Positions 1 through 64,000 of a stretch of 64,000 bases of DNA are shown here, in pieces. Origin of the DNA: Woeseia oceani. GTDB lineage: Bacteria > Pseudomonadota > Gammaproteobacteria > Steroidobacterales > Woeseiaceae. A program made the position numbers and the translations under genes. The DNA is taken from the NCBI RefSeq assembly GCF_001677435.1, contig NZ_CP016268.1, positions 1,973,001 through 2,037,000 of the forward strand. The letters run 5' to 3'. Numbering within the stretch: position 1 is the stretch's first letter; each line of letters opens with the position of its first letter. Under the pieces are notes generated by a model that saw only the letters and a list, made by a program, of their open reading frames with translations, was not told the DNA's origin and ran no database searches.

Positions 1-1
1 C

Positions 2-1615
2 GAAGCGCCGATATTCCACGTCAACGGCGACGATCCGGAAGCCGTCATGTTCGTGACCCGGCTGGCGCTCGAGTATCGGCAGAAGTTTCGCAAGGATGTC
101 GTGATCGACCTGGTGTGCTACCGCCGGCATGGTCACAACGAGGCCGATGAGCCGAGCGCGACGCAACCCGTTATGTACTCCCGCATTCGCGATCACGAGA
201 GCACCCGCGAACGTTACGCCAAACGTTTGATCAGTGCCGGTGTTATCGATGCCGCCGGTGTTGGCAAAATGCAGGATGACTACCGCGGCCGGCTCGATCG
301 CGGTGAACCGGTGCCACGTTCGCACCTGGGAATGATCGGTGATGAGTTCACGGTGGATTGGTCACCGTATACGGATGCCGAGTGGGACGATCCGGTGGAT
401 ACGACGCTTAGCCCGGAGAAAGTCGCCGAACTTTCGAAAAAAATCACAACATTACCCGATGGCTTCGTTTTGCACGGTCGCGTACAACGCATCATCAGTG
501 AGCGTGAGCGGATGGCTGCTGACGAAGTACCGATGGATTGGGGCTTCGCCGAGACGATGGCTTACGCAGGACTGCTGGACGAAGGATTTGACTGCCGGGT
601 GACCGGTCAGGATAGCGGTCGCGGCACGTTCTTCCATCGCCACGCGGTGTTGCACAATCAATCGAACCGCCAGGAGTACGTGCCGCTGGAGCATATCTCC
701 AAACGGAAGGGCGCCTTCCGGGTGATCGATTCATTGTTGTCTGAAGAAGCGGTAATGGGCTTCGAGTACGGTTACGCGACCACCGAACCCAACACGCTGG
801 TAATCTGGGAAGGCCAGTTCGGTGATTTCTGCAACGGCGCCCAGGTGGTTATTGATCAGTTCATCAGTTCCGGTGAATCGAAGTGGGGTCGCTTGTGCGG
901 CCTGACCTTGTTCCTGCCGCACGGTTACGAAGGGCAGGGGCCAGAGCATTCTTCCGCACGTCTCGAGCGTTTCCTGCAATTGTGTGCTGAACACAATATG
1001 CAGGTTTGCGTGCCATCGACTCCGGCACAGATGTTCCACATGATTCGCCGGCAGATGCTGCGTCGCTACCGCAAGCCGCTTATTGTCATGACGCCAAAGA
1101 GTCTGCTTCGACACAAGTTGTCGACGTCGTCGTTGCGGCAATTGTCGGAAGGCCGGTTTCACACGATCATTCCGGAACAGGGCGAGATTGCGCCGAAGAA
1201 CACACGGCGTGTCGTGCTATGCAGCGGCAAAGTGTATTACGACCTGCTCGAAGCGCGGGAAGTGCACGGCGTTGACGATGTCGCGTTGGTTCGGATAGAA
1301 CAGCTCTACCCGTTCCCGATTGATGAATACGCGGCGATCATTGAACAGTACGCTGAGGTGCGAGATATTGTTTGGTGTCAGGAAGAGCCGCAAAATCAGG
1401 GCGCCTGGTACCAGATTCGTCATCGTCTGCAGGAATCGCTGAATGACGAACAAACCCTCTATTACGCCGGTCGAGCCAGCGCAGCTGCGCCAGCTTCCGG
1501 TATTTTCAAATTACACATGCAACAACAGCAAGCACTCGTTGAAGCGGCTTTGGACATTAAAATGAAAGCCGCCAAGTCGAAGCAAGCAGCCAAAAAGGCA
1601 CGGAAAAGTAAATGA
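2..1615 (+). CDS. sucA: 2-oxoglutarate dehydrogenase E1 component, C-terminal part (5' truncated by window)
   Basis: E1 is the thiamine-diphosphate-dependent decarboxylase of the 2-oxoglutarate dehydrogenase complex (TCA cycle, cytoplasm). The frame is open from base 2, so the visible 537 residues are roughly the last 60% of a protein usually about 930 residues long; the ATG at 47 is internal. Family blocks seen in order are [45 protein letters not shown] and a C-terminal [14 protein letters not shown] stretch. The protein ends in a lysine- and alanine-rich tail of about 18 residues that the enterobacterial enzyme lacks. The stop overlaps the sucB start (ATGA), so translation is probably coupled. 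Identity is secure. Confidence 0.97.
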
Positions 1616-2853
1616 GCATAGAGATCAAGGTACCGCAGTTACCCGAGTCAGTCAGCGACGCAACGCTGGTCGCCTGGCACAAAAAAGTTGGCGATTCTGT
1701 TTCGCGCGACGAAAACCTCGTTGACCTGGAAACAGACAAGGTCGTCCTGGAAGTTCCGGCGCCTGCGTCCGGTATCCTGAAAGAGATCAAGATCAAGGAT
1801 GGCACGACAGTTACCGCAGGTGACTTGCTGGCCGTACTTGAAGAAGGCGATGTGGCTGCAGATAGCAGCAGCGCTGAGAAACCCGCGGCTACCACCCCTG
1901 ATTCAGAGGAAGATGCCAGCGGGCGCGTCGCCAGCTCGGAGCCAGCAGGCAGCAGCGCACACAAGCTGAGCCCGTCTGTCCGCCGTTTGCTCGATGAACA
2001 TGATCTCGATGTCAGTGTCATCCCGGGTAGCGGCAAGGATGGCCGCGTCAGCAAGTCTGATGTCATGAAATACCTGAAGAGCCACAGTGACGAGGATGTT
2101 GCACCGGGTGATGCGAATGCAGCCGCGCCAGGAACTGCTGCGGGCGTTGCTACACGGACAGAACAGCGCGTGCCGATGACCCGATTGCGTGCCCGTATCG
2201 CTGAACGCCTGGTCGAGGCGCAACAATCTGCGGCGATGCTGACGACATTCAATGAAGTCGACCTGACTGAAGTGATGGCGCTGCGCAAGCGCTACAAGGA
2301 ACCGTTTGAGAAAGAACACGGTGCGAAGCTGGGCTTCATGTCGTTCTTTGCAAAAGCTGCCGTAGAAGGCTTGAAGAAGTTCCCGGTGATCAATGCGTCG
2401 GTCGAAGGCAATGACATTATTTATCATGACTACTATGACATTGGCATCGCGGTATCGTCTGAGCGTGGTTTGATGGTGCCGATCGTAAGAGACGTAGATC
2501 AGCTAAGCTTCGCCCAGGTGGAAAGCACGATCGCCGGCCTTGGTAATAAAGTTCGGGAAGGGACGATCGGCATGGATGATCTCACCGGTGGTACGTTTAC
2601 GATTACCAACGGGGGTATCTTCGGTTCAATGCTGTCGACACCGATTCTGAATCCGCCGCAGAGCGCGATTCTCGGAATGCACTCGATTCAGGAACGGCCG
2701 ATGGCCGTGAATGGCGAAATACAGATTCGACCGATGATGTACCTCGCGCTGACCTACGATCATCGCATTATCGATGGCAAAGAGGCTGTACAGTTTCTGG
2801 TAAGCATCAAGCAAACATTGGAAGACCCGGGTCGCCTGTTATTACAGGTCTGA
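1612..2853 (+). CDS. sucB: Dihydrolipoyllysine succinyltransferase, E2 of 2-oxoglutarate dehydrogenase
   Basis: The E2 core transfers the succinyl group from E1 to CoA through a swinging lipoyl arm. The 413 residues show an N-terminal lipoyl domain (about 1-77, lipoylated Lys43 in ETDKVVLEV), an Ala/Ser/Glu-rich linker, a peripheral E3-binding domain (about 115-153) and the acyltransferase domain with the C-terminal [13 protein letters not shown] catalytic block (His and Asp present). Length and order are typical of SucB. The start overlaps the sucA stop by 4 nt. lpd follows after 58 nt, giving a complete complex in one transcription unit. Confidence 0.97.
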
Positions 2854-2902
2854 CTATCCGGTCATTGCCGTATTTCAGTCGCAAATCACTAGAGGGGCTT
2901 AA

Positions 2903-4339
<1,437 letters not shown>

Positions 4340-4348
4340 GTTAAGAGG

Positions 4349-6475
4349 TCAGCTCCCTCGCGTGACATCCGTCACGTTGGGGAGCTGCAGAATACGACTG
4401 ATCGACTGACTCAGTGCAGCCAGGTCCGGGACGGACAGCTTCAGTTCCATGACGACTTGCTGGTTTTTCTTGTCTGTCCGCGTCGTTGCTGTGTCAACGC
4501 TGACTTTTTCGTCAGTGAAGACACTGCTGATGTCGCGCAATAAACCCTGTCGGTCGAAGGCGCGGATGGTCAGCTCGGCCGGGTAAGTAGCCCCGGCAGG
4601 CTCCCCCCAATCGACCGAAATGACCCGTTCCGGGCTGCGGGAATTCAGGCTCAGAAAATTTCGGCAGTCAGCGCGGTGAATGCTGACGCCTCGTGCCTGG
4701 GTTATATAACCGCTGATCGCTTCAGGCGGAACGGGCCGGCAACAGCGGGCAAAATTGCATAGCAGATCGCCGACCCCGCTGACCGCTATTTGTCCCGCAC
4801 CGGTGGCTTTGGTCTCCGGGATCCGGCGGGTGCGGATCGTGTCCGGCTGCTGGTCACCGCGCAGGTTCTGAATGGCGCTGGCTACCGATGACGGCGTTGA
4901 GTCGCCGGCGCCGAGGGCGACACACAGACTCTCAACGTTGTCGAACTTCATGTACTTCGATATCTGCTCCAGCGGAATGTCGTTGATATTCAAACGCGTC
5001 AATTCGCGTTCAAGTATCTCGCGGCCCTGGCGTCGGTTTTGTTCCTTGTCCTGCTGCCGAAACCAGTTTCTGACCTTTGCCCGGTTACGGCCGCTGGCCA
5101 GGTAGGCATGTTGCGGGCTCATCCAGTCCCTGCTTGGGTTGGGCTCGCCACTGGTAATGACATCGATCTGGTCGCCATTTTTCACTTTGTAGGTCAGCGG
5201 GACGATGCGTCCGTTGACCTTGACGCCGCGGCAGCGATGGCCTACCTGGGTATGCACGTAGTAGGCGAAATCCAGCGGGGTTGCTCCCGCAGGTAATTCA
5301 ACAACGTCGCCTTTGGGACTGACGGCGTATACCCGGTCCTCAAAGACTTCATCCCGGATCTGTTCCAGCAGGTCACCATCGGGGCTGTCGGCATCGAGCA
5401 GATTGCGCAGGAAGCGAATTTTCTGATCGAACGCATCAACGGGGCCGCCACCTTCTTTGTAGCGCCAGTGAGCCGCGACACCGAATTCCGCGTGGCGGTG
5501 CATGTCATGGGTACGAATCTGAACCTCGAGGGTGCGCCCACCGGGACCGATCACTGCGGTGTGCAGTGACTGGTAGTTGTTGCCTTTCGGGTTGGCAATG
5601 TAGTCATCAAATTCGCCGCGAAGGTAAGGCCACATATTGTGCACAACACCCAGTGCGGCATAGCACTCGCGCACGTCATTAACAAAGATGCGTACCGCGC
5701 GCATGTCGAAAATCTGTTCGAGGCCGCGGTTTTTTCGCTGCATCTTCCGCCAGATACTGTAGATGTGTTTGGGTCGCCCGCTGATCTCCGCCTTGATGTC
5801 GCTGGCGGCAAGGGCTTCGTGCAGTTCGGCAATGATGGTTTCGATAAATGCCTCACGCTCGCTGCGCCGCTCGCGGAGGCCCTTGGCGATTTCCCGGTAG
5901 GTGTCGGGCTCGAGGTAGCGAAAGGCAAGATCCTCCAGTTCCCACTTGAGCTGCCAGATACCGAGCCGGCTGGCCAAAGGCGCGTATATTTCGCGTGTTT
6001 CCATTGCCAGGCGCTGCTGTTCTGCGATGTCGACGTCTTTCGCCATGCGCAGGCGATAGAGCTGTTCGGCTATCCGGACCAGTACCAGGCGGGCATCGGA
6101 TACCATGGCGAGCAACATCTTGCGCAGAGCTTCCGATTGCGGGGTTGCGAGGGCAGCACCGGGCTTCCAGTCAGTCGGTAGCGAGAATCGACTCAAGTGC
6201 ACGAGGCCGTCGGCAAGCGCAAGGGCCTGCGGATCGATTTCATCCGTGTTGGGCGCCGTGTTCAGGTCGCGGAGCAGTGGGTACAGAATGACCGCGGCCA
6301 GCAACGGTCCGCTGATTTCGAAGGGCGCCAGAATCTCTGCAATGGCTTCGCCTTCGTCGCGGCAAGCAACAATTGCCGCTGATTTCGACCGGCTATCCAC
6401 GAAGCGTCGTGCTTTGGCGACGATCGCATCGTGTTCGTCGCTGTTTCCTCGATTTTCTGCGTTACTTGTCGTCAT
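4349..6475 (-). CDS. relA: (p)ppGpp synthetase, RelA type
   Basis: This is a long RelA/SpoT homologue of 708 residues that makes the stringent-response alarmone. The N-terminal hydrolase region is degenerate: where SpoT has an HD motif in a LLHDVIEDT-like block, this protein reads VILYPLLRD. The synthetase domain is intact ([14 protein letters not shown], then an acidic [13 protein letters not shown] segment of the RelA ExDD type and NYQSLHTAV). A TGS domain, a Cys-rich [11 protein letters not shown] segment and a C-terminal ACT domain follow. These features favour monofunctional RelA over SpoT. It is divergent from yebC across about 150 nt. Confidence 0.93.
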
Positions 6476-6628
6476 TCGGGTGTCTTTCGGTGGTGTGTAC
6501 CTAATCCAGAACCGTTATCATACGCGCAGCTTGGCTGGTACTCGCTACCCGTCCGTTGGACAACGGCGGCTACGCGGTGCTTTCCTAACATACCTAGTCA
6601 CAATTTTCACACAGGTTTAAAAAGGCGA

Positions 6629-7372
6629 ATGGCCGGACATAGTAAGTGGGCGAATATTCAGCACCGCAAGGGCGCCCAGGACAAGAAGCGCGGCAAGCTC
6701 TTCACAAAGCTGATACGCGAAATCACGATTGCAGCCCGGATAGGTGGTGGCGATTTGACGGCCAACCCACGCTTGCGTCTCGCAGTCGACAAAGCGAAAG
6801 CGCAAAGCATGCCGAAAGACAATATTGATCGGGCGATCAAACGTGGTTCGGGCGATATGGACGGCGACGAGTATCTCGAGATCCGCTATGAAGGTTACGG
6901 ACCGGGCGGCACGGCGGTTATGGTTGATTGCATGACGGACAACCGCAATCGCACGGTGGCGGAAGTGCGGCACGCTTTCTCCAAGTTTGGCGGCAATCTC
7001 GGTGCGGACGGCTCTGTTGCCTATTTGTTCAACCATGTCGGCCTGCTGTCATACCCGAGTGGCAGCGATGAAGACGCCATCATGGAAGCGGCGATCGAAG
7101 CGGGCGCTGAAGATGTCGTCGTCGATGCGGACAAGTCCGTTGAAGTCATCACAGAGCCTGCGGAATTCGAAGCCGTACGCGATGCGATGCGCGCCGCTGA
7201 GTTGCCACCCGAAAGTGCCGAGTTGACGATGCGCGCTACGACCTCCGCGGAACTTGGGGTCAATGAGGCCGCAACGATGATTAAACTGCTCGAAATGCTG
7301 GAGGATCTGGATGACGTGCAAAACGTCTACAGCAATGCTGACATCGCGGACGATGTGCTGGCACAACTGTGA
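6629..7372 (+). CDS. yebC: YebC/TACO1-family regulator or translation factor
   Basis: The protein begins [18 protein letters not shown], the hallmark N-terminus of the YebC family, and is 247 residues long, the usual size. Family members have been described as transcriptional regulators and, more recently, as factors that help ribosomes through difficult sequences; the sequence does not decide between these. I chose the ATG at 6629 because the family N-terminus starts there; an upstream in-frame extension from 6431 carries no family sequence. It heads the yebC-ruvCAB-tol run, and its stop overlaps the ruvC start (GTGA). Confidence 0.95.
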
Positions 7373-7902
7373 GCAAAACGCCGATAACCAAGCAGCGAAT
7401 ATTGGGCATCGATCCGGGTTCCCGGCTGACCGGTTTCGGCATCATTGACGTTGACGTCAAGCTCACGACTTACGTGGCCAGTGGCTCCGTGCAAAGTGCG
7501 CGCGGCAGTTTCCCCGAACGGTTGCAGCTGATTTTCCAGTCTATTGGCGAGATAGTGGCCGAGTACCAGCCGCAAATTGTCGCTATCGAGAGTGTGTTCG
7601 TACACAAGAATGCCGGCAGTGCACTGAAACTGGGACAAGCCCGGGCAGCAGCCCTGTGTGCAACGTTTTGTATGGCAGCGGAAGTCCACGAGTACGCACC
7701 TCGTGAGATCAAGCAGGCGATTGTAGGAACCGGTGCAGCTACCAAGGAACAGGTCCAACACATGGTAACTTCCTTGTTGTCACTGGACGGTGCGCCATCT
7801 GCCGACGCTGCCGACGCTTTGGCAGCCGCACTCTGTTGCGCGCACCGACAACGAATGCACGTGCGATTGAACGATGTTGCCGAGATGCGAGTCATACGAT
7901 GA
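7369..7902 (+). CDS. ruvC: Holliday junction endonuclease RuvC
   Basis: RuvC resolves Holliday junctions after RuvAB branch migration. The 177-residue protein shows the RNase H-like catalytic acidic residues: Asp15 in [14 protein letters not shown], a Glu in the [13 protein letters not shown] block, and Asp residues in [16 protein letters not shown] near the C-terminus. The start is GTG, overlapping the yebC stop by 4 nt, and its own stop overlaps the ruvA ATG. Tight coupling suggests co-translation. Confidence 0.97.
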
Positions 7903-8498
7903 TTGGGATGTTGCGAGGTACGCTGGCGCACAAGCAGCCGCCGCAAATCATTGTTGACTGCAATGGTGTGGGCTACGAAATCGAAACGCCGATGTCGACC
8001 TTTCTTGACTTGCCGCCGCTGGGTAAGGATGTCAGTCTGTTCACGCACTTGCTGGTGCGCGAGGATGCACAAGTTCTTTACGGCTTCGCGACAGAAGATG
8101 AAAAGCTGCTGTTCCGGACGTTGCTGAAAGTCAGCGGTGTCGGCGCGAAGATGGCGCTGTCGATCTTGTCGGCGATGAGCGTTGGCGACTTTGCGCGTTG
8201 CGTACAACTGGAAGATACCGCGATGTTGGTCAAGATTCCGGGGGTGGGCAAGAAAACGGCGGAGCGACTGATCATTGAAATGCGCGACAAGCTGGCCAAA
8301 GCCGCCGAAGGATTGCCGCAGATCAACAAGCCGAATGCCGTCAGCGATGCTCGGACGGAAGCGTTTGACGCGCTCGCATCCCTTGGTTATAAGCCGGCCG
8401 AGATCAAACGATTACTGGCGAAAATGGATACCGATGGCATGACCTCCGAAGACATCATTCGTCAGGCGCTGCGGCAAACCGTGGGCCAGGGGGCATAA
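7899..8498 (+). CDS. ruvA: Holliday junction branch migration protein RuvA
   Basis: RuvA is the tetrameric junction-binding partner of RuvB. The 199 residues start [12 protein letters not shown], with the OB-fold domain, two helix-hairpin-helix motifs (including KIPGVGKKTAERLIIEMRDK) and a C-terminal three-helix RuvB-binding domain (SLGYKPAEIKRLL). The ATG at 7899 overlaps the ruvC stop (ATGA) and matches the family N-terminus, so the upstream in-frame extension was rejected. ruvB follows after 3 nt. Confidence 0.97.
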   Translation: MIGMLRGTLAHKQPPQIIVDCNGVGYEIETPMSTFLDLPPLGKDVSLFTHLLVREDAQVLYGFATEDEKLLFRTLLKVSGVGAKMALSILSAMSVGDFARCVQLEDTAMLVKIPGVGKKTAERLIIEMRDKLAKAAEGLPQINKPNAVSDARTEAFDALASLGYKPAEIKRLLAKMDTDGMTSEDIIRQALRQTVGQGA

Positions 8499-8501
8499 GC
8501 A

Positions 8502-9551
8502 ATGTCGGCTATTGAACACGACAGATTGACCAGCGCGGTGCAGCGGGACGAAGACCGGCATTTCGACCGAGCGATTCGGCCCCGCACGCTGGCCGACTAT
8601 GTTGGGCAGCCGAAAGTCTGCCAGCAAATGAACATTTTCATCACCGCCGCAAAGCAACGCGAAGAAGCGCTCGACCATGTGTTGATTTTTGGCCCACCGG
8701 GCCTGGGCAAAACCACGCTGGCGCATATCGTCGCCAACGAAATGAAAGTCAACATGCGGCAGACCTCAGGCCCCGTCCTGGAGCGCCCGGGTGATTTGGC
8801 CGCCATACTCACCAATCTCGAACCGAACGATGTTCTGTTTGTCGACGAAATTCACCGCTTGAGTCCGGTGGTTGAAGAAGTGCTGTACCCGGCAATGGAA
8901 GATTTTCAGCTCGACATCATGATCGGCGAGGGCCCTGCAGCACGTTCGATCAAACTCGACCTGCCGCCGTTTACGTTGATTGGCGCGACCACGCGCGCTG
9001 GCCTGTTGACCTCACCGCTGCGGGATCGCTTCGGCATCGTGCAACGTCTCGAGTTTTACGCCGCGCCGGACCTTGAATCCATTGCCAATCGTTCGGCTGA
9101 AATCCTGGGTTTACCGATCGAAAGCGATGGTGCCGGCGAGATCGCGAGCAGGTCACGCGGCACACCTCGGATCGTCAATCGATTGTTACGGCGGGTAAGG
9201 GACTTTGCCGAAGTTGAAGGCAACGGTCTTGTAACGGGTGATATAGCCCGACGAGCCATGGACCTGCTGGAAGTTGATCCGCACGGCTTTGACGCGATGG
9301 ATCGTCGCCTGCTACAGACCATCATAGACAAGTTCGACGGTGGCCCGGTCGGTGTGGAAAGCCTGGCCGCGGCCCTGGGGGAGGAACGCGGTACGATTGA
9401 GGACGTGCTGGAACCGTATCTGATTCAACAGGGTTTCATGATGCGTACGGCCCGCGGCCGCGTCGCTACGCGCAACGCGTATCTGCATTTTGGCTTGACA
9501 CCACCGGTTCGCGAAGCCATTCCCGAACTACCGCTTTTTGAACAACCCTGA
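8502..9551 (+). CDS. ruvB: Holliday junction branch migration ATPase RuvB
   Basis: RuvB is the hexameric AAA+ motor that drives branch migration. The 349 residues contain Walker A ([10 protein letters not shown]), Walker B ([10 protein letters not shown]), sensor 1 ([10 protein letters not shown]), the arginine finger in SPLRDRFG and the C-terminal winged-helix domain (RTARGRVAT). Length is typical. It is directly downstream of ruvA and partly overlapped by an alternative upstream start of ybgC. Confidence 0.98.
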
Positions 9552-9561
9552 ACGCCTGGCC

Positions 9562-9981
9562 ATGCCTCTATCCGCTGATCAATCCGCCTTCCTTTGGCCC
9601 GTCCGCGTCTATTATGAAGACACGGATGCGCAGGGTGTTGTCTACTACGCAAATTATTTCCGCTACATGGAACGGGCGCGTACGGAATGGTTGCGCGCTC
9701 TCGGTGTCGAACAGGATGTATTGATGCAGGAGCAGAGACGGGTTTTCGTTGTGGTCGATACTCAAGCGGAGTTTCTGAAGCCAGCCAGATTCAATGACCA
9801 GTTGACAGTTAGTGCACGTCTGCTCAATCGCGCGCGCGCCAGCTTCGACCTGGAACAAATTATTTCACGCACCAATGGGGAATTACTGGTTCGGGGCCGC
9901 ACGCGTGCCGCGTATTTGAACGCGGACACGATGAAACCAGTCAGATTACCCGCCGATCTCTTCGAGGAATCGAAAATATGA
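9562..9981 (+). CDS. ybgC: Tol-Pal associated acyl-CoA thioesterase YbgC
   Basis: This is a hotdog-fold thioesterase with the family signature YYEDTDAQGVVYYANYFRY near residue 16, including the catalytic Asp. It hydrolyses short-chain acyl-CoA or interacts with acyl carrier protein and is the usual first gene of the tol-pal operon. At 139 residues from the ATG at 9562 it matches the family. An upstream TTG at 9538 would add eight residues and overlap ruvB; I prefer the ATG. Its stop overlaps the tolQ start (ATGA). Confidence 0.93.
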   Translation: MPLSADQSAFLWPVRVYYEDTDAQGVVYYANYFRYMERARTEWLRALGVEQDVLMQEQRRVFVVVDTQAEFLKPARFNDQLTVSARLLNRARASFDLEQIISRTNGELLVRGRTRAAYLNADTMKPVRLPADLFEESKI

Positions 9982-10667
9982 CGCCTGATATGTCGCTTAT
10001 GAGCCTGGTTCTGGAAGCCAGCCTGCCCGTGCAGATAGTTATGCTGATCCTGCTCGGTGCATCCGTGGTTTCCTGGAGCATCATTTTTACCAAACGGCGG
10101 CTGATTCACCGAACCAAATCGGCCTCAGATGATTTTGAGTCCAGTTTTTGGTCGGGCGGCGATCTGCAGTCCCTGTACCAGAACACGGCGCGGCGCAAAG
10201 ACGGCAACATCGGAATGGCCAGCATTTTCGAATCCGGGTTTCGGGAATTTTCACGAATCAAACAGCAAGGTGACGTTGAACCTGCGAAGATTGTCGAGGA
10301 ATGCCAACGCGCAATGCGGGTCTCGCAGATGCGCGAAGTGGACCGGCTTGAGCAGAGCCTGGCTACGTTGGCGACTATTGGCTCTACCAGTCCGTACATC
10401 GGTTTGTTTGGAACCGTCTGGGGCATCATGGGTTCGTTCCACGGTCTCGGCGCCAACCCGCAGGCCGCAACCCTCGCGTCGGTTGCGCCAGGCATTTCGG
10501 AAGCGCTGGTAGCAACGGCGATGGGCCTGTTTGCCGCCATTCCGGCCGTTGTTGCGTACAACCGCTATGCGGACAAAGTCGTGCGACTTGAGATTCGCTA
10601 CGACGGATTCATGGAAGAGTTCACCAGTATCCTCCAGCGCCACGCTCGCGCGCGGACCGGAGCCTGA
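9978..10667 (+). CDS. tolQ: Tol-Pal system inner-membrane proton-channel protein TolQ
   Basis: TolQ belongs to the MotA/TolQ/ExbB family and forms the proton-powered motor with TolR. The 229 residues carry an N-terminal membrane helix (about 15-38), a cytoplasmic loop and two further helices; the conserved block GLFGTVWGIMGSFHGLG and the channel-lining helix around LVATAMGLFAAIPAVVAYN are visible. The start overlaps ybgC. tolR starts 2 nt after the stop. Confidence 0.97.
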   Translation: MTPDMSLMSLVLEASLPVQIVMLILLGASVVSWSIIFTKRRLIHRTKSASDDFESSFWSGGDLQSLYQNTARRKDGNIGMASIFESGFREFSRIKQQGDVEPAKIVEECQRAMRVSQMREVDRLEQSLATLATIGSTSPYIGLFGTVWGIMGSFHGLGANPQAATLASVAPGISEALVATAMGLFAAIPAVVAYNRYADKVVRLEIRYDGFMEEFTSILQRHARARTGA

Positions 10668-10668
10668 G

Positions 10669-11112
10669 ATGGCATCGCCACTGCAGAAGCGCAAATTGAT
10701 GGGCGATATCAACGTCGTGCCCTACATCGACGTGATGCTGGTGTTGCTGATCATTTTCATGGTTACTGCGCCGCTGTTGACTCAAGGCGTGCAGGTGGAG
10801 TTGCCAAAAGCCGGCGCTGAACCCATCACGGACTTGCCGGATACGCCACCGCTGGTGCTCAGCGTTGACCGTGACGGCAATCTGTTTATCAATTTTGGGG
10901 ACGGTCAGGACAGCCCGGCGTCGGCTGACGAAATAGTGCGACGCGCCAGTATCCTGATTAACGAGCATCCGAATATACCGGTGTTGGTAAAAGGTGATCG
11001 CGCAGTGCCTTACGGCAATGTGGTGGGTGCAATGGTTTTGCTGCAACGTGCGGGTGCTGCCAAGGTGGGCTTCGTTACTGATCCCCTCGACACGTACCCG
11101 ATTCCGGAATAA
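10669..11112 (+). CDS. tolR: Tol-Pal system protein TolR
   Basis: TolR is the ExbD-family partner of TolQ. The 147 residues include the single membrane helix with the proton-carrying Asp in NVVPYIDVMLVLLIIFMVT, followed by a periplasmic domain (LSVDRDGNLFIN and VLVKGDRAVPYGNVVGAM). The ATG at 10669 gives the family N-terminus MASPLQKRKLMGDINV; the longer in-frame opening from 10531 lies inside tolQ and is spurious. Confidence 0.97.
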   Translation: MASPLQKRKLMGDINVVPYIDVMLVLLIIFMVTAPLLTQGVQVELPKAGAEPITDLPDTPPLVLSVDRDGNLFINFGDGQDSPASADEIVRRASILINEHPNIPVLVKGDRAVPYGNVVGAMVLLQRAGAAKVGFVTDPLDTYPIPE

Positions 11113-11126
11113 GCCGCTTTATCCGC

Positions 11127-12032
11127 ATGCGCGACGATCTCAACATCATTCCGGTTGCATTGGCTATCCTGCTGCACGTGATTATTGCGGCACTGATGAT
11201 CGTGGGTCTGGACTTTTCCCGTGCGCAGCAACCGGCAATACCGTTGGCCATGACCGCGACCCTGGTGACCGAAGCCGACATGCAAACGGTGACTCAAAAG
11301 GCACCCGAGCCGGTTATCGATGAACCGCCGGTGGATGAGCCCGAACCTGAGCCCGAACCCGAACCCGAACCCGAATCGGAGCCTGAAACACCGCCAGTCC
11401 CCGATCCCGCGGAGCAGGAACGGCAACGGCTGGAGGAAGAGAAGCGCCAGCAGGATATACGTGAGGAACAGGAACGGGTGCGGCAGATTCAGCTGCGCGA
11501 AGAGCAGGAACGCATCCGCAAGGAACAGGAAGCAGAACGTATAAGGCAGCAAAAAGCGGAAGCCGAACGCAAGAAGCGCGAAGAAGCGGAGAAAGAAAAA
11601 CAACGCGAAGAAGCGGAACGCAAGCGCAAGGAAGAAGTCGAACGACAGCGACTGGAAAACGAACGCAAAAAGCGCGAAGCGGAGGAGGCAGAACGCAAGC
11701 GGCGTCTCGACGCAGAACTGGCCGAAGAAGCTAAACGGCTGGCGGCGCAACAATCAGGTGAAATGGCGCGCTACATTTACGCCATTCAGCAAAAAATACA
11801 GAGAAACTGGGTACGCCCGCCCAGCGCGCAACCTGGTATCGAGTGCGTGGCACTGGTGACCCAGTTGCCGGGAGGCGATGTCGTTGACGTGGTCATAGAC
11901 CGGTGTAACGGCGATGCGGCGGTACGGCGTTCGATCGAGGCGGCTATATACAAAGCGACGCCATTGCCTCAGCCTCAGAACCGGGCGCTATTCGATCGAA
12001 ACTTGCGGATCGTCGTCAAACCTGAACAATAG
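11127..12032 (+). CDS. tolA: Cell envelope integrity protein TolA
   Basis: TolA spans the periplasm and links the TolQR motor to TolB-Pal. The 301 residues have an N-terminal membrane helix (VALAILLHVIIAALMIVGL), a proline-glutamate repeat (EPEPEPEPEPEPE, about 70-85), a long Glu/Arg/Lys-rich coiled coil (about 90-208) and a C-terminal domain (about 210-301) with paired Cys in the blocks IECVALVTQLPGG and VIDRCNGDAAV. The EP repeat is encoded by a short imperfect 6-nt DNA repeat near 11336-11390. Its position between tolR and tolB confirms identity. Confidence 0.94.
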   Translation: MRDDLNIIPVALAILLHVIIAALMIVGLDFSRAQQPAIPLAMTATLVTEADMQTVTQKAPEPVIDEPPVDEPEPEPEPEPEPESEPETPPVPDPAEQERQRLEEEKRQQDIREEQERVRQIQLREEQERIRKEQEAERIRQQKAEAERKKREEAEKEKQREEAERKRKEEVERQRLENERKKREAEEAERKRRLDAELAEEAKRLAAQQSGEMARYIYAIQQKIQRNWVRPPSAQPGIECVALVTQLPGGDVVDVVIDRCNGDAAVRRSIEAAIYKATPLPQPQNRALFDRNLRIVVKPEQ

Positions 12033-12074
12033 GGCACCTCATTGCAGGTCTGCCTGATCCTGGACTGGAAGAAT

Positions 12075-13382
12075 ATGAAATTACACTTGCTAGTACGTGT
12101 TGCTCTTGCCAGTTTGTTACTCGCCAGCGGTTTGGCGCGTGCTGAACTGAACGTCGAAATCACCCGTGGCGCAGGGAAACAAGTGCCGGTGGCGGTTGTT
12201 CCCTTCGCGTGGGAAGGCGATGGCGCTGCAGCACCGATTGATGTCGCTGCGGTTATTGCCGCTGACTTGCAGCGCAGCGGTCGTTTCGCACCGATCGACA
12301 TCAACAAAATGCTGCAGCGGCCTACCAGTGGTGTGGACGTCAACTTTTCAGACTGGTCCATTCTGGGCGTTGAAGCACTGGTAATCGGGCGGGTCACACA
12401 GACTGGCGACAACGTTTACAGCATCCAGTTTCAGTTATTCGATGTATTCGGCCGCGAACAGTTGGTCGGATACCGAATGCCGGCAAGCCGCGGCACCATG
12501 CGCGTTGGCGCACATCGTGCCGCGGACATGATTTACGAAAAGTTGACTGGAATTCCGGGCGTGTTCGGCACCCAGGTCACCTACGTGACGGCAACCGGCA
12601 CTGGTCGTGACCGCTTGTACCGACTCATAGTCGCGGATGCCGATGGTGAGAATGAACACACGATCATGGAGTCGGCAGACCCGATCATGTCTCCGGCCTG
12701 GTCGCCTGACAGTCGGCGTATCGCGTACGTATCCTTTGAAGGCAGCGTCTCCTCCATATTTATCCAGACTCTACGTACGGGGAACCGCGTTCGGGTTTCG
12801 AATCGGGCTGGCATCAACGGTTCGCCGTCATTCTCTCCGGACGGACGTAAACTCGTGCTGACCCTGGGTGGTCCGGATGGCAATCTCGATATTCACGTCA
12901 TGGATATTGCCAGTCGCGAGGTGACGCGCCTGACGACCAATCGCTCGATTGACACGGAAGGCAGTTGGTCGCCGGATGGCTCGCAGATTTACTTCACCTC
13001 GGATCGCAGTGGCGGGCCGCAGGTCTACCGGATCAGCGCCAACGGCGGAACGCCGGAACGGGTCACCTTTGAGGGCAGTTACAATGCGCGCCCGAGGCTG
13101 TCTCCGGATGGCAAAAAGCTGGCGCTGGTGCATCAGAATCGTGGCCAGTTTCAGATTGCCGTTCAGGACCTTGCGAGCCGCCAGCTCCTGATCCTGTCGA
13201 CCGGCGATCAGGACGAATCCCCCAGTTTTGCACCGAACAGCGATACCTTGATCTACGCCACGCGTCAGGGGCGCCAGGGTGTCCTGGCTACGGTTTCGGC
13301 GGATGGGCTGATTCGGCAGAGACTGGCATCGGGTGAAGGCGACGTCCGTGAGCCGGTCTGGTCGCCTTTCCCGCGCTACTAA
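12075..13382 (+). CDS. tolB: Tol-Pal system beta-propeller protein TolB
   Basis: TolB is the periplasmic partner of Pal and TolA. The 435 residues begin with a signal peptide (VRVALASLLLASGLARA), followed by an N-terminal alpha/beta domain and a C-terminal six-bladed propeller with repeated SPAWSPDSRRIAYVS, SPSFSPDGRKL and TEGSWSPDGSQIYFTS units. I chose the ATG at 12075 because it places the signal peptide correctly; a TTG at 12042 would add 11 unlikely residues. pal lies 115 nt downstream. Confidence 0.97.
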   Translation: MKLHLLVRVALASLLLASGLARAELNVEITRGAGKQVPVAVVPFAWEGDGAAAPIDVAAVIAADLQRSGRFAPIDINKMLQRPTSGVDVNFSDWSILGVEALVIGRVTQTGDNVYSIQFQLFDVFGREQLVGYRMPASRGTMRVGAHRAADMIYEKLTGIPGVFGTQVTYVTATGTGRDRLYRLIVADADGENEHTIMESADPIMSPAWSPDSRRIAYVSFEGSVSSIFIQTLRTGNRVRVSNRAGINGSPSFSPDGRKLVLTLGGPDGNLDIHVMDIASREVTRLTTNRSIDTEGSWSPDGSQIYFTSDRSGGPQVYRISANGGTPERVTFEGSYNARPRLSPDGKKLALVHQNRGQFQIAVQDLASRQLLILSTGDQDESPSFAPNSDTLIYATRQGRQGVLATVSADGLIRQRLASGEGDVREPVWSPFPRY

Positions 13383-13497
13383 AGCCGCGAATTCACAGTA
13401 AAAGCTTGTGTAATTTATTGTATTTGATTAGAAACTATTCTATTTTTCGCCCAACGCTGAAGGCTGAAATTGCTCGGCCTTGCTTAAGGATGTCACC

Positions 13498-14028
13498 ATG
13501 AACCACTACAAACTGTTATCTCTTTCTCTGCTCGTGCTGATCCTGGGCGCTTGTAGCAAAACACCGACCCTGCCGGACCCTGAGCCGAACAGTGAAATTG
13601 GCTCCGGTATGGACAACGATTCGTCGGCCGGCACCCGCGGCTGGGAGACCGATGGTCTCGATCAGGGCGAGGAATTTGGCGACGAGATGGCCGGCGAGCT
13701 TGGCATGGTTCTTTATTTTGATTTTGACCAGTCGGAGCTGCGACCGGTGTACGCTGATTTGCTCGCCAGGCACGCCAACAGACTGGCGAATAACGCGCAG
13801 CTGAGCGTGCGTCTTGAAGGCCACGCCGATGAGCGCGGTTCCCGTGAATACAATATCGGCCTGGGTGAACGGCGCGCGCAGACTGTGCGCCGGATGATGC
13901 TCATTCAGGGTGCGGCAGCGAACCAGATATCGACGGTCAGTTTCGGTGAAGAGCGCCCGGCGGCGTTCGGCAGCGACGAAGATTCTTACCAGCAGAACCG
14001 CCGCGTCGAAATCAAGTACACCAACTAG
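13498..14028 (+). CDS. pal: Peptidoglycan-associated lipoprotein Pal
   Basis: Pal anchors the outer membrane to peptidoglycan. The 176-residue protein has a lipoprotein signal with lipobox LILGAC (Cys about residue 18), an acidic linker and a C-terminal OmpA-like domain (about 70-175) with the peptidoglycan-binding residues in LEGHADERGSREYNIGLGERRA. The ATG at 13498 is preceded by AAGGAT as ribosome binding site. The 115-nt AT-rich gap from tolB suggests an additional promoter for pal and cpoB, but no consensus is clear. Confidence 0.97.
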   Translation: MNHYKLLSLSLLVLILGACSKTPTLPDPEPNSEIGSGMDNDSSAGTRGWETDGLDQGEEFGDEMAGELGMVLYFDFDQSELRPVYADLLARHANRLANNAQLSVRLEGHADERGSREYNIGLGERRAQTVRRMMLIQGAAANQISTVSFGEERPAAFGSDEDSYQQNRRVEIKYTN

Positions 14029-14034
14029 GCGGGC

Positions 14035-14817
14035 GTGATCGTGAATAGAGCTAAAGGTCTCGCGCTCCTGCTGACGACAGCAATGAGTCTGCAGGGCTGC
14101 ACGGCACTGACACCGCCCGCTGAAGACCCGATGCAACAGCGTCTGGTTGAGGTGGAGCGCCGCCTTGCCGCGTTGGAGCGCATTCTGGCCAATGGCAGTC
14201 TGGTGGATCTGACGGTGCAGGTTGACGAGTTGCAGCGGCGCGGCGCCGAATTGCAGGGGCGTATAGAAACTCTCGAACACGAGAAAGAGGAGGGCGCCTC
14301 CCGGCAACGTGAACTCTACCGGGATCTGGACGAGCGGATTCAGAATCTGGAGCGCAGCGCGCGACCGGTTCAGAGTGTCAGCGTTCTCGACGGTGGCTCA
14401 TTAGCGCCCGGCGAATTGCCGTTGCCGGGTGGCTCTGACCTGGACAACTATCAGGCAGCGTTTGAGTTGCTGAAAGAACAGCGTTACGAGCCGGCAGCCA
14501 TGGCTTTCCGCCAGTTCCTGGTCAGTTTTCCGGATAGTCAGCGTGCGGACAATGCGCAGTACTGGCTCGCCGAGTCCTACTACGTGTCGGGCGAATTTGG
14601 CGAGGCATTAACTCAGTTCAAACTTGTGGTCGATAAATACCCCCGGTCGCGCAAAGTGCCCGACGCTTTGCTCAAGATGGGCTATTGCAATTACGAACTG
14701 AAAAAATGGGACGACGCACGGGCGGCATTACGCCGGGTACAGGCTGAGTACGCTGATACCACGGCGGCCAGGTTGGCCGAGCAACGGCTCTCAAGAATGC
14801 AGGACGAGGGCCACTAG
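14035..14817 (+). CDS. cpoB: Cell division coordinator CpoB (YbgF)
   Basis: CpoB links Tol-Pal function to septal peptidoglycan synthesis. The 260 residues have a signal sequence, a coiled-coil trimerisation region (about 35-110) and C-terminal TPR repeats (YQAAFELLKEQRYEPAAMAFRQ and ALTQFKLVVDKYPRSRKVPDALL). The signal ends in LQGC, which resembles a lipobox, so this homologue may be lipidated, unlike the soluble enterobacterial protein; this is an inference. The start is GTG (14035, or alternatively 14041). It closes the tol-pal operon. Confidence 0.93.
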   Translation: MIVNRAKGLALLLTTAMSLQGCTALTPPAEDPMQQRLVEVERRLAALERILANGSLVDLTVQVDELQRRGAELQGRIETLEHEKEEGASRQRELYRDLDERIQNLERSARPVQSVSVLDGGSLAPGELPLPGGSDLDNYQAAFELLKEQRYEPAAMAFRQFLVSFPDSQRADNAQYWLAESYYVSGEFGEALTQFKLVVDKYPRSRKVPDALLKMGYCNYELKKWDDARAALRRVQAEYADTTAARLAEQRLSRMQDEGH

Positions 14818-14839
14818 CCCATACACGAGGAACGGGAAC

Positions 14840-14867
14840 TTGTTATTTGGCGTCGGTCCGGTATTAT
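14840..14867 (+). promoter_or_regulatory. Predicted sigma-70 promoter of tRNA-Lys
   Basis: A -35 element TTGTTA (14840-14845) and a -10 element TATTAT (14862-14867) are separated by 16 nt and followed by a C-rich discriminator (CCCCGCCC). The tRNA starts about 70 nt beyond the expected transcription start. A G+C-rich discriminator is typical of promoters under stringent control. Confidence 0.6.
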
Positions 14868-14943
14868 CCCCGCCCGGCGCTGAATCAGCGCAGTCATCGA
14901 TACAACGGGCGTCAATTTTGCCCCCGATCGATGCGCCCTATGG

Positions 14944-15018
14944 GGGGCGTTAGCTCAGTGGTAGAGCATTCGGCTTTTAACCGACTGGTCGTAGGTTCAA
15001 ATCCTACACGCCCCACCA
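14944..15018 (+). tRNA. tRNA-Lys (anticodon TTT)
   Basis: A full cloverleaf can be drawn: acceptor GGGGCGT pairs with ACGCCCC, the D arm is GCTC...GAGC, the anticodon loop CTTTTAA gives anticodon TTT, and the T arm is GTAGG-TTCAAAT-CCTAC. CCA is encoded (15016-15018). The sequence closely resembles enterobacterial tRNA-Lys. The outermost anticodon-stem pair is a T-C mismatch. Confidence 0.97.
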
Positions 15019-15063
15019 TTTTTCTCCCGATCGGTTCCTGATCAACTTCACTGATTTCAAATA

Positions 15064-15082
15064 AAACAGGCGACGCCTGTTT
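15064..15082 (+). terminator. Weak candidate terminator after tRNA-Lys
   Basis: AAACAGGC and GCCTGTTT form an 8-bp perfect stem with a 3-nt loop, ending in TTT but without a longer T run. It lies about 45 nt after tRNA-Lys and 50 nt before thrA. It could end the tRNA transcript; it is too short for a thr-type attenuator, and I see no threonine-rich leader peptide. Confidence 0.35.
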
Positions 15083-15132
15083 GCCGCGCCGTTATCATAT
15101 GCGACTTTGTTTGGCGGCTGGGTGATCGATTC

Positions 15133-17613
15133 GTGGCAGTAGAACCTTGGAAGTTTCATAAATTTGGCGGTAGCAGTCTGTTTGACGCGGCTTGCTTCCG
15201 CCGCGTAGCAGATATCATCAAATCACAGCCGGCCGCTCGGGTTGGCGTGGTTGTATCCGCCATGGGCGGTATGACTGACCGATTGCTGCAACTAACCGAA
15301 CTTGCCGCAAAAGATGACAAGCAATACGAGCAGGAACTCAAGGCGCTGGGTGACCGCTATGCGGCGGCAGCCGACGAACTGCTTAGTACCGAGTCGCGCC
15401 CCGGTGTCATTGACCAATGGCTGCAGGATGCACGTGACCTGACCGACATGCTGCGTGCTGTTGCGGACACCCAAACCGCAACCCAGCGATCGCGGGATCA
15501 GGTCGCCGGATTCGGCGAATTATGGTCAACGCGATTGCTCGCCGCCTATCTTGGTGAGACGCTGCCCGACCAGCGCGGTGGTCGGTGGCTGGATGCCCGT
15601 GACATTCTTACGGTCCGGCATGGCGAACTCGGCCCGGCGGTCAACTGGCCCGTCTCCCAGCGGAAATTTGATCAGCAAATTGGCAACTTCGAACAGGGTG
15701 TTGTGGTCATCACCGGGTTCATTGCGGTCGATGAAGAAGATTGCCACACCACCTTGGGTCGTAACGGCAGCGATTTTTCTGCCGCCATATTTGCCGCTCT
15801 CGCCGGTGCTGATGAGCTCACGATCTGGACTGATGTCGATGGCGTCATGAGCGGTGACCCGAATCGGGTACCCGACGCACAGATCATCGATGCCCTGAGC
15901 TACAACGAAGCGCTTGAGCTGGCCTATTTCGGCGCCAAGGTCATTCATCCGCAAACGCTTGGCCCGGCCATTGACAATGACATCACTGTATTGATTCGCA
16001 ATACGTTCGCGCCTGATCGGCCCGGCAGCCGTATCGGCGCAACGATTGAAGTGGGCAACTCGGTCAAAGGCATCACGGCGATAGACCGGATGGCGCTCGT
16101 CAACCTCGAAGGTACGGGAATGATCGGCGTACCGGGCACGGCGGACCGCTTGTTTGCTGCATTGAAGCAAGCCCGTGTTTCGGTAACCTTGATTTCTCAG
16201 GCGAGCTCCGAACACTCGATCTGCATCGCAGTGCCGGAAGAACTGGCGGACAAGGCGAAGCGGGTTATTTCTGGTGCGTTTGCGGAAGAACTGAAGGATG
16301 GCCAGATCCAGAGGGTCGACGTAACCCGCGCCCAGAGTATTATTGCGGTTGTCGGTGACAACATGGCCGGCGCCGTCGGCCTCGCGGCACGCTTCTTTTC
16401 CAGCCTCGCCAGAGCCGGTATCAACATCCGTGCGATTGCCCAGGGTTCCTCCGAGCGCAATATCTCAGCGGTGATTGATGCCAGTGAATCCACGCGTGCT
16501 TTGCGTGCTGTTCACTCCGGGTTCTATCTGTCGACCAAGACTATCTCGATCGGTGTTATCGGGCCTGGTCTGGTCGGTGGCGCCTTACTGGATCAGTTGC
16601 ACAAGCAAAGCGAGGTCCTGCGGGATGAATTCCAGATAGATCTGCGCGTACGGGCGATTGGCCGTTCCAAAGCGATGATCATGGACGACCGGCGCATCGA
16701 GCTCGCCGACTGGCGGGCCGCGATGGAAAAATCCGAACAGGCGTTTGATCTGCAAAAATTTGTGGAGCACGTCGATGCCGACCACTTGCCGCATGCCGCC
16801 ATTATCGACTGCACATCAAACAATGAAGTGGCCGGGCAGTATGCAAACTGGCTCGAAAGAGGTATCCATGTAGTTACCCCGAACAAGAAGGCGTTCAGCG
16901 GAAGTCTGGCTGCTTATCAGGCATTGCGTGTTGCCGCGCGGCGAGGCAGCGCTCACTACATGTATGAAACCACTGTGGGCGCCGCATTGCCGATAATTTC
17001 CACTATTCGCGATCTGATCAACACGGGCGACAAGGTACGCAGCATCACCGGTATTTTCTCCGGTACGCTCGCGTATTTGTTCAACGTGTACGACGCTACC
17101 AAGCCGTTTTCGGAAATCGTTCGCGAAGCCAAAAGCAGCGGATATACGGAACCGGACCCGCGCGATGACCTGTCCGGCATGGACGTAGCGCGCAAGCTAA
17201 CCATACTGGCTCGTGAGTTGGGCCTGTCACTCGATATAGGCGGGTTCCCGGTGCAAAACCTGATTCCGGAAAAGCTGCGCGATGCGCCTGTTGACGAATT
17301 CCTGTCCGGCCTTGCCGATTACGATACGGAGATGGAATCGCAATTTATTGCCGCGCGGGAGCAAGGCAAGGTCCTGCGTTACGTCGCGACCTTGAACGAC
17401 AAAGGTGAGGCAGCTGTAGGGCTGCAAATGATCCCAACCGATAATCCGCTGGCGAACATCAACCTTACCGACAATATTGTGCAGTTTGTGACGGACCGTT
17501 ATGCGCAGAACCCGCTCGTGGTACAGGGCCCGGGAGCGGGTCCGGAAGTTACCGCCGGCGGCGTGTTTGGCGATCTGCTGCGGCTTGCCGCTTACTTGAA
17601 AGGAAATGACTGA
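15133..17613 (+). CDS. thrA: Bifunctional aspartate kinase / homoserine dehydrogenase I
   Basis: This enzyme catalyses the first and third steps from aspartate to threonine and methionine. The 826 residues carry the aspartokinase domain (KFGGSSLFDA near residue 10, then TTLGRNGSDFSAAI), two central ACT regulatory repeats (about 320-460, VTLISQASSEHSICIAV and INIRAIAQGSSERNISAVI) and a C-terminal homoserine dehydrogenase domain (GVIGPGLVGGALLDQL as NAD(P) site, then GIFSGTLAYLFN and the YTEPDPRDDLSGMDVARK catalytic block). The start is GTG. The stop shares one base with the thrB start. ACT domains imply allosteric control by threonine. Confidence 0.96.
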   Translation: MAVEPWKFHKFGGSSLFDAACFRRVADIIKSQPAARVGVVVSAMGGMTDRLLQLTELAAKDDKQYEQELKALGDRYAAAADELLSTESRPGVIDQWLQDARDLTDMLRAVADTQTATQRSRDQVAGFGELWSTRLLAAYLGETLPDQRGGRWLDARDILTVRHGELGPAVNWPVSQRKFDQQIGNFEQGVVVITGFIAVDEEDCHTTLGRNGSDFSAAIFAALAGADELTIWTDVDGVMSGDPNRVPDAQIIDALSYNEALELAYFGAKVIHPQTLGPAIDNDITVLIRNTFAPDRPGSRIGATIEVGNSVKGITAIDRMALVNLEGTGMIGVPGTADRLFAALKQARVSVTLISQASSEHSICIAVPEELADKAKRVISGAFAEELKDGQIQRVDVTRAQSIIAVVGDNMAGAVGLAARFFSSLARAGINIRAIAQGSSERNISAVIDASESTRALRAVHSGFYLSTKTISIGVIGPGLVGGALLDQLHKQSEVLRDEFQIDLRVRAIGRSKAMIMDDRRIELADWRAAMEKSEQAFDLQKFVEHVDADHLPHAAIIDCTSNNEVAGQYANWLERGIHVVTPNKKAFSGSLAAYQALRVAARRGSAHYMYETTVGAALPIISTIRDLINTGDKVRSITGIFSGTLAYLFNVYDATKPFSEIVREAKSSGYTEPDPRDDLSGMDVARKLTILARELGLSLDIGGFPVQNLIPEKLRDAPVDEFLSGLADYDTEMESQFIAAREQGKVLRYVATLNDKGEAAVGLQMIPTDNPLANINLTDNIVQFVTDRYAQNPLVVQGPGAGPEVTAGGVFGDLLRLAAYLKGND

Positions 17614-18566
17614 TGGTCAGGGACGGTGACTTCGTCAGCGCGTTTGCGCCGGCATCCATAGGTAATGTGGCGGTTGGCTTTGACATGCTTGGTTTAGCCA
17701 TAGAAGGCGCGGGCGACCGGGTGCTTGCACGACGAACAACAGGCAGCGAGGTGTTTATCAGCGCTGTTTACGGCCTGGATGGTGAATTGCACACAGGGCT
17801 CTCCACCAGCATCGAAGAGAACACCGCAGGCGTTGCAGCCGCCGCATTGTGGGCGGAGCGGGGCGATGGTGGCCTGGAACTGATCGTCCGGAAAGGCGTG
17901 CCTTTGCAATCCGGGATGGGCAGTTCGGCAGCCTCAGCCGCTGCAGGCGCGGTCGCGGCAAACGCACTGTTGGCTGAACCACTGTCCATGGCGGAGCTGA
18001 TGCCTTATGCGCTGGCCGGGGAAGCGGTCGCCAGTGGCGGCATTCATGCGGATAACGTGGCACCAAGTTTGCTCGGCGGCCTCGTGTTTTGCCCGCCGGT
18101 GTTGCTGCCGGAGATCGTCAGTCTGGGCACCAGTGACGGAATCAGCAGCGTCCTGTTGCACCCGGAATTGCAGGTCAACACGGCGGAGTCCCGACGAGGC
18201 TTGTCGCGCAACGTAACGATGGATCAGTGGCTGGCCCAGCAGGGCTATATAGTGGGTTTCGTGGAGGCGTGCCGGACCGGTGACCGGAGCTTGCTCGCAC
18301 GCTGCCTGCAGGACGTGATCATCGAGCCGCAACGCGCGGCGATGGTCCCCTGTTTCCCGGCGGTCAAGCAAGCCGCGCTTGGGCAAAAGGCCTACGGTTG
18401 CTCCCTGTCGGGCAGCGGTCCCAGCATTTTCGCGCTGTGCGCGACGGAAGATGCGGCTGACGTTGCCAGTGCCATGGAGGCGGCTTGTCGCGGTGATGGC
18501 TACGAATGCCAGCTCTGGATCAGCCCATTGACGGCAGCCGGTGCATCCGTGGGGCCAGCCGAATGA
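17613..18566 (+). CDS. thrB: Homoserine kinase
   Basis: ThrB is a GHMP-family kinase that phosphorylates homoserine. The 317-residue protein shows the GHMP ATP-binding motif PLQSGMGSSAASAAAGAVAAN (about residues 91-111), an N-terminal FAPASIGNVAVGFDMLG block and the C-terminal GCSLSGSGPSIFAL motif. It overlaps thrA by 1 nt and thrC by 4 nt, so the operon is translationally coupled throughout. Confidence 0.96.
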   Translation: MVRDGDFVSAFAPASIGNVAVGFDMLGLAIEGAGDRVLARRTTGSEVFISAVYGLDGELHTGLSTSIEENTAGVAAAALWAERGDGGLELIVRKGVPLQSGMGSSAASAAAGAVAANALLAEPLSMAELMPYALAGEAVASGGIHADNVAPSLLGGLVFCPPVLLPEIVSLGTSDGISSVLLHPELQVNTAESRRGLSRNVTMDQWLAQQGYIVGFVEACRTGDRSLLARCLQDVIIEPQRAAMVPCFPAVKQAALGQKAYGCSLSGSGPSIFALCATEDAADVASAMEAACRGDGYECQLWISPLTAAGASVGPAE

Positions 18567-19900
18567 AATTCGTCAGTACCCGCGGTTCACAATCGGTCAG
18601 TCTTGATGAAGCGTTGATGCAGGGCATCGCCAGTGACGGTGGCCTGTTCATGCCTGAGTCATTGCCGGTATTTGCACCCGATGACTTCGCCGATTGCGGG
18701 ACTATCCAGCAAACGGCCGTGAAGGTTCTGGCACCGTTCTTCGACGGCTCATCACTGCATGCATCGCTTGCGGAGATTGTCGCGGAGACCTATTCGTTTC
18801 CTATACCTGTACGCACCTTGCAAGAAGGGGAGCGCCGGGTTGCCATGCTGGAGCTGTTCCATGGACCGACAGCTGCTTTCAAGGATGTCGGTGCCGGTTT
18901 TCTGGCCGCGTGCCTGTCACGGCTGTCGGGTGGGCATCAACAACCGTTGACGATCCTCGTGGCGACGTCCGGTGATACTGGCGGTGCCGTTGCTGCAGCA
19001 TTCGACGGCCGACCCGGTATTCGCGTTGCCGTCCTGTTTCCCGAAGGGCGCGTATCGCCGCGTCAGGAAAAGCAACTTACCTGTTGGGGCAAAAACGTGT
19101 TGTCGCTGGCGGTCAAAGGCGCGTTCGACGATTGCCAGCGGCTGGTCAAGGAAGCCTTTGTGGATGCGGCGCTTGCGAGCACCTTCCGCTTCAGTTCAGC
19201 CAACAGCATCAACATCGGCAGGCTGCTGCCGCAGAGTATCTATTACGTACATGCCAGTTTGCAGCACTATCGCGAGACAGGGCGACGTCCGTCCTTTGTG
19301 ATACCGACAGGCAATCTTGGCAATGGACTCGCCTGCATTCTCGCGAGAGACATGGGCTTTCCGATTGGGCAAATCGTGCTTGCGGTCAATGAGAATCGAT
19401 TGATCGCTGACTACCTCGCAGGGGCTGAATGGCTGCCGCGAACCAGTTTGCAAACGCTGGCGTCGGCCATGGATGTTGGTAACCCGAGCAACATGGAACG
19501 ATTGCGCGCGCTGCACGGCGATGCCGCCGATCTGCAGCAGCGCATTTCTGCCTATGCTGTCAGTGATGAACAGATATCGGCCGAGATCAAGCGCAACTAC
19601 GCTGAATTCGGCATCGCTACCTGTCCACACACCGCCACGGCCACCAGTGCTTGGCGCAGCCTGGATGCGGAGCGACGGGCAACAGAGGACTGGGTACTGG
19701 TCAGCACCGCGCACGCGGCGAAATTCGAAACAATCGTGGAACCGCTAATCGAAACTTCGGTTGAGGTGCCAGCTGCGCTCAGCGCCATTCTGGCGCGCCC
19801 CAGCAATGCGGTTTCCATGAACCCGAACCTCGCAGCACTTGCTGCTGCTTTGAAAGCTGGCTTTCAGGTTGACGCCGCCGACACAAGCGGCGATAAGTAA
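18563..19900 (+). CDS. thrC: Threonine synthase
   Basis: ThrC is a PLP-dependent enzyme that converts phosphohomoserine to threonine. The 445 residues start MKFVSTRGSQSVSLDEAL and include the PLP-lysine block FHGPTAAFKDVGAGF, the phosphate-binding ATSGDTGGAVAAAF and the PTGNLGNGLACILA motif. The ATG at 18563 overlaps the thrB stop (ATGA) and matches the family N-terminus; the longer opening from 18506 is inside thrB. No terminator is visible after it. Confidence 0.96.
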   Translation: MKFVSTRGSQSVSLDEALMQGIASDGGLFMPESLPVFAPDDFADCGTIQQTAVKVLAPFFDGSSLHASLAEIVAETYSFPIPVRTLQEGERRVAMLELFHGPTAAFKDVGAGFLAACLSRLSGGHQQPLTILVATSGDTGGAVAAAFDGRPGIRVAVLFPEGRVSPRQEKQLTCWGKNVLSLAVKGAFDDCQRLVKEAFVDAALASTFRFSSANSINIGRLLPQSIYYVHASLQHYRETGRRPSFVIPTGNLGNGLACILARDMGFPIGQIVLAVNENRLIADYLAGAEWLPRTSLQTLASAMDVGNPSNMERLRALHGDAADLQQRISAYAVSDEQISAEIKRNYAEFGIATCPHTATATSAWRSLDAERRATEDWVLVSTAHAAKFETIVEPLIETSVEVPAALSAILARPSNAVSMNPNLAALAAALKAGFQVDAADTSGDK

Positions 19901-19942
19901 TACTGAAGTGCAGGGCTATTGACCCGGCATCCCCCTTAGCCA

Positions 19943-20563
19943 ATGAAGAATTCCGTGTCCGACTTTCTGCCGCAGAGTTACCTGATTCCATTGCTGGGCG
20001 TGCTGCTGTTGCTCGTGCTGTGGCTTGTGTATCGGCATTTCTATACGGACAGACGTTCGTTCGATGCTGTGATCAAAACGATCGCCTATGAAAGACTAAG
20101 TGATCTCGTTATTGCCAAAATGGACGAGGGCGAAATTCACATTGAACACCTGCTGTTGACTGCACAAGGCCTGCTGGTGCTCGACGTCAAAGAAGTGGAT
20201 GGCATCGTGTTCGGCAGTGACAAGATGCAGGACTGGACGGTCATCGGCAAGGAGCGTCGCTATACTTTCGCGAATCCCCAGCCTGCTTTGTACGACAGGA
20301 TAGCGGCGGTCAGCAACATCGTCAGACAGGTTCCCGTTACCGGTCGCGTTCTGTTTCTGGACGGCGCCGATTTCACCAAAGGTGTACCGGATCTTGTCTG
20401 CAATCTGGACGAGTTGCAGAAAGAGTTCGGTGACAGCGACAAGACCGGTGCAGCAGCAAGAGTCGATGCGTTCAAGCCGCACTGGGAGCAATTGCGGTCA
20501 CAGGCCAGGGTGGACGAGACCTTCAGTAACCGGCGTCGCAGAGCCCCGGTTATTCGCGACTGA
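19943..20563 (+). CDS. Membrane-anchored NERD-domain protein
   Basis: This 206-residue protein has one N-terminal membrane helix (SYLIPLLGVLLLLVLWLVYRHF) followed by a nuclease-related (NERD) domain. The domain shows EIHIEHLLLTAQGLLVLDVKEVDG, matching the family pattern of an acidic residue, a strand with Gly, then acidic-x-Val-Lys. In most NERD proteins those acidic residues are Asp and Glu; here they read Glu and Asp. Nuclease activity is inferred, not shown. It follows thrC after 42 nt without a terminator, so it may be read through from the thr operon; no functional link is evident. Confidence 0.75.
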   Translation: MKNSVSDFLPQSYLIPLLGVLLLLVLWLVYRHFYTDRRSFDAVIKTIAYERLSDLVIAKMDEGEIHIEHLLLTAQGLLVLDVKEVDGIVFGSDKMQDWTVIGKERRYTFANPQPALYDRIAAVSNIVRQVPVTGRVLFLDGADFTKGVPDLVCNLDELQKEFGDSDKTGAAARVDAFKPHWEQLRSQARVDETFSNRRRRAPVIRD

Positions 20564-20992
20564 TCAACGCGGCTGCGGAGTGAGTTGCAGGTTTCCGTAG
20601 GCTGCCGCGAGCGCCAGGGAGCTGAATGCCGCGGTTGCGGAGGGCACGTGTTCCAGCCACGATCGCGGCTGTTCAGTCAGCATGCTGATCAGGATGAAAG
20701 ACAGCTCGGCGATCAATGTCATCGACATTGCGGACGCCACCGCAAACAACATGATCCCCGGGATGTGTGCCCACAATAGTGCCAGTCCACTGCCACCGGC
20801 TGCGTGTGCTCTTGCTTGCACGGTATAGAACACTATGGCGATGACGGTGACCGGCACCATCAGTAATTGAAACACAAGCAGGCCGTGCAGGTCGCCACTG
20901 CCTGAGCCCATGAATACCGCCATCATGGAAATCATGCTGCTCAACAGCAATGCGGCCCAGCCCACGGCAAACCAAACTTTGACTTCTTTCAT
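20564..20992 (-). CDS. Small integral membrane protein of unknown function
   Basis: The 142 residues contain four likely membrane segments (WFAVGWAALLLSSMISMMAVF, LLVFQLLMVPVTVIAIVFYTV, LLWAHIPGIMLFAVASAMSM and ATAAFSSLALAAAYG) with short polar loops. I recognise no family motif. I chose the ATG at 20992 because it overlaps the tatD stop (ATGA), pointing to coupled translation; an upstream in-frame extension lies inside tatD. A role in the membrane is all that can be said. Confidence 0.7.
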   Translation of the reverse strand: MKEVKVWFAVGWAALLLSSMISMMAVFMGSGSGDLHGLLVFQLLMVPVTVIAIVFYTVQARAHAAGGSGLALLWAHIPGIMLFAVASAMSMTLIAELSFILISMLTEQPRSWLEHVPSATAAFSSLALAAAYGNLQLTPQPR

Positions 20993-21786
20993 TTCGACAC
21001 CTCGGGCAGGTCGAAAAATCGACGCGCATTGGCACTGGTCAACGCAGCCAGCCAATCGGCGTCCATATTACCCGCTGCCGCAGCCACTCTCAGCACTTCC
21101 TGCAAGTAAGCGGGTTCGTTACGGCGCGATGCGGGTTTCGGGCGCAGTGTTCTCGGCAACAAGTACGGTGCATCGGTCTCGAGCATCAGGCGCTTTGGCG
21201 GAATTGTTGCGATCAGGTCGAGCAGGTGCGCGCCGCGCCGTTCGTCACATATCCATCCGGTTATGCCGATGGACAGTCCCATGTCCAGGTAGTCTTTGAG
21301 CATGGCCTCATCGCCGGTAAAACAGTGAGCGACGGCGTTGCGAATGCGCCCTATGTACGGTTGCAAGATACTGACGAAATCGTCATGTGCATCCCGTTGA
21401 TGCAGGAACACCGGCAGTTGATGTTCGACGGCGAGGTCCAGTTGCCGCTTGAACGCCACTCGTTGTGCGTTGCGTGGGGAATAGTCACGAAAATAGTCGA
21501 GACCGCATTCGCCGAGCGCAACAACAGAAGGGTGCGGCGCCAGATCATTCAATGCCGTGTGCACCGTATCGTTGTATTCCTGGGCGTGATGCGGGTGGAC
21601 GCCGCAGGTTGCGAACAAGGTACCGCTGTGGCGCTCCGCAAGCGCAACAGCATCACGACTTCCTTGCTCGCTGGCCCCGGTCACGACTAACTGGGCGACT
21701 CCGGCATCGCGCGCGCGCTGCAAAACGGCGTCAAGGTCGTCGGCAAAACTGTCGTGAGTAAGGTTGGCACCAATGTCGATCAACAT
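20989..21786 (-). CDS. tatD: TatD-family metal-dependent deoxyribonuclease
   Basis: TatD enzymes are TIM-barrel 3'-5' exonucleases that use two metal ions. The 265 residues start MLIDIGANLTHDSF (in place of the usual HxH, the first block reads IGANLTH as in E. coli TatD), and contain CGVHPHHAQ, LGECGLDYFRDYSP, the LPVFLHQRDAHDDF block, AHCFTGDEAML and LMLETDAPYLLPR. The pattern matches TatD rather than YcfH or YjjV. It is followed by the small membrane protein with a 4-nt overlap. Confidence 0.92.
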   Translation of the reverse strand: MLIDIGANLTHDSFADDLDAVLQRARDAGVAQLVVTGASEQGSRDAVALAERHSGTLFATCGVHPHHAQEYNDTVHTALNDLAPHPSVVALGECGLDYFRDYSPRNAQRVAFKRQLDLAVEHQLPVFLHQRDAHDDFVSILQPYIGRIRNAVAHCFTGDEAMLKDYLDMGLSIGITGWICDERRGAHLLDLIATIPPKRLMLETDAPYLLPRTLRPKPASRRNEPAYLQEVLRVAAAAGNMDADWLAALTSANARRFFDLPEVSK

Positions 21787-21829
21787 GAAATTTCGTCCGT
21801 GAAAGGTACTGGCCGGAGTCGAGCGAGGG

Positions 21830-22843
21830 CTAATTCGGTCGCCAGCGAAACAATGCAGCGGCCAGCCCCAGAAAAACGGCGCTCATAAATAACAGAACCA
21901 GCAAGCTCAATGCAACGTCCGCCAGGCTGGCGCCGTCGATCATGACGGCACGAGCGGCGGCAAGTACGTGGGTTAACGGGAAAATTTGCGCCACTGCCTG
22001 CACCCAAGGTGCGGCCGCTTCCAGCGAAAACCACACGCCGGACAACAGCATCATCGGCCAGGAGACCATGTTCAACAAGCCACCAGCCAGTTCCTCACTG
22101 GTAACCCGGGCTGCAACCAGCAGGCCTAACGAGACGAGGGACACTGCGCCAGTGGTTGCGATCAGGAACAAGGTCGCATGGCTGCCGCCCATACGGGTGT
22201 CCAGGAAAAATGCGGTGCCAACGTAAATAAAAACGGTGATGCTCATGATGAGCACCAATCGCGAAGCAATTTGTGCGATGACGAATTCAATGGCCCGCAG
22301 CGGTGTTGCGCGAAGTCGTTTCAGGAAGCCATTTTTTCGATAACGCACTACAACGTAACCCACGCCGAACAAACAACTGAACATCATGTTCATGCCCAGT
22401 ATGCCTGGCAAAACCCAGTCGACGTAACGAACGGGCGCGCCTGCAATGGACTGCCGCCGGGCTTCCGGGTTCGCTTGCAGCAGGATGCGTTCGGCAAAGT
22501 AGCCGCGCGGTGATTCGGGATTGACCCAGTACTCAGTGATGGTCCCGGGACGAATCAGCAAATCCAGCTGGTGTCGTGCGACTTTGCGTTCACCAGCAGC
22601 CTGATCGGCAATGTCCACGAAATCGACGTAGCGAGTTTGCAGAAACACTTCCGTACCTGGCTGAATACTGGCTGCACCGGGAATGACGCCGACCGTAAAT
22701 TCGGATTGTTGCTCCGCGCCGAAAATGAACGAGAGTCCGAACACCAACCCTAGTGGCAGAATAAGGTTCCAGCTCAGGGTGCCGCGGTCTCGCACAAACT
22801 CGAGATTACGGGCCCGGAAAATTGCATAGATACGATTCAGCAC
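21830..22843 (-). CDS. ABC-2 type exporter permease
   Basis: This 337-residue membrane protein is the permease partner of the ATPase encoded just upstream. It has one N-terminal membrane helix (LSWNLILPLGLVFGLSFIFG), a periplasmic domain (about 48-150) and five C-terminal helices, the usual layout of the NatB/YhhJ-like ABC-2 family. The sequence VRYRKNGFLKRLRATPLRAIEFVIAQ is the conserved coupling segment before the second helix. The start is GTG, 10 nt after the ATPase stop. The substrate cannot be read from sequence; lipid, drug or polysaccharide export are all possible. Confidence 0.88.
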   Translation of the reverse strand: MLNRIYAIFRARNLEFVRDRGTLSWNLILPLGLVFGLSFIFGAEQQSEFTVGVIPGAASIQPGTEVFLQTRYVDFVDIADQAAGERKVARHQLDLLIRPGTITEYWVNPESPRGYFAERILLQANPEARRQSIAGAPVRYVDWVLPGILGMNMMFSCLFGVGYVVVRYRKNGFLKRLRATPLRAIEFVIAQIASRLVLIMSITVFIYVGTAFFLDTRMGGSHATLFLIATTGAVSLVSLGLLVAARVTSEELAGGLLNMVSWPMMLLSGVWFSLEAAAPWVQAVAQIFPLTHVLAAARAVMIDGASLADVALSLLVLLFMSAVFLGLAAALFRWRPN

Positions 22844-22853
22844 GGTACTGTTC

Positions 22854-23738
22854 TCAGGAACGCAGCGTGTGGCCGGTTAGATCGAGGAACAGATCATCCA
22901 GATTGGGCTGACGAATCTTCATGCGATTCAGATTCGTTACCTGAGGTGCAAGCGCCTGCAGGCTCGCGTAGACATCGTCGGTGAGAATTTCGATGATGTT
23001 CCCGGTGTCGCGCTTTCGGTGTTCGATACCCGTAAGCTGTTCGCCAACGTCCTCGGCGGGCAATTCAATGATCACATTCCGGTAACGTTCGCGCAGCAGT
23101 GCGTCGGGTGAGCCGTTGGCAATGATCAGTCCGGCATCCATAATTGCGATCTGGTCGCACAGGACCTCGGCTTCGTCCATGTAGTGTGTGGTCAGAATAA
23201 TCGTCGTTCCGTCCCGCTGAATACGCCTTACCAGGTCCCAGAAATTACGGCGCGCTTGTGGGTCCAGGCCGGTTGTTGGTTCATCGAGAAAAACCAGCCG
23301 TGGTCGATTGATCAGGGCGACCGCCAGCAGCAGCCGCTGCCGTTGGCCGCCGGACAATTTCCGGTTGTCACGTTCAGCCAGATCGACCAACGAACATTCG
23401 CATAACAGCCGGTCGATATCAGCCTTGCGGTCGTAGAGGCTTTGGAACATTTGCAGCGTCTCACGCACGCTCAGGTGATCCTGGAGCGCGGTGTTCTGAA
23501 ACTGAATGCCGGTTTCCTCACGGAAACGACTACCGGCCAGTTCGCCAAAATAGTAGACCTCGCCGGCGCTGGGCGGCATAACGCCCTCGATGATTTCCAC
23601 GGTGGTGGTCTTGCCGGCGCCATTAGGGCCGAGCAGGCCGAAGCAGAGGCCCTCTGCCACCTCAAAACTGACATCATCGACGGCCAGCACACCGGGGTAT
23701 TGTTTGCGCAGGTGGCAGGCCTGCAATGCGATAGTCAT
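22854..23738 (-). CDS. ABC transporter ATP-binding protein (ABC-2 exporter)
   Basis: The 294-residue ATPase has Walker A (GLLGPNGAGKTTTVEII), the signature LSGGQRQRLLLAVALI, Walker B (RLVFLDEPTTGLDP) and the switch His in ILTTHYMDEAEVL. The extra C-terminal domain (about 215-294) ends in a stretch containing RMKIRQPNLDDLFLDLTG, typical of CcmA/NatA/DrrA-type exporters. The ATG at 23738 is preferred; a GTG at 23744 would add two residues. It forms a two-gene exporter operon with the downstream permease. Confidence 0.92.
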   Translation of the reverse strand: MTIALQACHLRKQYPGVLAVDDVSFEVAEGLCFGLLGPNGAGKTTTVEIIEGVMPPSAGEVYYFGELAGSRFREETGIQFQNTALQDHLSVRETLQMFQSLYDRKADIDRLLCECSLVDLAERDNRKLSGGQRQRLLLAVALINRPRLVFLDEPTTGLDPQARRNFWDLVRRIQRDGTTIILTTHYMDEAEVLCDQIAIMDAGLIIANGSPDALLRERYRNVIIELPAEDVGEQLTGIEHRKRDTGNIIEILTDDVYASLQALAPQVTNLNRMKIRQPNLDDLFLDLTGHTLRS

Positions 23739-23899
23739 ACGCACGGCTCGTTGAACGGGCGTCAGTCGGGGAAGGCCCTAGGTTACCGGGACAGGGTGGC
23801 CCGGCATAGCCCAAATACGGTACTCGTCGGAGCCGAATACAACCGTTGTGCGTCCGGCGGCATCATAAAGCCAGTAAGCATACGAACAGGAGCATGACC

Positions 23900-24625
23900 A
23901 TGTTGACCCCCTCAGTTTTACCGCGCTCTTTACTGGGCCTCGTCCTGATGTGCCTCGCCGGTACCGCGCTGGCTGCCAATCTTAACAAGAGTATCCGTAT
24001 TGACGATGGTACGGAAACCGGTGGCCGGTCGACGGTCAACGGCAGTATTACGGTTGGTAGCAATGCCGTTATCAGCGGCTCACTGAGCACCGTGAACGGT
24101 TCGATCACAGTGGATCGGGATAGTCAGGTCGAGGACGTGGAAACCGTAAATGGCGGTATCCGGCTGGCCTCCGGTGTGATGGCGGACGATCTGGAAAGCG
24201 TTAACGGCAACATTCGCCTGGGCGAGAATGTTCGGGTGACAGGCAATATTTCGATCGTCAACGGCAAGATTGAGATAGCCAGTGGCGGTACCGTTGCAGA
24301 CGATGTTTCAAACGTTAACGGGGATATTACTGTCTACCGCAGTGACATAGGCGGTGACGTCAGCACGGTTAATGGCGACGTGACGCTGACAGACAACAGC
24401 GTTGTTCGTGGCAATCTGATCGTCGAAAAGCCCGGTGGTTGGCGCTGGAGCGAAAAGAACCAGCGAAAACCGCGTGTCATTGTAGGACCCGGCACGCAAA
24501 TCCTGGGGAAAATCCAGCTGGAAAGAGAGGTCGAGCTCTTTATAAGCGAGTCGGCGACAGTATCGACGGTCAGTGGCGAGATGAGTTTGAACGACGCGGT
24601 TCGCTTTAGCGGCGCGCGCCCGTAG
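23900..24625 (+). CDS. Exported VNG-repeat beta-helix protein (bactofilin-like or DUF4097-like)
   Basis: The 241 residues start with a signal peptide (SLLGLVLMCLAGTALA) and then consist mostly of seven 18-19-residue repeats with the core [S/E]xVNGx[I/V] (STVNGSITV, STVNGSITV, ETVNGGIRL, ESVNGNIRL, SIVNGKIEI, SNVNGDITV, STVNGDVTL; about residues 38-165). Such periodicity suggests a right-handed beta-helix, as in polymer-forming bactofilins, but here in an exported protein. The ATG at 23900 has AGGAG 7 nt upstream; another ATG lies at 23894. No enzymatic motif is seen. Function unknown. Confidence 0.75.
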   Translation: MLTPSVLPRSLLGLVLMCLAGTALAANLNKSIRIDDGTETGGRSTVNGSITVGSNAVISGSLSTVNGSITVDRDSQVEDVETVNGGIRLASGVMADDLESVNGNIRLGENVRVTGNISIVNGKIEIASGGTVADDVSNVNGDITVYRSDIGGDVSTVNGDVTLTDNSVVRGNLIVEKPGGWRWSEKNQRKPRVIVGPGTQILGKIQLEREVELFISESATVSTVSGEMSLNDAVRFSGARP

Positions 24626-24635
24626 AATAGGGGCT

Positions 24636-25406
24636 GTGCGCAGCGCAGCCCCTCAATTATCACTGTTTGCCGACGATGCGTCGGCACCGGCATCGCCGAC
24701 CATTCGTGAAGCGGATTTCAGCATTCGGGAAAGCGCGCGGGCGAAGCGACTGTCGATCAAGGTGTTTCCTCGCGGCCGTGTGGAGGTCGTTGTGCCACGA
24801 CGTACGCGAGCAGCGGATGTTGCGCAGTTTGTCAGGGACAACCGCGAGTGGATCCGCCAGGCCCGTGAACACTTTGCCCGGGAGCACGGCCACGAAGAGT
24901 TTGCCTTGCCGGTCAGCGTCGAGCTGCCGGCTATCCAGCGTGTATTTCGAATCCACTACGTCGAACAGCGTGACTTCAAGTCCGTTCGCTGGCGTCAGCA
25001 AGGTGACGACGTATGGCTGACCGGTCCCATAGAAAACGAAGCGAAATGCGTTGCAGCTTTGCGGCGCTGGCTGGCGGTACTTGCCAGATACGAGTACAAG
25101 CCGCGCTTGCTGGCATTGTCGAAATTAACCGGTATTGATTTTGAACGAATGCAGATCCGGGCACAAAAGACCTGCTGGGGCAGTCGGAGTAGCAGCGGCA
25201 CTATTAGCCTGAATTTGTGCTTATTGTTTCTGCGACCGGAGTTACTGCATTACCTGCTGGTGCATGAACTCTGTCACGGACGGCATATGAACCATTCGCG
25301 CCGTTTTTGGAATCTCGTCGGCAAATATTGCGGCGACTACCGAAATCTCGATCGGCAGTTAGGGGACTCCTGGCGCGACGTCCCCGTATGGGTAGGGCTG
25401 GTCTGA
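24636..25406 (+). CDS. YgjP-type zinc metallopeptidase (M48-like, DUF45)
   Basis: The 256-residue protein carries the DUF45/YgjP signature HELCHGRHMNHSRRFWNLV near residue 210, with the zinc-binding HExxH (HELCH) and the downstream His. The block TCWGSRSSSGTISLNL and the N-terminal RAKRLSIKVFPRGRVEVVVPRR segment are also typical. The start is taken as GTG at 24636, only 10 nt after the upstream stop, so the two genes may be cotranscribed. The physiological substrate of this family is not established. Confidence 0.85.
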   Translation: MRSAAPQLSLFADDASAPASPTIREADFSIRESARAKRLSIKVFPRGRVEVVVPRRTRAADVAQFVRDNREWIRQAREHFAREHGHEEFALPVSVELPAIQRVFRIHYVEQRDFKSVRWRQQGDDVWLTGPIENEAKCVAALRRWLAVLARYEYKPRLLALSKLTGIDFERMQIRAQKTCWGSRSSSGTISLNLCLLFLRPELLHYLLVHELCHGRHMNHSRRFWNLVGKYCGDYRNLDRQLGDSWRDVPVWVGLV

Positions 25407-25424
25407 ACGTCGCAGGAACAGTGC

Positions 25425-26432
25425 TTAACCCTGATCGAGCAATTCCCGCAGATTAATCACCGCCGCATTGGCGCGAGCCAGGTAGTTGGCCATCACCAGC
25501 GAGTGATTGGCCGTTAGGCCGAAGCCACCGCCATTCAGGATAACGGGCGAGCGCAGTGGCTGCAGGCTGGCTTCGAGTTCACGAATAATCTGCCGCATGC
25601 TGGTTGCGGCATTCTTGTCCGCCAGAACCTGGTGGAAATCCAGTTCTGCCGCGCGGAAAAAATGCACCAGTGCCCATGATGTGCCGCGGGCCTCAAAGAA
25701 GATGTCGTCGATTTTGAACCACGACGTTTGCACCGGCACGTTGTCCGGTAATGAACTGTTCGACTCGGCCGCCGAGTCGCCGGCAAGATCGGTGTTAATG
25801 ACGCTGACCATCACGCTGTCGCCCAGGCGGCGGCTAAGGCTGCCCAGGCGCTTTTCGACTTGTGAGAGCCATTCGCGGAGGTTGTCGGCGCGGGCAAAAA
25901 ACTGGGCGTCACGACCGCCCGCAAGGCGGTCGCGATAGCGGGTGAAACCTTCAATCGCCGACCGATACTCGGTTTCACTGCGCGGCATGATCCAGGACTG
26001 ATGATCCACATTGAACTCGGGATCTGCCTTGGCGACATCCTCGTCTTCTTTCGATTGTGACTGGCTGCGACTGTAGTCGTTGCGAATGGTGCGTGACAGA
26101 TCGCGGACCTGCTGCAAGACGCCGAATTCCCAGTTGGGCATGTTGTCGAGAAAGACGCTGGGTGGCATTACGTCGTTACTGAGGTAGCCACCGGGTTTGT
26201 CCAACAGCACTTCAGCGACTCGTACGAGGGTATCGGTGGTTGCAAAGCCTACGACTTCCGCCTGACCATCCGCTTTGGTGTTTACCCAGAACACGTCGGG
26301 CATGCGCGACCAGTACCAGCCCAGCACAGTCATCAGGAGCAGCACGCCGAGCGCGACAGCCGCGGTCAGTTTCTGCCAGACAGGGCGTGGGGATTGAGGC
26401 TTGTCAGCCGATGCTTGCTTGCGATTGAACAC
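25425..26432 (-). CDS. DUF2333 family inner-membrane protein
   Basis: This 335-residue protein has one N-terminal membrane helix (LTAAVALGVLLLMTVLGWYW) followed by a periplasmic domain with LDKPGGYLSNDVMPPSVFLDNMPNWEFGVLQQVRD, a block I recognise from the DUF2333 family. Its function is unknown. The C-terminal part contains IDDIFFEARGTSWALVHF and ends with NYLARANAAVINLRELLDQG. It is transcribed towards the plus-strand YgjP gene (convergent, 18 nt apart) and away from the acnA end. Confidence 0.8.
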   Translation of the reverse strand: MFNRKQASADKPQSPRPVWQKLTAAVALGVLLLMTVLGWYWSRMPDVFWVNTKADGQAEVVGFATTDTLVRVAEVLLDKPGGYLSNDVMPPSVFLDNMPNWEFGVLQQVRDLSRTIRNDYSRSQSQSKEDEDVAKADPEFNVDHQSWIMPRSETEYRSAIEGFTRYRDRLAGGRDAQFFARADNLREWLSQVEKRLGSLSRRLGDSVMVSVINTDLAGDSAAESNSSLPDNVPVQTSWFKIDDIFFEARGTSWALVHFFRAAELDFHQVLADKNAATSMRQIIRELEASLQPLRSPVILNGGGFGLTANHSLVMANYLARANAAVINLRELLDQG

Positions 26433-26557
26433 GATAGTGCCTTTACCTTGCGGTGTGCCAGCGTTAATTGCAATGCGGCGTCGGTACCTGTGTCAGCCGG
26501 CCGACGACTGCGTGGACGTGACGGTTCATGCTCTTTGGACTGTCCGCAACGCAGCGT

Positions 26558-26585
26558 GTTCCGCGGGCAGGAACGCCCGCGGAAC
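26558..26585 (-). terminator. Perfect 11-bp hairpin downstream of acnA
   Basis: GTTCCGCGGGC and GCCCGCGGAAC form an uninterrupted 11-bp stem with the 6-nt loop AGGAAC on the plus strand, 20 nt beyond the acnA stop. No T run follows on the minus strand, so it may act as an mRNA 3'-end stabiliser or a factor-dependent terminator rather than a classical intrinsic one. Confidence 0.5.
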
Positions 26586-26604
26586 CGCGTCGCTCTTGCG
26601 GGCT

Positions 26605-29283
26605 TCAGGCGGCCTTGGCAGCGCCAACCAGTTGCCGTAATACGTAGTGCAGGATGCCGCCATGCTCGTAGTAATCGCGCTCCTTGGGCGTGTCAATACG
26701 GACCAGCGCCTCAAAGCTCACGGTGGCTCCGTCTTCCGCCCGGGCGGTGACGGTAACCGTCTTGGCACTGGCGTCGTTCTGCCCATCGATATCAAAGGTC
26801 TCTTTGCCGGTCAGACCCAACGATTCGGCACTTTCGCCGTCCTTGAACTGCAATGGCAACACGCCCATGCCGATCAGGTTCGAACGGTGAATACGTTCAA
26901 AACTGCGCGCAATGACCGCCTTGACGCCGAGCAGCAGAGTGCCTTTGGCGGCCCAGTCGCGCGACGATCCCGTGCCGTATTCGGAGCCCGCCAGGACTAT
27001 CAACGGGGTGCCATCGAGACGGTATTTCAGCGACGCATCGTAAATGGACATTTCCTCGCCTGTGGGCTGATGTCGTGTCCAGCCACCTTCAGTTCCCGGT
27101 GCCAATTGATTGCGCAAGCGGATATTTGCGAAAGTACCGCGCATCATGACTTCGTGATTGCCACGCCGCGAGCCGTAGGAGTTGAAGTCGGCACGTTGCA
27201 CACCTTGCTCGGCAAGGTATTTCGCAGCCGGGCTGTCAGCGGCGATCGAACCGGCCGGTGAAATATGGTCGGTAGTTACTGAATCACCCAACAGGGCCAG
27301 GACGCGAGCGCCTTTGATGTTGCTGACCGGTTGCGTTTCGAGCGTCATGCCTTCGAAATAAGGCGGGTTCTTGACGTACGTCGATGCGCTGTCCCAGGTG
27401 TAGATTTCACCCTCCGGTACTGCCAGGCCGTTCCAGTTCTTGTCGCCATCGAATACTCCGGCATAACTGTTCTTGAACATGCTGGAGTCGATGCTGCTGG
27501 TGATGACGTCCTGAACTTCTTTGGCGCTGGGCCAGATGTCTTTCATGAACACATCGTTGCCGTCACTGTCCTGACCGAGTGGGTCGGTGTATAGGTTGAT
27601 GTCCATGTTTCCAGCCAACGCGTACGCAACAACCAATGGCGGCGACGCTAGGAAGTTCATCTGTACCAGCGGATGGATGCGTCCTTCGAAGTTACGGTTG
27701 CCGGACAACACACTGCAACCAACGATGTTGTTGTCTTTGACAGCTTGCTCGATTTCGTCTTTCAGCGGGCCTGAGTTGCCGATGCAAGTCGTGCAGCCAT
27801 AGCCGACGGTGTAAAAGCCCATCGCGTCGAGGTCATCTATTAGCCCGGCTTTTTCCAGGTAGTCGGTAACGACCTTGGAACCGGGTGCAAGGCTGGTCTT
27901 GACCCACGGTTTGGTCGTCAGCCCACGTTCTTTGGCATTCCGCGCAAGCAAACCGGCGGCCAGCATGACGGCCGGGTTGGAGGTGTTCGTGCAACTGGTA
28001 ATTGCGGCGATCAATACGGCACCGTCTTTCAGTTCGTAGCTCTGACCATTGGCGGTAACCGTTGCTTTGCCGCCTTGGCCGCGATCGGCTACAGACTTCT
28101 CCAGGTGTCCGAGGAAGGTCGTGTCGGCGGCACTGAGCGCAATCCGGTCTTGCGGACGTTTCGGTCCGGCAATGCTCGGTTCAACCGTGCTCATGTCGAG
28201 TTCCAGCATGTCGCTGTAAAGTGCGTCGGGTGCGCCTTCTTCGCGCCACATGCCCTGAGCACGTGCGTAGGCTTCGATCAGTTCGATGTGTTTGGCATCG
28301 CGACCGGAGAGAGTCAGGTAACGAATGGTTTCAGCATCGATAGGGAAGATAGCGCAGGTGCTGCCGAATTCCGGCGACATGTTGCCGAGCGTGGCCCGAT
28401 CGGCCAACGGTAACTGGCTCAGGCCGTCACCAAAGAATTCGACGAACTTGCCGACCACGCCGCGTTCGCGGAGCATTTCGGTTACTGTCAGTACGAGGTC
28501 GGTCGCGGTCGTGCCTTCGGTCAGATTGCCGGTCAGTTTGAACCCGACCACTTGCGGAATCAGCATGGTAATCGGCTGGCCGAGCATGGCCGCTTCGGCT
28601 TCGATGCCGCCGACGCCCCAGCCGAGTACGCCGAGGCCGTTGATCATCGTGGTATGCGAGTCGGTGCCCACGACCGTGTCCGGGTAAGCGCGCTTGACGC
28701 CGTCTTTTTCGGCATCGAATACCACCCGCCCAAGGTACTCAAGATTGACCTGATGGACGATGCCGGTATTCGGCGGTACAACCCGGAAGTTTTCAAATGC
28801 GGTCTGGCCCCAACGCAGGAACGAGTAGCGTTCCTTGTTGCGGTTGAACTCGATCTTGTTGTTCAGGTCCAGTGAGTCGGCGCTGCCGTAGCGATCAACC
28901 TGGACGGAGTGGTCGATTACCAGTTCGGCAGGTGACAGTGGGTTAATCTTGTCAGCGCTGCCGCCCAGTTTGACAACGGCATCGCGCATGGCGGCGAGAT
29001 CCACGACAGCGGGTACACCCGTAAAGTCCTGCAGGATCACCCGGCTCGGCGTGAATGAGATTTCGGTGCTGGGTTGCGCTTTGGGATCCCAGTTCGCAAG
29101 CGCCAGTATATCGGCGCGGGTCACGTCACGGCCGTCTTCGTGGCGCAGCAGGTTTTCCAGCAGAATTTTCAGTGAATAGGGCAGGCGATCAACGTGACCT
29201 TCGGTCACTGCGTCGAGCTTGTAGATCTCGTGATTCTGGCCGCCAACCTCAAGCGTTGTACGGGCGCCGAAGCTGTCCGTCAT
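26605..29283 (-). CDS. acnA: Aconitate hydratase A
   Basis: Aconitase isomerises citrate to isocitrate in the TCA cycle with a [4Fe-4S] cluster. The 892 residues include the cluster cysteines in [14 protein letters not shown] and [13 protein letters not shown], the substrate-binding [23 protein letters not shown] block and the C-terminal [16 protein letters not shown]. Length and motifs match AcnA/IRP rather than AcnB. The ATG at 29283 gives the family start [11 protein letters not shown]; the longer opening to 29346 is unsupported. In this window it is near, but not in an operon with, the other TCA genes. Confidence 0.96.
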
Positions 29284-29422
29284 AGTGTCTCTCCGGGATA
29301 GTGAATTTCTTGATTGCTCGCTAGCCAGCCTGACGAAACGACGCACCGTTGGGGCCGAGTCAGCAGCAACTCGCGGGGCGGCATTATAACGGATGGAACC
29401 GGGCTGTGCGCCCCTAATCGCC

Positions 29423-30550
29423 TCAGGCGGCCAGCGCGTCAGCCGGTAAAGTGTGGTCGATCACGGCGCCACCCAGGCATAGATCAGCGGTATAAAAGAC
29501 GACGTACTGGCCGGGTGCAACGGCGCGCTGTGGGCTATCAAACCGGACCTCGAGCCGGCCGTGGGCGGATTGGGTCACCGTACAGGCCTGATCATCCTGA
29601 CGGTACCGGACCTTGCACTGGCAACGCAGGCCGCCGGTCAGGCCGGCAGGCGCCTCTCCAGCTATCCAGCTGGTATTGCTGGCCAGCACACCCGCGCTGT
29701 ACAGCAACGGGTGTTCACCCTGGACCACAATCAGCTCGTTGGCGGCCAGGTTCTTGGCGGCGACATACCAGGGATCCCCGCCGGCGTTTCGTCTGCCGCC
29801 TATTCCCAGCCCTTGCCGCTGGCCCAGTGTGTGGTACATGAGGCCCTGGTGTTCGCCCAACGGTTCGCCGTCGGCGCTGACGATTTTTCCGGGTTGTGCC
29901 GGCAGAAACGTCGACAAGAACTCCCGAAAAGGGCGTTCACCAATAAAACAAATACCGGTGCTGTCTTTCTTGTCGTGAATGTTGAGGCCGGCATCGCGAG
30001 CAATCCTGCGGACCGCTGCCTTATTCAGCTCGCCAAGCGGGAACACCGCCTTGGCCAGTGCATCCTGTTGCACGGCGTGCAGGAAATAACTCTGGTCTTT
30101 ATTCGCATCAATGCCTTTGAGCAGTTGGGTCCGGCCACTTTCACAGCGAACCCTTGCGTAATGGCCGGTTGCAAGCCAGTCGCCGCCCAGACGCGACGCG
30201 TACTCGCGAAACACGCCGAACTTGATTTCCCGGTTGCACAGCACGTCCGGGTTTGGCGTCCGACCGGCACGGTAATCGTCCAGAAACGCGGCGAATACGC
30301 GCTCTCTGTACTCAGCGGCAAAGTTGACGTGATGCAGGGGGATGTCGAGTTGCTCACAAACCGCGCGGGCGTCCTGCAAATCGTCAGCTGCCGTGCAGAA
30401 GCCATCATCGTCTTCCCAGTTGGTCATGTGCAATGCCTGCACTTTGGCACCTGCTTGCTGCAGCAGCAGGGCGGTGACCGCCGAGTCCACACCGCCGGAC
30501 AAGCCAACGACAACGGCTTGACCGTCCAGATTATGCGGGGAAATGTTCAT
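29423..30550 (-). CDS. mnmA: tRNA-specific 2-thiouridylase MnmA
   Basis: MnmA thiolates U34 in tRNA-Lys, -Glu and -Gln. The 375 residues show the PP-loop [18 protein letters not shown], the first catalytic Cys in [17 protein letters not shown], and the second in [17 protein letters not shown]. Another ATG six codons upstream (30568) is possible; I prefer 30550. It lies 42 nt after nudJ, an order also seen in enterics (nudJ-mnmA-hflD-purB), but hflD is missing here. A tRNA-Lys(TTT) substrate is encoded in the same window. Confidence 0.95.
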
Positions 30551-30592
30551 CGGCGCGGATTCTATCATTCCGCGCGCGGTCGAGGCAGAGGC

Positions 30593-31105
30593 TCAGGTAT
30601 GGAGCAAGGCTGCACTGGCCATGGCGGCATCGAACTGTTGTTGCGGGTAGTCACAGCCTGAAAAGAGGTTGCGGGGTTGGCGTTCACCGGCCAGGTAATC
30701 GTCCAGGCAACGGATTACGGATGCCGAGCGCAAGTGTTGGCGGCGAGCCGCAAGATCGCCATAGGAATACCAGTGCACAGCATGGGTTGACGGGTCCAAT
30801 GGCCGGCCGACGGCTTCGGACAGGAGGTCCGCAAGGAATACAATCCGCAGATACTGGCGACCTTTGTCTGCGTCAAACCAAAGATAGGCGCCGATCAGAT
30901 CGCGAATGGCCACGCTGCAACCGGCTTCTTCGAGCACTTCGCGGCGCGCGGCCTGCTCGGGCGACTCGCCAGCCTCAATGTGCCCACCGGGTTGGGTCAG
31001 TACCAACCGGCCACCCACCGGTTCCTCGATGGTCAGAAACTGACCGTCGCGCTCAACGAGCGCGGCAACGGTCAGGTCTGGGGGGGGCAACAAGACGGAC
31101 CTCAA
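30593..31105 (-). CDS. nudJ: Nudix phosphatase NudJ-like
   Basis: The 170-residue protein has a complete Nudix box, GGHIEAGESPEQAARREVLEEAG (read in two parts: GGHIEAGESPEQAA, then RREVLEEAG), near residue 41. It resembles NudJ, which removes phosphate from thiamin pyrophosphates and nucleotides. The assigned start is TTG at 31105, overlapping the stop of the upstream gene (TTGA); other TTG codons lie just inside. Codons 6-9 run through an 8-base C tract (G on the plus strand, 31080-31087). Neighbouring mnmA supports the NudJ assignment. Confidence 0.85.
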   Translation of the reverse strand: MRSVLLPPPDLTVAALVERDGQFLTIEEPVGGRLVLTQPGGHIEAGESPEQAARREVLEEAGCSVAIRDLIGAYLWFDADKGRQYLRIVFLADLLSEAVGRPLDPSTHAVHWYSYGDLAARRQHLRSASVIRCLDDYLAGERQPRNLFSGCDYPQQQFDAAMASAALLHT

Positions 31106-31599
31106 ATACCCAGCTGGCGAAATTCCAGCTCAACTTCGCTGGCCTGCCAGATTTCATCGAACATGGAGCCGTAGTGCTTGCTGACCCCCGGCTCGTAAGT
31201 GTCGGCAATTCCTTCCCAGCGATCCGCCTGCAGCCGGTATACCAGCGCCGTTTCGTCAGCGATACAGAAGGCTTCCGGATGGGTTCGCAAGTCTTCCCGT
31301 ACATGACGGAACTCGATGTAGGTATTGAGCCGCCGTCCTAGATTGACGAACGCATTGCCGTTTTTAATGGCCCGGTTGGGGGCTGCGATCAGTACCCGAA
31401 CACGGGCGTAGGCTTGCGACAACACAAGATGCTTGATGACTTCGAGAAAATCAGGGTCGTCATAAATCCCGGATTCAAGATCGTGAGTAAATATCGAAAC
31501 ACGACGACGGGCTTCACGTGCAACCTCAATGACGGCCGAACGCACTTCCTGCTGTGTCGATACTACCCACCGTTGCCCTTTTACCCGAGTTTGTTCCAT
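31102..31599 (-). CDS. Conserved protein of unknown function, possibly phospholipase D-fold
   Basis: The 165 residues lack a signal peptide or membrane helix. The segments VSIFTHDLESGIYDDPDFLEVI, ARVRVLIAAPNRAIKNG and FCIADETALVYRLQADRWEG look like the alternating strand-helix pattern of phospholipase D-fold proteins, but there is no HxKxxxxD motif, so catalysis is unlikely. I recall similar short proteins next to nudJ/mnmA genes in gammaproteobacteria but cannot name a function. Its stop overlaps the nudJ start (TTGA), so the two are probably co-translated. Confidence 0.65.
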   Translation of the reverse strand: MEQTRVKGQRWVVSTQQEVRSAVIEVAREARRRVSIFTHDLESGIYDDPDFLEVIKHLVLSQAYARVRVLIAAPNRAIKNGNAFVNLGRRLNTYIEFRHVREDLRTHPEAFCIADETALVYRLQADRWEGIADTYEPGVSKHYGSMFDEIWQASEVELEFRQLGI

Positions 31600-31933
31600 T
31601 CCATCCCGCGCCTGTTTGTTTGAATAGTCAGCGCCGCTTTCTGAAATCGGCGACCAATGCTTGCGAGGCCGATACCTGCCTGATTGTACATCGCTGCTTT
31701 GTCCCCGGTGTTGACACTGCCATCACGCTCAATACCGACCGGTGCTCACTGGCAGTCACTTGCCGATTTTTTCTTTTTGGTCGCGGTGATCGTGTTTTTA
31801 AACGGACCGGGACAGAAGCGATCTTACCGGTCGGAGCGTTGCCAGCAGTGCTAACTGCGTCACGTTTTTAATCCCTCGCGGGTGCTGCGAGGAATTCTCA
31901 TTTGCAGGCAGAATTCCGAGTAGGAACCTGATC
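31600..31933. other. Non-coding gap of 334 nt downstream of purB
   Basis: No convincing gene is present on either strand. A short stem CCTCGC/GCGAGG with a 7-nt loop (31874-31892) lies about 40 nt after the purB stop and could form part of a termination region, but there is no T run in the purB direction. The gap must also contain the promoter of the unknown-nudJ-mnmA unit; I found no good -35/-10 pair. Confidence 0.5.
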
Positions 31934-33304
31934 TTATCGCGCTTGCGAGCTGAGGCTTTCCGCGAGTCCAGTGTAGCTCGCCGGAGTGAGTGCGAGGAGC
32001 TGTTGCCGGGCTTCTTCCGGGATATCGAGTTCACGGACAAATGCCGCCAGAATTTCCTGGGTGACGGCCTGACCTCGGGTAAGCTCTTTCAATTTCTCAT
32101 ACGGGTTTTCGATACCGTAGCGCCGCATGACCGTTTGCACCGCTTCACCCAGAACTTCCCAGCTGGCATCGATATCGGCACCGATGCGCTGCGGATCTGT
32201 CTGCAGTTTGCCCAGTCCCTTTTCCACGGATTGCAAGGCAATCGTCAGCCAGGCAACAGCGATGCCGAAGTTTCTTTGCACAGTGGAATCGGTCAGGTCC
32301 CGCTGCCAGCGGGAAACCGGCAATTTCACAGCAAAATGGTTGAGCAATGCGGTCGACAGACCGAGATTGCCTTCCGCATTCTCGAAATCGATGGGGTTTA
32401 CTTTGTGCGGCATGGTTGAAGAGCCAACCTCGTTGCCGGCAACCCGCTGCTTGAAGTAGCCGAGCGAAATATAGCTCCATGTATCCCGGCAAAAATCGAG
32501 CAATACCGTGTTGTATCGAACCAGCGCATGCGCGTACTCCGCGGTCCAGTCATGCGGTTCAATCTGTGTGGTCAACGGATTGGGATCGAGTCCGAGAGAG
32601 GCGACGAAGCCTTCGCACAGGGCGGGCCAGTCGACGTCGGGATAGGCCACTGTATGCGCATTGTAGTTGCCGACAGCGCCGTTGAATTTGCCGCGAATTT
32701 CTACCGCGGACCACTGTTCGCGTGCCCGCGATAAACGTGCCAGAACGTTAGCGAATTCTTTGCCCACGGTCGTGGGGCTCGCTGTCTGGCCGTGTGTTCG
32801 GGAAAGCATGGCGACGCCCGCATTGGCACTGGCCAGAGCGCGCAAAGTGACGTGCAATCGTTTCATCATCGGTGCGACTATTTCGTCGCGCGCTTGCCTG
32901 AGCATCAAGGCGTAGGCGAGGTTGTTGATGTCTTCCGACGTGCAGCCAAAATGAATGAAATCATGCAAGGCCGCCGCATCTTTGCCGTCACCCAGCCGGT
33001 CACGGATGAAATACTCCACGGCTTTGACATCGTGGTTGGTTGTGGCCTCGATCCGTTTGACGTGTTCGGCATCTTCCGTGCAGAACTTGTCAACGATGCC
33101 GTTAAGAACGTCCTTCATGACCGGCGTCAGCGCAGGTAGTTCCGTAATCTGCGGCTGATCGGCCAGCCACTGGAGCCAGCGAACTTCGACCATGACCCGG
33201 TAGCGGATTAGGCCGTATTCGCTGAATACGTCCCGCAGAGAATTGACTTTGTCGGAGTAACGCCCGTCGACAGGCGATATAGCGCGGAGACTTGAGAGTT
33301 TCAT
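31934..33304 (-). CDS. purB: Adenylosuccinate lyase
   Basis: PurB cleaves SAICAR and adenylosuccinate in purine synthesis. The 456 residues match the enterobacterial length. The fumarase/aspartase superfamily signature is GSSTMPHKVNPIDFENAEGN, and the TSEDINNLAYALML and SRTHGQTASPTTVGKE blocks carry catalytic residues. It begins MKLSSLRAISPVDGRYSDKV, as expected. It is divergent from fumC, another member of the same superfamily, across about 146 nt. Confidence 0.97.
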   Translation of the reverse strand: MKLSSLRAISPVDGRYSDKVNSLRDVFSEYGLIRYRVMVEVRWLQWLADQPQITELPALTPVMKDVLNGIVDKFCTEDAEHVKRIEATTNHDVKAVEYFIRDRLGDGKDAAALHDFIHFGCTSEDINNLAYALMLRQARDEIVAPMMKRLHVTLRALASANAGVAMLSRTHGQTASPTTVGKEFANVLARLSRAREQWSAVEIRGKFNGAVGNYNAHTVAYPDVDWPALCEGFVASLGLDPNPLTTQIEPHDWTAEYAHALVRYNTVLLDFCRDTWSYISLGYFKQRVAGNEVGSSTMPHKVNPIDFENAEGNLGLSTALLNHFAVKLPVSRWQRDLTDSTVQRNFGIAVAWLTIALQSVEKGLGKLQTDPQRIGADIDASWEVLGEAVQTVMRRYGIENPYEKLKELTRGQAVTQEILAAFVRELDIPEEARQQLLALTPASYTGLAESLSSQAR

Positions 33305-33450
33305 TGGAGGCTAGACTTGTGCTGGCAAAGCGCGAATCATACACGATAGTGTTTTGACGGTGGCCGTTGCTGGTAGCGCGGCGGACAACTAATTCTTGGA
33401 ACAGCGCCGGAAGGGCAAATTTCGGCTATCACGACGGAGAAGATCGGCAA

Positions 33451-34839
33451 ATGAGTGGCAAGGGATTTCGTAGCGAACAAGACAGTATGGGCGAATTGCA
33501 GGTACCTGAGGACGCCCTATGGGCAGCTCAAACTCAGCGCGCCGTTGAGAATTTTCCGATCAGCGGTCTCACGATGCCGCGTGACTTCATTCGCGCCCTT
33601 GGCTTGGTGAAGTGGGCGGCGGCGGGTGCCAATGCCGAACTTGGACTGCTGACCAGCAAGAAAGCAGTAGCCATCCAGAAATCAGCGCTTGCTGTTGCCG
33701 AGGGTGAACATGACCGGCATTTTCCGATCGATGTATTTCAGACCGGCTCCGGCACCAGTTCCAATATGAACGCGAACGAAGTCATCGCGCACCTTGCGAG
33801 CAAAGAACTGGGTTCGCCGGTACATCCGAACGACGACGTCAATATGAGTCAAAGCAGCAACGACGTAATACCTACCAGTGTGCACGTCAGTGCCGCACTC
33901 ATGGTGCACGAGCAGTTGCTGCCCGCGTTGGCGCATTTGTCGTCAGTACTGGAAACCAAAGCGGATGAAACCCGGCAAGTGGTCAAGACCGGTCGCACCC
34001 ACTTGATGGACGCCATGCCCGTTACCCTGGGCCAGGAACTCGACGGCTGGCGTGCGCAAATCGACTCGGCCACAGCCCGTTTGAGCGATACCCAGAAGCG
34101 ACTGACGGCATTAGCGCAGGGCGGTACCGCGGTGGGGACGGGTATCAACGCACACCCAAAATTCGGCGCTAAAGTCGCAACTTTGCTCGGCGAGCACACC
34201 GGCATTGATTTCCGCCAGAGCGATTCCCTGTTCGAGGGACTGAGCAGTCAGGATACCGCTGTGGAAGCATCCGGCCAGCTGAAAGTTCTTGCGGTCAGCC
34301 TGATGAAAATTGCCAACGATCTGCGCTGGATGAATTCGGGTCCACTCGCGGGTATCGGCGAAATCTCGCTGCCCGCATTGCAGCCGGGTTCGAGCATCAT
34401 GCCCGGTAAAGTGAACCCGGTCATTCCTGAGGCCGTCGCCATGGTTGCCGCGCAGGTTATCGGCAATGACGCCACGATCACGGTCGCCGGACAATCGGGC
34501 AATTTTCAACTCAACGTCATGCTGCCAGTGGTCGCGTACAACCTGCTGCAAAGCATCGGCATCCTGGCCAACAGCGCACGCTGCCTTGGCGACAACGCTA
34601 TCGCCGGCTTCACCGTCAATCAGGCCAATATCGACCGGGCACTGGATCGCAATCCCATCCTGGTTACGGCATTGAACCCGGTTATCGGTTACGAGCTCGG
34701 TGCAAAAGTGGCGAAGACCGCCTACGCCGAAGGACGTCCGGTCAAGGATGTCGCGCGTGACCTGACGGATCTGACCGACGCGGAACTGGACCGTCTGCTG
34801 GACCCGGCGACGCTGACCAAAGGTGGAATTCAGAATTAG
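33451..34839 (+). CDS. fumC: Fumarate hydratase, class II
   Basis: FumC is the iron-independent fumarase of the TCA cycle. The 462 residues show FQTGSGTSSNMNANEVIAHLA, NMSQSSNDVIPTSVHV, KTGRTHLMDAMPVTLGQEL and the superfamily signature GSSIMPGKVNPVIPEAV. The ATG at 33451 gives MSGKGFRSEQDSMGELQVP, the family start, so the 28-codon upstream extension was dropped. The following nudL frame begins 17 nt before the fumC stop. Confidence 0.96.
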   Translation: MSGKGFRSEQDSMGELQVPEDALWAAQTQRAVENFPISGLTMPRDFIRALGLVKWAAAGANAELGLLTSKKAVAIQKSALAVAEGEHDRHFPIDVFQTGSGTSSNMNANEVIAHLASKELGSPVHPNDDVNMSQSSNDVIPTSVHVSAALMVHEQLLPALAHLSSVLETKADETRQVVKTGRTHLMDAMPVTLGQELDGWRAQIDSATARLSDTQKRLTALAQGGTAVGTGINAHPKFGAKVATLLGEHTGIDFRQSDSLFEGLSSQDTAVEASGQLKVLAVSLMKIANDLRWMNSGPLAGIGEISLPALQPGSSIMPGKVNPVIPEAVAMVAAQVIGNDATITVAGQSGNFQLNVMLPVVAYNLLQSIGILANSARCLGDNAIAGFTVNQANIDRALDRNPILVTALNPVIGYELGAKVAKTAYAEGRPVKDVARDLTDLTDAELDRLLDPATLTKGGIQN

Positions 34840-35482
34840 CAAGCGGGTAGCCAATGGCGATCTGACCGCCACACGTATTAAGGAACGCCTGCAACATACG
34901 CGGCTGCCGGCCGATCCCTCCCGGGTTGATCCGGAGCTGGATGGGCGGGACTGGCCGCGGGTTATTCAGGACCGCTTTGCGGGTGCATTGCAGCCGTCGG
35001 CGGTCCTCATTCCGATTGTTGAGCGGCGGGAAGGGCTGACCGTATTGCTGACGGAACGGGCCGCGCACCTCAAACACCATCCGGGTCAGATCAGCTTTCC
35101 GGGTGGCCGGATGGAGCAGAGCGACCGTGATCTTCAGGAGACCGCGTTGCGCGAGACCCAGGAAGAGATTGGAGTCGGCCCGGAGCATGTGTCAGTGGCG
35201 GGCTACCTGGCACCGTTGCCAACAGTGTCAGGCTATGCCGTTACGCCCATCGTCGGCCTGATGGACGCCAATGTCGTTCTGCAGATTGACCAGCGGGAAG
35301 TGGCCGCCGCGTTCGAGGTGCCACTGGCGTTTCTGCTCGATAGCGCGAACCAGGAACACAGCTCAAGGCGCTACGAGGGTATCGAAATTCCCGTGATCGC
35401 TTACTACTATCAGGCCCGCAAGATCTGGGGCGCCACGGCAGTCATGATCGCAGAACTGCAGAAAAAACTTCTTTTAAAATAA
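34823..35482 (+). CDS. nudL: Nudix CoA pyrophosphatase, NudL-like
   Basis: The 219-residue protein contains the UPF0035 motif LLTERAAHLKHHPGQISFPG followed directly by the Nudix box GGRMEQSDRDLQETALRETQEEIGV. This combination is characteristic of CoA and acyl-CoA pyrophosphatases (YeaB/NudL/PCD1). The predicted start is GTG at 34823, within the end of fumC; no better start was seen close downstream. mazG follows after 6 nt, so the two housecleaning enzymes are probably cotranscribed. Confidence 0.87.
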   Translation: MEFRISKRVANGDLTATRIKERLQHTRLPADPSRVDPELDGRDWPRVIQDRFAGALQPSAVLIPIVERREGLTVLLTERAAHLKHHPGQISFPGGRMEQSDRDLQETALRETQEEIGVGPEHVSVAGYLAPLPTVSGYAVTPIVGLMDANVVLQIDQREVAAAFEVPLAFLLDSANQEHSSRRYEGIEIPVIAYYYQARKIWGATAVMIAELQKKLLLK

Positions 35483-35488
35483 ACGAAT

Positions 35489-36268
35489 ATGGCGAATATC
35501 CAGAAATTACTTGATATCATGGTCGTCCTGCGCAAGAACTGCCCCTGGGACCGCGAGCAAAGCTTCTCAAGTATTGCGCCGTACACAGTGGAAGAGGCCT
35601 ACGAAGTCGCCGACGCGATCGCCAGGGAAGACTGGCCGGGATTGAAAGACGAATTGGGGGACTTGCTTTTTCAGGTCGCGTTTCATGCCCGCATGGCGGA
35701 TGAGGCCGAGCTGTTCGACTTTGCCGATGTCGTCGAGGCCATATGCCGCAAGACGATACGTCGTCACCCGCACGTGTTTGGCACTGCCGAAGAACGCGCT
35801 CGCGGTGCTGTAGTCGGCAGCTGGGAAGCTATCAAGACGGAGGAACGGGGTTCTGCCGCCTCTGGCAGCGTGCTGGACGGAATTGCGCTGAGCCTGCCTG
35901 CCTTGTCGCGGGCCGCGAAACTGGGTAAGCGGGCGTCCAATGCGGGCTTTGACTGGCCCGACACCGCCGGAGTCCAGCAGAAAATAGACGAAGAACGAGC
36001 GGAACTGGCGGAGGCATGCGCCCAGGGTGACAAGGCGGCCCGGCACCACGAGCTGGGCGATCTGCTGTTTTCCGTCGTGAACCTCTCCCGGCATCTCCGG
36101 ATTGACCCCGAACAGGCGCTGAATGATGCAAACCGGCGCTTTGAAGCCCGATTCCGCCTGCTGGAGGAATCCCTGAATGCGCAATCCCGGCCGTTCGCGG
36201 ACTGCAGCCTCGACGAGCTGGAGGCGGCCTGGGCTGATGCAAAACGGGTTCTCGACCGGAAGCCCTGA
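35489..36268 (+). CDS. mazG: Nucleoside triphosphate pyrophosphohydrolase MazG
   Basis: MazG hydrolyses non-canonical and canonical NTPs to NMP and pyrophosphate and lowers (p)ppGpp in E. coli. The 259 residues contain two MazG repeats: the N-terminal CPWDREQSFSSIAPYTVEEAYEV...LKDELGDLLFQVAFH with the ExxE/ExxD metal ligands, and the C-terminal KIDEERAELAEA...HHELGDLLFSVVNLSRHL. The length matches the two-domain E. coli type. It is six nt downstream of nudL. Confidence 0.95.
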   Translation: MANIQKLLDIMVVLRKNCPWDREQSFSSIAPYTVEEAYEVADAIAREDWPGLKDELGDLLFQVAFHARMADEAELFDFADVVEAICRKTIRRHPHVFGTAEERARGAVVGSWEAIKTEERGSAASGSVLDGIALSLPALSRAAKLGKRASNAGFDWPDTAGVQQKIDEERAELAEACAQGDKAARHHELGDLLFSVVNLSRHLRIDPEQALNDANRRFEARFRLLEESLNAQSRPFADCSLDELEAAWADAKRVLDRKP

Positions 36269-36368
36269 ATCCGCCAGTTGCGTTCAGCAACGGTTCATTG
36301 CGGACTCCTTAAGCTTCACCTCAGGCTCGGAACAGGTCCGTGCCCAGGATGAAAATGGAGATACCGCT

Positions 36369-36935
36369 ATGAACGCCAACCACTGGATTGCGAATGCCGC
36401 TGCCGTCGCACTTGGCGCCCTGACACTCGGCGCAGCGCCGGCTCACGCGGATGACTACAACAGACGCGGTGCCGTCTACGACTACGCGAAAGTCATCAAC
36501 GTCGAACCCATCGTGCGCTACGTGACGGTGACCACTCCGGTCCGGGAATGCTGGCAGGAGAATCGCGAGTACGTGGTGGACAGGCGCCCGGCAGGGTCCG
36601 CCGGCAGCACGTTGTTCGGTGCGATTGTCGGTGGCGTGATCGGTCATCAGTTTGGCAGTGGTCGGGGCAATGACGCGGCGACGGCTGCCGGCGCACTCAT
36701 CGGCGCGGCTGTCGGCAACGATTCTGCCCGGCGTAACGCTGCCCGCGGTTATGAACGCGAGGTTTATTCACGGCCGGTTGAGCGTTGTCAGACCAATTAC
36801 ACCTCACGCGAGGAAGAGCGGATCGACGGCTACAACGTGACCTACCGGTATCACGGTCAGAAATACGCGACGCGTATGCCATACGATCCTGGCGACAAGT
36901 TGCGGATTCGGGTCGACGTTCGCCCTGCGAACTGA
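36369..36935 (+). CDS. Exported glycine-zipper 2TM domain protein
   Basis: The 188-residue protein begins with a signal peptide (WIANAAAVALGALTLGAAPAHA). In the middle there is a glycine-zipper segment, GSTLFGAIVGGVIGHQFG followed by NDAATAAGALIGAAVGND, as found in 17-kDa surface antigens and SlyB-like outer-membrane proteins. The C-terminal part (CQTNYTSREEERIDGYNVTYRYHGQKYATRM) is a conserved block in such proteins. There is no lipobox. I chose the ATG at 36369 because it places the signal peptide; the upstream extension overlaps mazG. Confidence 0.8.
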   Translation: MNANHWIANAAAVALGALTLGAAPAHADDYNRRGAVYDYAKVINVEPIVRYVTVTTPVRECWQENREYVVDRRPAGSAGSTLFGAIVGGVIGHQFGSGRGNDAATAAGALIGAAVGNDSARRNAARGYEREVYSRPVERCQTNYTSREEERIDGYNVTYRYHGQKYATRMPYDPGDKLRIRVDVRPAN

Positions 36936-36956
36936 GCGGTACAAGCGGTAATCGGG

Positions 36957-36995
36957 CCGGGCGGATTGCGACCTCATGCGTTGCAATCCGTCCGG
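36957..36995 (+). other. Long intergenic hairpin between the glycine-zipper and PepSY genes
   Basis: CCGGGCGGATTGC and GCAATCCGTCCGG can pair over 13 bp with one G-U wobble, enclosing a 13-nt loop. It starts 21 nt after the glycine-zipper gene stop. There is no T run after it, so it may act as an mRNA end structure or a regulatory element. Confidence 0.45.
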
Positions 36996-37070
36996 TCACG
37001 CACCAAACTTCCCGCTCGCTCCCGGTAATGGACGCCACCAAACACAGACGTGGCTGACAGGTAACTCACC

Positions 37071-37373
37071 ATGAGACACACGTACCTCTACCTTCTGCTT
37101 GGCCTTGTGATGTTGCTCGGTACGCCAGCAGGCGCTGTTGCGGCTGCTGCGGGTGGCTTTGCACAGCCGGCGACATTGCAGTTCGCCCAAAGCAATGGCC
37201 CATCGCTGAGTGAAGCGGTGAACCAGGTACGTCGACAGTACCGGGGCCGGATTGTCAGCGCGGAAACCGAAGTCCGCGGAAATCGCGAGGTGCACGTGAT
37301 AAAGGTACTTACCGAGGACGGCAAGGTTAAGACCGTCAGGATTAACGGCCGGAGCCGCGGCGGACGCGGATAA
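37071..37373 (+). CDS. Small exported PepSY-like protein
   Basis: The 100-residue protein has a signal peptide (YLYLLLGLVMLLGTPAGAVAA) followed by one PepSY-like unit: PSLSEAVNQVRRQYRGRIVSAETEVRG, then EVHVIKVLTEDGKVKTVRING. PepSY domains are thought to inhibit proteases or sense the periplasm. It lies 9 nt before the response regulator gene, so it probably belongs to the same operon and may be a periplasmic input or feedback component of the two-component system. Confidence 0.75.
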   Translation: MRHTYLYLLLGLVMLLGTPAGAVAAAAGGFAQPATLQFAQSNGPSLSEAVNQVRRQYRGRIVSAETEVRGNREVHVIKVLTEDGKVKTVRINGRSRGGRG

Positions 37374-37382
37374 GGAATAACA

Positions 37383-38069
37383 ATGCGCCTGTTGTTGATT
37401 GAAGACGATGAAACTCTGCGTGAGTCATTGGCCAGCCAGCTGACCCAGGCTGGATTCGGCGTGGAAAAAGCGGCGGACGGGCGAGAAGGGCTGTACTTCG
37501 CCGAGGAGTATCCCATTGATCTCGCCATCGTAGACCTTGGTTTGCCGGAGGTGCCCGGTCTCGATCTGATTCGCCGGGTGCGGGAAAGTGGCAAGACCTA
37601 TCCCATACTGATACTGACAGCTCGCGATCGCTGGCAGGACAAAGTCGATGGACTTGAAGCCGGAGCGGATGACTACGTCGTCAAGCCGTTTCATTTTGAG
37701 GAGATCTCTGCCCGGATCAACGCACTATTGCGACGCAGTGGCGGCTGGGCGACTTCGGTGCTGACGGCAGGTCCGGTAACTCTGGACAGCACCCGCCAGG
37801 ATTTGCGGGTCAATGGTGAGTCCATCGAGCTGACGAGCTACGAATACCGGATTATCGAGCACCTGATGATGCGCGCAGGCGAGGTCATTTCGAAGAGCGA
37901 ACTGACAGACCGGCTGTACGATCAGGATTTCGAACGGGACAGCAACGTGATCGAAGTGTTTATCGGGCGCCTTCGCAAGAAAATGGACCCGGACAATGCC
38001 ATCAAGCCCATCGAGACTTTGCGTGGTCGCGGCTACCGGTTCGCGCTTGAACGGAATCAGGCCGAGTAA
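37383..38069 (+). CDS. OmpR/PhoP-family response regulator
   Basis: The 228 residues contain a receiver domain (about 1-115) with the acidic pair in LLIEDDETL, the phosphoacceptor Asp in LAIVDLGLPEVPG and the Lys in DDYVVKPFHFEE. A winged-helix DNA-binding domain follows (about 128-224, NVIEVFIGRLRKKMD and ETLRGRGYRFAL). It resembles PhoP/QseB regulators. It is sandwiched between the PepSY protein and the sensor kinase, 6 nt from the kinase start. Target genes are unknown. Confidence 0.92.
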   Translation: MRLLLIEDDETLRESLASQLTQAGFGVEKAADGREGLYFAEEYPIDLAIVDLGLPEVPGLDLIRRVRESGKTYPILILTARDRWQDKVDGLEAGADDYVVKPFHFEEISARINALLRRSGGWATSVLTAGPVTLDSTRQDLRVNGESIELTSYEYRIIEHLMMRAGEVISKSELTDRLYDQDFERDSNVIEVFIGRLRKKMDPDNAIKPIETLRGRGYRFALERNQAE

Positions 38070-38075
38070 GTCAAC

Positions 38076-39452
38076 TTGATTTCCTCGCTCAGCACGCGAT
38101 TGCTGCTGTCGGTTGGCGTTCTGCTGCTGGTGTTTTTCGGCATGACCATTGTCGTTCTGGAGGTTGCCTTCAGGCAAGCGGGCGAGCAGGCGCAGCAAGA
38201 CATACTCGACAGTCAGATCATGGCCTTGCTGGCTGCCGCTGAACCGAATGACAATCATGAACTGGTGATGCCACCGGATCTCCCCGAGCCTCGCTACGGT
38301 ACGCCCGGTTCCGGTCTGTACGCCGAATTACGCAACGAAGACAAACAGGCCGTGTGGCAATCCCGTTCGGCCATCGGCATGCGTTTGCCGCGACCGGCCG
38401 CGGGCTCACCGGGTGAGCAACGACTGGCACGTCTGACTTTGGAAGACGGTACGCCGGTGATGACAGCCACGCTTGCTGTTACCTGGGAGTTTGCCGAGGG
38501 GGAATTGAGACCGTACACGTTCCACGTAACGGAAAGTCTCGATTCACTCAACGCGCAGATCGCGGCGTATCGACGGCAACTGTTCGGCTGGTTCTTCGCG
38601 GTAGCGCTGGTTATGTTGCTGGCAATCGCTGTGGTCATGCGCAGCGTGCTTCGGCCACTGAGGCAGATCGAGGGCGAGATTGGTGATATCGAAAGTGGTG
38701 GGCGCGCCGCGTTGTCCGGGAATTATCCGACCGAGCTGAAAGGCGTGGCACGCAATATGAATTTGCTGATTGGCAGCGAACGTGGCCGCTCGGAGCGCTA
38801 TCGACAAACACTCGATAATCTGGCGCACAGCCTCAAAACGCCACTGGCGGCGATGCGTGCAGTGCTGGACGAGACTGCGCCGGGCGAAACCAGGGAACGG
38901 CAGGCCGCACAAATTGAACGCATGAACGACATTGTCCGTTACCAGTTGCGGAAACCCGCCCGGTTGCTGAGCGAGGGTATTGGCTTGCCCACTCTGGCCG
39001 TACGTACCGAGTTGCAGCGACTGGCGGATGGCTTGTCCAAAGTCTACCGGGACAAGGCAGTCAGCATCCATATCGAGGTTAGTGAAGGTGCAGAGTTTCG
39101 CGGTGACCGGGGTGACTTTCTGGAGCTCGCCGGAAACCTGCTCGACAATGCCTGCAAGTGGTGTGAGCGCGAGATTCAGGTGACGGTCTCAGCAGCCAGC
39201 CACGCGGATGGCCGGCAAGGCATACGCCTTACCGTTAGCGACGACGGCCGGGGTATACCCGAAGAGCTGGCTCAACAATTGCTTGAACGCGGCATGCGTC
39301 TGGACGAGTCCGCGCCCGGGCACGGCATCGGGCTCGCCGTCGTCCGCGACATCGCGGCGAACTACGGCGGCACTGTCCGAATTGCTCGGTCAAGTGCCGG
39401 TGGCGCAGAGTTTAGCGTCGATTTATTTGCCACCACCACCGGCAAAAGTTGA
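38076..39452 (+). CDS. PhoQ-like sensor histidine kinase
   Basis: The 458-residue kinase has two membrane helices (LLLSVGVLLLVFFGMTIVVLEV near residue 10 and FFAVALVMLLAIAVVM near 175) flanking a periplasmic domain, a HAMP-like segment, the phosphoacceptor His in LDNLAHSLKTPLAAMRAVLDE and an ATPase domain with N box (NLLDNACKWCE), G1 (VSDDGRGIP) and G2 (GHGIGLAVVRDIA). The start must be TTG at 38076, since the next ATG would remove most of the first helix. It pairs with the regulator just upstream. The signal sensed is unknown. Confidence 0.9.
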   Translation: MISSLSTRLLLSVGVLLLVFFGMTIVVLEVAFRQAGEQAQQDILDSQIMALLAAAEPNDNHELVMPPDLPEPRYGTPGSGLYAELRNEDKQAVWQSRSAIGMRLPRPAAGSPGEQRLARLTLEDGTPVMTATLAVTWEFAEGELRPYTFHVTESLDSLNAQIAAYRRQLFGWFFAVALVMLLAIAVVMRSVLRPLRQIEGEIGDIESGGRAALSGNYPTELKGVARNMNLLIGSERGRSERYRQTLDNLAHSLKTPLAAMRAVLDETAPGETRERQAAQIERMNDIVRYQLRKPARLLSEGIGLPTLAVRTELQRLADGLSKVYRDKAVSIHIEVSEGAEFRGDRGDFLELAGNLLDNACKWCEREIQVTVSAASHADGRQGIRLTVSDDGRGIPEELAQQLLERGMRLDESAPGHGIGLAVVRDIAANYGGTVRIARSSAGGAEFSVDLFATTTGKS

Positions 39453-39463
39453 GCTTTCTGCGT

Positions 39464-40234
39464 TTACGACTCGCGCGTCTTGCCTTTGGCGGATATCTCC
39501 ATGAACGGCTTGATCAGGTCCAGGGGCAGAGGGAAGATGATGGTATTGGTCTTTTCCCCGGCAACGTCTTTCAACGTTTGCAGATAACGCAGCTGCAATG
39601 CTTGCTCTTCAGAAGCCAACGTTCTCGCGGCTTGCGCGAGACGGTCCGCGGCCTGCATTTCGCCTTCCGCGTTGATGATTTTCGCGCGCCGTGACCGCTC
39701 TGCTTCTGCCTGCTGCGCAATAGCACGAATCATGCTTTCGTCCAGATCGATGTGCTTGATCTCGACGTTAGCGACTTTGATACCCCAGTTTTCCGTGCGC
39801 TGATCAAGCAGGTTCTGAATGTCCACATTCAGTTTGTCGCGTTCCGCCAGCATGTCGTCCAGTTCATGTTGTCCAAGCACAGAGCGCAACGTTGTTTGTG
39901 ACAACTGACTGGTTGCTTCGAATGCATTGGCAACCTTTATGACCGCCTTCTCCGGATCAACAACCCGGAAATAGATAACGGCATTGACTTTGACGGAAAC
40001 GTTGTCGCGGGAAATCACGTCTTGTGTTGGTACGTCCATAACCACTACGCGCAGGTCCACTTTGGTCATAGTCTGAATGAACGGGATAAGGATGATGAGT
40101 CCGGGACCCTTTACGGTTTGAAATTTGCCGAGAAAGAATACGACAGCCCGCTCGTACTCCTTCATGACCTTGATGGTGTTCATCAAGATCAGCAGCGCAA
40201 TGGCCAGGATAATTCCGATTACAGGTATAGACAT
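39464..40234 (-). CDS. Slipin (stomatin/prohibitin SPFH-domain membrane protein)
   Basis: The 256 residues begin with a membrane helix ([17 protein letters not shown]) followed by an SPFH domain ([21 protein letters not shown], then [25 protein letters not shown]) and a C-terminal coiled coil ([25 protein letters not shown]). This is typical of bacterial slipins, which form rings in membrane microdomains. It lies 36 nt downstream of an NfeD-family gene, the widely conserved partner whose protease domain cleaves the slipin C-terminus in archaea. Confidence 0.92.
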
Positions 40235-40270
40235 TGTGTTTATTCCTTAACAAAAAAGCACAAGAGCCAG

Positions 40271-41725
40271 CTAGCTTTTGTGCGGTGTTGGGTCCAGTGG
40301 TTCGACTTGCAACTCCAGTCCGTCGATGGCGCGGACTTTCAGTTTCTGATCTTTCTGGATGGCAACGTTGCTAGAGGCTTGCCAGGCTTCGCCTTCCAGC
40401 CAAACCCGACCCTGGCCGGTGAATGACTCCATTGCAACCGCAACGCTATTGAGGATGCTTTCCTCACCACTTACGGCACCGCGTTTCCGCAGTTTAACGA
40501 GGTAAGTCACCATCCAGAGCAAAAGCAAGCCAGCGATTAATCCGAATGAAATGACAAACGTGATGGAAATACCAAAACCGGGAACGCCGCTGTCGAAAGT
40601 CATGATGGCTCCAAATATGAATGCCACGATGCCGCCAAGGCCGAGTGCGCCAAAACTGGGTGCAAATGCCTCGGCCACGATCAGTACCAGCCCGACGAGA
40701 ATCAGGGCAAGACCAGCATAGTTCACCGGAATAATTTGCAGGGCGTAAGCGGCGAGCAACAGACAGACGACGCCAACAACGCCGGGCACGACAGCGCCGG
40801 GGTTCCACCCTTCGAACATCAAGCCGTAGATTCCAACTATCATGAGCAATAGCGCGACCTGTGGGTTGGCGATCGTGCCCAAAAATTTCAGACGCCAACT
40901 GGGCTCGATGTTTTCGACGACCACATCGGTGGTATCAACGGTCATGGGGTTGTTGTTGACAGTCAGCTCCATGCCATTCACTTGCTCGAGCAGCGCATCC
41001 CGGTCTTCGGCTATCAAGTCGATGACATTTTGCTCCAGCGCTTCAGTGGCTGTCAGGGTAGCTGCGTCGCGGACTGCTCTTTCCGCCCAGTCGGCGTTTC
41101 GCCCATGTGTTTCGGCGAGGCCGCGAATGTAGGCGATTGCATCGTTAAGCACCTTGCGACCCATCGCTGTATCGGGCTCGGGTTGCTCGGGTGCTTCCGC
41201 CTCGTCGCTACTGTCCGGATTTGCGGTGTCATCGTCGGGTTGTTGTTCGTCCGGGCTGTCCGTAGCGAAATCCGGTGCGGGTTTGCCAGGCGAAAATGGT
41301 GAGGTCGAATCGTCGCCCCCTAAGGAAACGGGCGTAGCCGCACCCAGGTGTGTGGTTGGCGCCATTGCCGCAATGTGGCTGGCAAGCAGGATGTAGGTGC
41401 CGGCACTGTCCGCCCGTGCGCCGCCCGGAGCAACGTAGGTTGCTACTGGCACGTCAGAGCCAAGAATTGAACGAATGATATCCCGCATGGGCTCTACGAG
41501 CCCGCCCGGTGTATCCATGCGAAGAATAACCAACTGCGCTTGTTGCTCGTTGGCCGTTTGTATGCCCGCGATGACGTACTCGGATGTTGCTACACCCAGC
41601 GGACCTTCCAGTTCCAGCTGCACGACTTTGCCTGCACCATGAGCCAAACCTAACGGCAACAGGGCAAACAGGATGGCGAGGGCTTTCGCGGGTCCCGAGC
41701 AGAGATACTGACAAATGAGCTTCAT
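40271..41725 (-). CDS. NfeD-family membrane serine protease (NfeD1b-like)
   Basis: The 484-residue protein has a signal sequence, a ClpP-like protease domain (Ser in the block APGGARADSAGTYILLAS; a Lys in AMGRKVLNDAIAYIRG could be the base), an acidic Pro/Asp/Glu-rich insertion of about 45 residues (about 130-175), about five membrane helices (about 260-400) and a C-terminal OB-fold NfeD domain (about 425-484). The ATG at 41725 has GGGAG 5 nt upstream and is preferred over the GTG at 41731. It forms an operon with the slipin gene. Confidence 0.9.
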   Translation of the reverse strand: MKLICQYLCSGPAKALAILFALLPLGLAHGAGKVVQLELEGPLGVATSEYVIAGIQTANEQQAQLVILRMDTPGGLVEPMRDIIRSILGSDVPVATYVAPGGARADSAGTYILLASHIAAMAPTTHLGAATPVSLGGDDSTSPFSPGKPAPDFATDSPDEQQPDDDTANPDSSDEAEAPEQPEPDTAMGRKVLNDAIAYIRGLAETHGRNADWAERAVRDAATLTATEALEQNVIDLIAEDRDALLEQVNGMELTVNNNPMTVDTTDVVVENIEPSWRLKFLGTIANPQVALLLMIVGIYGLMFEGWNPGAVVPGVVGVVCLLLAAYALQIIPVNYAGLALILVGLVLIVAEAFAPSFGALGLGGIVAFIFGAIMTFDSGVPGFGISITFVISFGLIAGLLLLWMVTYLVKLRKRGAVSGEESILNSVAVAMESFTGQGRVWLEGEAWQASSNVAIQKDQKLKVRAIDGLELQVEPLDPTPHKS

Positions 41726-41820
41726 GTTCACACTCCCATGATATCAGTAGCGAAGATCTCGCTGGAGATATCGTCTAAGGGCCACTTCTATGACGCTGGC
41801 ACGCGTGGCATGCTTGTCCG

Positions 41821-42312
41821 ATGTTCATACGATTCATCACAACCGGCGGCACCATCGACAAAATCTACTTCGACGCGATGAGTCGATTTGAAGTCGGTGA
41901 GACCCAAGTACACCACATTTTACAGGAAGGCCTCGTAGCCTTCGATTTCGACGTGGTCTCGTTGTTCCATAAAGACAGTCTGGAAATAACTGACGCAGAC
42001 CGCAAGGTGCTTCGGGAGTTTATCGAGAAAGATGATGCGGATCGGTACGTTATCACCCACGGGACCGACACCATGACCGAGACAGCGGCAGAGCTTGTCG
42101 GGTTTTGCGGGAAAACCATCGTGCTTACGGGCGCGTTGAGCCCGGCGCGATTTCGCAGCACCGATGCTGTGTTCAATGTGGGAATGGCTGTAGCGGCTGC
42201 ACAGGTTGCAGTGCCCGGCGTGTACCTCGCCATGAACGGACAGATTTTTCCTGCAGGCAAGGTGCGCAAGAATCGCGAAGCGAACCGTTTTGAAGCCAGT
42301 TCCGACCGTTGA
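41821..42312 (+). CDS. Single-domain asparaginase-like protein
   Basis: The 163 residues match only the N-terminal domain of L-asparaginase. The first catalytic motif is present (FITTGGTIDK, Thr8) and so is the second (THGTDTM, Thr82-Asp83), together with KTIVLTGALSPARF. Classical asparaginases are about 330 residues, with active sites formed between subunits and C-terminal domains; here the second domain is absent and the frame closes with a normal stop followed by a hairpin. It may be an established short family rather than a broken gene. Activity is uncertain. Confidence 0.8.
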   Translation: MFIRFITTGGTIDKIYFDAMSRFEVGETQVHHILQEGLVAFDFDVVSLFHKDSLEITDADRKVLREFIEKDDADRYVITHGTDTMTETAAELVGFCGKTIVLTGALSPARFRSTDAVFNVGMAVAAAQVAVPGVYLAMNGQIFPAGKVRKNREANRFEASSDR

Positions 42313-42329
42313 ATCCTGGCCAGAAACAA

Positions 42330-42355
42330 CACTGCCGGCAAAAGCCGGCAGTGTG
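42330..42355. terminator. Bidirectional hairpin between convergent genes
   Basis: ACACTGCCGGC and GCCGGCAGTGT form an 11-bp perfect stem with the loop AAAA, placed between the asparaginase-like gene (plus) and the aldehyde dehydrogenase gene (minus). It probably terminates both, though T runs are short. Confidence 0.65.
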
Positions 42356-42380
42356 TTCGATCGGTTGGCGGTGAAAAACC

Positions 42381-43901
42381 TTAGCCGAGATCGAAGTTTA
42401 TGCCCTGCGCCAACGGCAAATCGCTGCCCCAGTTTATAGTGTTGGTCTGGCGACGCATGTAGGCCTTCCATGAGTCCGACCCGGACTCGCGGCCGCCACC
42501 GGTTTCTTTCTCGCCGCCGAATGCGCCACCTATCTCTGCCCCCGAGGTGCCGATGTTGACGTTGGCGATGCCGCAATCCGAACCCAGATTGGACAGGAAG
42601 TATTCGGCATGCTGCATCTTGTCGGTAAAGATCGACGACGACAGCCCCTGGGCAACGCTGTTCTGTTTGGCAATTGCGTCGTCCAGATCAGAGGTTTCAA
42701 TCAGGTAAAGGATTGGGCCGAAGGTTTCGGTCTTGACGATATCCCATTCATTCCTGGCTACAGCAATAACCGGTTCCATGAAATTGCCGGGACCGTCAAT
42801 GCGCTTGCCGCCACAGAGAATTTCGCCACCGGCTGCTTTGACCGCTTCGATGGCTGCTTCTACACGTTCAATGGTCGATTCTTCAATAACCGGACCCATA
42901 AGTGTTTTTGGATCAAGCGGATCGCCAATGCGCACCTGCTTGTATGCCTTGACCAGACGTTCTTTCAATTCGTCCATGCGTGAAGAGTGCACGATAACCC
43001 GCCGGGTACTTGTACACCGCTGACCTGCGGTGCCCACCGCGCCGAAAACGATGCTCGGTACGGCAATATCGAGATTCGCGAATTCGTCGATAATGATCGC
43101 GTTATTGCCACCCAGTTCCAGCAGAGATTTGCCCATGCGTTGTGAAACGCGGGCACCGACTTTACAGCCCACGGCGGAAGAGCCTGTGAATGACACAAGA
43201 TCGACGCGCTTGTCATCAACAAACTGTTGCGCGAGTTCGTTGCTGCCGTCGTTAATCAGGTAAAAGATATCGGGCAGGCCGCTATCCGCCAGTGCTTCCG
43301 CCATGATTTTCTGGGTCGCGACGCCACACAAGGGTGTCTTTGGTGAGGGCTTCCAGATGTTGACGTTGCCGCAGATAGAGGCGAGGCAGGCATTCCAGGC
43401 CGCGACCGCAACGGGAAAGTTGAATGCGGTAAGAATGCCGACGATACCGAGCGGGTGCCATTGTTCGTACATGCGGTGCTGCGGCCGTTCAGAGTGCATC
43501 GTGTAACCGTAGAGCATGCGCGACTGACCAACCGCGAAATCCGCGATATCGATCATTTCCTGAACTTCGCCGTCACCTTCAGCCTTGATCTTGCCCATTT
43601 CCAGGGTGACCAGGCTGCCGAGAGCGTCTTTATTGTCGCGCAAGGCATTGCCTACGCGACGGATAGCATCGCCACGCAGGGGCGCGGGCACTTTGCGCCA
43701 TTCCAGGTAGGCCGCTCTCGCATTCGCCATAACCTGTTCGTATTCAGCAGGCGTGGTGCTGCGAACCGAGGCGATGCGCTCGCCATTCGAGGGATTGATA
43801 GAGTCGATCAGCGGTGCGGTGTCCGATTGGGTCGAACGTGAACCGGACCAGGTGCCTGCATTGATGTCTTCCAGTCCCAGTCTTTTCAGTATGTCTTTCA
43901 T
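42381..43901 (-). CDS. Aldehyde dehydrogenase, ALDH7/antiquitin type (likely piperideine-6-carboxylate dehydrogenase)
   Basis: The 506 residues carry the catalytic Cys in [16 protein letters not shown], the Glu in [12 protein letters not shown], the NAD-binding [19 protein letters not shown] and [12 protein letters not shown]. The overall pattern, including [18 protein letters not shown] and [20 protein letters not shown], resembles ALDH7A1/AmaB, which oxidises 2-aminoadipate semialdehyde in lysine degradation. No other lysine-catabolic gene is nearby, so the substrate is inferred. The ATG at 43901 is preferred; an opening to 44084 adds an unrelated N-terminus. Confidence 0.87.
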
Positions 43902-44145
43902 GAAGATGGCCCCCTGGCCAGGCGAAAATTTAGGTGAATTTGCCGCGTAACATCTGACTGCGCCCGCAGGTGGCGCATTGTGCCAAGCTAACCGCAGGGT
44001 TTCCAGACAATCCAGCGGTGCCCCGGCCGCGCGCCGCCAGCGGGGGAGAGTCGCAGAAAGTTTTGCGGTCAGAATGCGCGACATGGCATATTCACTTGCT
44101 CTTTAGACCGTTTTTCGCCTACCCAGGCGGCCAGCAGGAGCACTC

Positions 44146-45501
44146 GTGACCCGAAATCAATCAGACTGGCATCCCGCCAGCTGGCAATCCATGCCCGCCG
44201 CGCAGCAACCGTCCTACCCTGATCAGGGGGAACTGGATCGCGCTGTGGCAGACCTCAGCCGACTGCCGCCGATCGTCACCTCGTGGGAAGTTGACGGTCT
44301 GCGCGATCACATCGCCAAAGCTCAGCGCGGCGAAGCGTTTGTCTTGCAAGGTGGCGATTGTGCGGAAAATTATTCGGATTGCACCTCGGAAAGTGTCGTT
44401 GCCAAGCTGAAAATTTTGCTGCAGATGAGCCTCGTCATGCTGTACGGGCTGAAAAAGCCGGTCGTAAGAGTAGGGCGCATGGCGGGCCAGTACGCCAAGC
44501 CACGGTCAGCCGACATGGAGACCCGGGACGGCGTGACTTTGCCAAGTTTTCGCGGTGATCTCGTGAACCGGAGCCCGTTCACGCCGGAAGACCGAATCCC
44601 CGATCCCCAGTTGATCCTGCGTGGCTACGAGCGCGCGGCGTTGACTTTGAACTTCGTGCGCTCATTGATTGATGGCGGTTTTGCCGATTTGCATCACCCC
44701 GAATACTGGGACCTCGATTGGGTCGGCCATTCCAAGACGGCCTCGCAATACCACGACATAGTGAATTCCATTTCGGATTCGCTGGATTTCATTGAAACCG
44801 TTTCGGGTCGGCCATTGCACCTGACGCAGCGCGCTGACATCTATGCCGCACACGAGGGTTTGCACCTGTTGTACGAGCAATCGCAGACCCGCTTCCTGCC
44901 GCGTCGCAAGAGCTGGTACAACCTCACCACGCATTTCCCCTGGATCGGCATGCGTACGGCAGCACTCGATGGCGCGCACATCGAGTACTTTCGCGGCATC
45001 GCCAATCCGATGGGGGTAAAGATCGGCCCGGGCATGACCCGCGAGTGGCTGCAGGATCTCATTCGTGTATTGAACCCGAACAATGAGCCGGGCCGATTGA
45101 CCTTGATTCATCGCTTTGGCGCAAAAGCGATCGAAGACGGTTTACCTGAGCTGATTCGTGCTGCCCGTGAAACGGGATCACCCGTACTGTGGGTGTGCGA
45201 CCCGATGCATGGCAACACGGAGAGTACGGCCGACGGCACCAAGACCCGGCGCTTCGACAATATAGTGGGTGAGCTGGAGTCAGCGTTCCGGATTCATGAA
45301 GAGATGGGCAGTTATCTTGGCGGTGTGCACCTTGAGCTCACCGGCGAGAATGTTACGGAGTGTACCGGCGGGGCGCGTGGTTTGAATGACGCCGATCTCG
45401 CCCGTGCATACAAGTCCACCGTTGACCCACGCCTTAACTACGAACAGGCGCTGGAAGTGGCAATGCGGATTGCCGGTATCAGCCGACATCAGCACCCCTG
45501 A
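44146..45501 (+). CDS. 3-deoxy-7-phosphoheptulonate synthase, class II
   Basis: This enzyme condenses phosphoenolpyruvate and erythrose 4-phosphate as the first step of the shikimate pathway. The 451 residues are of the class II (plant/mycobacterial) type, unrelated in sequence to AroF/G/H: WHPASWQSMPAAQQPSYPD, FVLQGGDCAENYSDC, VGRMAGQYAKPRS, KIGPGMTREWLQDL and the metal-binding WVCDPMHGNTE are all present. The start is GTG at 44146 with AGGAG 6 nt upstream. Class II enzymes are common in Pseudomonas and Xanthomonas relatives. Confidence 0.95.
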   Translation: MTRNQSDWHPASWQSMPAAQQPSYPDQGELDRAVADLSRLPPIVTSWEVDGLRDHIAKAQRGEAFVLQGGDCAENYSDCTSESVVAKLKILLQMSLVMLYGLKKPVVRVGRMAGQYAKPRSADMETRDGVTLPSFRGDLVNRSPFTPEDRIPDPQLILRGYERAALTLNFVRSLIDGGFADLHHPEYWDLDWVGHSKTASQYHDIVNSISDSLDFIETVSGRPLHLTQRADIYAAHEGLHLLYEQSQTRFLPRRKSWYNLTTHFPWIGMRTAALDGAHIEYFRGIANPMGVKIGPGMTREWLQDLIRVLNPNNEPGRLTLIHRFGAKAIEDGLPELIRAARETGSPVLWVCDPMHGNTESTADGTKTRRFDNIVGELESAFRIHEEMGSYLGGVHLELTGENVTECTGGARGLNDADLARAYKSTVDPRLNYEQALEVAMRIAGISRHQHP

Positions 45502-45516
45502 GATTCGCTGCGCATC

Positions 45517-45543
45517 ATCGCCCGGCGTGACTCGCCGGGCGAT
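45517..45543. terminator. Bidirectional hairpin between DAHP synthase and rluE
   Basis: ATCGCCCGGCG and CGCCGGGCGAT form an 11-bp perfect stem with a 5-nt loop between two convergent genes, followed by a weak CTTTC on the plus strand. It probably serves as a shared terminator. Confidence 0.65.
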
Positions 45544-45584
45544 CTTTCAGTAGACAGGCAGGGAACAACCGTAAGGTCCGGCCG

Positions 45585-46151
45585 TCAGCTGTCCAGCAAG
45601 GCCCACGCGTCGCTGTTGCTGATGGTCCGGCTTTCACCTGGCAATAGTCCGTCTATCGAAAACGGTCCAATGCGATGCCGGATCAGGCGCAAGGTGGGCA
45701 AGCCCGCGGCCGCTGTCATTCGACGCACCTGGCGATTACGTCCTTCATCGATCGCCATATCGATCCACTCGGCCGGAATCGAGCGGCGTTCCCGAATAGG
45801 TGGATCGCGTGGCCAAAGGTTTTCCGGAGCTGGGATCGCCCGTGCCAGTAAGGCTCTCGCCGTGCCGTCTTTAAGGTGCACACCGCGCTCAAGTCGGGCC
45901 AGTTGCGCCGCGTCTGGAATACCCTCAACCTGCACCCAATAGCGTTTGGGCAGTTTGCGCTTCGGTTCGGCAATCCGTGCCTGCAAGCGACCGTCATCTG
46001 TCAGCAAGAGTAAGCCTTCGCTGTCTCTGTCAAGACGGCCGGCCGGATAAACGCCGGGCAGCGTGATGAAATCGGCCAGCGTCTGTCGTTGCTCACTGTC
46101 GCGAAACTGGCTGAGCACCTGAAAAGGTTTGTTGAGCAGGACCAAAGGCAT
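45585..46151 (-). CDS. rluE: 23S rRNA pseudouridine synthase, RluE-like
   Basis: The 188-residue enzyme belongs to the RsuA family: it has the catalytic Asp block YPAGRLDRDSEGLLLLTDDG, followed by KLPKRYWVQVEG, EWIDMAIDEGRNRQVRRM and LRLIRHRIGPFSIDGLLPG. It lacks an N-terminal S4 domain, as in RluE, which modifies U2457 of 23S rRNA. In enterics rluE also lies next to icd; here the malate-synthase-like gene is between them on the other strand. Confidence 0.9.
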   Translation of the reverse strand: MPLVLLNKPFQVLSQFRDSEQRQTLADFITLPGVYPAGRLDRDSEGLLLLTDDGRLQARIAEPKRKLPKRYWVQVEGIPDAAQLARLERGVHLKDGTARALLARAIPAPENLWPRDPPIRERRSIPAEWIDMAIDEGRNRQVRRMTAAAGLPTLRLIRHRIGPFSIDGLLPGESRTISNSDAWALLDS

Positions 46152-46257
46152 CGGCGAAGTATAAGTGATTGGAAGCGTGTGTGACTCCTGATCCCTTCGC
46201 TAGCCGGGGTCGGGTATCCTGTCGCTAATTCAACGACAATACGGGTTCAACTGATTC

Positions 46258-47745
46258 ATGCACGACCAGGCCATCACCGTACGATTCCCGGCGGACGCGC
46301 CATACGCCATGCTCGCGGACCAGCGCACCCTGGCGCTGGTCGCCGAATTGCACGAACAGTTTGCACCGCGATTGCTGGATTTGATGGAGCAACGACGGCA
46401 GCGGCAGAATGCCTACGACAACGGTGATTGGCCGCACAGTATTCCGCCCGTCAGCACTGACAACTGGTTGGCCGGTGGTGCCGCCCAAGTACTGCGTGAC
46501 CGGCGCGTAGAGTGGCATTGCAGCGCGGACGACGACTCCCTGCCGGAGGCGCTTTACTCCGCCGCATCCACTGTTGTTGTCGACCTCTGCGAACTGCTCC
46601 CGGTGGACGGTGCGGCGCTGACCGCACTGGCGGCAATTCACCGTGCGCTGAAGGCGAGTGCGCAGTTGCCACGTAACGCGCTCATATTCGGGATGCGCGA
46701 GCTTTGCTGTCGCGAACCACTCATGCTTTGGAAAACAGCGCCGGCGCACGCTGCATTGGTTGATGTGGCATTTTTCCTTGGTCATAGCGCGGCCTTGCAG
46801 GATGCCATCTGTCTAAAGCTCAGCCAGCTGGAATCCGCTGCAGAAGCCGAGTTGTGGAGAGACATCCTGAAGTATCTGGAAAGCGCCGGAATTGTTGCTC
46901 CCGACCAGATCAATGCGACGCTCGCAATCGAAACAGTGCCGGCCGTATTTGCAATCGATACGCTGATGTACGCACTCAAAGATTATGTCGCAGCGCTGAC
47001 TCTCGATCACAGTAGTTGTTTCGCGAGTCTCGTGCGCGCCTTTCGCGAGTTTCCGCAGTTTGTCTTGCCGGATTTGTCGGAACTGACCGGGAGTACCCAT
47101 TTGCTGCAACGTTGGGAAATCCTGTTGGTGCAGCACGCACACCGTCGCGGCGTCCTGGCAATTGGTTCGCCGGCCCGGTGGCAGGCCCGGCATGCTGACA
47201 GGGACAATCGTTTCTTCGGCCGCCTGCGAGCCGAGAACGAGCGTCAGATCCAGGCCGGGTTCGACGGTATAGGCGTCGCTGATGAGGTTTTTGTCGCCGC
47301 TGCGCGCGAAGTGTTTGACCGGTTGATGCCGGGCCAGCACCAACTGCATCAGCTGCGTGGCGATATGCATATCGTGGGCGCGGATTTATTGCAGGTGCCG
47401 AAAGGCAAGATCACGGAATCCGGCTTGCGTGCGTGTCTTGCTGTCGCATTGCAGGGGTTGCTGGCCCTCGCAGAAGGCCGGTCTGCGCTCATTCTTGATC
47501 AGCGCCGTGAAACCCCGGCGAGTATCGAATTGGCTGCCGGGCAGTTGCGTCATTGGGTCAGCCACGCGACCGGCGTGCTGGATGACGGTCGAATCGTGGA
47601 CGAAGAGTTTTTTCAGGGGGTGCTGGAGGACGAAGCCGCCAAGCTGGATACGGTGGGCATAGACGTCGCGGAACGGGCGCAGTGTCTGTCGGACTTCGTC
47701 CTTGGCAGGACTTCCGCCGCAGGTTTATTGCCAAATTTTGCGTGA
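46258..47745 (+). CDS. Degenerate malate synthase A homologue (probable pseudoenzyme)
   Basis: The 495-residue protein aligns over its whole length with malate synthase A as I remember it. Matching blocks include the DNGDWP region near residue 54, RDRRVEW near 80, INATLAIETVPAVFAIDTLM (218-237), ALKDYVAAL, FPQFVLPDL and HRRGVLAIG. The active site is eroded: the signature containing GxWDYIF reads LDHSSCFAS, so the metal-ligand Asp is Ser253, and the catalytic Asp near the C-terminus aligns with Thr419; only Glu225 is kept. It sits just upstream of icd, at the glyoxylate-shunt branch point, on the same strand. Enzymatic activity is unlikely; a regulatory or scaffolding role is speculation. Confidence 0.8.
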   Translation: MHDQAITVRFPADAPYAMLADQRTLALVAELHEQFAPRLLDLMEQRRQRQNAYDNGDWPHSIPPVSTDNWLAGGAAQVLRDRRVEWHCSADDDSLPEALYSAASTVVVDLCELLPVDGAALTALAAIHRALKASAQLPRNALIFGMRELCCREPLMLWKTAPAHAALVDVAFFLGHSAALQDAICLKLSQLESAAEAELWRDILKYLESAGIVAPDQINATLAIETVPAVFAIDTLMYALKDYVAALTLDHSSCFASLVRAFREFPQFVLPDLSELTGSTHLLQRWEILLVQHAHRRGVLAIGSPARWQARHADRDNRFFGRLRAENERQIQAGFDGIGVADEVFVAAAREVFDRLMPGQHQLHQLRGDMHIVGADLLQVPKGKITESGLRACLAVALQGLLALAEGRSALILDQRRETPASIELAAGQLRHWVSHATGVLDDGRIVDEEFFQGVLEDEAAKLDTVGIDVAERAQCLSDFVLGRTSAAGLLPNFA

Positions 47746-47825
47746 TTTGGGGCGCGGGGCTGTGCGGCGCTGCGCGGACCGGTACAATGCGGCCACATTG
47801 ACATGGCCAGACCACGAGAATTTGT

Positions 47826-49166
47826 ATGCAATACGATCACATCAAGGTTCCCAATGACGGCAGCCAGATCACCATTAATCCTGACCATTCATTGAATGTG
47901 CCGGATTTTCCGATCATTCCTTTTATCGAGGGTGACGGAATTGGTATTGATGTCACGCCGGTCATGCTGGACGTGGTCAACGCGGCTGTTGAGCGGGCTT
48001 ATGGCAGTAAAAGGGCCGTTCGCTGGATGCAGGTATACGCTGGACAGGCCGCCGCCGATCTGTACGGCGACAATCAATACCTGCCGGAAGAAACCCTGCA
48101 CGCGTTGCGCCATTACGCGGTTTCGATCAAAGGACCGCTAACCACGCCGATTGGTGGTGGTATGCGTTCTCTGAACGTGACCATCCGGCAAACGATGGAC
48201 CTGTTTGCCTGCGTACGGCCGATACGCTATTTCCCGGGCGTATCAACGCCAATGAAAGACTCGGACCTGGTGGACATGACTGTGTTTCGCGAGAACACTG
48301 AAGACATATACGCAGGTATCGAATTCCCGGCCGGCTCACAGGAAGTGCAGAAACTGATCAAGTTCCTGCAGTCGGAACTCGGCGTAACGGAAATCCGTTT
48401 CCCGGCCAGTTCCGGTATCGGCATCAAGCCGGTTTCACGGGAAGGCTCGGAGCGCCTTGTACGCAAGGCCATTCAGTATTGTGTCGATCGCGATCTGGGT
48501 TCGGTGTCGCTGGTTCACAAAGGCAATATCATGAAGTTCACCGAAGGCGCATTCTGCCAATGGGGCTATGAAGTTGCGCGCGAAGAGTTCGGCGCGACAC
48601 CCATAGATGGCGGCACGTGGTTGACCTTCAAAAACCCGGTCACTGGACGAGACATCGTCATAAAAGACGTCATCGCGGATAACTTCCTGCAGCAAATTCT
48701 GCTTCGGCCAGAGGAATACGACGTTATTGCTACGTTGAATCTCAATGGCGATTACATATCGGACGCTTTGGCCGCGCAGGTAGGCGGCATTGGCATCGCA
48801 CCGGGCGCCAACATCGGCGAAGGTGTCGGTGTTTTTGAGGCGACGCACGGCACGGCACCGGGCTTCGCCGGCAAGAACCGGGTGAATCCAGGGTCCCTCA
48901 TACTATCGGCAGAGATGATGCTGCGTTATATGGGCTGGACGGAAGCGGCAGACCTGATCATCAAGGGTGTGGCCAACACGATTGCGAACAAGGAACTGAC
49001 CTTTGACCTTGCGCGACTGCGAGAGGCCATTCGTGCGCCCAAGCGCAAGGTTGATCCACACGACAAAAGTGAAGTTCAGGAAGAGCTGGAACAACTGATT
49101 CCGGGAGCGAAGCTATTGGGTACTCGCGGCTTTGGCCGGGCCATCATCAGCCACATGGATGACTGA
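47826..49166 (+). CDS. icd: Isocitrate dehydrogenase (Icd type, with C-terminal insertion)
   Basis: This TCA enzyme decarboxylates isocitrate to 2-oxoglutarate. The 446 residues follow E. coli Icd closely ([32 protein letters not shown] with the regulatory Ser, [32 protein letters not shown]). About 26 extra charged residues ([18 protein letters not shown] region) lie just before the C-terminal [13 protein letters not shown]. At positions equivalent to E. coli Lys344, Tyr345, Val351, Tyr391 and Arg395 I read Gly, Phe, Val, Phe, Arg, so NADP preference is likely but not certain. A TACAAT element (47783-47788) may be its -10 box. Confidence 0.95.
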
Positions 49167-49181
49167 CTGTCGGGCAGTCCG

Positions 49182-49823
49182 GTGAAGAAGATATTCGACG
49201 CGACCTGTCGCGCCTGTCCGCGCCTGGCCGGGTTCCTCGATACGGTCAAGGGCAAGTACCCTGAGTACTACTGCCGGCCGGTGCCACCCTTTGGCGATCC
49301 GGCCGCGCGCTTTCTGGTCGTGGGTCTGGCACCCGGCATGCACGGTGCCAATGCCAGTGGCCGGCCCTTCACCGGAGATCACGCCGGCATCCTGTTATAC
49401 GAAATGCTGCATGAGTTCGGCTTCAGCAGCCACGCTGAGTCAGCTTCCGCTGATGACAGCTTAACGCTCGCGAACACGCGCGTTACAAACGCGGTCAAGT
49501 GTCTGCCGCCTGATAACAAGCCGGTGGGTGCGGAGATCAACACCTGCAACACGTTTCTGGCCAATGAGCTGAACACCCTGCCGGCCGACGCGGTGGTTTT
49601 GGCGTTGGGCGGAATTGCGCACCGGGCCATCATCAAAGCCGTCGGTTTGCGCCAGGCCGATTACAAATTCGGACATGCGAGTGAACATGCGCTGCCGAAC
49701 AAGTTCTTGTTGCTGGATTCCTATCACTGCAGTCGTTACAACACGAACACCGGTCGACTAACAACGGAAATGTTCCGTGGCATTTTCGCCAGGGTGAAGG
49801 AGCTATTGCAGGCCAAGCAGTGA
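49182..49823 (+). CDS. Uracil-DNA glycosylase, family 4/5 type (UDGb-like)
   Basis: The 213-residue protein has the glycosylase motif A GLAPGMHGANASGRPFTGD and motif B DSYHCSRYNTNTGRLT, closest to family 5 (UDGb). Cysteines in ACRACPRL-like (TCRACPRLAG), YYCRPVPP, AVKCLPP and NTCNTFL can ligate the [4Fe-4S] cluster typical of these enzymes. It removes uracil and other deaminated bases from DNA. The start is GTG at 49182, and the stop overlaps the uvrC start, pairing base excision with nucleotide excision repair. Confidence 0.87.
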   Translation: MKKIFDATCRACPRLAGFLDTVKGKYPEYYCRPVPPFGDPAARFLVVGLAPGMHGANASGRPFTGDHAGILLYEMLHEFGFSSHAESASADDSLTLANTRVTNAVKCLPPDNKPVGAEINTCNTFLANELNTLPADAVVLALGGIAHRAIIKAVGLRQADYKFGHASEHALPNKFLLLDSYHCSRYNTNTGRLTTEMFRGIFARVKELLQAKQ

Positions 49824-51661
49824 GCGCTGACAGTGAAAACGCATTCGATGCCAAGAGCTTCCTTAAGAGCCTGACGCACAGGCCGGGCGTTTACCGGATG
49901 CACAATGCCGCCGGTAAGGTTATCTATGTCGGTAAAGCTCGCGACCTGAAAAAACGCGTCTCCAGCTATTTCCAGCGCAGCCATGCGCACCCCAAGACGG
50001 CCTCGCTGATGAGTCAGGTTGCAGATGTCGAGGTCACGGTCACCAACACCGAGACAGAAGCGCTGCTGCTTGAATACAACCTGATCAAAAAGCACAAGCC
50101 GCGTTTCAACGTGGTACTTCGTGACGACAAGAGCTATCCGTATATATACGTTTCGACGCAACATCCGTTCCCACGTCTGCAGTTTCATCGCGGCCCGCGC
50201 AAAGGCAAAGGGCGCTATTTCGGCCCGTACCCCAGTATCGTGGCCGTACGCAAAACCCTGAGTGAGTTGCAGAAGCTCTTTCAGGTCCGCCAATGCCAGG
50301 ACAGTTTTTTCCGCAATCGCAGCCGGCCGTGCCTGCAATACCAGATTCGGCGATGCACGGCACCGTGCGTCGGCCTGGTAGAAGAACAGCGTTACCGGGA
50401 AGACGTCGATGCAGCGATTCTGTTTCTCGAAGGTAAAAACCGCAGCGTTATTGATACCTTTGTAGCGCGTATGGAAGACGCGGCCGAACGGCAGGACTAC
50501 GAACATGCAGCACGCTACCGGGATCAGATTGCACGTTTGCGTGAAATAGAGGCGCAACAGCTGGTGTCGCGGCATTCGGCACGTGACCTCGATGTGGTTG
50601 CCAGCGCATCCAGCCCCGGGACCCATTGCGTCACGGTGCTTTTCATTCGCAATGGCGCGGTACTTGGCAGCCGGAATCATTTTCCGAAACTGGCTGGGGA
50701 CGCCGACAGCGGCGAGATCATGAGCGGCTTTCTGGCGCAGTACTATCTCGGACGCGAAGCGCCACCGGAGATCGTCGTTGATACCGCGGTCGAAGACGGC
50801 GATTTGCTGGAGCAGGAACTGAGCGCCCGGTCTTCGCACTCCGTGCAAATCCGCCACAGTGTGCGAGACAGACGCCAGCGCTGGCTCGAACTGGCTGCGA
50901 CCAATGCCAGAGAAGGGCTGACCATGAAGGTCAACAGCAATGCCACACTGCAACGTCAGTTTGCGGCGTTGGGCGAGTTTTTGAAGCTTGAAGCGCCACC
51001 GGAACGACTGGAATGTTTCGATGTCAGCCACACCTCCGGCGAGGCCACGGTTGCATCGTGCGTGGTATTCAATCAGAGCGGCGCCTTAAAGAGCGACTAT
51101 CGTCGATTCAATCTGGAACCTGCGGCACCGGGCGACGACTATGGCGCCATGCGCGAAGCGCTGCGCCGCCGCTACTCGCGCATCAAAAAAGGCGAAGTCC
51201 CGATGCCGGACGTGCTGTTTGTTGATGGTGGCAAAGGGCAGCTGGCTGAGGCGACCGCTGTGCTTGCCGAGTTGGAAATCGATTGGCTGCAGGTAGTGGG
51301 GGTCGCGAAAGGCAGATCCAGAAAGCCAGGCATGGAGCAGCTTTTCTTGGCAGGCGAAAATACGCCCTCTATACTGCCCGCTGACTCACCGGCATTGTTG
51401 TTGATCCAACAACTGCGAGACGAAGCGCACCGGTTTGCAATCACTGGGCACAGGCAACGGCGCTCCAAGGCCCGTACGACGTCACGTCTTGAAGAGATCC
51501 CGGGACTGGGTCCGAAACGAAGACGGGAGTTGTTGCGGCAATTTGGCGGTTTACCCGGCGTATCGGGTGCGAGTATTGACGATCTTGCGCGCGTACACGG
51601 CATCAGCAAGGCCATGGCAGAGCGGATTTACAACGATCTGCATCTGGATGGCAAGAACTAG
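49820..51661 (+). CDS. uvrC: Excinuclease ABC subunit C
   Basis: UvrC makes both incisions during nucleotide excision repair. The 613 residues show the GIY-YIG nuclease (PGVYRMHNAAGKVIYVGKARDLKKR), the Cys motif region, the UVR domain (RMEDAAERQDYEHAARYRDQI), the RNase H-like nuclease (CFDVSHTSGEATVAS and VLFVDGGKGQLAEA) and two C-terminal helix-hairpin-helix motifs (EIPGLGPKRRRELLRQFGG). The GTG start overlaps the upstream glycosylase stop. pgsA follows, as in many gammaproteobacteria. Confidence 0.97.
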   Translation: MSADSENAFDAKSFLKSLTHRPGVYRMHNAAGKVIYVGKARDLKKRVSSYFQRSHAHPKTASLMSQVADVEVTVTNTETEALLLEYNLIKKHKPRFNVVLRDDKSYPYIYVSTQHPFPRLQFHRGPRKGKGRYFGPYPSIVAVRKTLSELQKLFQVRQCQDSFFRNRSRPCLQYQIRRCTAPCVGLVEEQRYREDVDAAILFLEGKNRSVIDTFVARMEDAAERQDYEHAARYRDQIARLREIEAQQLVSRHSARDLDVVASASSPGTHCVTVLFIRNGAVLGSRNHFPKLAGDADSGEIMSGFLAQYYLGREAPPEIVVDTAVEDGDLLEQELSARSSHSVQIRHSVRDRRQRWLELAATNAREGLTMKVNSNATLQRQFAALGEFLKLEAPPERLECFDVSHTSGEATVASCVVFNQSGALKSDYRRFNLEPAAPGDDYGAMREALRRRYSRIKKGEVPMPDVLFVDGGKGQLAEATAVLAELEIDWLQVVGVAKGRSRKPGMEQLFLAGENTPSILPADSPALLLIQQLRDEAHRFAITGHRQRRSKARTTSRLEEIPGLGPKRRRELLRQFGGLPGVSGASIDDLARVHGISKAMAERIYNDLHLDGKN

Positions 51662-51685
51662 ACATTTGAAACGCCGGGAGCGTTC

Positions 51686-52246
51686 GTGAAACTCAATCTC
51701 GCCATCATCCTTACCTTGATCAGAATCCTCGCCATTCCGGTGGTCGTTGTCTGTTTCTACAGTTCCATACCCAATGCGCGGCCGATTGCCGGCATTGTGT
51801 TCGGTCTCGCGGCGATTACGGATTTGCTTGACGGCTATGTAGCGCGCCGTTTCGGCCAGATATCGCGATTTGGCGAGTTCCTTGACCCGGTGGCGGACAA
51901 ACTGATGGTGGCCATCGTTCTGGTGCTGCTGGTTCAAAGTGACCCACGCTCGTACGTCGATGTGATTGCCATGATCATCATTGGCAGGGAAATAACGGTG
52001 TCCGCCTTGCGCGAATGGATGGCGACAATCGGGCTGCGCTCCAATGTCAAAGTCTCGTGGGGCGGGAAAGTGAAGACAACATTGCAGATGTTCGGCATTG
52101 CATTCATGGTCTATCAGAACTATTTATTCGGCCTTGATATGTACAATCTGGGATTCGCATTGTTGCTGGCGGCGGCGGGAATGACCTTGTGGTCCATGTA
52201 CGTGTACCTGCGCGCGGCGTGGCCTTCCATGCAGGCAGACCACTGA
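51686..52246 (+). CDS. pgsA: CDP-diacylglycerol--glycerol-3-phosphate 3-phosphatidyltransferase
   Basis: PgsA makes phosphatidylglycerol phosphate, the committed step to acidic phospholipids. The 186-residue membrane protein has the CDP-alcohol phosphotransferase motif DLLDGYVARRFGQISRFGEFLDPVAD (D-G-x2-A-R-x8-G-x3-D-x3-D) near residue 48 and four to five membrane helices. The start is GTG at 51686. The order uvrC-pgsA-tRNA-Gly-Cys-Leu is the ancestral one for this region. Confidence 0.95.
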   Translation: MKLNLAIILTLIRILAIPVVVVCFYSSIPNARPIAGIVFGLAAITDLLDGYVARRFGQISRFGEFLDPVADKLMVAIVLVLLVQSDPRSYVDVIAMIIIGREITVSALREWMATIGLRSNVKVSWGGKVKTTLQMFGIAFMVYQNYLFGLDMYNLGFALLLAAAGMTLWSMYVYLRAAWPSMQADH

Positions 52247-52281
52247 TTATTGAATCAGGGTCAATTATTTGCAGACACCGC

Positions 52282-52309
52282 TTGACTCTTTGGGCCGCGT
52301 CGCTAAAAT
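52282..52309 (+). promoter_or_regulatory. Predicted sigma-70 promoter of tRNA-Gly
   Basis: TTGACT (52282-52287) and TAAAAT (52304-52309) are separated by 16 nt, near consensus, and followed by a G+C-rich discriminator (TGCGGCCC). The tRNA starts about 85 nt beyond the expected start site. Confidence 0.75.
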
Positions 52310-52402
52310 TGCGGCCCTTCTGCTGAAAAGCGGGATGTGCACGGCGCAACCAATCGCCAGCGACAGTCAGCAACATCGGCTGGTCCGGCACACAGCAAAT
52401 TT

Positions 52403-52478
52403 GCGGGAATAGCTCAGTTGGTAGAGCGCAACCTTGCCAAGGTTGAGGTCGCCAGTTCGAACCTGGTTTCCCGCTCCA
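52403..52478 (+). tRNA. tRNA-Gly (anticodon GCC)
   Basis: The acceptor GCGGGAA pairs with TTCCCGC, the anticodon stem CAACC/GGTTG encloses the loop TTGCCAA with anticodon GCC, and the T arm is CCAGG-like with TTCGAAC. CCA is encoded (52476-52478). It corresponds to glyW, which follows pgsA in E. coli. Confidence 0.97.
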
Positions 52479-52481
52479 AAC

Positions 52482-52517
52482 AAAAAGGGCCCTCACGGTG
52501 TGAGGGCCCTTTTTTTG
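52482..52517 (+). terminator. Strong intrinsic terminator after tRNA-Gly
   Basis: AAAAGGGCCCTCAC and GTGAGGGCCCTTTT pair around a short GGT loop and run directly into seven T residues. It lies immediately after the tRNA and ends its transcript. Confidence 0.93.
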
Positions 52518-52610
52518 TGCGTCTGCGGGTTGTCGTCTTTGGAACGGCGTGCAGCCCGTAAGGTACCCGGTGTGCCATTGCCTGTTTTGCCCCGCAGCGC
52601 GCCCCGGCTA

Positions 52611-53861
52611 TTAGCGCGCGGATGTGGCGGCTGACCCGGGGTCTGACATAGTCAGGCTGATCCGGCGCGCAAATACACTCTGCGGCGTAGACCGGCGGTC
52701 GCCCCAGACAACCAGGAGTTCATCGCCCGCAACGGCCAGTTGCGGAACTGACAAGGCCGGCACGTCATTGCTGACGTTGATGCGAGACAGCAGGGCGCCT
52801 GTCGCGTCCAACGGTTGCAGCACCAGTGATGCCTGACCCTTTGCGTTTGTTTGCAGGGCACTGACGATCGCGGTTCCATCGTCCAACAGAACCAATCCAA
52901 CCCGTCCTGACGTGTTGCCGCTCAATACGTCTCTGGCAGCACCAAAACCATTGGCCAGGTTATTCGTTTGTGCATACCGTACCCGTGGTTGACCGCCAGC
53001 CCCGGTAAACCAGGCGACGGCAACCGTCTGGCCCGTGCTGGCGATTGCGGGGCCATTGACGGGGCAACCGTCGATAACCCAGCCATCGTCGGCCACGGCC
53101 TTGCCTGCTTGCCAGACACCGTCGATCTGGCGCGAATAGTAAATGTCACGAACCTCGGCTTCAGTCCGGTTTCGGTAAACGGTAACCGGGCCGTCAGCGG
53201 TAACAATGGCATCGGTCGGGCAACAGTCGCACACCAGGCCGTCGATCAACTGTTCATCGCGCACTTGCCCGTTTAGTGCCACTGTCGCGCCTCGCAAGGT
53301 CATACCCGAAACGGTGTCTGCGTGGGCGCCGTGACCGGCTGATTCACGGCCGTCCAGCCAGACCAGGCCGGCGCCATTGGCCGCCTCGTAGTGGCTGGCG
53401 AAGCCATGTTCGGAATCGGTGTTGTCATTGTGTGGCGACTTTGGCTCGCTCCACGTGTTGCCGCTGTCTTGGGATACGGCGTGGTATAGGTCGTAGGCGT
53501 AGCTGCCGGCAGGCCTGCCTACCAGCCAGTGCGCCGACCACAGAGTCGACGTAGTCGCGACGACCGCGGGCCTGTCCGCCCAGTTGACAAACCAGTCGCT
53601 GCCTTCGCTGACCGTCCTCGGCGCCGACCAGCCCGCATCCTGCCAGACGGAGAAACGCAAACGGTGTCCATGGTCTGTCGGCTCAAGCCAGCTCAGGGTG
53701 ACCGTGCCATTTGCGCTTCTGTGCAGGTTGGGCGCCAGACTGCCTGCAAGCGCCGGTACCTCGACAATGATCACGCGGTCAACCAGCTCGGTGGCCAAGG
53801 TACCGCTCGATACCAAGAAAAGCAGGAGCCAGCGGCATATGCGGGGCGTATTTATGCTCAT
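52611..53861 (-). CDS. Exported BNR/sialidase-fold beta-propeller protein
   Basis: The 416 residues begin with a signal peptide (RICRWLLLFLVSSGTLATE) and then form repeated propeller-like units. One clear Asp-box is present (SQDSGNTWSEP), and related blocks such as WADRPAVVATTSTLWSAHWL and VRYAQTNNLANGFGAARDV recur. A CDCCP motif (about residue 200) is unusual and could bind metal or form disulfides. I see no sialidase catalytic arginine triad with confidence, so the function is unknown. The gene lies on the minus strand between tRNA-Gly and tRNA-Cys, interrupting a normally contiguous tRNA cluster. The ATG at 53861 places the signal peptide. Confidence 0.75.
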   Translation of the reverse strand: MSINTPRICRWLLLFLVSSGTLATELVDRVIIVEVPALAGSLAPNLHRSANGTVTLSWLEPTDHGHRLRFSVWQDAGWSAPRTVSEGSDWFVNWADRPAVVATTSTLWSAHWLVGRPAGSYAYDLYHAVSQDSGNTWSEPKSPHNDNTDSEHGFASHYEAANGAGLVWLDGRESAGHGAHADTVSGMTLRGATVALNGQVRDEQLIDGLVCDCCPTDAIVTADGPVTVYRNRTEAEVRDIYYSRQIDGVWQAGKAVADDGWVIDGCPVNGPAIASTGQTVAVAWFTGAGGQPRVRYAQTNNLANGFGAARDVLSGNTSGRVGLVLLDDGTAIVSALQTNAKGQASLVLQPLDATGALLSRINVSNDVPALSVPQLAVAGDELLVVWGDRRSTPQSVFARRISLTMSDPGSAATSAR

Positions 53862-53909
53862 CAGGTGATTATGCCTCCGGCGGAGGAGCGGGGCGACAGG
53901 CATACAAAA

Positions 53910-53937
53910 TTGATTCCGGCGTGTGGATCGCTATACT
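53910..53937 (+). promoter_or_regulatory. Predicted sigma-70 promoter of tRNA-Cys/tRNA-Leu
   Basis: TTGATT (53910-53915) and TATACT (53932-53937) are separated by 16 nt and followed by a GCTCCGCC discriminator. The first tRNA starts about 53 nt beyond the expected start site. It lies in the divergent gap with the BNR-protein gene. Confidence 0.7.
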
Positions 53938-53996
53938 GCTCCGCCTGCTGACAAGTGTGCTATGTTTTTGCCCGCTTGAATGTTCCGGTTGCACCT

Positions 53997-54070
53997 GGCT
54001 AGGTGGCAGAGTGGTCATGCAGCGGCCTGCAAAGCCGCGTACGTCGGTTCGATTCCGTCCCTAGCCTCCA
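53997..54070 (+). tRNA. tRNA-Cys (anticodon GCA)
   Basis: The acceptor GGCTAGG pairs with CCTAGCC, the anticodon stem GCGGC/GCCGC encloses CTGCAAA with anticodon GCA, and the T loop is TTCGATT. CCA is encoded (54068-54070). It corresponds to cysT of E. coli. Confidence 0.96.
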
Positions 54071-54089
54071 TTTATAAGCAACCCACCCC

Positions 54090-54176
54090 GCCCGGGTGGC
54101 GGAATTGGTAGACGCTACGGACTTAAAATCCGTTTCGCGAAAGCGAGTGCGGGTTCGATTCCCGCCCCGGGCACCA
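54090..54176 (+). tRNA. tRNA-Leu (anticodon TAA)
   Basis: This is a type II tRNA with a long variable arm. The acceptor GCCCGGG pairs with CCCGGGC, the anticodon stem ACGGA/TCCGT encloses CTTAAAA with anticodon TAA, and the variable arm TTCGCGAAAGCGAG folds on itself. CCA is encoded. It is 19 nt after tRNA-Cys and corresponds to leuZ. Confidence 0.96.
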
Positions 54177-54406
54177 TAGGCACCAATCCCCAGCACCGGT
54201 CGCCGAGAGCCTGAGCCATGGCCACAGGCCTGTCACAAATCGCGCAGCTGACTGATTCTGTATGCCGTGATGCTGCCGGGCTGGCGTCCTGTTTCCTCAA
54301 TAGTGATCGGCGCTTCTACTCTGTTGAGCGGTATAGAGTTCCGTCCGTGCACAAGCGGTAACGGCCGTTCGTGATCAAGGCAACACCGGTTAACACACTT
54401 TGCGCA

Positions 54407-55624
54407 TTACCCTCGAAGCGGGTCCACGCTGTGATCCAAAGTGGCGATCTCGAACATGCCGGTCTTAGAGGTATCTGCCGTTGAGCTTGCGTCCACAACA
54501 CGATTGCGACCTGCTTGTTTGGCGGCATACAACGCTTCATCGGCCATTTGCAGACAGCCTTCGACACTCCGTTTGTGCTGAGTCGGGTCCAGCGACACCA
54601 AGCCAATACTCACGGTCAGGTGTTTTGCTGTGGTTGAGTCCAAATGTTCAATGTTGCGTTCCAGCACTGTGTTACGAATGTTCTCTGCAAGCAGGTGTCC
54701 GTACTCAGGCGTGGCATCGTATAACAGGACAACAAACTCTTCGCCGCCGTAACGAGCGGCGAAATCCTGTGGACGATTCAGGTTTCCTTGAAGAATTTCC
54801 GCGACTGTTGCAATGGCACTGTCGCCAGCCTGATGACCATAGCGGTCGTTGTATTTCTTGAAGTGGTCGATATCGAGCATCAGGACGGTGACGGGCTTTT
54901 TTTCTGCCCGTGCATTTTCCCAGGCGGTACTCAGTGCTTCGTCGAATGCACGACGATTAGGCAGCCCTGTCAACGCATCGTGATTTGCCCGGTAACTGAG
55001 AATACGGTCCTCGAGGAAAACCGTCCGGCGGGCCTTGGACAGGTGATAACAGCCCATTGCGCCTATGATATTCAAGAAGCCCAGGTACGCCAGGTTGTAC
55101 ACCGTCGACAAAACTGGTGCGCCGTTCATTATTGCGGCGGTAACAAATGCCAGCAACAGGATCATGCCGGTTGCTAAGGCAACTGGCACGCGTAGCCCCA
55201 GGAAAAAATACACAAATACAATAATGATCTGGTATCCGGCGAACAGTCTCGGCACGTCATAGCGGGCGGAGATCGAGCCGATAAGCAAAGAGGTCAGGCC
55301 GATCGTGAGACCTACCACTATGCCGGCCGGTTGCAGGTATTTGCTGCCGTTGCGCGAGTAGGTCAATGCCAGCATCACTAAAATGGGCGGCAACATGACA
55401 CCGAAACGCAGCCAGCTCACTTTGGACGTGAACTCTGCAGGGAGGAAATAGAAGTCGAGTAAATTCAGCAGGCAAATAAAGACCGCGCCTATGATTAATT
55501 GCAGGCGCAGCGATGGACCATTTTTCAGTACCGAATAGGCCCGAAATTCTCTTTCAACCCGACGGTTACGGAACGCCAACCCGAATCGCGGATTGTTGAG
55601 TTCCTGCACGTACGGTTGTTCCAT
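54407..55624 (-). CDS. Membrane-bound diguanylate cyclase (GGDEF)
   Basis: The 405 residues contain about six N-terminal membrane helices (about 45-200) and a C-terminal GGDEF domain that makes cyclic di-GMP. The active-site motif reads GGEEF in FAARYGGEEFVVLLYD, and an inhibitory site RPQD lies five residues before it, so the enzyme is probably active and product-inhibited. The block LTGLPNRRAFDEAL marks the domain start. The ATG at 55624 has GGAG 6 nt upstream; the GTG at 55636 is less likely. No EAL domain is present. Confidence 0.92.
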   Translation of the reverse strand: MEQPYVQELNNPRFGLAFRNRRVEREFRAYSVLKNGPSLRLQLIIGAVFICLLNLLDFYFLPAEFTSKVSWLRFGVMLPPILVMLALTYSRNGSKYLQPAGIVVGLTIGLTSLLIGSISARYDVPRLFAGYQIIIVFVYFFLGLRVPVALATGMILLLAFVTAAIMNGAPVLSTVYNLAYLGFLNIIGAMGCYHLSKARRTVFLEDRILSYRANHDALTGLPNRRAFDEALSTAWENARAEKKPVTVLMLDIDHFKKYNDRYGHQAGDSAIATVAEILQGNLNRPQDFAARYGGEEFVVLLYDATPEYGHLLAENIRNTVLERNIEHLDSTTAKHLTVSIGLVSLDPTQHKRSVEGCLQMADEALYAAKQAGRNRVVDASSTADTSKTGMFEIATLDHSVDPLRG

Positions 55625-55921
55625 TCCAGTCTCCACTTGCCGACGCTTTGATCGGTAGTGCGCATCCTAGCGGCTCCGCATGAAAGACCCCGACAACTGT
55701 GTCACATATACGCCATTATTTTGTTAAAAACAGTTGCCACTGTGAAAGGTCGCGGATGCCTTAGGCACACATCATCGCGGCCGGTTTTTCTCTTGATTCC
55801 CGAGACTTAGCAGCGCAATTCGTTTCATGTGAACGAAACTTTGTCATTGAATCTGTGACAATCTCGCATTACCGTTTAAAAAGCCGGGCGACCAGATCCG
55901 GCAAAAAATGGGGGATCAAGC
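55625..55921. other. Divergent intergenic region with inverted repeats
   Basis: No gene is seen. The region is AT-rich compared with its surroundings and holds the promoters of the diguanylate cyclase (minus) and the aminotransferase-like gene (plus). An inverted repeat TTGTCA-N9-TGACAA (55841-55861) and a near-palindrome GTTTCATGTGAACGAAAC (55822-55839) lie 60-100 nt before the latter gene and may be operators. No clear -35/-10 pair was identified. Confidence 0.4.
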
Positions 55922-57064
55922 ATGGCTAGAATTACCCGGCGTCAACTTCTGCAAGGAGGCGGTGCGCTCAGTATCGGCCTGTTACCCGGACTGGCGACTG
56001 CGACGGCTGGACCGGTAGCCGGTTTCATGCAAAGCGCGGTCGCTGCCGGAACGGTAGTGCAACGGCCCGACTACATGATTCGTGCCGGTACCAATGAGAA
56101 TCCCTGGGGGCCATCCCGGGTGGCATTGAAAGCGATAAACGGGGCCATCGATCTCAGCAATCAGTACGGTGGCATAACGGACGAAATGCTCGCTCTGATG
56201 TCATCGTTGGAAAACGTAGCAGCGGACCATATTGCGATTGGCACCGGCTCCGGAGAAATTCTCAAGACGGCGGGAATGATTGCAAGCATGCAGTCCGGCT
56301 CGGTCGTATGTGCCGATCCAACGTATCAGGATCTCGTGCGCTACGCGGGCAGGGCGGGTTCGCAGATCATACGGGTCCCGGTTGATGAAGGGCTGAATAT
56401 AGATCTTGAGGCTATGGCGAAAGCCATCCGCCGCGATACGCGTCTTGTCTATATTGTAAATCCGAACAACCCGATCCCGTCGATCATAGAAAAGGACCGC
56501 CTGAAGAGCTTCGTCGAAACGATTTCAAAAGATCGACTGGTATTCGTCGATGAGGCTTATCACGAATTCGTCGACAACCCGGAATACGGGTCGATGATGG
56601 AGCTGGTCCGCAAAGGCAATCGGAACCTGGTCGTCGCGCGAACGGCATCAAAAATTCACGGGCTTGCGGGCTTGCGGATAGGTTTTGCCTACGCTCACCC
56701 GGAACTGATTACGGAAATCAATGAGCGGAAGACCGGGCAGATTAATATCCTGGGAATCAAGGCAGCCTATGCGAGCTATCAGGATGAAGAATTCCAGAAT
56801 TTCACGATCAGGAAAAACAAGGAATCGCTCGCAATCGTTGAGGGTATGTTCGAGGAACTTGGTCTGTGCTACGTGAAATCGAACGCAAACTTTTCCTTCT
56901 TTGAAACGGGAATACCGGTAGAAGAACTCAACGCCCGATTGCGCGAAGAGGGTATTTACTCCGGCCGACCGTTTCCGCCTTTCTTGAATTGGTCCCGAAT
57001 CAGCATGGCGAAGCCGGAAGAAATGCGCTACTACGTGCAGACCTACAAGCGCCTGTTCGGCTAG
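55922..57064 (+). CDS. Tat-exported HisC-like PLP-dependent aminotransferase
   Basis: The 380-residue protein starts with a twin-arginine signal (ITRRQLLQGGGALSIGLL), followed by a class I/II aminotransferase domain closest to histidinol-phosphate aminotransferases: TNENPWGPS (55-66), VNPNNP (179-184), VDEAYHEFVD (209-218), the PLP lysine Lys244 in TASKIHGLAGLRIG, and a C-terminal Arg in SRISMAKPEEM. The usual NPNNPTG reads NPNNPIPS. Tat export is consistent with folding around PLP in the cytoplasm. It is a stand-alone gene with its own terminator. The substrate is unknown; biosynthetic HisC would not be exported. Confidence 0.83.
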   Translation: MARITRRQLLQGGGALSIGLLPGLATATAGPVAGFMQSAVAAGTVVQRPDYMIRAGTNENPWGPSRVALKAINGAIDLSNQYGGITDEMLALMSSLENVAADHIAIGTGSGEILKTAGMIASMQSGSVVCADPTYQDLVRYAGRAGSQIIRVPVDEGLNIDLEAMAKAIRRDTRLVYIVNPNNPIPSIIEKDRLKSFVETISKDRLVFVDEAYHEFVDNPEYGSMMELVRKGNRNLVVARTASKIHGLAGLRIGFAYAHPELITEINERKTGQINILGIKAAYASYQDEEFQNFTIRKNKESLAIVEGMFEELGLCYVKSNANFSFFETGIPVEELNARLREEGIYSGRPFPPFLNWSRISMAKPEEMRYYVQTYKRLFG

Positions 57065-57086
57065 CGCCGGCAAAATCAGCAGCAAG

Positions 57087-57115
57087 AATGGCCCGCTCTC
57101 AGTCGGGCCATTTTT
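57087..57115 (+). terminator. Intrinsic terminator after the aminotransferase-like gene
   Basis: AATGGCCCG and CGGGCCATT form a 9-bp stem with an 8-nt loop and run into TTTTT. It lies 22 nt after the stop codon and separates this gene from tdk. Confidence 0.88.
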
Positions 57116-57212
57116 GTTTAGGCGTTAATCATCCTGCACTGACAACTATGGCAAAATAGCGGCCACGGTCTGAACCTCAAACAATAATTCCAATATTGCC
57201 GACGACTACGCT

Positions 57213-57836
57213 ATGGCCAAACTGTACTTTTACTACTCATCAATGAATGCCGGAAAATCCACGGCCTTATTGCAATCGAGCTACAACTACCGCGAACGTG
57301 GCATGAACACCTTGGTGCTGGCGCCGGAGTTCGATGATCGCTACGGCGTCGGCCGGGTCACATCCCGCATCGGTCTGGAGGCGGCCGCCACGACATTCAA
57401 TCGTGAAGATGACCTCTTCGACATCGTCGCCGTTTGTTGCAAAGACGAGGATCTGCACTGTGTGCTTATCGACGAGGCGCAGTTTCTGACGCGCGATCAG
57501 GTGCACCAGTTAGGTCGTGTTTGCGACAACCTGGCTATTCCGGTGCTGGCCTATGGCTTGCGAACTGACTTCCGCGGTGAGCCTTTCGAGGGCAGTCAAT
57601 ACCTGCTGGCCTGGTCGGACAATCTCACCGAGATCAAAGCAATCTGCCACTGCGGACGTAAAGCGACAATGGTATTGCGTCTGGATGAGTCGGGTCAGGC
57701 AATACGTGAGGGTTCACAGGTCGAGATTGGCGGCAATGACCGGTACATATCCATGTGCCGCAAGCACTTCAATGCACAGTTTTACCCGGAAGAGGTGGTC
57801 GACGATAATTCTCAGCCGACGGCAAACCACGGCTGA
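57213..57836 (+). CDS. tdk: Thymidine kinase
   Basis: The type II thymidine kinase salvages thymidine. The 207 residues show the P-loop [13 protein letters not shown] near residue 10, the Walker B-like VLIDEAQFL, the substrate-binding lasso region ([18 protein letters not shown]) and zinc ligands in CHCGRK and CRKHF. Length is typical of E. coli Tdk. It is convergent with the AAA-FHA gene, with 6 nt between stops. Confidence 0.96.
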
Positions 57837-57842
57837 AAATTA

Positions 57843-59123
57843 TTAATCGTTGTCATTGACCCGCTTAGCATCGCTTGCCGGGGCGTCCAGTGAACGGGTG
57901 GTCTCCCGTGCCAGCATCCGGCGCATGTCGTCAATGCTCTTCATAATTATCGTATCGCTGAAACTGGCGCCTTCCAAAGGCTGGCGGTTTCTCGCGGCGG
58001 GGTCGACGAACTTCAATCCGTGGTGACCGATGGTCACGATGTCATCGTGCACCATGATGTGATTGGAAACGCGCTGTGAATTGACGAATGTTCCATTGGT
58101 GCTGTTGAGGTCCATTAATAACGTGGTGCCGTTGTCGCGGATGAAGAGGGCGTGATGACGGCTGATGAACCGGCTGGCAATGGCGATTTCGTTGTGTTCG
58201 GATCGGCCGATCATGACACGTTCGGTGTTCAGTGAAATCTCACGAACTGTCCGGCCCTGGTAGGTCAGGAAAAGCTTTGCTTCAGTCGACTTAACCAGCG
58301 TGTCTTTGGCAACCAGACCGGCGTCGCCCGTCATTGCTGGAACGACCGGCCGCTCAATATGTTCCGCCGACAGTGGGCAGTCTTTGGCGTGCGCGAGAGC
58401 CAGCAGCATGATGCGATCAATGATGCCCGGCCAGCCGCCGGATGCCTGATGCAGTTCCACGCAAACCGATTCCGGCACCACGGTTTGCGGCTTATCGCAG
58501 CCGCTCGCACGCAGTTTGGAATACAGGTAGAGTTCCGTTTCCTGATCGTCCATCCCGGCCAGATTGAACACACCTGTCACCCGCGAGTTCAGTGCTTCAA
58601 GTGATGGCGACTGCAACTGTGAGTGGGTGGGGCGGTCGTTGACCAGTATCAGGCGCACGGCCGAGTCCTGACGAACCCGTAGCGCGGCGATTTCGCACAA
58701 CACCTGCCATGCATCGGCCTGCAGTGCATGTACGTTTTCAACGACGATCAAGGGCGCACGATTGACCGCAGTCTGTTGCATCGCAAAAACGCGTAACATG
58801 CCGAGTGCTTCGTTCATCGAGCCGAGTTCGACGTCGAAGCCAAAGCCGTTCAGGACCTTGGCGAGCAACTGTTGGGCACCGAGCTTGCTGCCGTCGACGA
58901 CGGCGTGTGACCTGTCGGCGTTCAGACTGGAGACAAATTCATGGATAATGGTGCTTTTGCCGGACAGCGGCGGGCCCTGAAAGACACCCAGCCCTTGCGG
59001 GTGTTGGTAAGTCGTGCGCAAAAACTCCAATGCAGCTTGCTGTGCGTGGTAGCTAACGACCACGAGAGGGCGGGTGTGGGTAGCAAAAGGTTGCAAGGAC
59101 AGGCCGGCGGCCGCTAATTCCAT
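57843..59123 (-). CDS. AAA ATPase (ExeA/GspA-like) fused to an FHA domain
   Basis: The 426 residues have an N-terminal AAA ATPase of the ExeA/TniB-like type, with Walker A GPPLSGKST (50-58) and Walker B APLIVVENVH (about 123-132), followed by a lid domain (to about 260) and a C-terminal FHA phosphothreonine-binding domain: IGRSEHNEI (305-313), SRHHALF (321-327) and LNSTNGTFVN (339-348), all key residues intact. The tail ends in Asp/Lys/Arg-rich sequence. It has no membrane helix or peptidoglycan-binding domain, unlike ExeA. A role in phospho-dependent assembly of an envelope or secretion machine is inference. The gene stands alone. Confidence 0.83.
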   Translation of the reverse strand: MELAAAGLSLQPFATHTRPLVVVSYHAQQAALEFLRTTYQHPQGLGVFQGPPLSGKSTIIHEFVSSLNADRSHAVVDGSKLGAQQLLAKVLNGFGFDVELGSMNEALGMLRVFAMQQTAVNRAPLIVVENVHALQADAWQVLCEIAALRVRQDSAVRLILVNDRPTHSQLQSPSLEALNSRVTGVFNLAGMDDQETELYLYSKLRASGCDKPQTVVPESVCVELHQASGGWPGIIDRIMLLALAHAKDCPLSAEHIERPVVPAMTGDAGLVAKDTLVKSTEAKLFLTYQGRTVREISLNTERVMIGRSEHNEIAIASRFISRHHALFIRDNGTTLLMDLNSTNGTFVNSQRVSNHIMVHDDIVTIGHHGLKFVDPAARNRQPLEGASFSDTIIMKSIDDMRRMLARETTRSLDAPASDAKRVNDND

Positions 59124-59403
59124 TTCCAGAACTCAATTATTTTTTAAACTTATTTATAATATACAGCTACTTACAGTCGATACTTAAAGTGTCTCGCGTA
59201 TGCAGCCGACCCTCTATGGAGTCTACGATCCCGGTGTATCACTTGTAAACCGGCCCGTAAATGCCACAGTAGAACAGATAATTAGCTTAACTATTTTTTT
59301 TATTTTCTAGATAAGTCGAATAAATGCTTAATAATATTTGTGAAAATCGCTTCTTAATGTGCTTGTCCGTCGACGCTGCACCTCGGCCCGGAGGCGCAGC
59401 GAC
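59124..59403. other. AT-rich divergent intergenic region upstream of ccm operon
   Basis: This 280-nt region is strongly AT-rich against the G+C-rich genome and has runs such as a block of nine T near 59290 and a TATAAT at 59155-59160. It must hold the promoters for the AAA-FHA gene (minus) and the ccm operon (plus), but I could not pair the TATAAT with a good -35. No gene was seen. Confidence 0.5.
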
Positions 59404-60018
59404 TTGAGTACCCGTTACTCCGGCAGCGACCTCAGTCTCATTCGGGGTGACCGGCTGTTGTTCAAGGGCGTCAATTTTTCGCTGACGGCGGGCGAAGCGC
59501 TGGTCATAGAAGGCGCCAACGGCTCGGGGAAAACCAGCCTGATGCGGGTCCTGGCAGGGCTGATGGATGCCGACCGGGGGGATGTGCAATGGAATGGCGT
59601 GTCCACGCGCATCAATCGGCAAAATTACCGCGAACAGTTGCTGTGGTACGGGCACCGAACGGGCTGCAAGCTCGACCTCACGCCACAGGAAAACCTGCGC
59701 TGTGAACAGGCCCTGAGACCCGGCAGTGGCCGGGAACTGACGGACGCATTGCGGGAACTTGGTATCGAACGACTGGCGAAACTGCCGATGCGGGTGCTGT
59801 CAGCCGGACAACAGCGCCGGGTCGCGTTGGCCCGACTGCTGACCGGAGGCGCTCCGTTATGGTTGCTGGACGAGCCGTTCACCAATCTGGATACAGCCGG
59901 TATCGAGCTGATCGAACGGCTGTTGGCGGAACATTTGGGACGTGGCGGCATCTGTGTAATGGCGTCGCACCGCGCTGTCGCGGCCAGCATTCCGCATCAT
60001 TCGCTGGTGTTGTCATGA
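59404..60018 (+). CDS. ccmA: Heme ABC exporter ATP-binding protein CcmA
   Basis: CcmA powers release of holo-CcmE from CcmC in system I cytochrome c maturation. The 204-residue ATPase shows Walker A (IEGANGSGKTSLMRVLAGL), the signature LSAGQQRRVALARLL, and Walker B (LWLLDEPFTNLD) followed by the His in ASHRAV. I chose the TTG at 59404, which has GGAGG at 59390-59394 (9-nt spacing) and gives the family length; a GTG at 59359 would add 15 arginine-rich residues. It overlaps ccmB by 4 nt. Confidence 0.93.
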   Translation: MSTRYSGSDLSLIRGDRLLFKGVNFSLTAGEALVIEGANGSGKTSLMRVLAGLMDADRGDVQWNGVSTRINRQNYREQLLWYGHRTGCKLDLTPQENLRCEQALRPGSGRELTDALRELGIERLAKLPMRVLSAGQQRRVALARLLTGGAPLWLLDEPFTNLDTAGIELIERLLAEHLGRGGICVMASHRAVAASIPHHSLVLS

Positions 60019-60710
60019 TGCCGGCGCAAGCGATGCCTGGTTTGCTTACCGGATTCGTCGCGGTTTTGCGTCGCGACCTGATGCTGGGCTGGAAACGCCC
60101 CGGTGATGTCCTGAATCCATTGTTCTTTTTTGCCGTGGTCAGCACTTTGTTTCCACTGGCAATAGGGCCGGACCTTGAGCAGTTGCGCGCAATTGGTCCC
60201 GGTGTTGTGTGGGTGGCTGCAATGCTGGCGGCCATGTTGTCACTGAACGCGTTGTTCAGCGCTGATCACGAAGACGGCAGTCTTGAACAATTGCTGTTGA
60301 GTGCGCAGCCACTGCCGCTGATGGTGCTGGCCAAAACATGCGCGCATTGGTTGCTAAGTGGCCTGCCACTGGTCATTGTGTCGCCGCTGATCGGCTTGAG
60401 TTTCGATATGTCCGCGGCAAGCCTGATCGCCATGCCGGTCACTTTATTGCTGGGAACCATCAGCTTGAGTTTGATCGGTGCCGTCGGTGCGGCCCTGACT
60501 GTTGGACTGAATCGAGGCACGGCCTTGCTGAGTTTGTTGGTTCTGCCACTGGCGATGCCGGTACTTATCTTCGGCGCGCGCAGTTCAGCGCTGGCGGCAG
60601 CAGGCGATGGCTATGCGGCAGGCGCGTATTTCCTGGGTGCCTATTGCATGTTGTCGGTAACCCTCGCACCATTCGCAGCGGCTGCGGCGCTGCGAATTAG
60701 TAACGAGTAA
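60015..60710 (+). CDS. ccmB: Heme exporter permease CcmB
   Basis: The 231-residue membrane protein has six hydrophobic segments and family blocks VLRRDLMLGWKRPGDVLNPLFFF, LFSADHEDGSLEQLLLS and GLNRGTALLSLLVLPLAMPVLIFG. It is the permease partner of CcmA. The ATG at 60015 overlaps the ccmA stop (ATGA); an in-frame upstream opening lies inside ccmA and was rejected. ccmC follows after 7 nt. Confidence 0.95.
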   Translation: MMPAQAMPGLLTGFVAVLRRDLMLGWKRPGDVLNPLFFFAVVSTLFPLAIGPDLEQLRAIGPGVVWVAAMLAAMLSLNALFSADHEDGSLEQLLLSAQPLPLMVLAKTCAHWLLSGLPLVIVSPLIGLSFDMSAASLIAMPVTLLLGTISLSLIGAVGAALTVGLNRGTALLSLLVLPLAMPVLIFGARSSALAAAGDGYAAGAYFLGAYCMLSVTLAPFAAAAALRISNE

Positions 60711-60717
60711 GAGTAAA

Positions 60718-61470
60718 ATGTGGACTTTCTTTCATAAACTGGCGTCGCCACCCCATTTCTACCGGATCGCGGGGCTTTTGATACCCTGGTTTGCCGTCAG
60801 TGGCGTCGCCCTCATTATCTACGGTGCAACGAAAGGCCTGTTTTTCGCGCCACCGGATTATCAGCAAGGCGACGCATTCCGCATCATCTATGTGCACGTG
60901 CCGGCCGCCTATTTGTCGTTGATGGCGTATTCGATTATGGCCGTATCCGCTGGCATCGGACTGATCTGGCGAATGAAGCTGGCACATGCTGTCGCGGCCG
61001 GAGTCGCTCCCATCGGGTCCTGGTTTACCTTTCTTGCGCTGATTACCGGCGCCGTGTGGGGCCGACCGATGTGGGGAACCTGGTGGGAGTGGGGTGATCC
61101 AAGACTGACGTCAGAACTGATTTTGTTGTTCTTATACTTCGGTTATATGGCATTGCGCGCATCGATCGACGATGGCACAAAGGCAGACCGGGCGAGCGCG
61201 GTACTGGCATTGGTTGGCGCCGTAAATGTCCCGATTATTCATTTTTCGGTGGAATGGTGGAGTTCCTTGCATCAGGGAGCAACCTTGATTCGTGCGGACG
61301 GGCCTTCGATTGCCGGGCCAATGTTGTACCCATTGCTAACCATGATCGCCGGATTCACTTTTTTCTTTGCGGCCGTGCTGTTGATGCGGGTGCGCAGCGA
61401 AGTGCTTTACCGCGAACGGCGTGCCAAATGGGTACGTCGATTATTGCCTGAAACGACAGGAATTGCGTGA
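60718..61470 (+). CDS. ccmC: Heme lyase / transporter CcmC
   Basis: CcmC loads heme onto CcmE in the periplasm. The 250-residue protein has six membrane helices with the tryptophan-rich motif MWGTWWEWGDPRLTSELILL, flanked by the heme-ligand histidines in IYVHVPAAYLSLM and IIHFSVEWWSSLHQG. The stop overlaps the ccmD ATG. Identity is secure. Confidence 0.96.
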   Translation: MWTFFHKLASPPHFYRIAGLLIPWFAVSGVALIIYGATKGLFFAPPDYQQGDAFRIIYVHVPAAYLSLMAYSIMAVSAGIGLIWRMKLAHAVAAGVAPIGSWFTFLALITGAVWGRPMWGTWWEWGDPRLTSELILLFLYFGYMALRASIDDGTKADRASAVLALVGAVNVPIIHFSVEWWSSLHQGATLIRADGPSIAGPMLYPLLTMIAGFTFFFAAVLLMRVRSEVLYRERRAKWVRRLLPETTGIA

Positions 61471-61631
61471 TGGAAATGCTGGCTATGGGAAAGTACGGAT
61501 TTTATGTATGGACGTCGTACGGTATAGCTGCCGCAGTCCTGATTACCTGCGTTGTGCAGGCAAGACAACGTCAGCGTAAGGTATTGCGGGATATTGCCAG
61601 ACAGGTTCAGTTAGCGGAGTCGGAAGAATGA
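61470..61631 (+). CDS. ccmD: Heme exporter protein CcmD (small)
   Basis: This 53-residue protein starts MEMLAMGKYGFYVWTSYGI, with one membrane helix (AAAVLITCVVQA) and a basic cytoplasmic tail (RQRQRKVLRDIARQ). CcmD stabilises the CcmABC-CcmE complex. The GKYGFYVWTSYG block is the family signature. It overlaps ccmC by 1 nt and ccmE by 4 nt (ATGA). Confidence 0.93.
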   Translation: MEMLAMGKYGFYVWTSYGIAAAVLITCVVQARQRQRKVLRDIARQVQLAESEE

Positions 61632-62092
61632 AGCCCAGACAACAACGTATGCTCGCCGTCGGACTGGCCCTTGCCGGTGTGATCATTGCGACGGGCTTAA
61701 CCCTGCGCGCATTCCAGGAAAACATGATGTTCTACGTCGAGATCAGCGATGCCAATGCCGGCAAAGCACCGAAAGGCAAGAACTTTCGGGTCGGTGGGCT
61801 GGTGGTGGAGAACAGCGTGCGGCGCAACAATGGCGAACTCGAAGTGCAATTTGACCTGACCGACATGGAAGATGAACTCACGGTCAGCTACAACGGTGTG
61901 CTGCCGGACCTGTTCCGTGAAGGACAGGGCATTATCGCGCACGGCCGTCTGGACGATCGCGGCATCTTTGTTGCCGATGAAGTGTTGGCCAAACATGACG
62001 AAAATTACATGCCCCCCGAGGTAGCCGATACGCTGGCCAAGCACGCGGCGGCGAAAAAAGCAGCGGCTGAACAGGTGGTGGACAACGAATGA
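61628..62092 (+). CDS. ccmE: Heme chaperone CcmE
   Basis: CcmE carries heme covalently from CcmC to CcmF. The 154-residue protein has one N-terminal anchor (MLAVGLALAGVIIATGLTLRAF) and an OB-fold periplasmic domain (RVGGLVVENSVRR, LPDLFREGQGIIAHGRL) with the heme-binding His in VLAKHDENYMP, where HxxxY is intact. It overlaps ccmD and ccmF by 4 nt each. Confidence 0.96.
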   Translation: MKPRQQRMLAVGLALAGVIIATGLTLRAFQENMMFYVEISDANAGKAPKGKNFRVGGLVVENSVRRNNGELEVQFDLTDMEDELTVSYNGVLPDLFREGQGIIAHGRLDDRGIFVADEVLAKHDENYMPPEVADTLAKHAAAKKAAAEQVVDNE

Positions 62093-64000
62093 TCCCCGAG
62101 ATAGGACATTTCGCACTTATCCTGGCTTTGGCATTGGCCGCCTGTCAGTTCATCTACCCGATTCTGGGTGCCTGGCGAGGTGATGCAGCCATGCTGGCAG
62201 TCGCCAGACCGGCGGCCGTCGGCCAACTGGTGTTCGTGGCCATCGCTTTCATTTGCCTGACTGTCTCGTTCTTGCAGAGCGATTTCTCTGTGCTGTACGT
62301 CGCGAACAATTCACAACTTGCCTTGCCGACTGTGTACAAGATTTCTGCCGTATGGGCAGCGCATGAAGGCTCGTTGTTGTTTTGGATACTGATATTGAGC
62401 ATATGGACCGTCGCTGTCGCTCGTTACAGCAGCGGTTTGCCGGAGCTGTTTTCGGCGCGCGTTATAGGCGTTCTGGGCTTTCTCAGTATCGGCTTCCTGC
62501 TGTTTACTTTGTTGACCTCGAACCCGTTTGAACGAATTATTCCTGCACCGGCAGATGGTGCGGACCTCAATCCCTTGCTGCAGGATCCCGGTCTCGCCAT
62601 TCATCCACCGATACTCTATATCGGCTATGTCGGGTTTTCGGTGGCCTTCGCTTTCGCCATTGCCGCAATGTTAAGCGGTAATCTGGATCAGGCCTGGGCA
62701 CGCTGGACCCGGCCGTGGACCACCTGGGCCTGGTTGTTTCTGACCGTGGGCATTGCGCTCGGCAGCTGGTGGGCTTACTACGAACTGGGCTGGGGTGGCT
62801 GGTGGTTCTGGGATCCCGTCGAAAATGCGTCATTCATGCCGTGGCTCGCCGGCACGGCTTTGATTCATTCGCTCGCGGTAACTGAGAAACGTGGCTTGTT
62901 TAAGAGCTGGACGTTGTTGCTCGCAATTGCCGCGTTTTCATTGAGTCTGCTGGGCACTTTCCTGGTTCGTTCCGGCATTCTCGTTTCGGTGCATGCGTTC
63001 GCGACGGATCCGGCCCGTGGGGTTTTCATTCTGGCGTTCCTCACTGTCGTTATCGGTGGCGCTCTCACGTTGTACGCGATGCGGGCACCGCAGCTGGATT
63101 CTCAGGCAGGATTCAAAGCGCTGTCCCGAGAAACCTTTTTGCTGCTGAATAACGTATTACTGATTATTGCTGCAACCTTGATTCTCATGGGCACACTGGC
63201 ACCGCTGGTGGTCGAAGTCATGGGGGCCGGTAAAATCTCAGTGGGCCCGCCGTGGTATGAAATTGCCTTCGCCATTCCAATGATTCCGTTGATCTTGCTC
63301 ATTGGCGTCGGCATGCATACCGCGTGGCGGCAGCAGGCGTGGAGTCCGTTGGCCCGGCAGCTGCGGATTCCAGCATTATTCGCGTTGATTGCCGGCATTG
63401 CCGTACCGGCTTTGATCTACGGTCGCCTTGGCGTCTTGCTGACTGTTGGCTGTATTGCCGGCTTTTGGCTGCTTGCCGTTTCCATCCTGCAACCATTGCG
63501 CTCGCTGCGCCGCAGCCCAGGTACGCCGCCGATTTCCCGCGCCATGCTGGGTATGTCCGTTGCCCATTTCGGGGTCGGCATATTTGTTCTAGGTGTGACC
63601 GTGGTTTCCTCGTTCAATGTGGAACGGGACGTGAGCATGGTGCTGGGAGAATCGGTTGAGGTGTCCGGCTATCAGTTCGAGTTGCAGAAGCTCTCTGACG
63701 TTGAGGGGCCGAATTACCGGGCCCTCGAAGGACAGATCGAAGTGCGACGGGATGGTCAGTACGTCACCACTTTGCGGCCACAAAAGCGCACTTACCTCGT
63801 ACAGCAAAATCCGATGACTGATGCCGGTATCGACGCCTCGTGGAACCGTGATTTGTTCGCCGCTTTGGGCGAGCCACTTGGCAACGGTGCCTGGAGTGTT
63901 CGCTTGCAGTACAAGCCGTTGATCCGGTTTATCTGGGCAGGCGCGTTTATCATGGCCTTCGGTGGCATAGTCGCTGCCAGTGACAGACGCTATCGCCTCA
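62089..64000 (+). CDS. ccmF: Cytochrome c heme lyase subunit CcmF (3' truncated by window)
   Basis: CcmF attaches heme to apocytochrome c. The frame is open from the ATG at 62089 to the window end (637 codons seen of about 650). It starts MIPEIGHFALILALALAAC and shows the tryptophan-rich WWD motif WAYYELGWGGWWFWDPVEN, multiple membrane helices and the periplasmic histidines (AAHEGSLLFW, SVHAFA). The start overlaps ccmE (ATGA). Further ccm genes (ccmG, ccmH) are expected beyond the window. Confidence 0.95.
   Translation, partial: MIPEIGHFALILALALAACQFIYPILGAWRGDAAMLAVARPAAVGQLVFVAIAFICLTVSFLQSDFSVLYVANNSQLALPTVYKISAVWAAHEGSLLFWILILSIWTVAVARYSSGLPELFSARVIGVLGFLSIGFLLFTLLTSNPFERIIPAPADGADLNPLLQDPGLAIHPPILYIGYVGFSVAFAFAIAAMLSGNLDQAWARWTRPWTTWAWLFLTVGIALGSWWAYYELGWGGWWFWDPVENASFMPWLAGTALIHSLAVTEKRGLFKSWTLLLAIAAFSLSLLGTFLVRSGILVSVHAFATDPARGVFILAFLTVVIGGALTLYAMRAPQLDSQAGFKALSRETFLLLNNVLLIIAATLILMGTLAPLVVEVMGAGKISVGPPWYEIAFAIPMIPLILLIGVGMHTAWRQQAWSPLARQLRIPALFALIAGIAVPALIYGRLGVLLTVGCIAGFWLLAVSILQPLRSLRRSPGTPPISRAMLGMSVAHFGVGIFVLGVTVVSSFNVERDVSMVLGESVEVSGYQFELQKLSDVEGPNYRALEGQIEVRRDGQYVTTLRPQKRTYLVQQNPMTDAGIDASWNRDLFAALGEPLGNGAWSVRLQYKPLIRFIWAGAFIMAFGGIVAASDRRYRL

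Follow-up and report, generated by a model that had tools for sequence, protein, structure and literature searches.

Degenerate malate synthase A gene without its active site in the ancestral aceB place of Woeseia oceani

Introduction

Malate synthase A (MSA, AceB) contains the Pfam domains PF01274, PF20656, and PF20659, and its solved structures include 3cuz, 3cv2, and 3cux. The Trp and the Pro of the HDGTWVAHP block are residues of its pocket. Malate synthase G (MSG, GlcB; TIGR01345) belongs to the same superfamily and catalyzes the same reaction. Pseudoenzymes are proteins that have lost their catalytic residues, while the fold and the reading frame are kept.

More distant relatives are found in the CitE-like superfamily, which includes malyl-CoA lyases, malyl-CoA thioesterase, and haloarchaeal malate synthase. 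Their TIM barrel is common to the protein reported here, and passages of PMC3832036 describe Arg, Glu, and Asp at the metal. According to the same passages, the Glu and Asp that hold Mg are invariant throughout CitE-like enzymes and malate synthases, and the water ligands of Mg are held in related enzymes by a Glu-Asp pair. The substitution of the base Asp631 of Escherichia coli MSG by Asn (D631N) completely abolished the activity (passages of PMC3832036). For malate synthase of Mycobacterium tuberculosis, Trp541 and Asp633 are the residues noted in a passage of PMC7557483.

Among the papers listed from the open-licence literature, no malate synthase pseudoenzyme was found by title and abstract, and no paper was found that treats Woeseia and malate synthase together. 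The word malate is absent from the main text of PMC7082342, a metabolic reconstruction of W. oceani. Here, an aceB gene of W. oceani is described from a stretch of 64,000 nucleotides (the window) in a genome that consists of one contig of 4,059,891 bases.

Results and Discussion

The window gene encodes a full-length malate synthase A homologue

The gene at 46258–47745 (+) is an open reading frame from ATG to TGA, with 495 codons and 0 internal stops. Its G+C contents by codon position (0.696/0.440/0.667) are similar to those of the neighbouring genes. These facts agree with the intact frame and normal codon use reported in the original prediction, and the motifs quoted there are all found in the translation. 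Near the gene, 1 promoter and 3 terminators were found where 1.0 and 2.5 are expected, which is no excess.

The window protein matches Pfam MS_TIM-barrel with 104.5 bits (cut-off 26.4) and MS_N with 38.1 bits (cut-off 23.5), and its MS_C score of 21.8 bits is just below the cut-off of 23.1 (E 0.00027). Its closest solved relatives by phmmer are the MSA of Bacillus (3cux, E 1.9e-53) and that of E. coli (3cuz, E 2.4e-37). The claim of a full-length MSA homologue is thus upheld by the profile search. The window protein resembles MSA in its end-to-end sequence, its domain order, its predicted fold, and the gene position of Woeseiaceae aceB. Unlike MSA, it has neither the Asp that binds Mg nor the Asp that acts as the catalytic base, and much of the pocket is missing. 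It is also shorter (495 residues versus 508–535 in 15 intact Woeseiaceae MSAs), and its NCBIfam malate_syn_A score of 198.8 is far below the equivalog cut-off of 594.5. The model of the window protein shows 11–12% identity over the fold to solved MSGs.

Two catalytic Asp residues and much of the pocket are lost

The catalytic Arg is kept as Arg147 (46696–46698, +) and the Mg-ligand Glu as Glu225 (46930–46932, +) in the alignments. The Mg-ligand Asp is replaced by Ser253 (47014–47016, +), and the block GRWDYIF reads DHSSCFA. In the gapless stretch DYVAALTLDHSSCFASL, Ser253 is located opposite the Asp of GRWDYIF in canonical Woeseiaceae enzymes. Codons 416–419 (47503–47514, +) read R-R-E-T at the position of the canonical LMED; E418 is kept and Thr419 replaces the catalytic base Asp. 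Here, too, a gapless stretch, DQRRETPASIE, places Thr419 opposite the Asp of MEDAATAE in canonical Woeseiaceae enzymes. In CitE-like enzymes, both metal ligands (Glu and Asp) are present and the base is acidic, being Asp or, in the thioesterase group, Glu; the window protein has Ser and Thr at the two Asp positions.

These positions were surveyed in 145 homologue rows, composed of 65 loci from a genome search and the best 80 of 491 relatives from an alignment search; at least two genes are counted twice in this set (L007/L163 and L008/L164). With the best 80 of 491 included, the catalytic Arg is kept in 145/145 rows, as is the Mg-ligand Glu in 145/145. Column 253 is Asp in 144/145 rows and Asn in L011. 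Column 419 is Asp in 143/145, Glu in L173, and a gap in the truncated row L232. These three rows depart at one position each, and in no other row of the 145 surveyed (best 80 of 491 included) are both catalytic Asp residues missing. Both replacements, Ser253 for the Mg ligand and Thr419 for the base, had been proposed before and are borne out by these gapless alignments. L173, from a metagenome-assembled genome labelled Rickettsiales, is an MSA that reads LMEEAATAE, with a base Glu as in the malyl-CoA thioesterase group.

The losses extend beyond the two Asp residues. At codons 339–343 (47272–47286, +), W339, H342, and P343 of HDGTWVAHP read G, D, and E. The Leu-Met of LMED is lost, and the conserved Gly after the catalytic Arg is Glu. 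The position of the D-C-E-D-S block reads D-L-C-E-L (codons 109–113; 46582–46596, +), where E112 may remain, depending on the alignment, and the Asp is lost. The Glu-Asp pair position reads C-E, E-gap, or E-L, varying with the alignment, and one or both of the second-shell acids are missing. In 143 canonical rows (the best 80 of 491 relatives included, L011 and L232 left out), 91 positions are at least 98% conserved; of these, the window protein keeps 36, substitutes 53, and deletes 2.

It could be considered that the scaffold with Arg147 and Glu225 has become a new enzyme for a different reaction, perhaps without metal, of an acyl-CoA or a 2-oxo acid. The retention of Arg147, Glu225, and E418 fits such a change, and D250, which lies three residues N-terminal of Ser253, might bring a carboxylate close to the metal site. 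However, the losses are spread over many parts of the pocket, and the base is changed to Thr. An Asp at a shifted position, which would have preserved the base, was looked for and is not present in the gapless alignment around Thr419. Orthologues with a fixed new residue set were not found either; the searches, with the best 80 of 491 relatives included, gave only MSAs of at most 37% identity. A new catalytic activity is quite improbable.

The original prediction had suggested, as a speculation, that the protein can still bind glyoxylate or acetyl-CoA and serves as a sensor or partner for isocitrate dehydrogenase (Icd) or for the glyoxylate shunt. With the loss of the LMED block, of the Mg-ligand Asp, and of the Trp and Pro in HDGTWVAHP, binding of the known substrates in the manner of the enzyme is unlikely. 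The breadth of the pocket losses weakens this proposal, to which the probable retention of the predicted fold and the position of the gene beside icd would be favourable.

The gene occupies the ancestral aceB locus

The next gene on the same strand is icd at 47826–49166 (+), which begins after a gap of 80 bp and is the neighbour named in the original prediction. This icd encodes an ordinary NADP isocitrate dehydrogenase, 77–83% identical to the Woeseiaceae icd products of the same type. Upstream are an RNA pseudouridine synthase gene at 45585–46151 (−), presumably rsuA-like, and a class II DAHP synthase gene at 44146–45501 (+). Both belong to a conserved gene order according to Pfam and the locus comparison.

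In 15/15 Woeseiaceae genomes with intact aceB that were examined, aceB is at the same locus. It immediately precedes icd, in the same orientation, in 12 of the 15, and the order is aceB-aceA-icd in one (G011). In the two others, G008 and G013, aceB is in the same locus between the DAHP synthase gene and the uvrC side, but icd is not there; downstream of aceB are a gene that we take to be uracil-DNA-glycosylase-like and uvrC. Eleven of the 15 loci are visible far enough upstream (L120–L126, L128, L130, L131, and L284). DAHP synthase is found upstream in 11/11 of them and pseudouridine synthase in 9/11, the exceptions being G012 and G008. Among 16 loci without aceB that have at least 1.5 kb upstream of icd, the gene next to icd is pseudouridine synthase in 13, DAHP synthase in 2, and neither in 1.

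The window gene is therefore aceB in its ancestral place, which is newly recognized here. As intact aceB holds the same place in relatives, the position of the window gene beside icd is inherited and is no sign of a sensor of Icd. The original prediction had taken this position as a hint of a function together with Icd, and this part is not supported. A sensor or partner that still binds glyoxylate or acetyl-CoA is very improbable.

At the place of icd, about 90 bases are present in G008 (L130), and G013 has a 1,354-base stretch that carries another frame, of 400 codons (L284:5392–6745). The sole icd type of G008 is elsewhere and is 58% identical; a search of G013 yielded neither type. Of 38 checked loci from the best 80 of 491 relatives, 7 have icd inside the retrieved stretch, and two of these 7 (L163 and L164) are from genomes already counted. 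One of the 7 is labelled Steroidobacteraceae and has icd adjoining aceB.

GlcB and aceB nearly exclude each other in Woeseiaceae

A search of the rest of the W. oceani genome for an active aceB or glcB, as had been suggested, revealed an intact and, judging from its residues, apparently active GlcB (1083 bits, cut-off 989). Unlike the window protein, this MSG of 730 residues has a full active site; the RNVGHL, MDEE, FLDRTGDE, and LMEDR blocks, with the Arg, Glu, Asp, and base, are kept. Isocitrate lyase AceA is also encoded (746.7 bits, cut-off 562). Because of the intact GlcB and isocitrate lyase, the glyoxylate shunt seems not to need the window gene. A Pfam match alone would name the window gene malate synthase, and metabolic models would then count two. 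According to a passage of PMC7451513, isocitrate lyase is transcribed by relatives in Arctic sediment.

Among 32 Woeseiaceae genomes, intact aceB is present in 1/14 with glcB versus 14/18 without it (Fisher p 8e-5, kinship uncorrected). Among the 20 genomes that are at least 90% complete, the counts are 1/12 versus 8/8, likewise uncorrected for kinship. In a wider set of 107 Woeseiaceae genomes, 96 match the malate synthase domain, 15 with MSA alone and 81 with an MSG-type match. Except for GlcB of the window genome, the classification of the MSG-type matches relies on two features, the Pfam score and the frame length, and those of G298 and G216 are fragmentary. The 11 genomes without any domain match are drafts, 52 to 89% complete. 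The MSA of the 15 MSA-alone genomes is intact in 14 and decaying in G033. Of the 81 genomes with an MSG-type match, only G017 has an intact MSA, two, namely G000 (the window genome) and G209, have a degenerate MSA, and 78 have no MSA match. MSA and MSG thus nearly exclude each other across the 107 genomes, and GlcB has most likely replaced aceB. Within one bacterial family, the MSG isoform appears to have taken the place of MSA, and the genomes show apparent stages: both genes are intact in G017, the MSA gene is degenerate with an open frame in W. oceani, it carries internal deletions in G209, and it is absent from the 78 genomes.

The two strongly degenerate MSAs are both in GlcB genomes, and the third, partly decayed one (G033) is not. 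G209, of another Woeseiaceae genus, carries the second degenerate aceB beside icd (L119:6214–7068, −). It is internally deleted, lacks the HDG and MEDAATAE blocks, and is open for 284 codons from its start. The decaying aceB of G033 (L011; G033:C28, 3357 bases) reads GHWNYIF for GRWDYIF, with the base Asp kept, and adjoins an icd remnant with a stop codon. No glcB is seen in this 82–85% complete draft; hence, GlcB need not always come first.

G017 is the only genome with both malate synthases intact, and its glcB is about 1 kb from aceA (L275; G017:C57:84000–94226). The two genes glcB and aceA are on the same contig within 3 kb in G007 and G010, and about 90 kb apart in the window genome.

A part of these facts would also be expected from slow decay, in which aceB became redundant after the arrival of glcB, its active site was no longer constrained, and the gene is heading for loss without a use of its own, as in relatives. 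An MSA match is absent from most Woeseiaceae genomes with glcB, and all but one of the 16 icd loci without aceB have the pseudouridine synthase or the DAHP synthase gene next to icd. The internally deleted remnant of G209 and the decaying aceB beside the icd remnant of G033 would be examples of the course, and the low number of kept positions in the window protein (36 of the 91, best 80 of 491 included) is in line with it. What speaks against it is the state of the window gene itself, described below.

The frame and the predicted fold are kept

Neutral decay of Woeseiaceae aceB was simulated without indels and with one composition, down to 40% identity to the ancestor. This value is an estimate from the 34% identity of the window protein to living relatives, which average 73% mutual likeness. 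Stops appeared in all 300 runs, with a mean of 11 and a minimum of 3, versus 0 in the 495 codons of the window gene. Smaller simulations of 40 runs each gave a mean of 11.8 stops and a minimum of 5, and in none of a further 300 runs did an open stretch extend to 323 codons. At hydrophobic columns, the window protein keeps 0.88 versus 0.68 in the simulations (sd 0.03, maximum 0.77). With re-alignment, the values of the hydrophobic core are 0.87 versus 0.69 (sd 0.04, maximum 0.77, 40 runs). The mean BLOSUM62 score of the exchanged letters is −0.48 to −0.54 in the window protein versus −0.76 in the simulations (sd 0.10, maximum −0.47), which is somewhat more conservative and is a weaker pointer.

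A model predicted by AlphaFold from an alignment with 53 relatives has pLDDT 89.9 and pTM 0.91; the input alignment consists of canonical MSAs, so the prediction leans toward their fold. The overlay on MSA proposed in the original prediction was successful: the model superposes on E. coli MSA 3cv2 with Z 50.0 and an rmsd of 1.8 over 490 residues, and Foldseek gives TM 0.94 to 3cuz, in agreement. The window sequence is, as modelled, compatible with the MSA fold; the model does not show actual folding.

The absence of stops, the single frame in which the window gene aligns end to end, and the kept core argue against slow decay and agree with the earlier view of a frame that looks maintained. As far as can be judged from sequences, the simulations favour a maintained pseudoenzyme. 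The remnant of G209 is nonetheless instructive. It is broken by large deletions and much of its barrel is gone, yet its frame is open over 323 codons and its core scores 0.82, nearly as high as that of the window protein. A present function is hence not proven by an uninterrupted frame and a well-kept core alone. Both the window gene and the G209 remnant may have passed through a long constrained phase, with the constraint ended since. Slow decay toward loss is overall a possible course, although a rather doubtful one for the window gene.

The more probable reading is that the window gene is the lineage's own aceB, replaced by GlcB, which has lost its active site and has been kept as a folded, non-catalytic pseudoenzyme. 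In this reading, the ancestral order was DAHP synthase, pseudouridine synthase, aceB, and icd, and malate synthase G took over the malate synthase reaction. The active site of aceB would then have been freed from constraint and destroyed, and the gene would have been retained for a folded protein without catalysis. At present, the MSA scaffold could serve for binding, most likely in contact with another protein. Protein contact is favoured over a small-molecule sensor because the pocket is lost and the core is kept. We infer this order of events, and likewise the production of the protein, its lack of turnover of acetyl-CoA and glyoxylate, and its present binding role. That the partner is recruited for regulation of the isocitrate branch point in Woeseia, through Icd, isocitrate lyase, or GlcB, is a more specific proposal and is unlikely. 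The putative pseudoenzyme resembles pseudoenzymes in general, since it is without catalytic residues, its frame is kept, and its fold is kept in the prediction. Provided that the protein has a use, it would count as a pseudoenzyme of malate synthase, for which no paper was found among those listed.

Phylogenetic position of the window protein

In one alignment, the window protein is 30.3–34.4% identical to Woeseiaceae MSAs and 27.3–32.6% identical to 16 other MSAs. In the LG tree without the divergent rows L022 and L023, it groups with the Woeseiaceae MSAs (SH-aLRT 99.9). In the LG tree with these two rows, it joins both (SH-aLRT 99), a grouping that carries a long-branch warning; in this set, a position among the Woeseiaceae MSAs is not rejected (p 0.50). 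A quick stand-in for an unfinished mixture-model tree also places it with L022 and L023 (SH-aLRT 94), with both degenerate rows at the branch ceiling of 10. The two LG trees give end branches of 5.8 and 4.6 changes per column for the window row, versus medians of 0.30 and 0.29. Woeseiaceae signature letters, relative to other MSAs, are 4 for, 2 against, and 3 neither in the window protein, which are too few. In a quick Icd tree, the window Icd has no firm place in Woeseiaceae, and the nearest rows by path are those of g10 (glcB) and g4 (aceB).

Close relatives of the window protein were sought in several ways. Protein searches of 60, 396, and 369 genomes (overlapping sets) and the alignment search (best 80 of 491) gave only MSAs of at most 37% identity to it. 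None was confirmed among 42 peptide-pattern matches in genome contigs and 4 in viral contigs. A degenerate orthologue of the window gene was found in none of the protein, alignment (best 80 of 491), and peptide-pattern searches, in which the active site was read in 145 rows. One Woeseia genome is covered at this locus; the congener G001 is a draft, the contig of which ends beside the locus.

A degenerate ancestor common with the G209 remnant was also considered and rejected. Of 53 doubly changed sites, 9 agree, no more than the background, so the losses in the window protein and in the G209 remnant look independent.

An origin from the MSA type of L022 and L023 was likewise rejected. A cruder count, with 23 sites carrying the Woeseiaceae letter versus 19 carrying the L022 letter, looked even, and the short motifs RRE and FDG are common to this type and the window protein. 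The non-Woeseiaceae sites, however, match L022 at 0.24, no more than they match 17 other rows (0.00–0.41). This type itself, encoded in G056 and G043 (L022:1435–2988 and L023:1435–2988), is a divergent MSA that reads GPADYVFS and RREDMATAE, with the catalytic residues present. It is 41–47% identical to other MSAs, and its best match among 398 genomes of the phylum is 47%.
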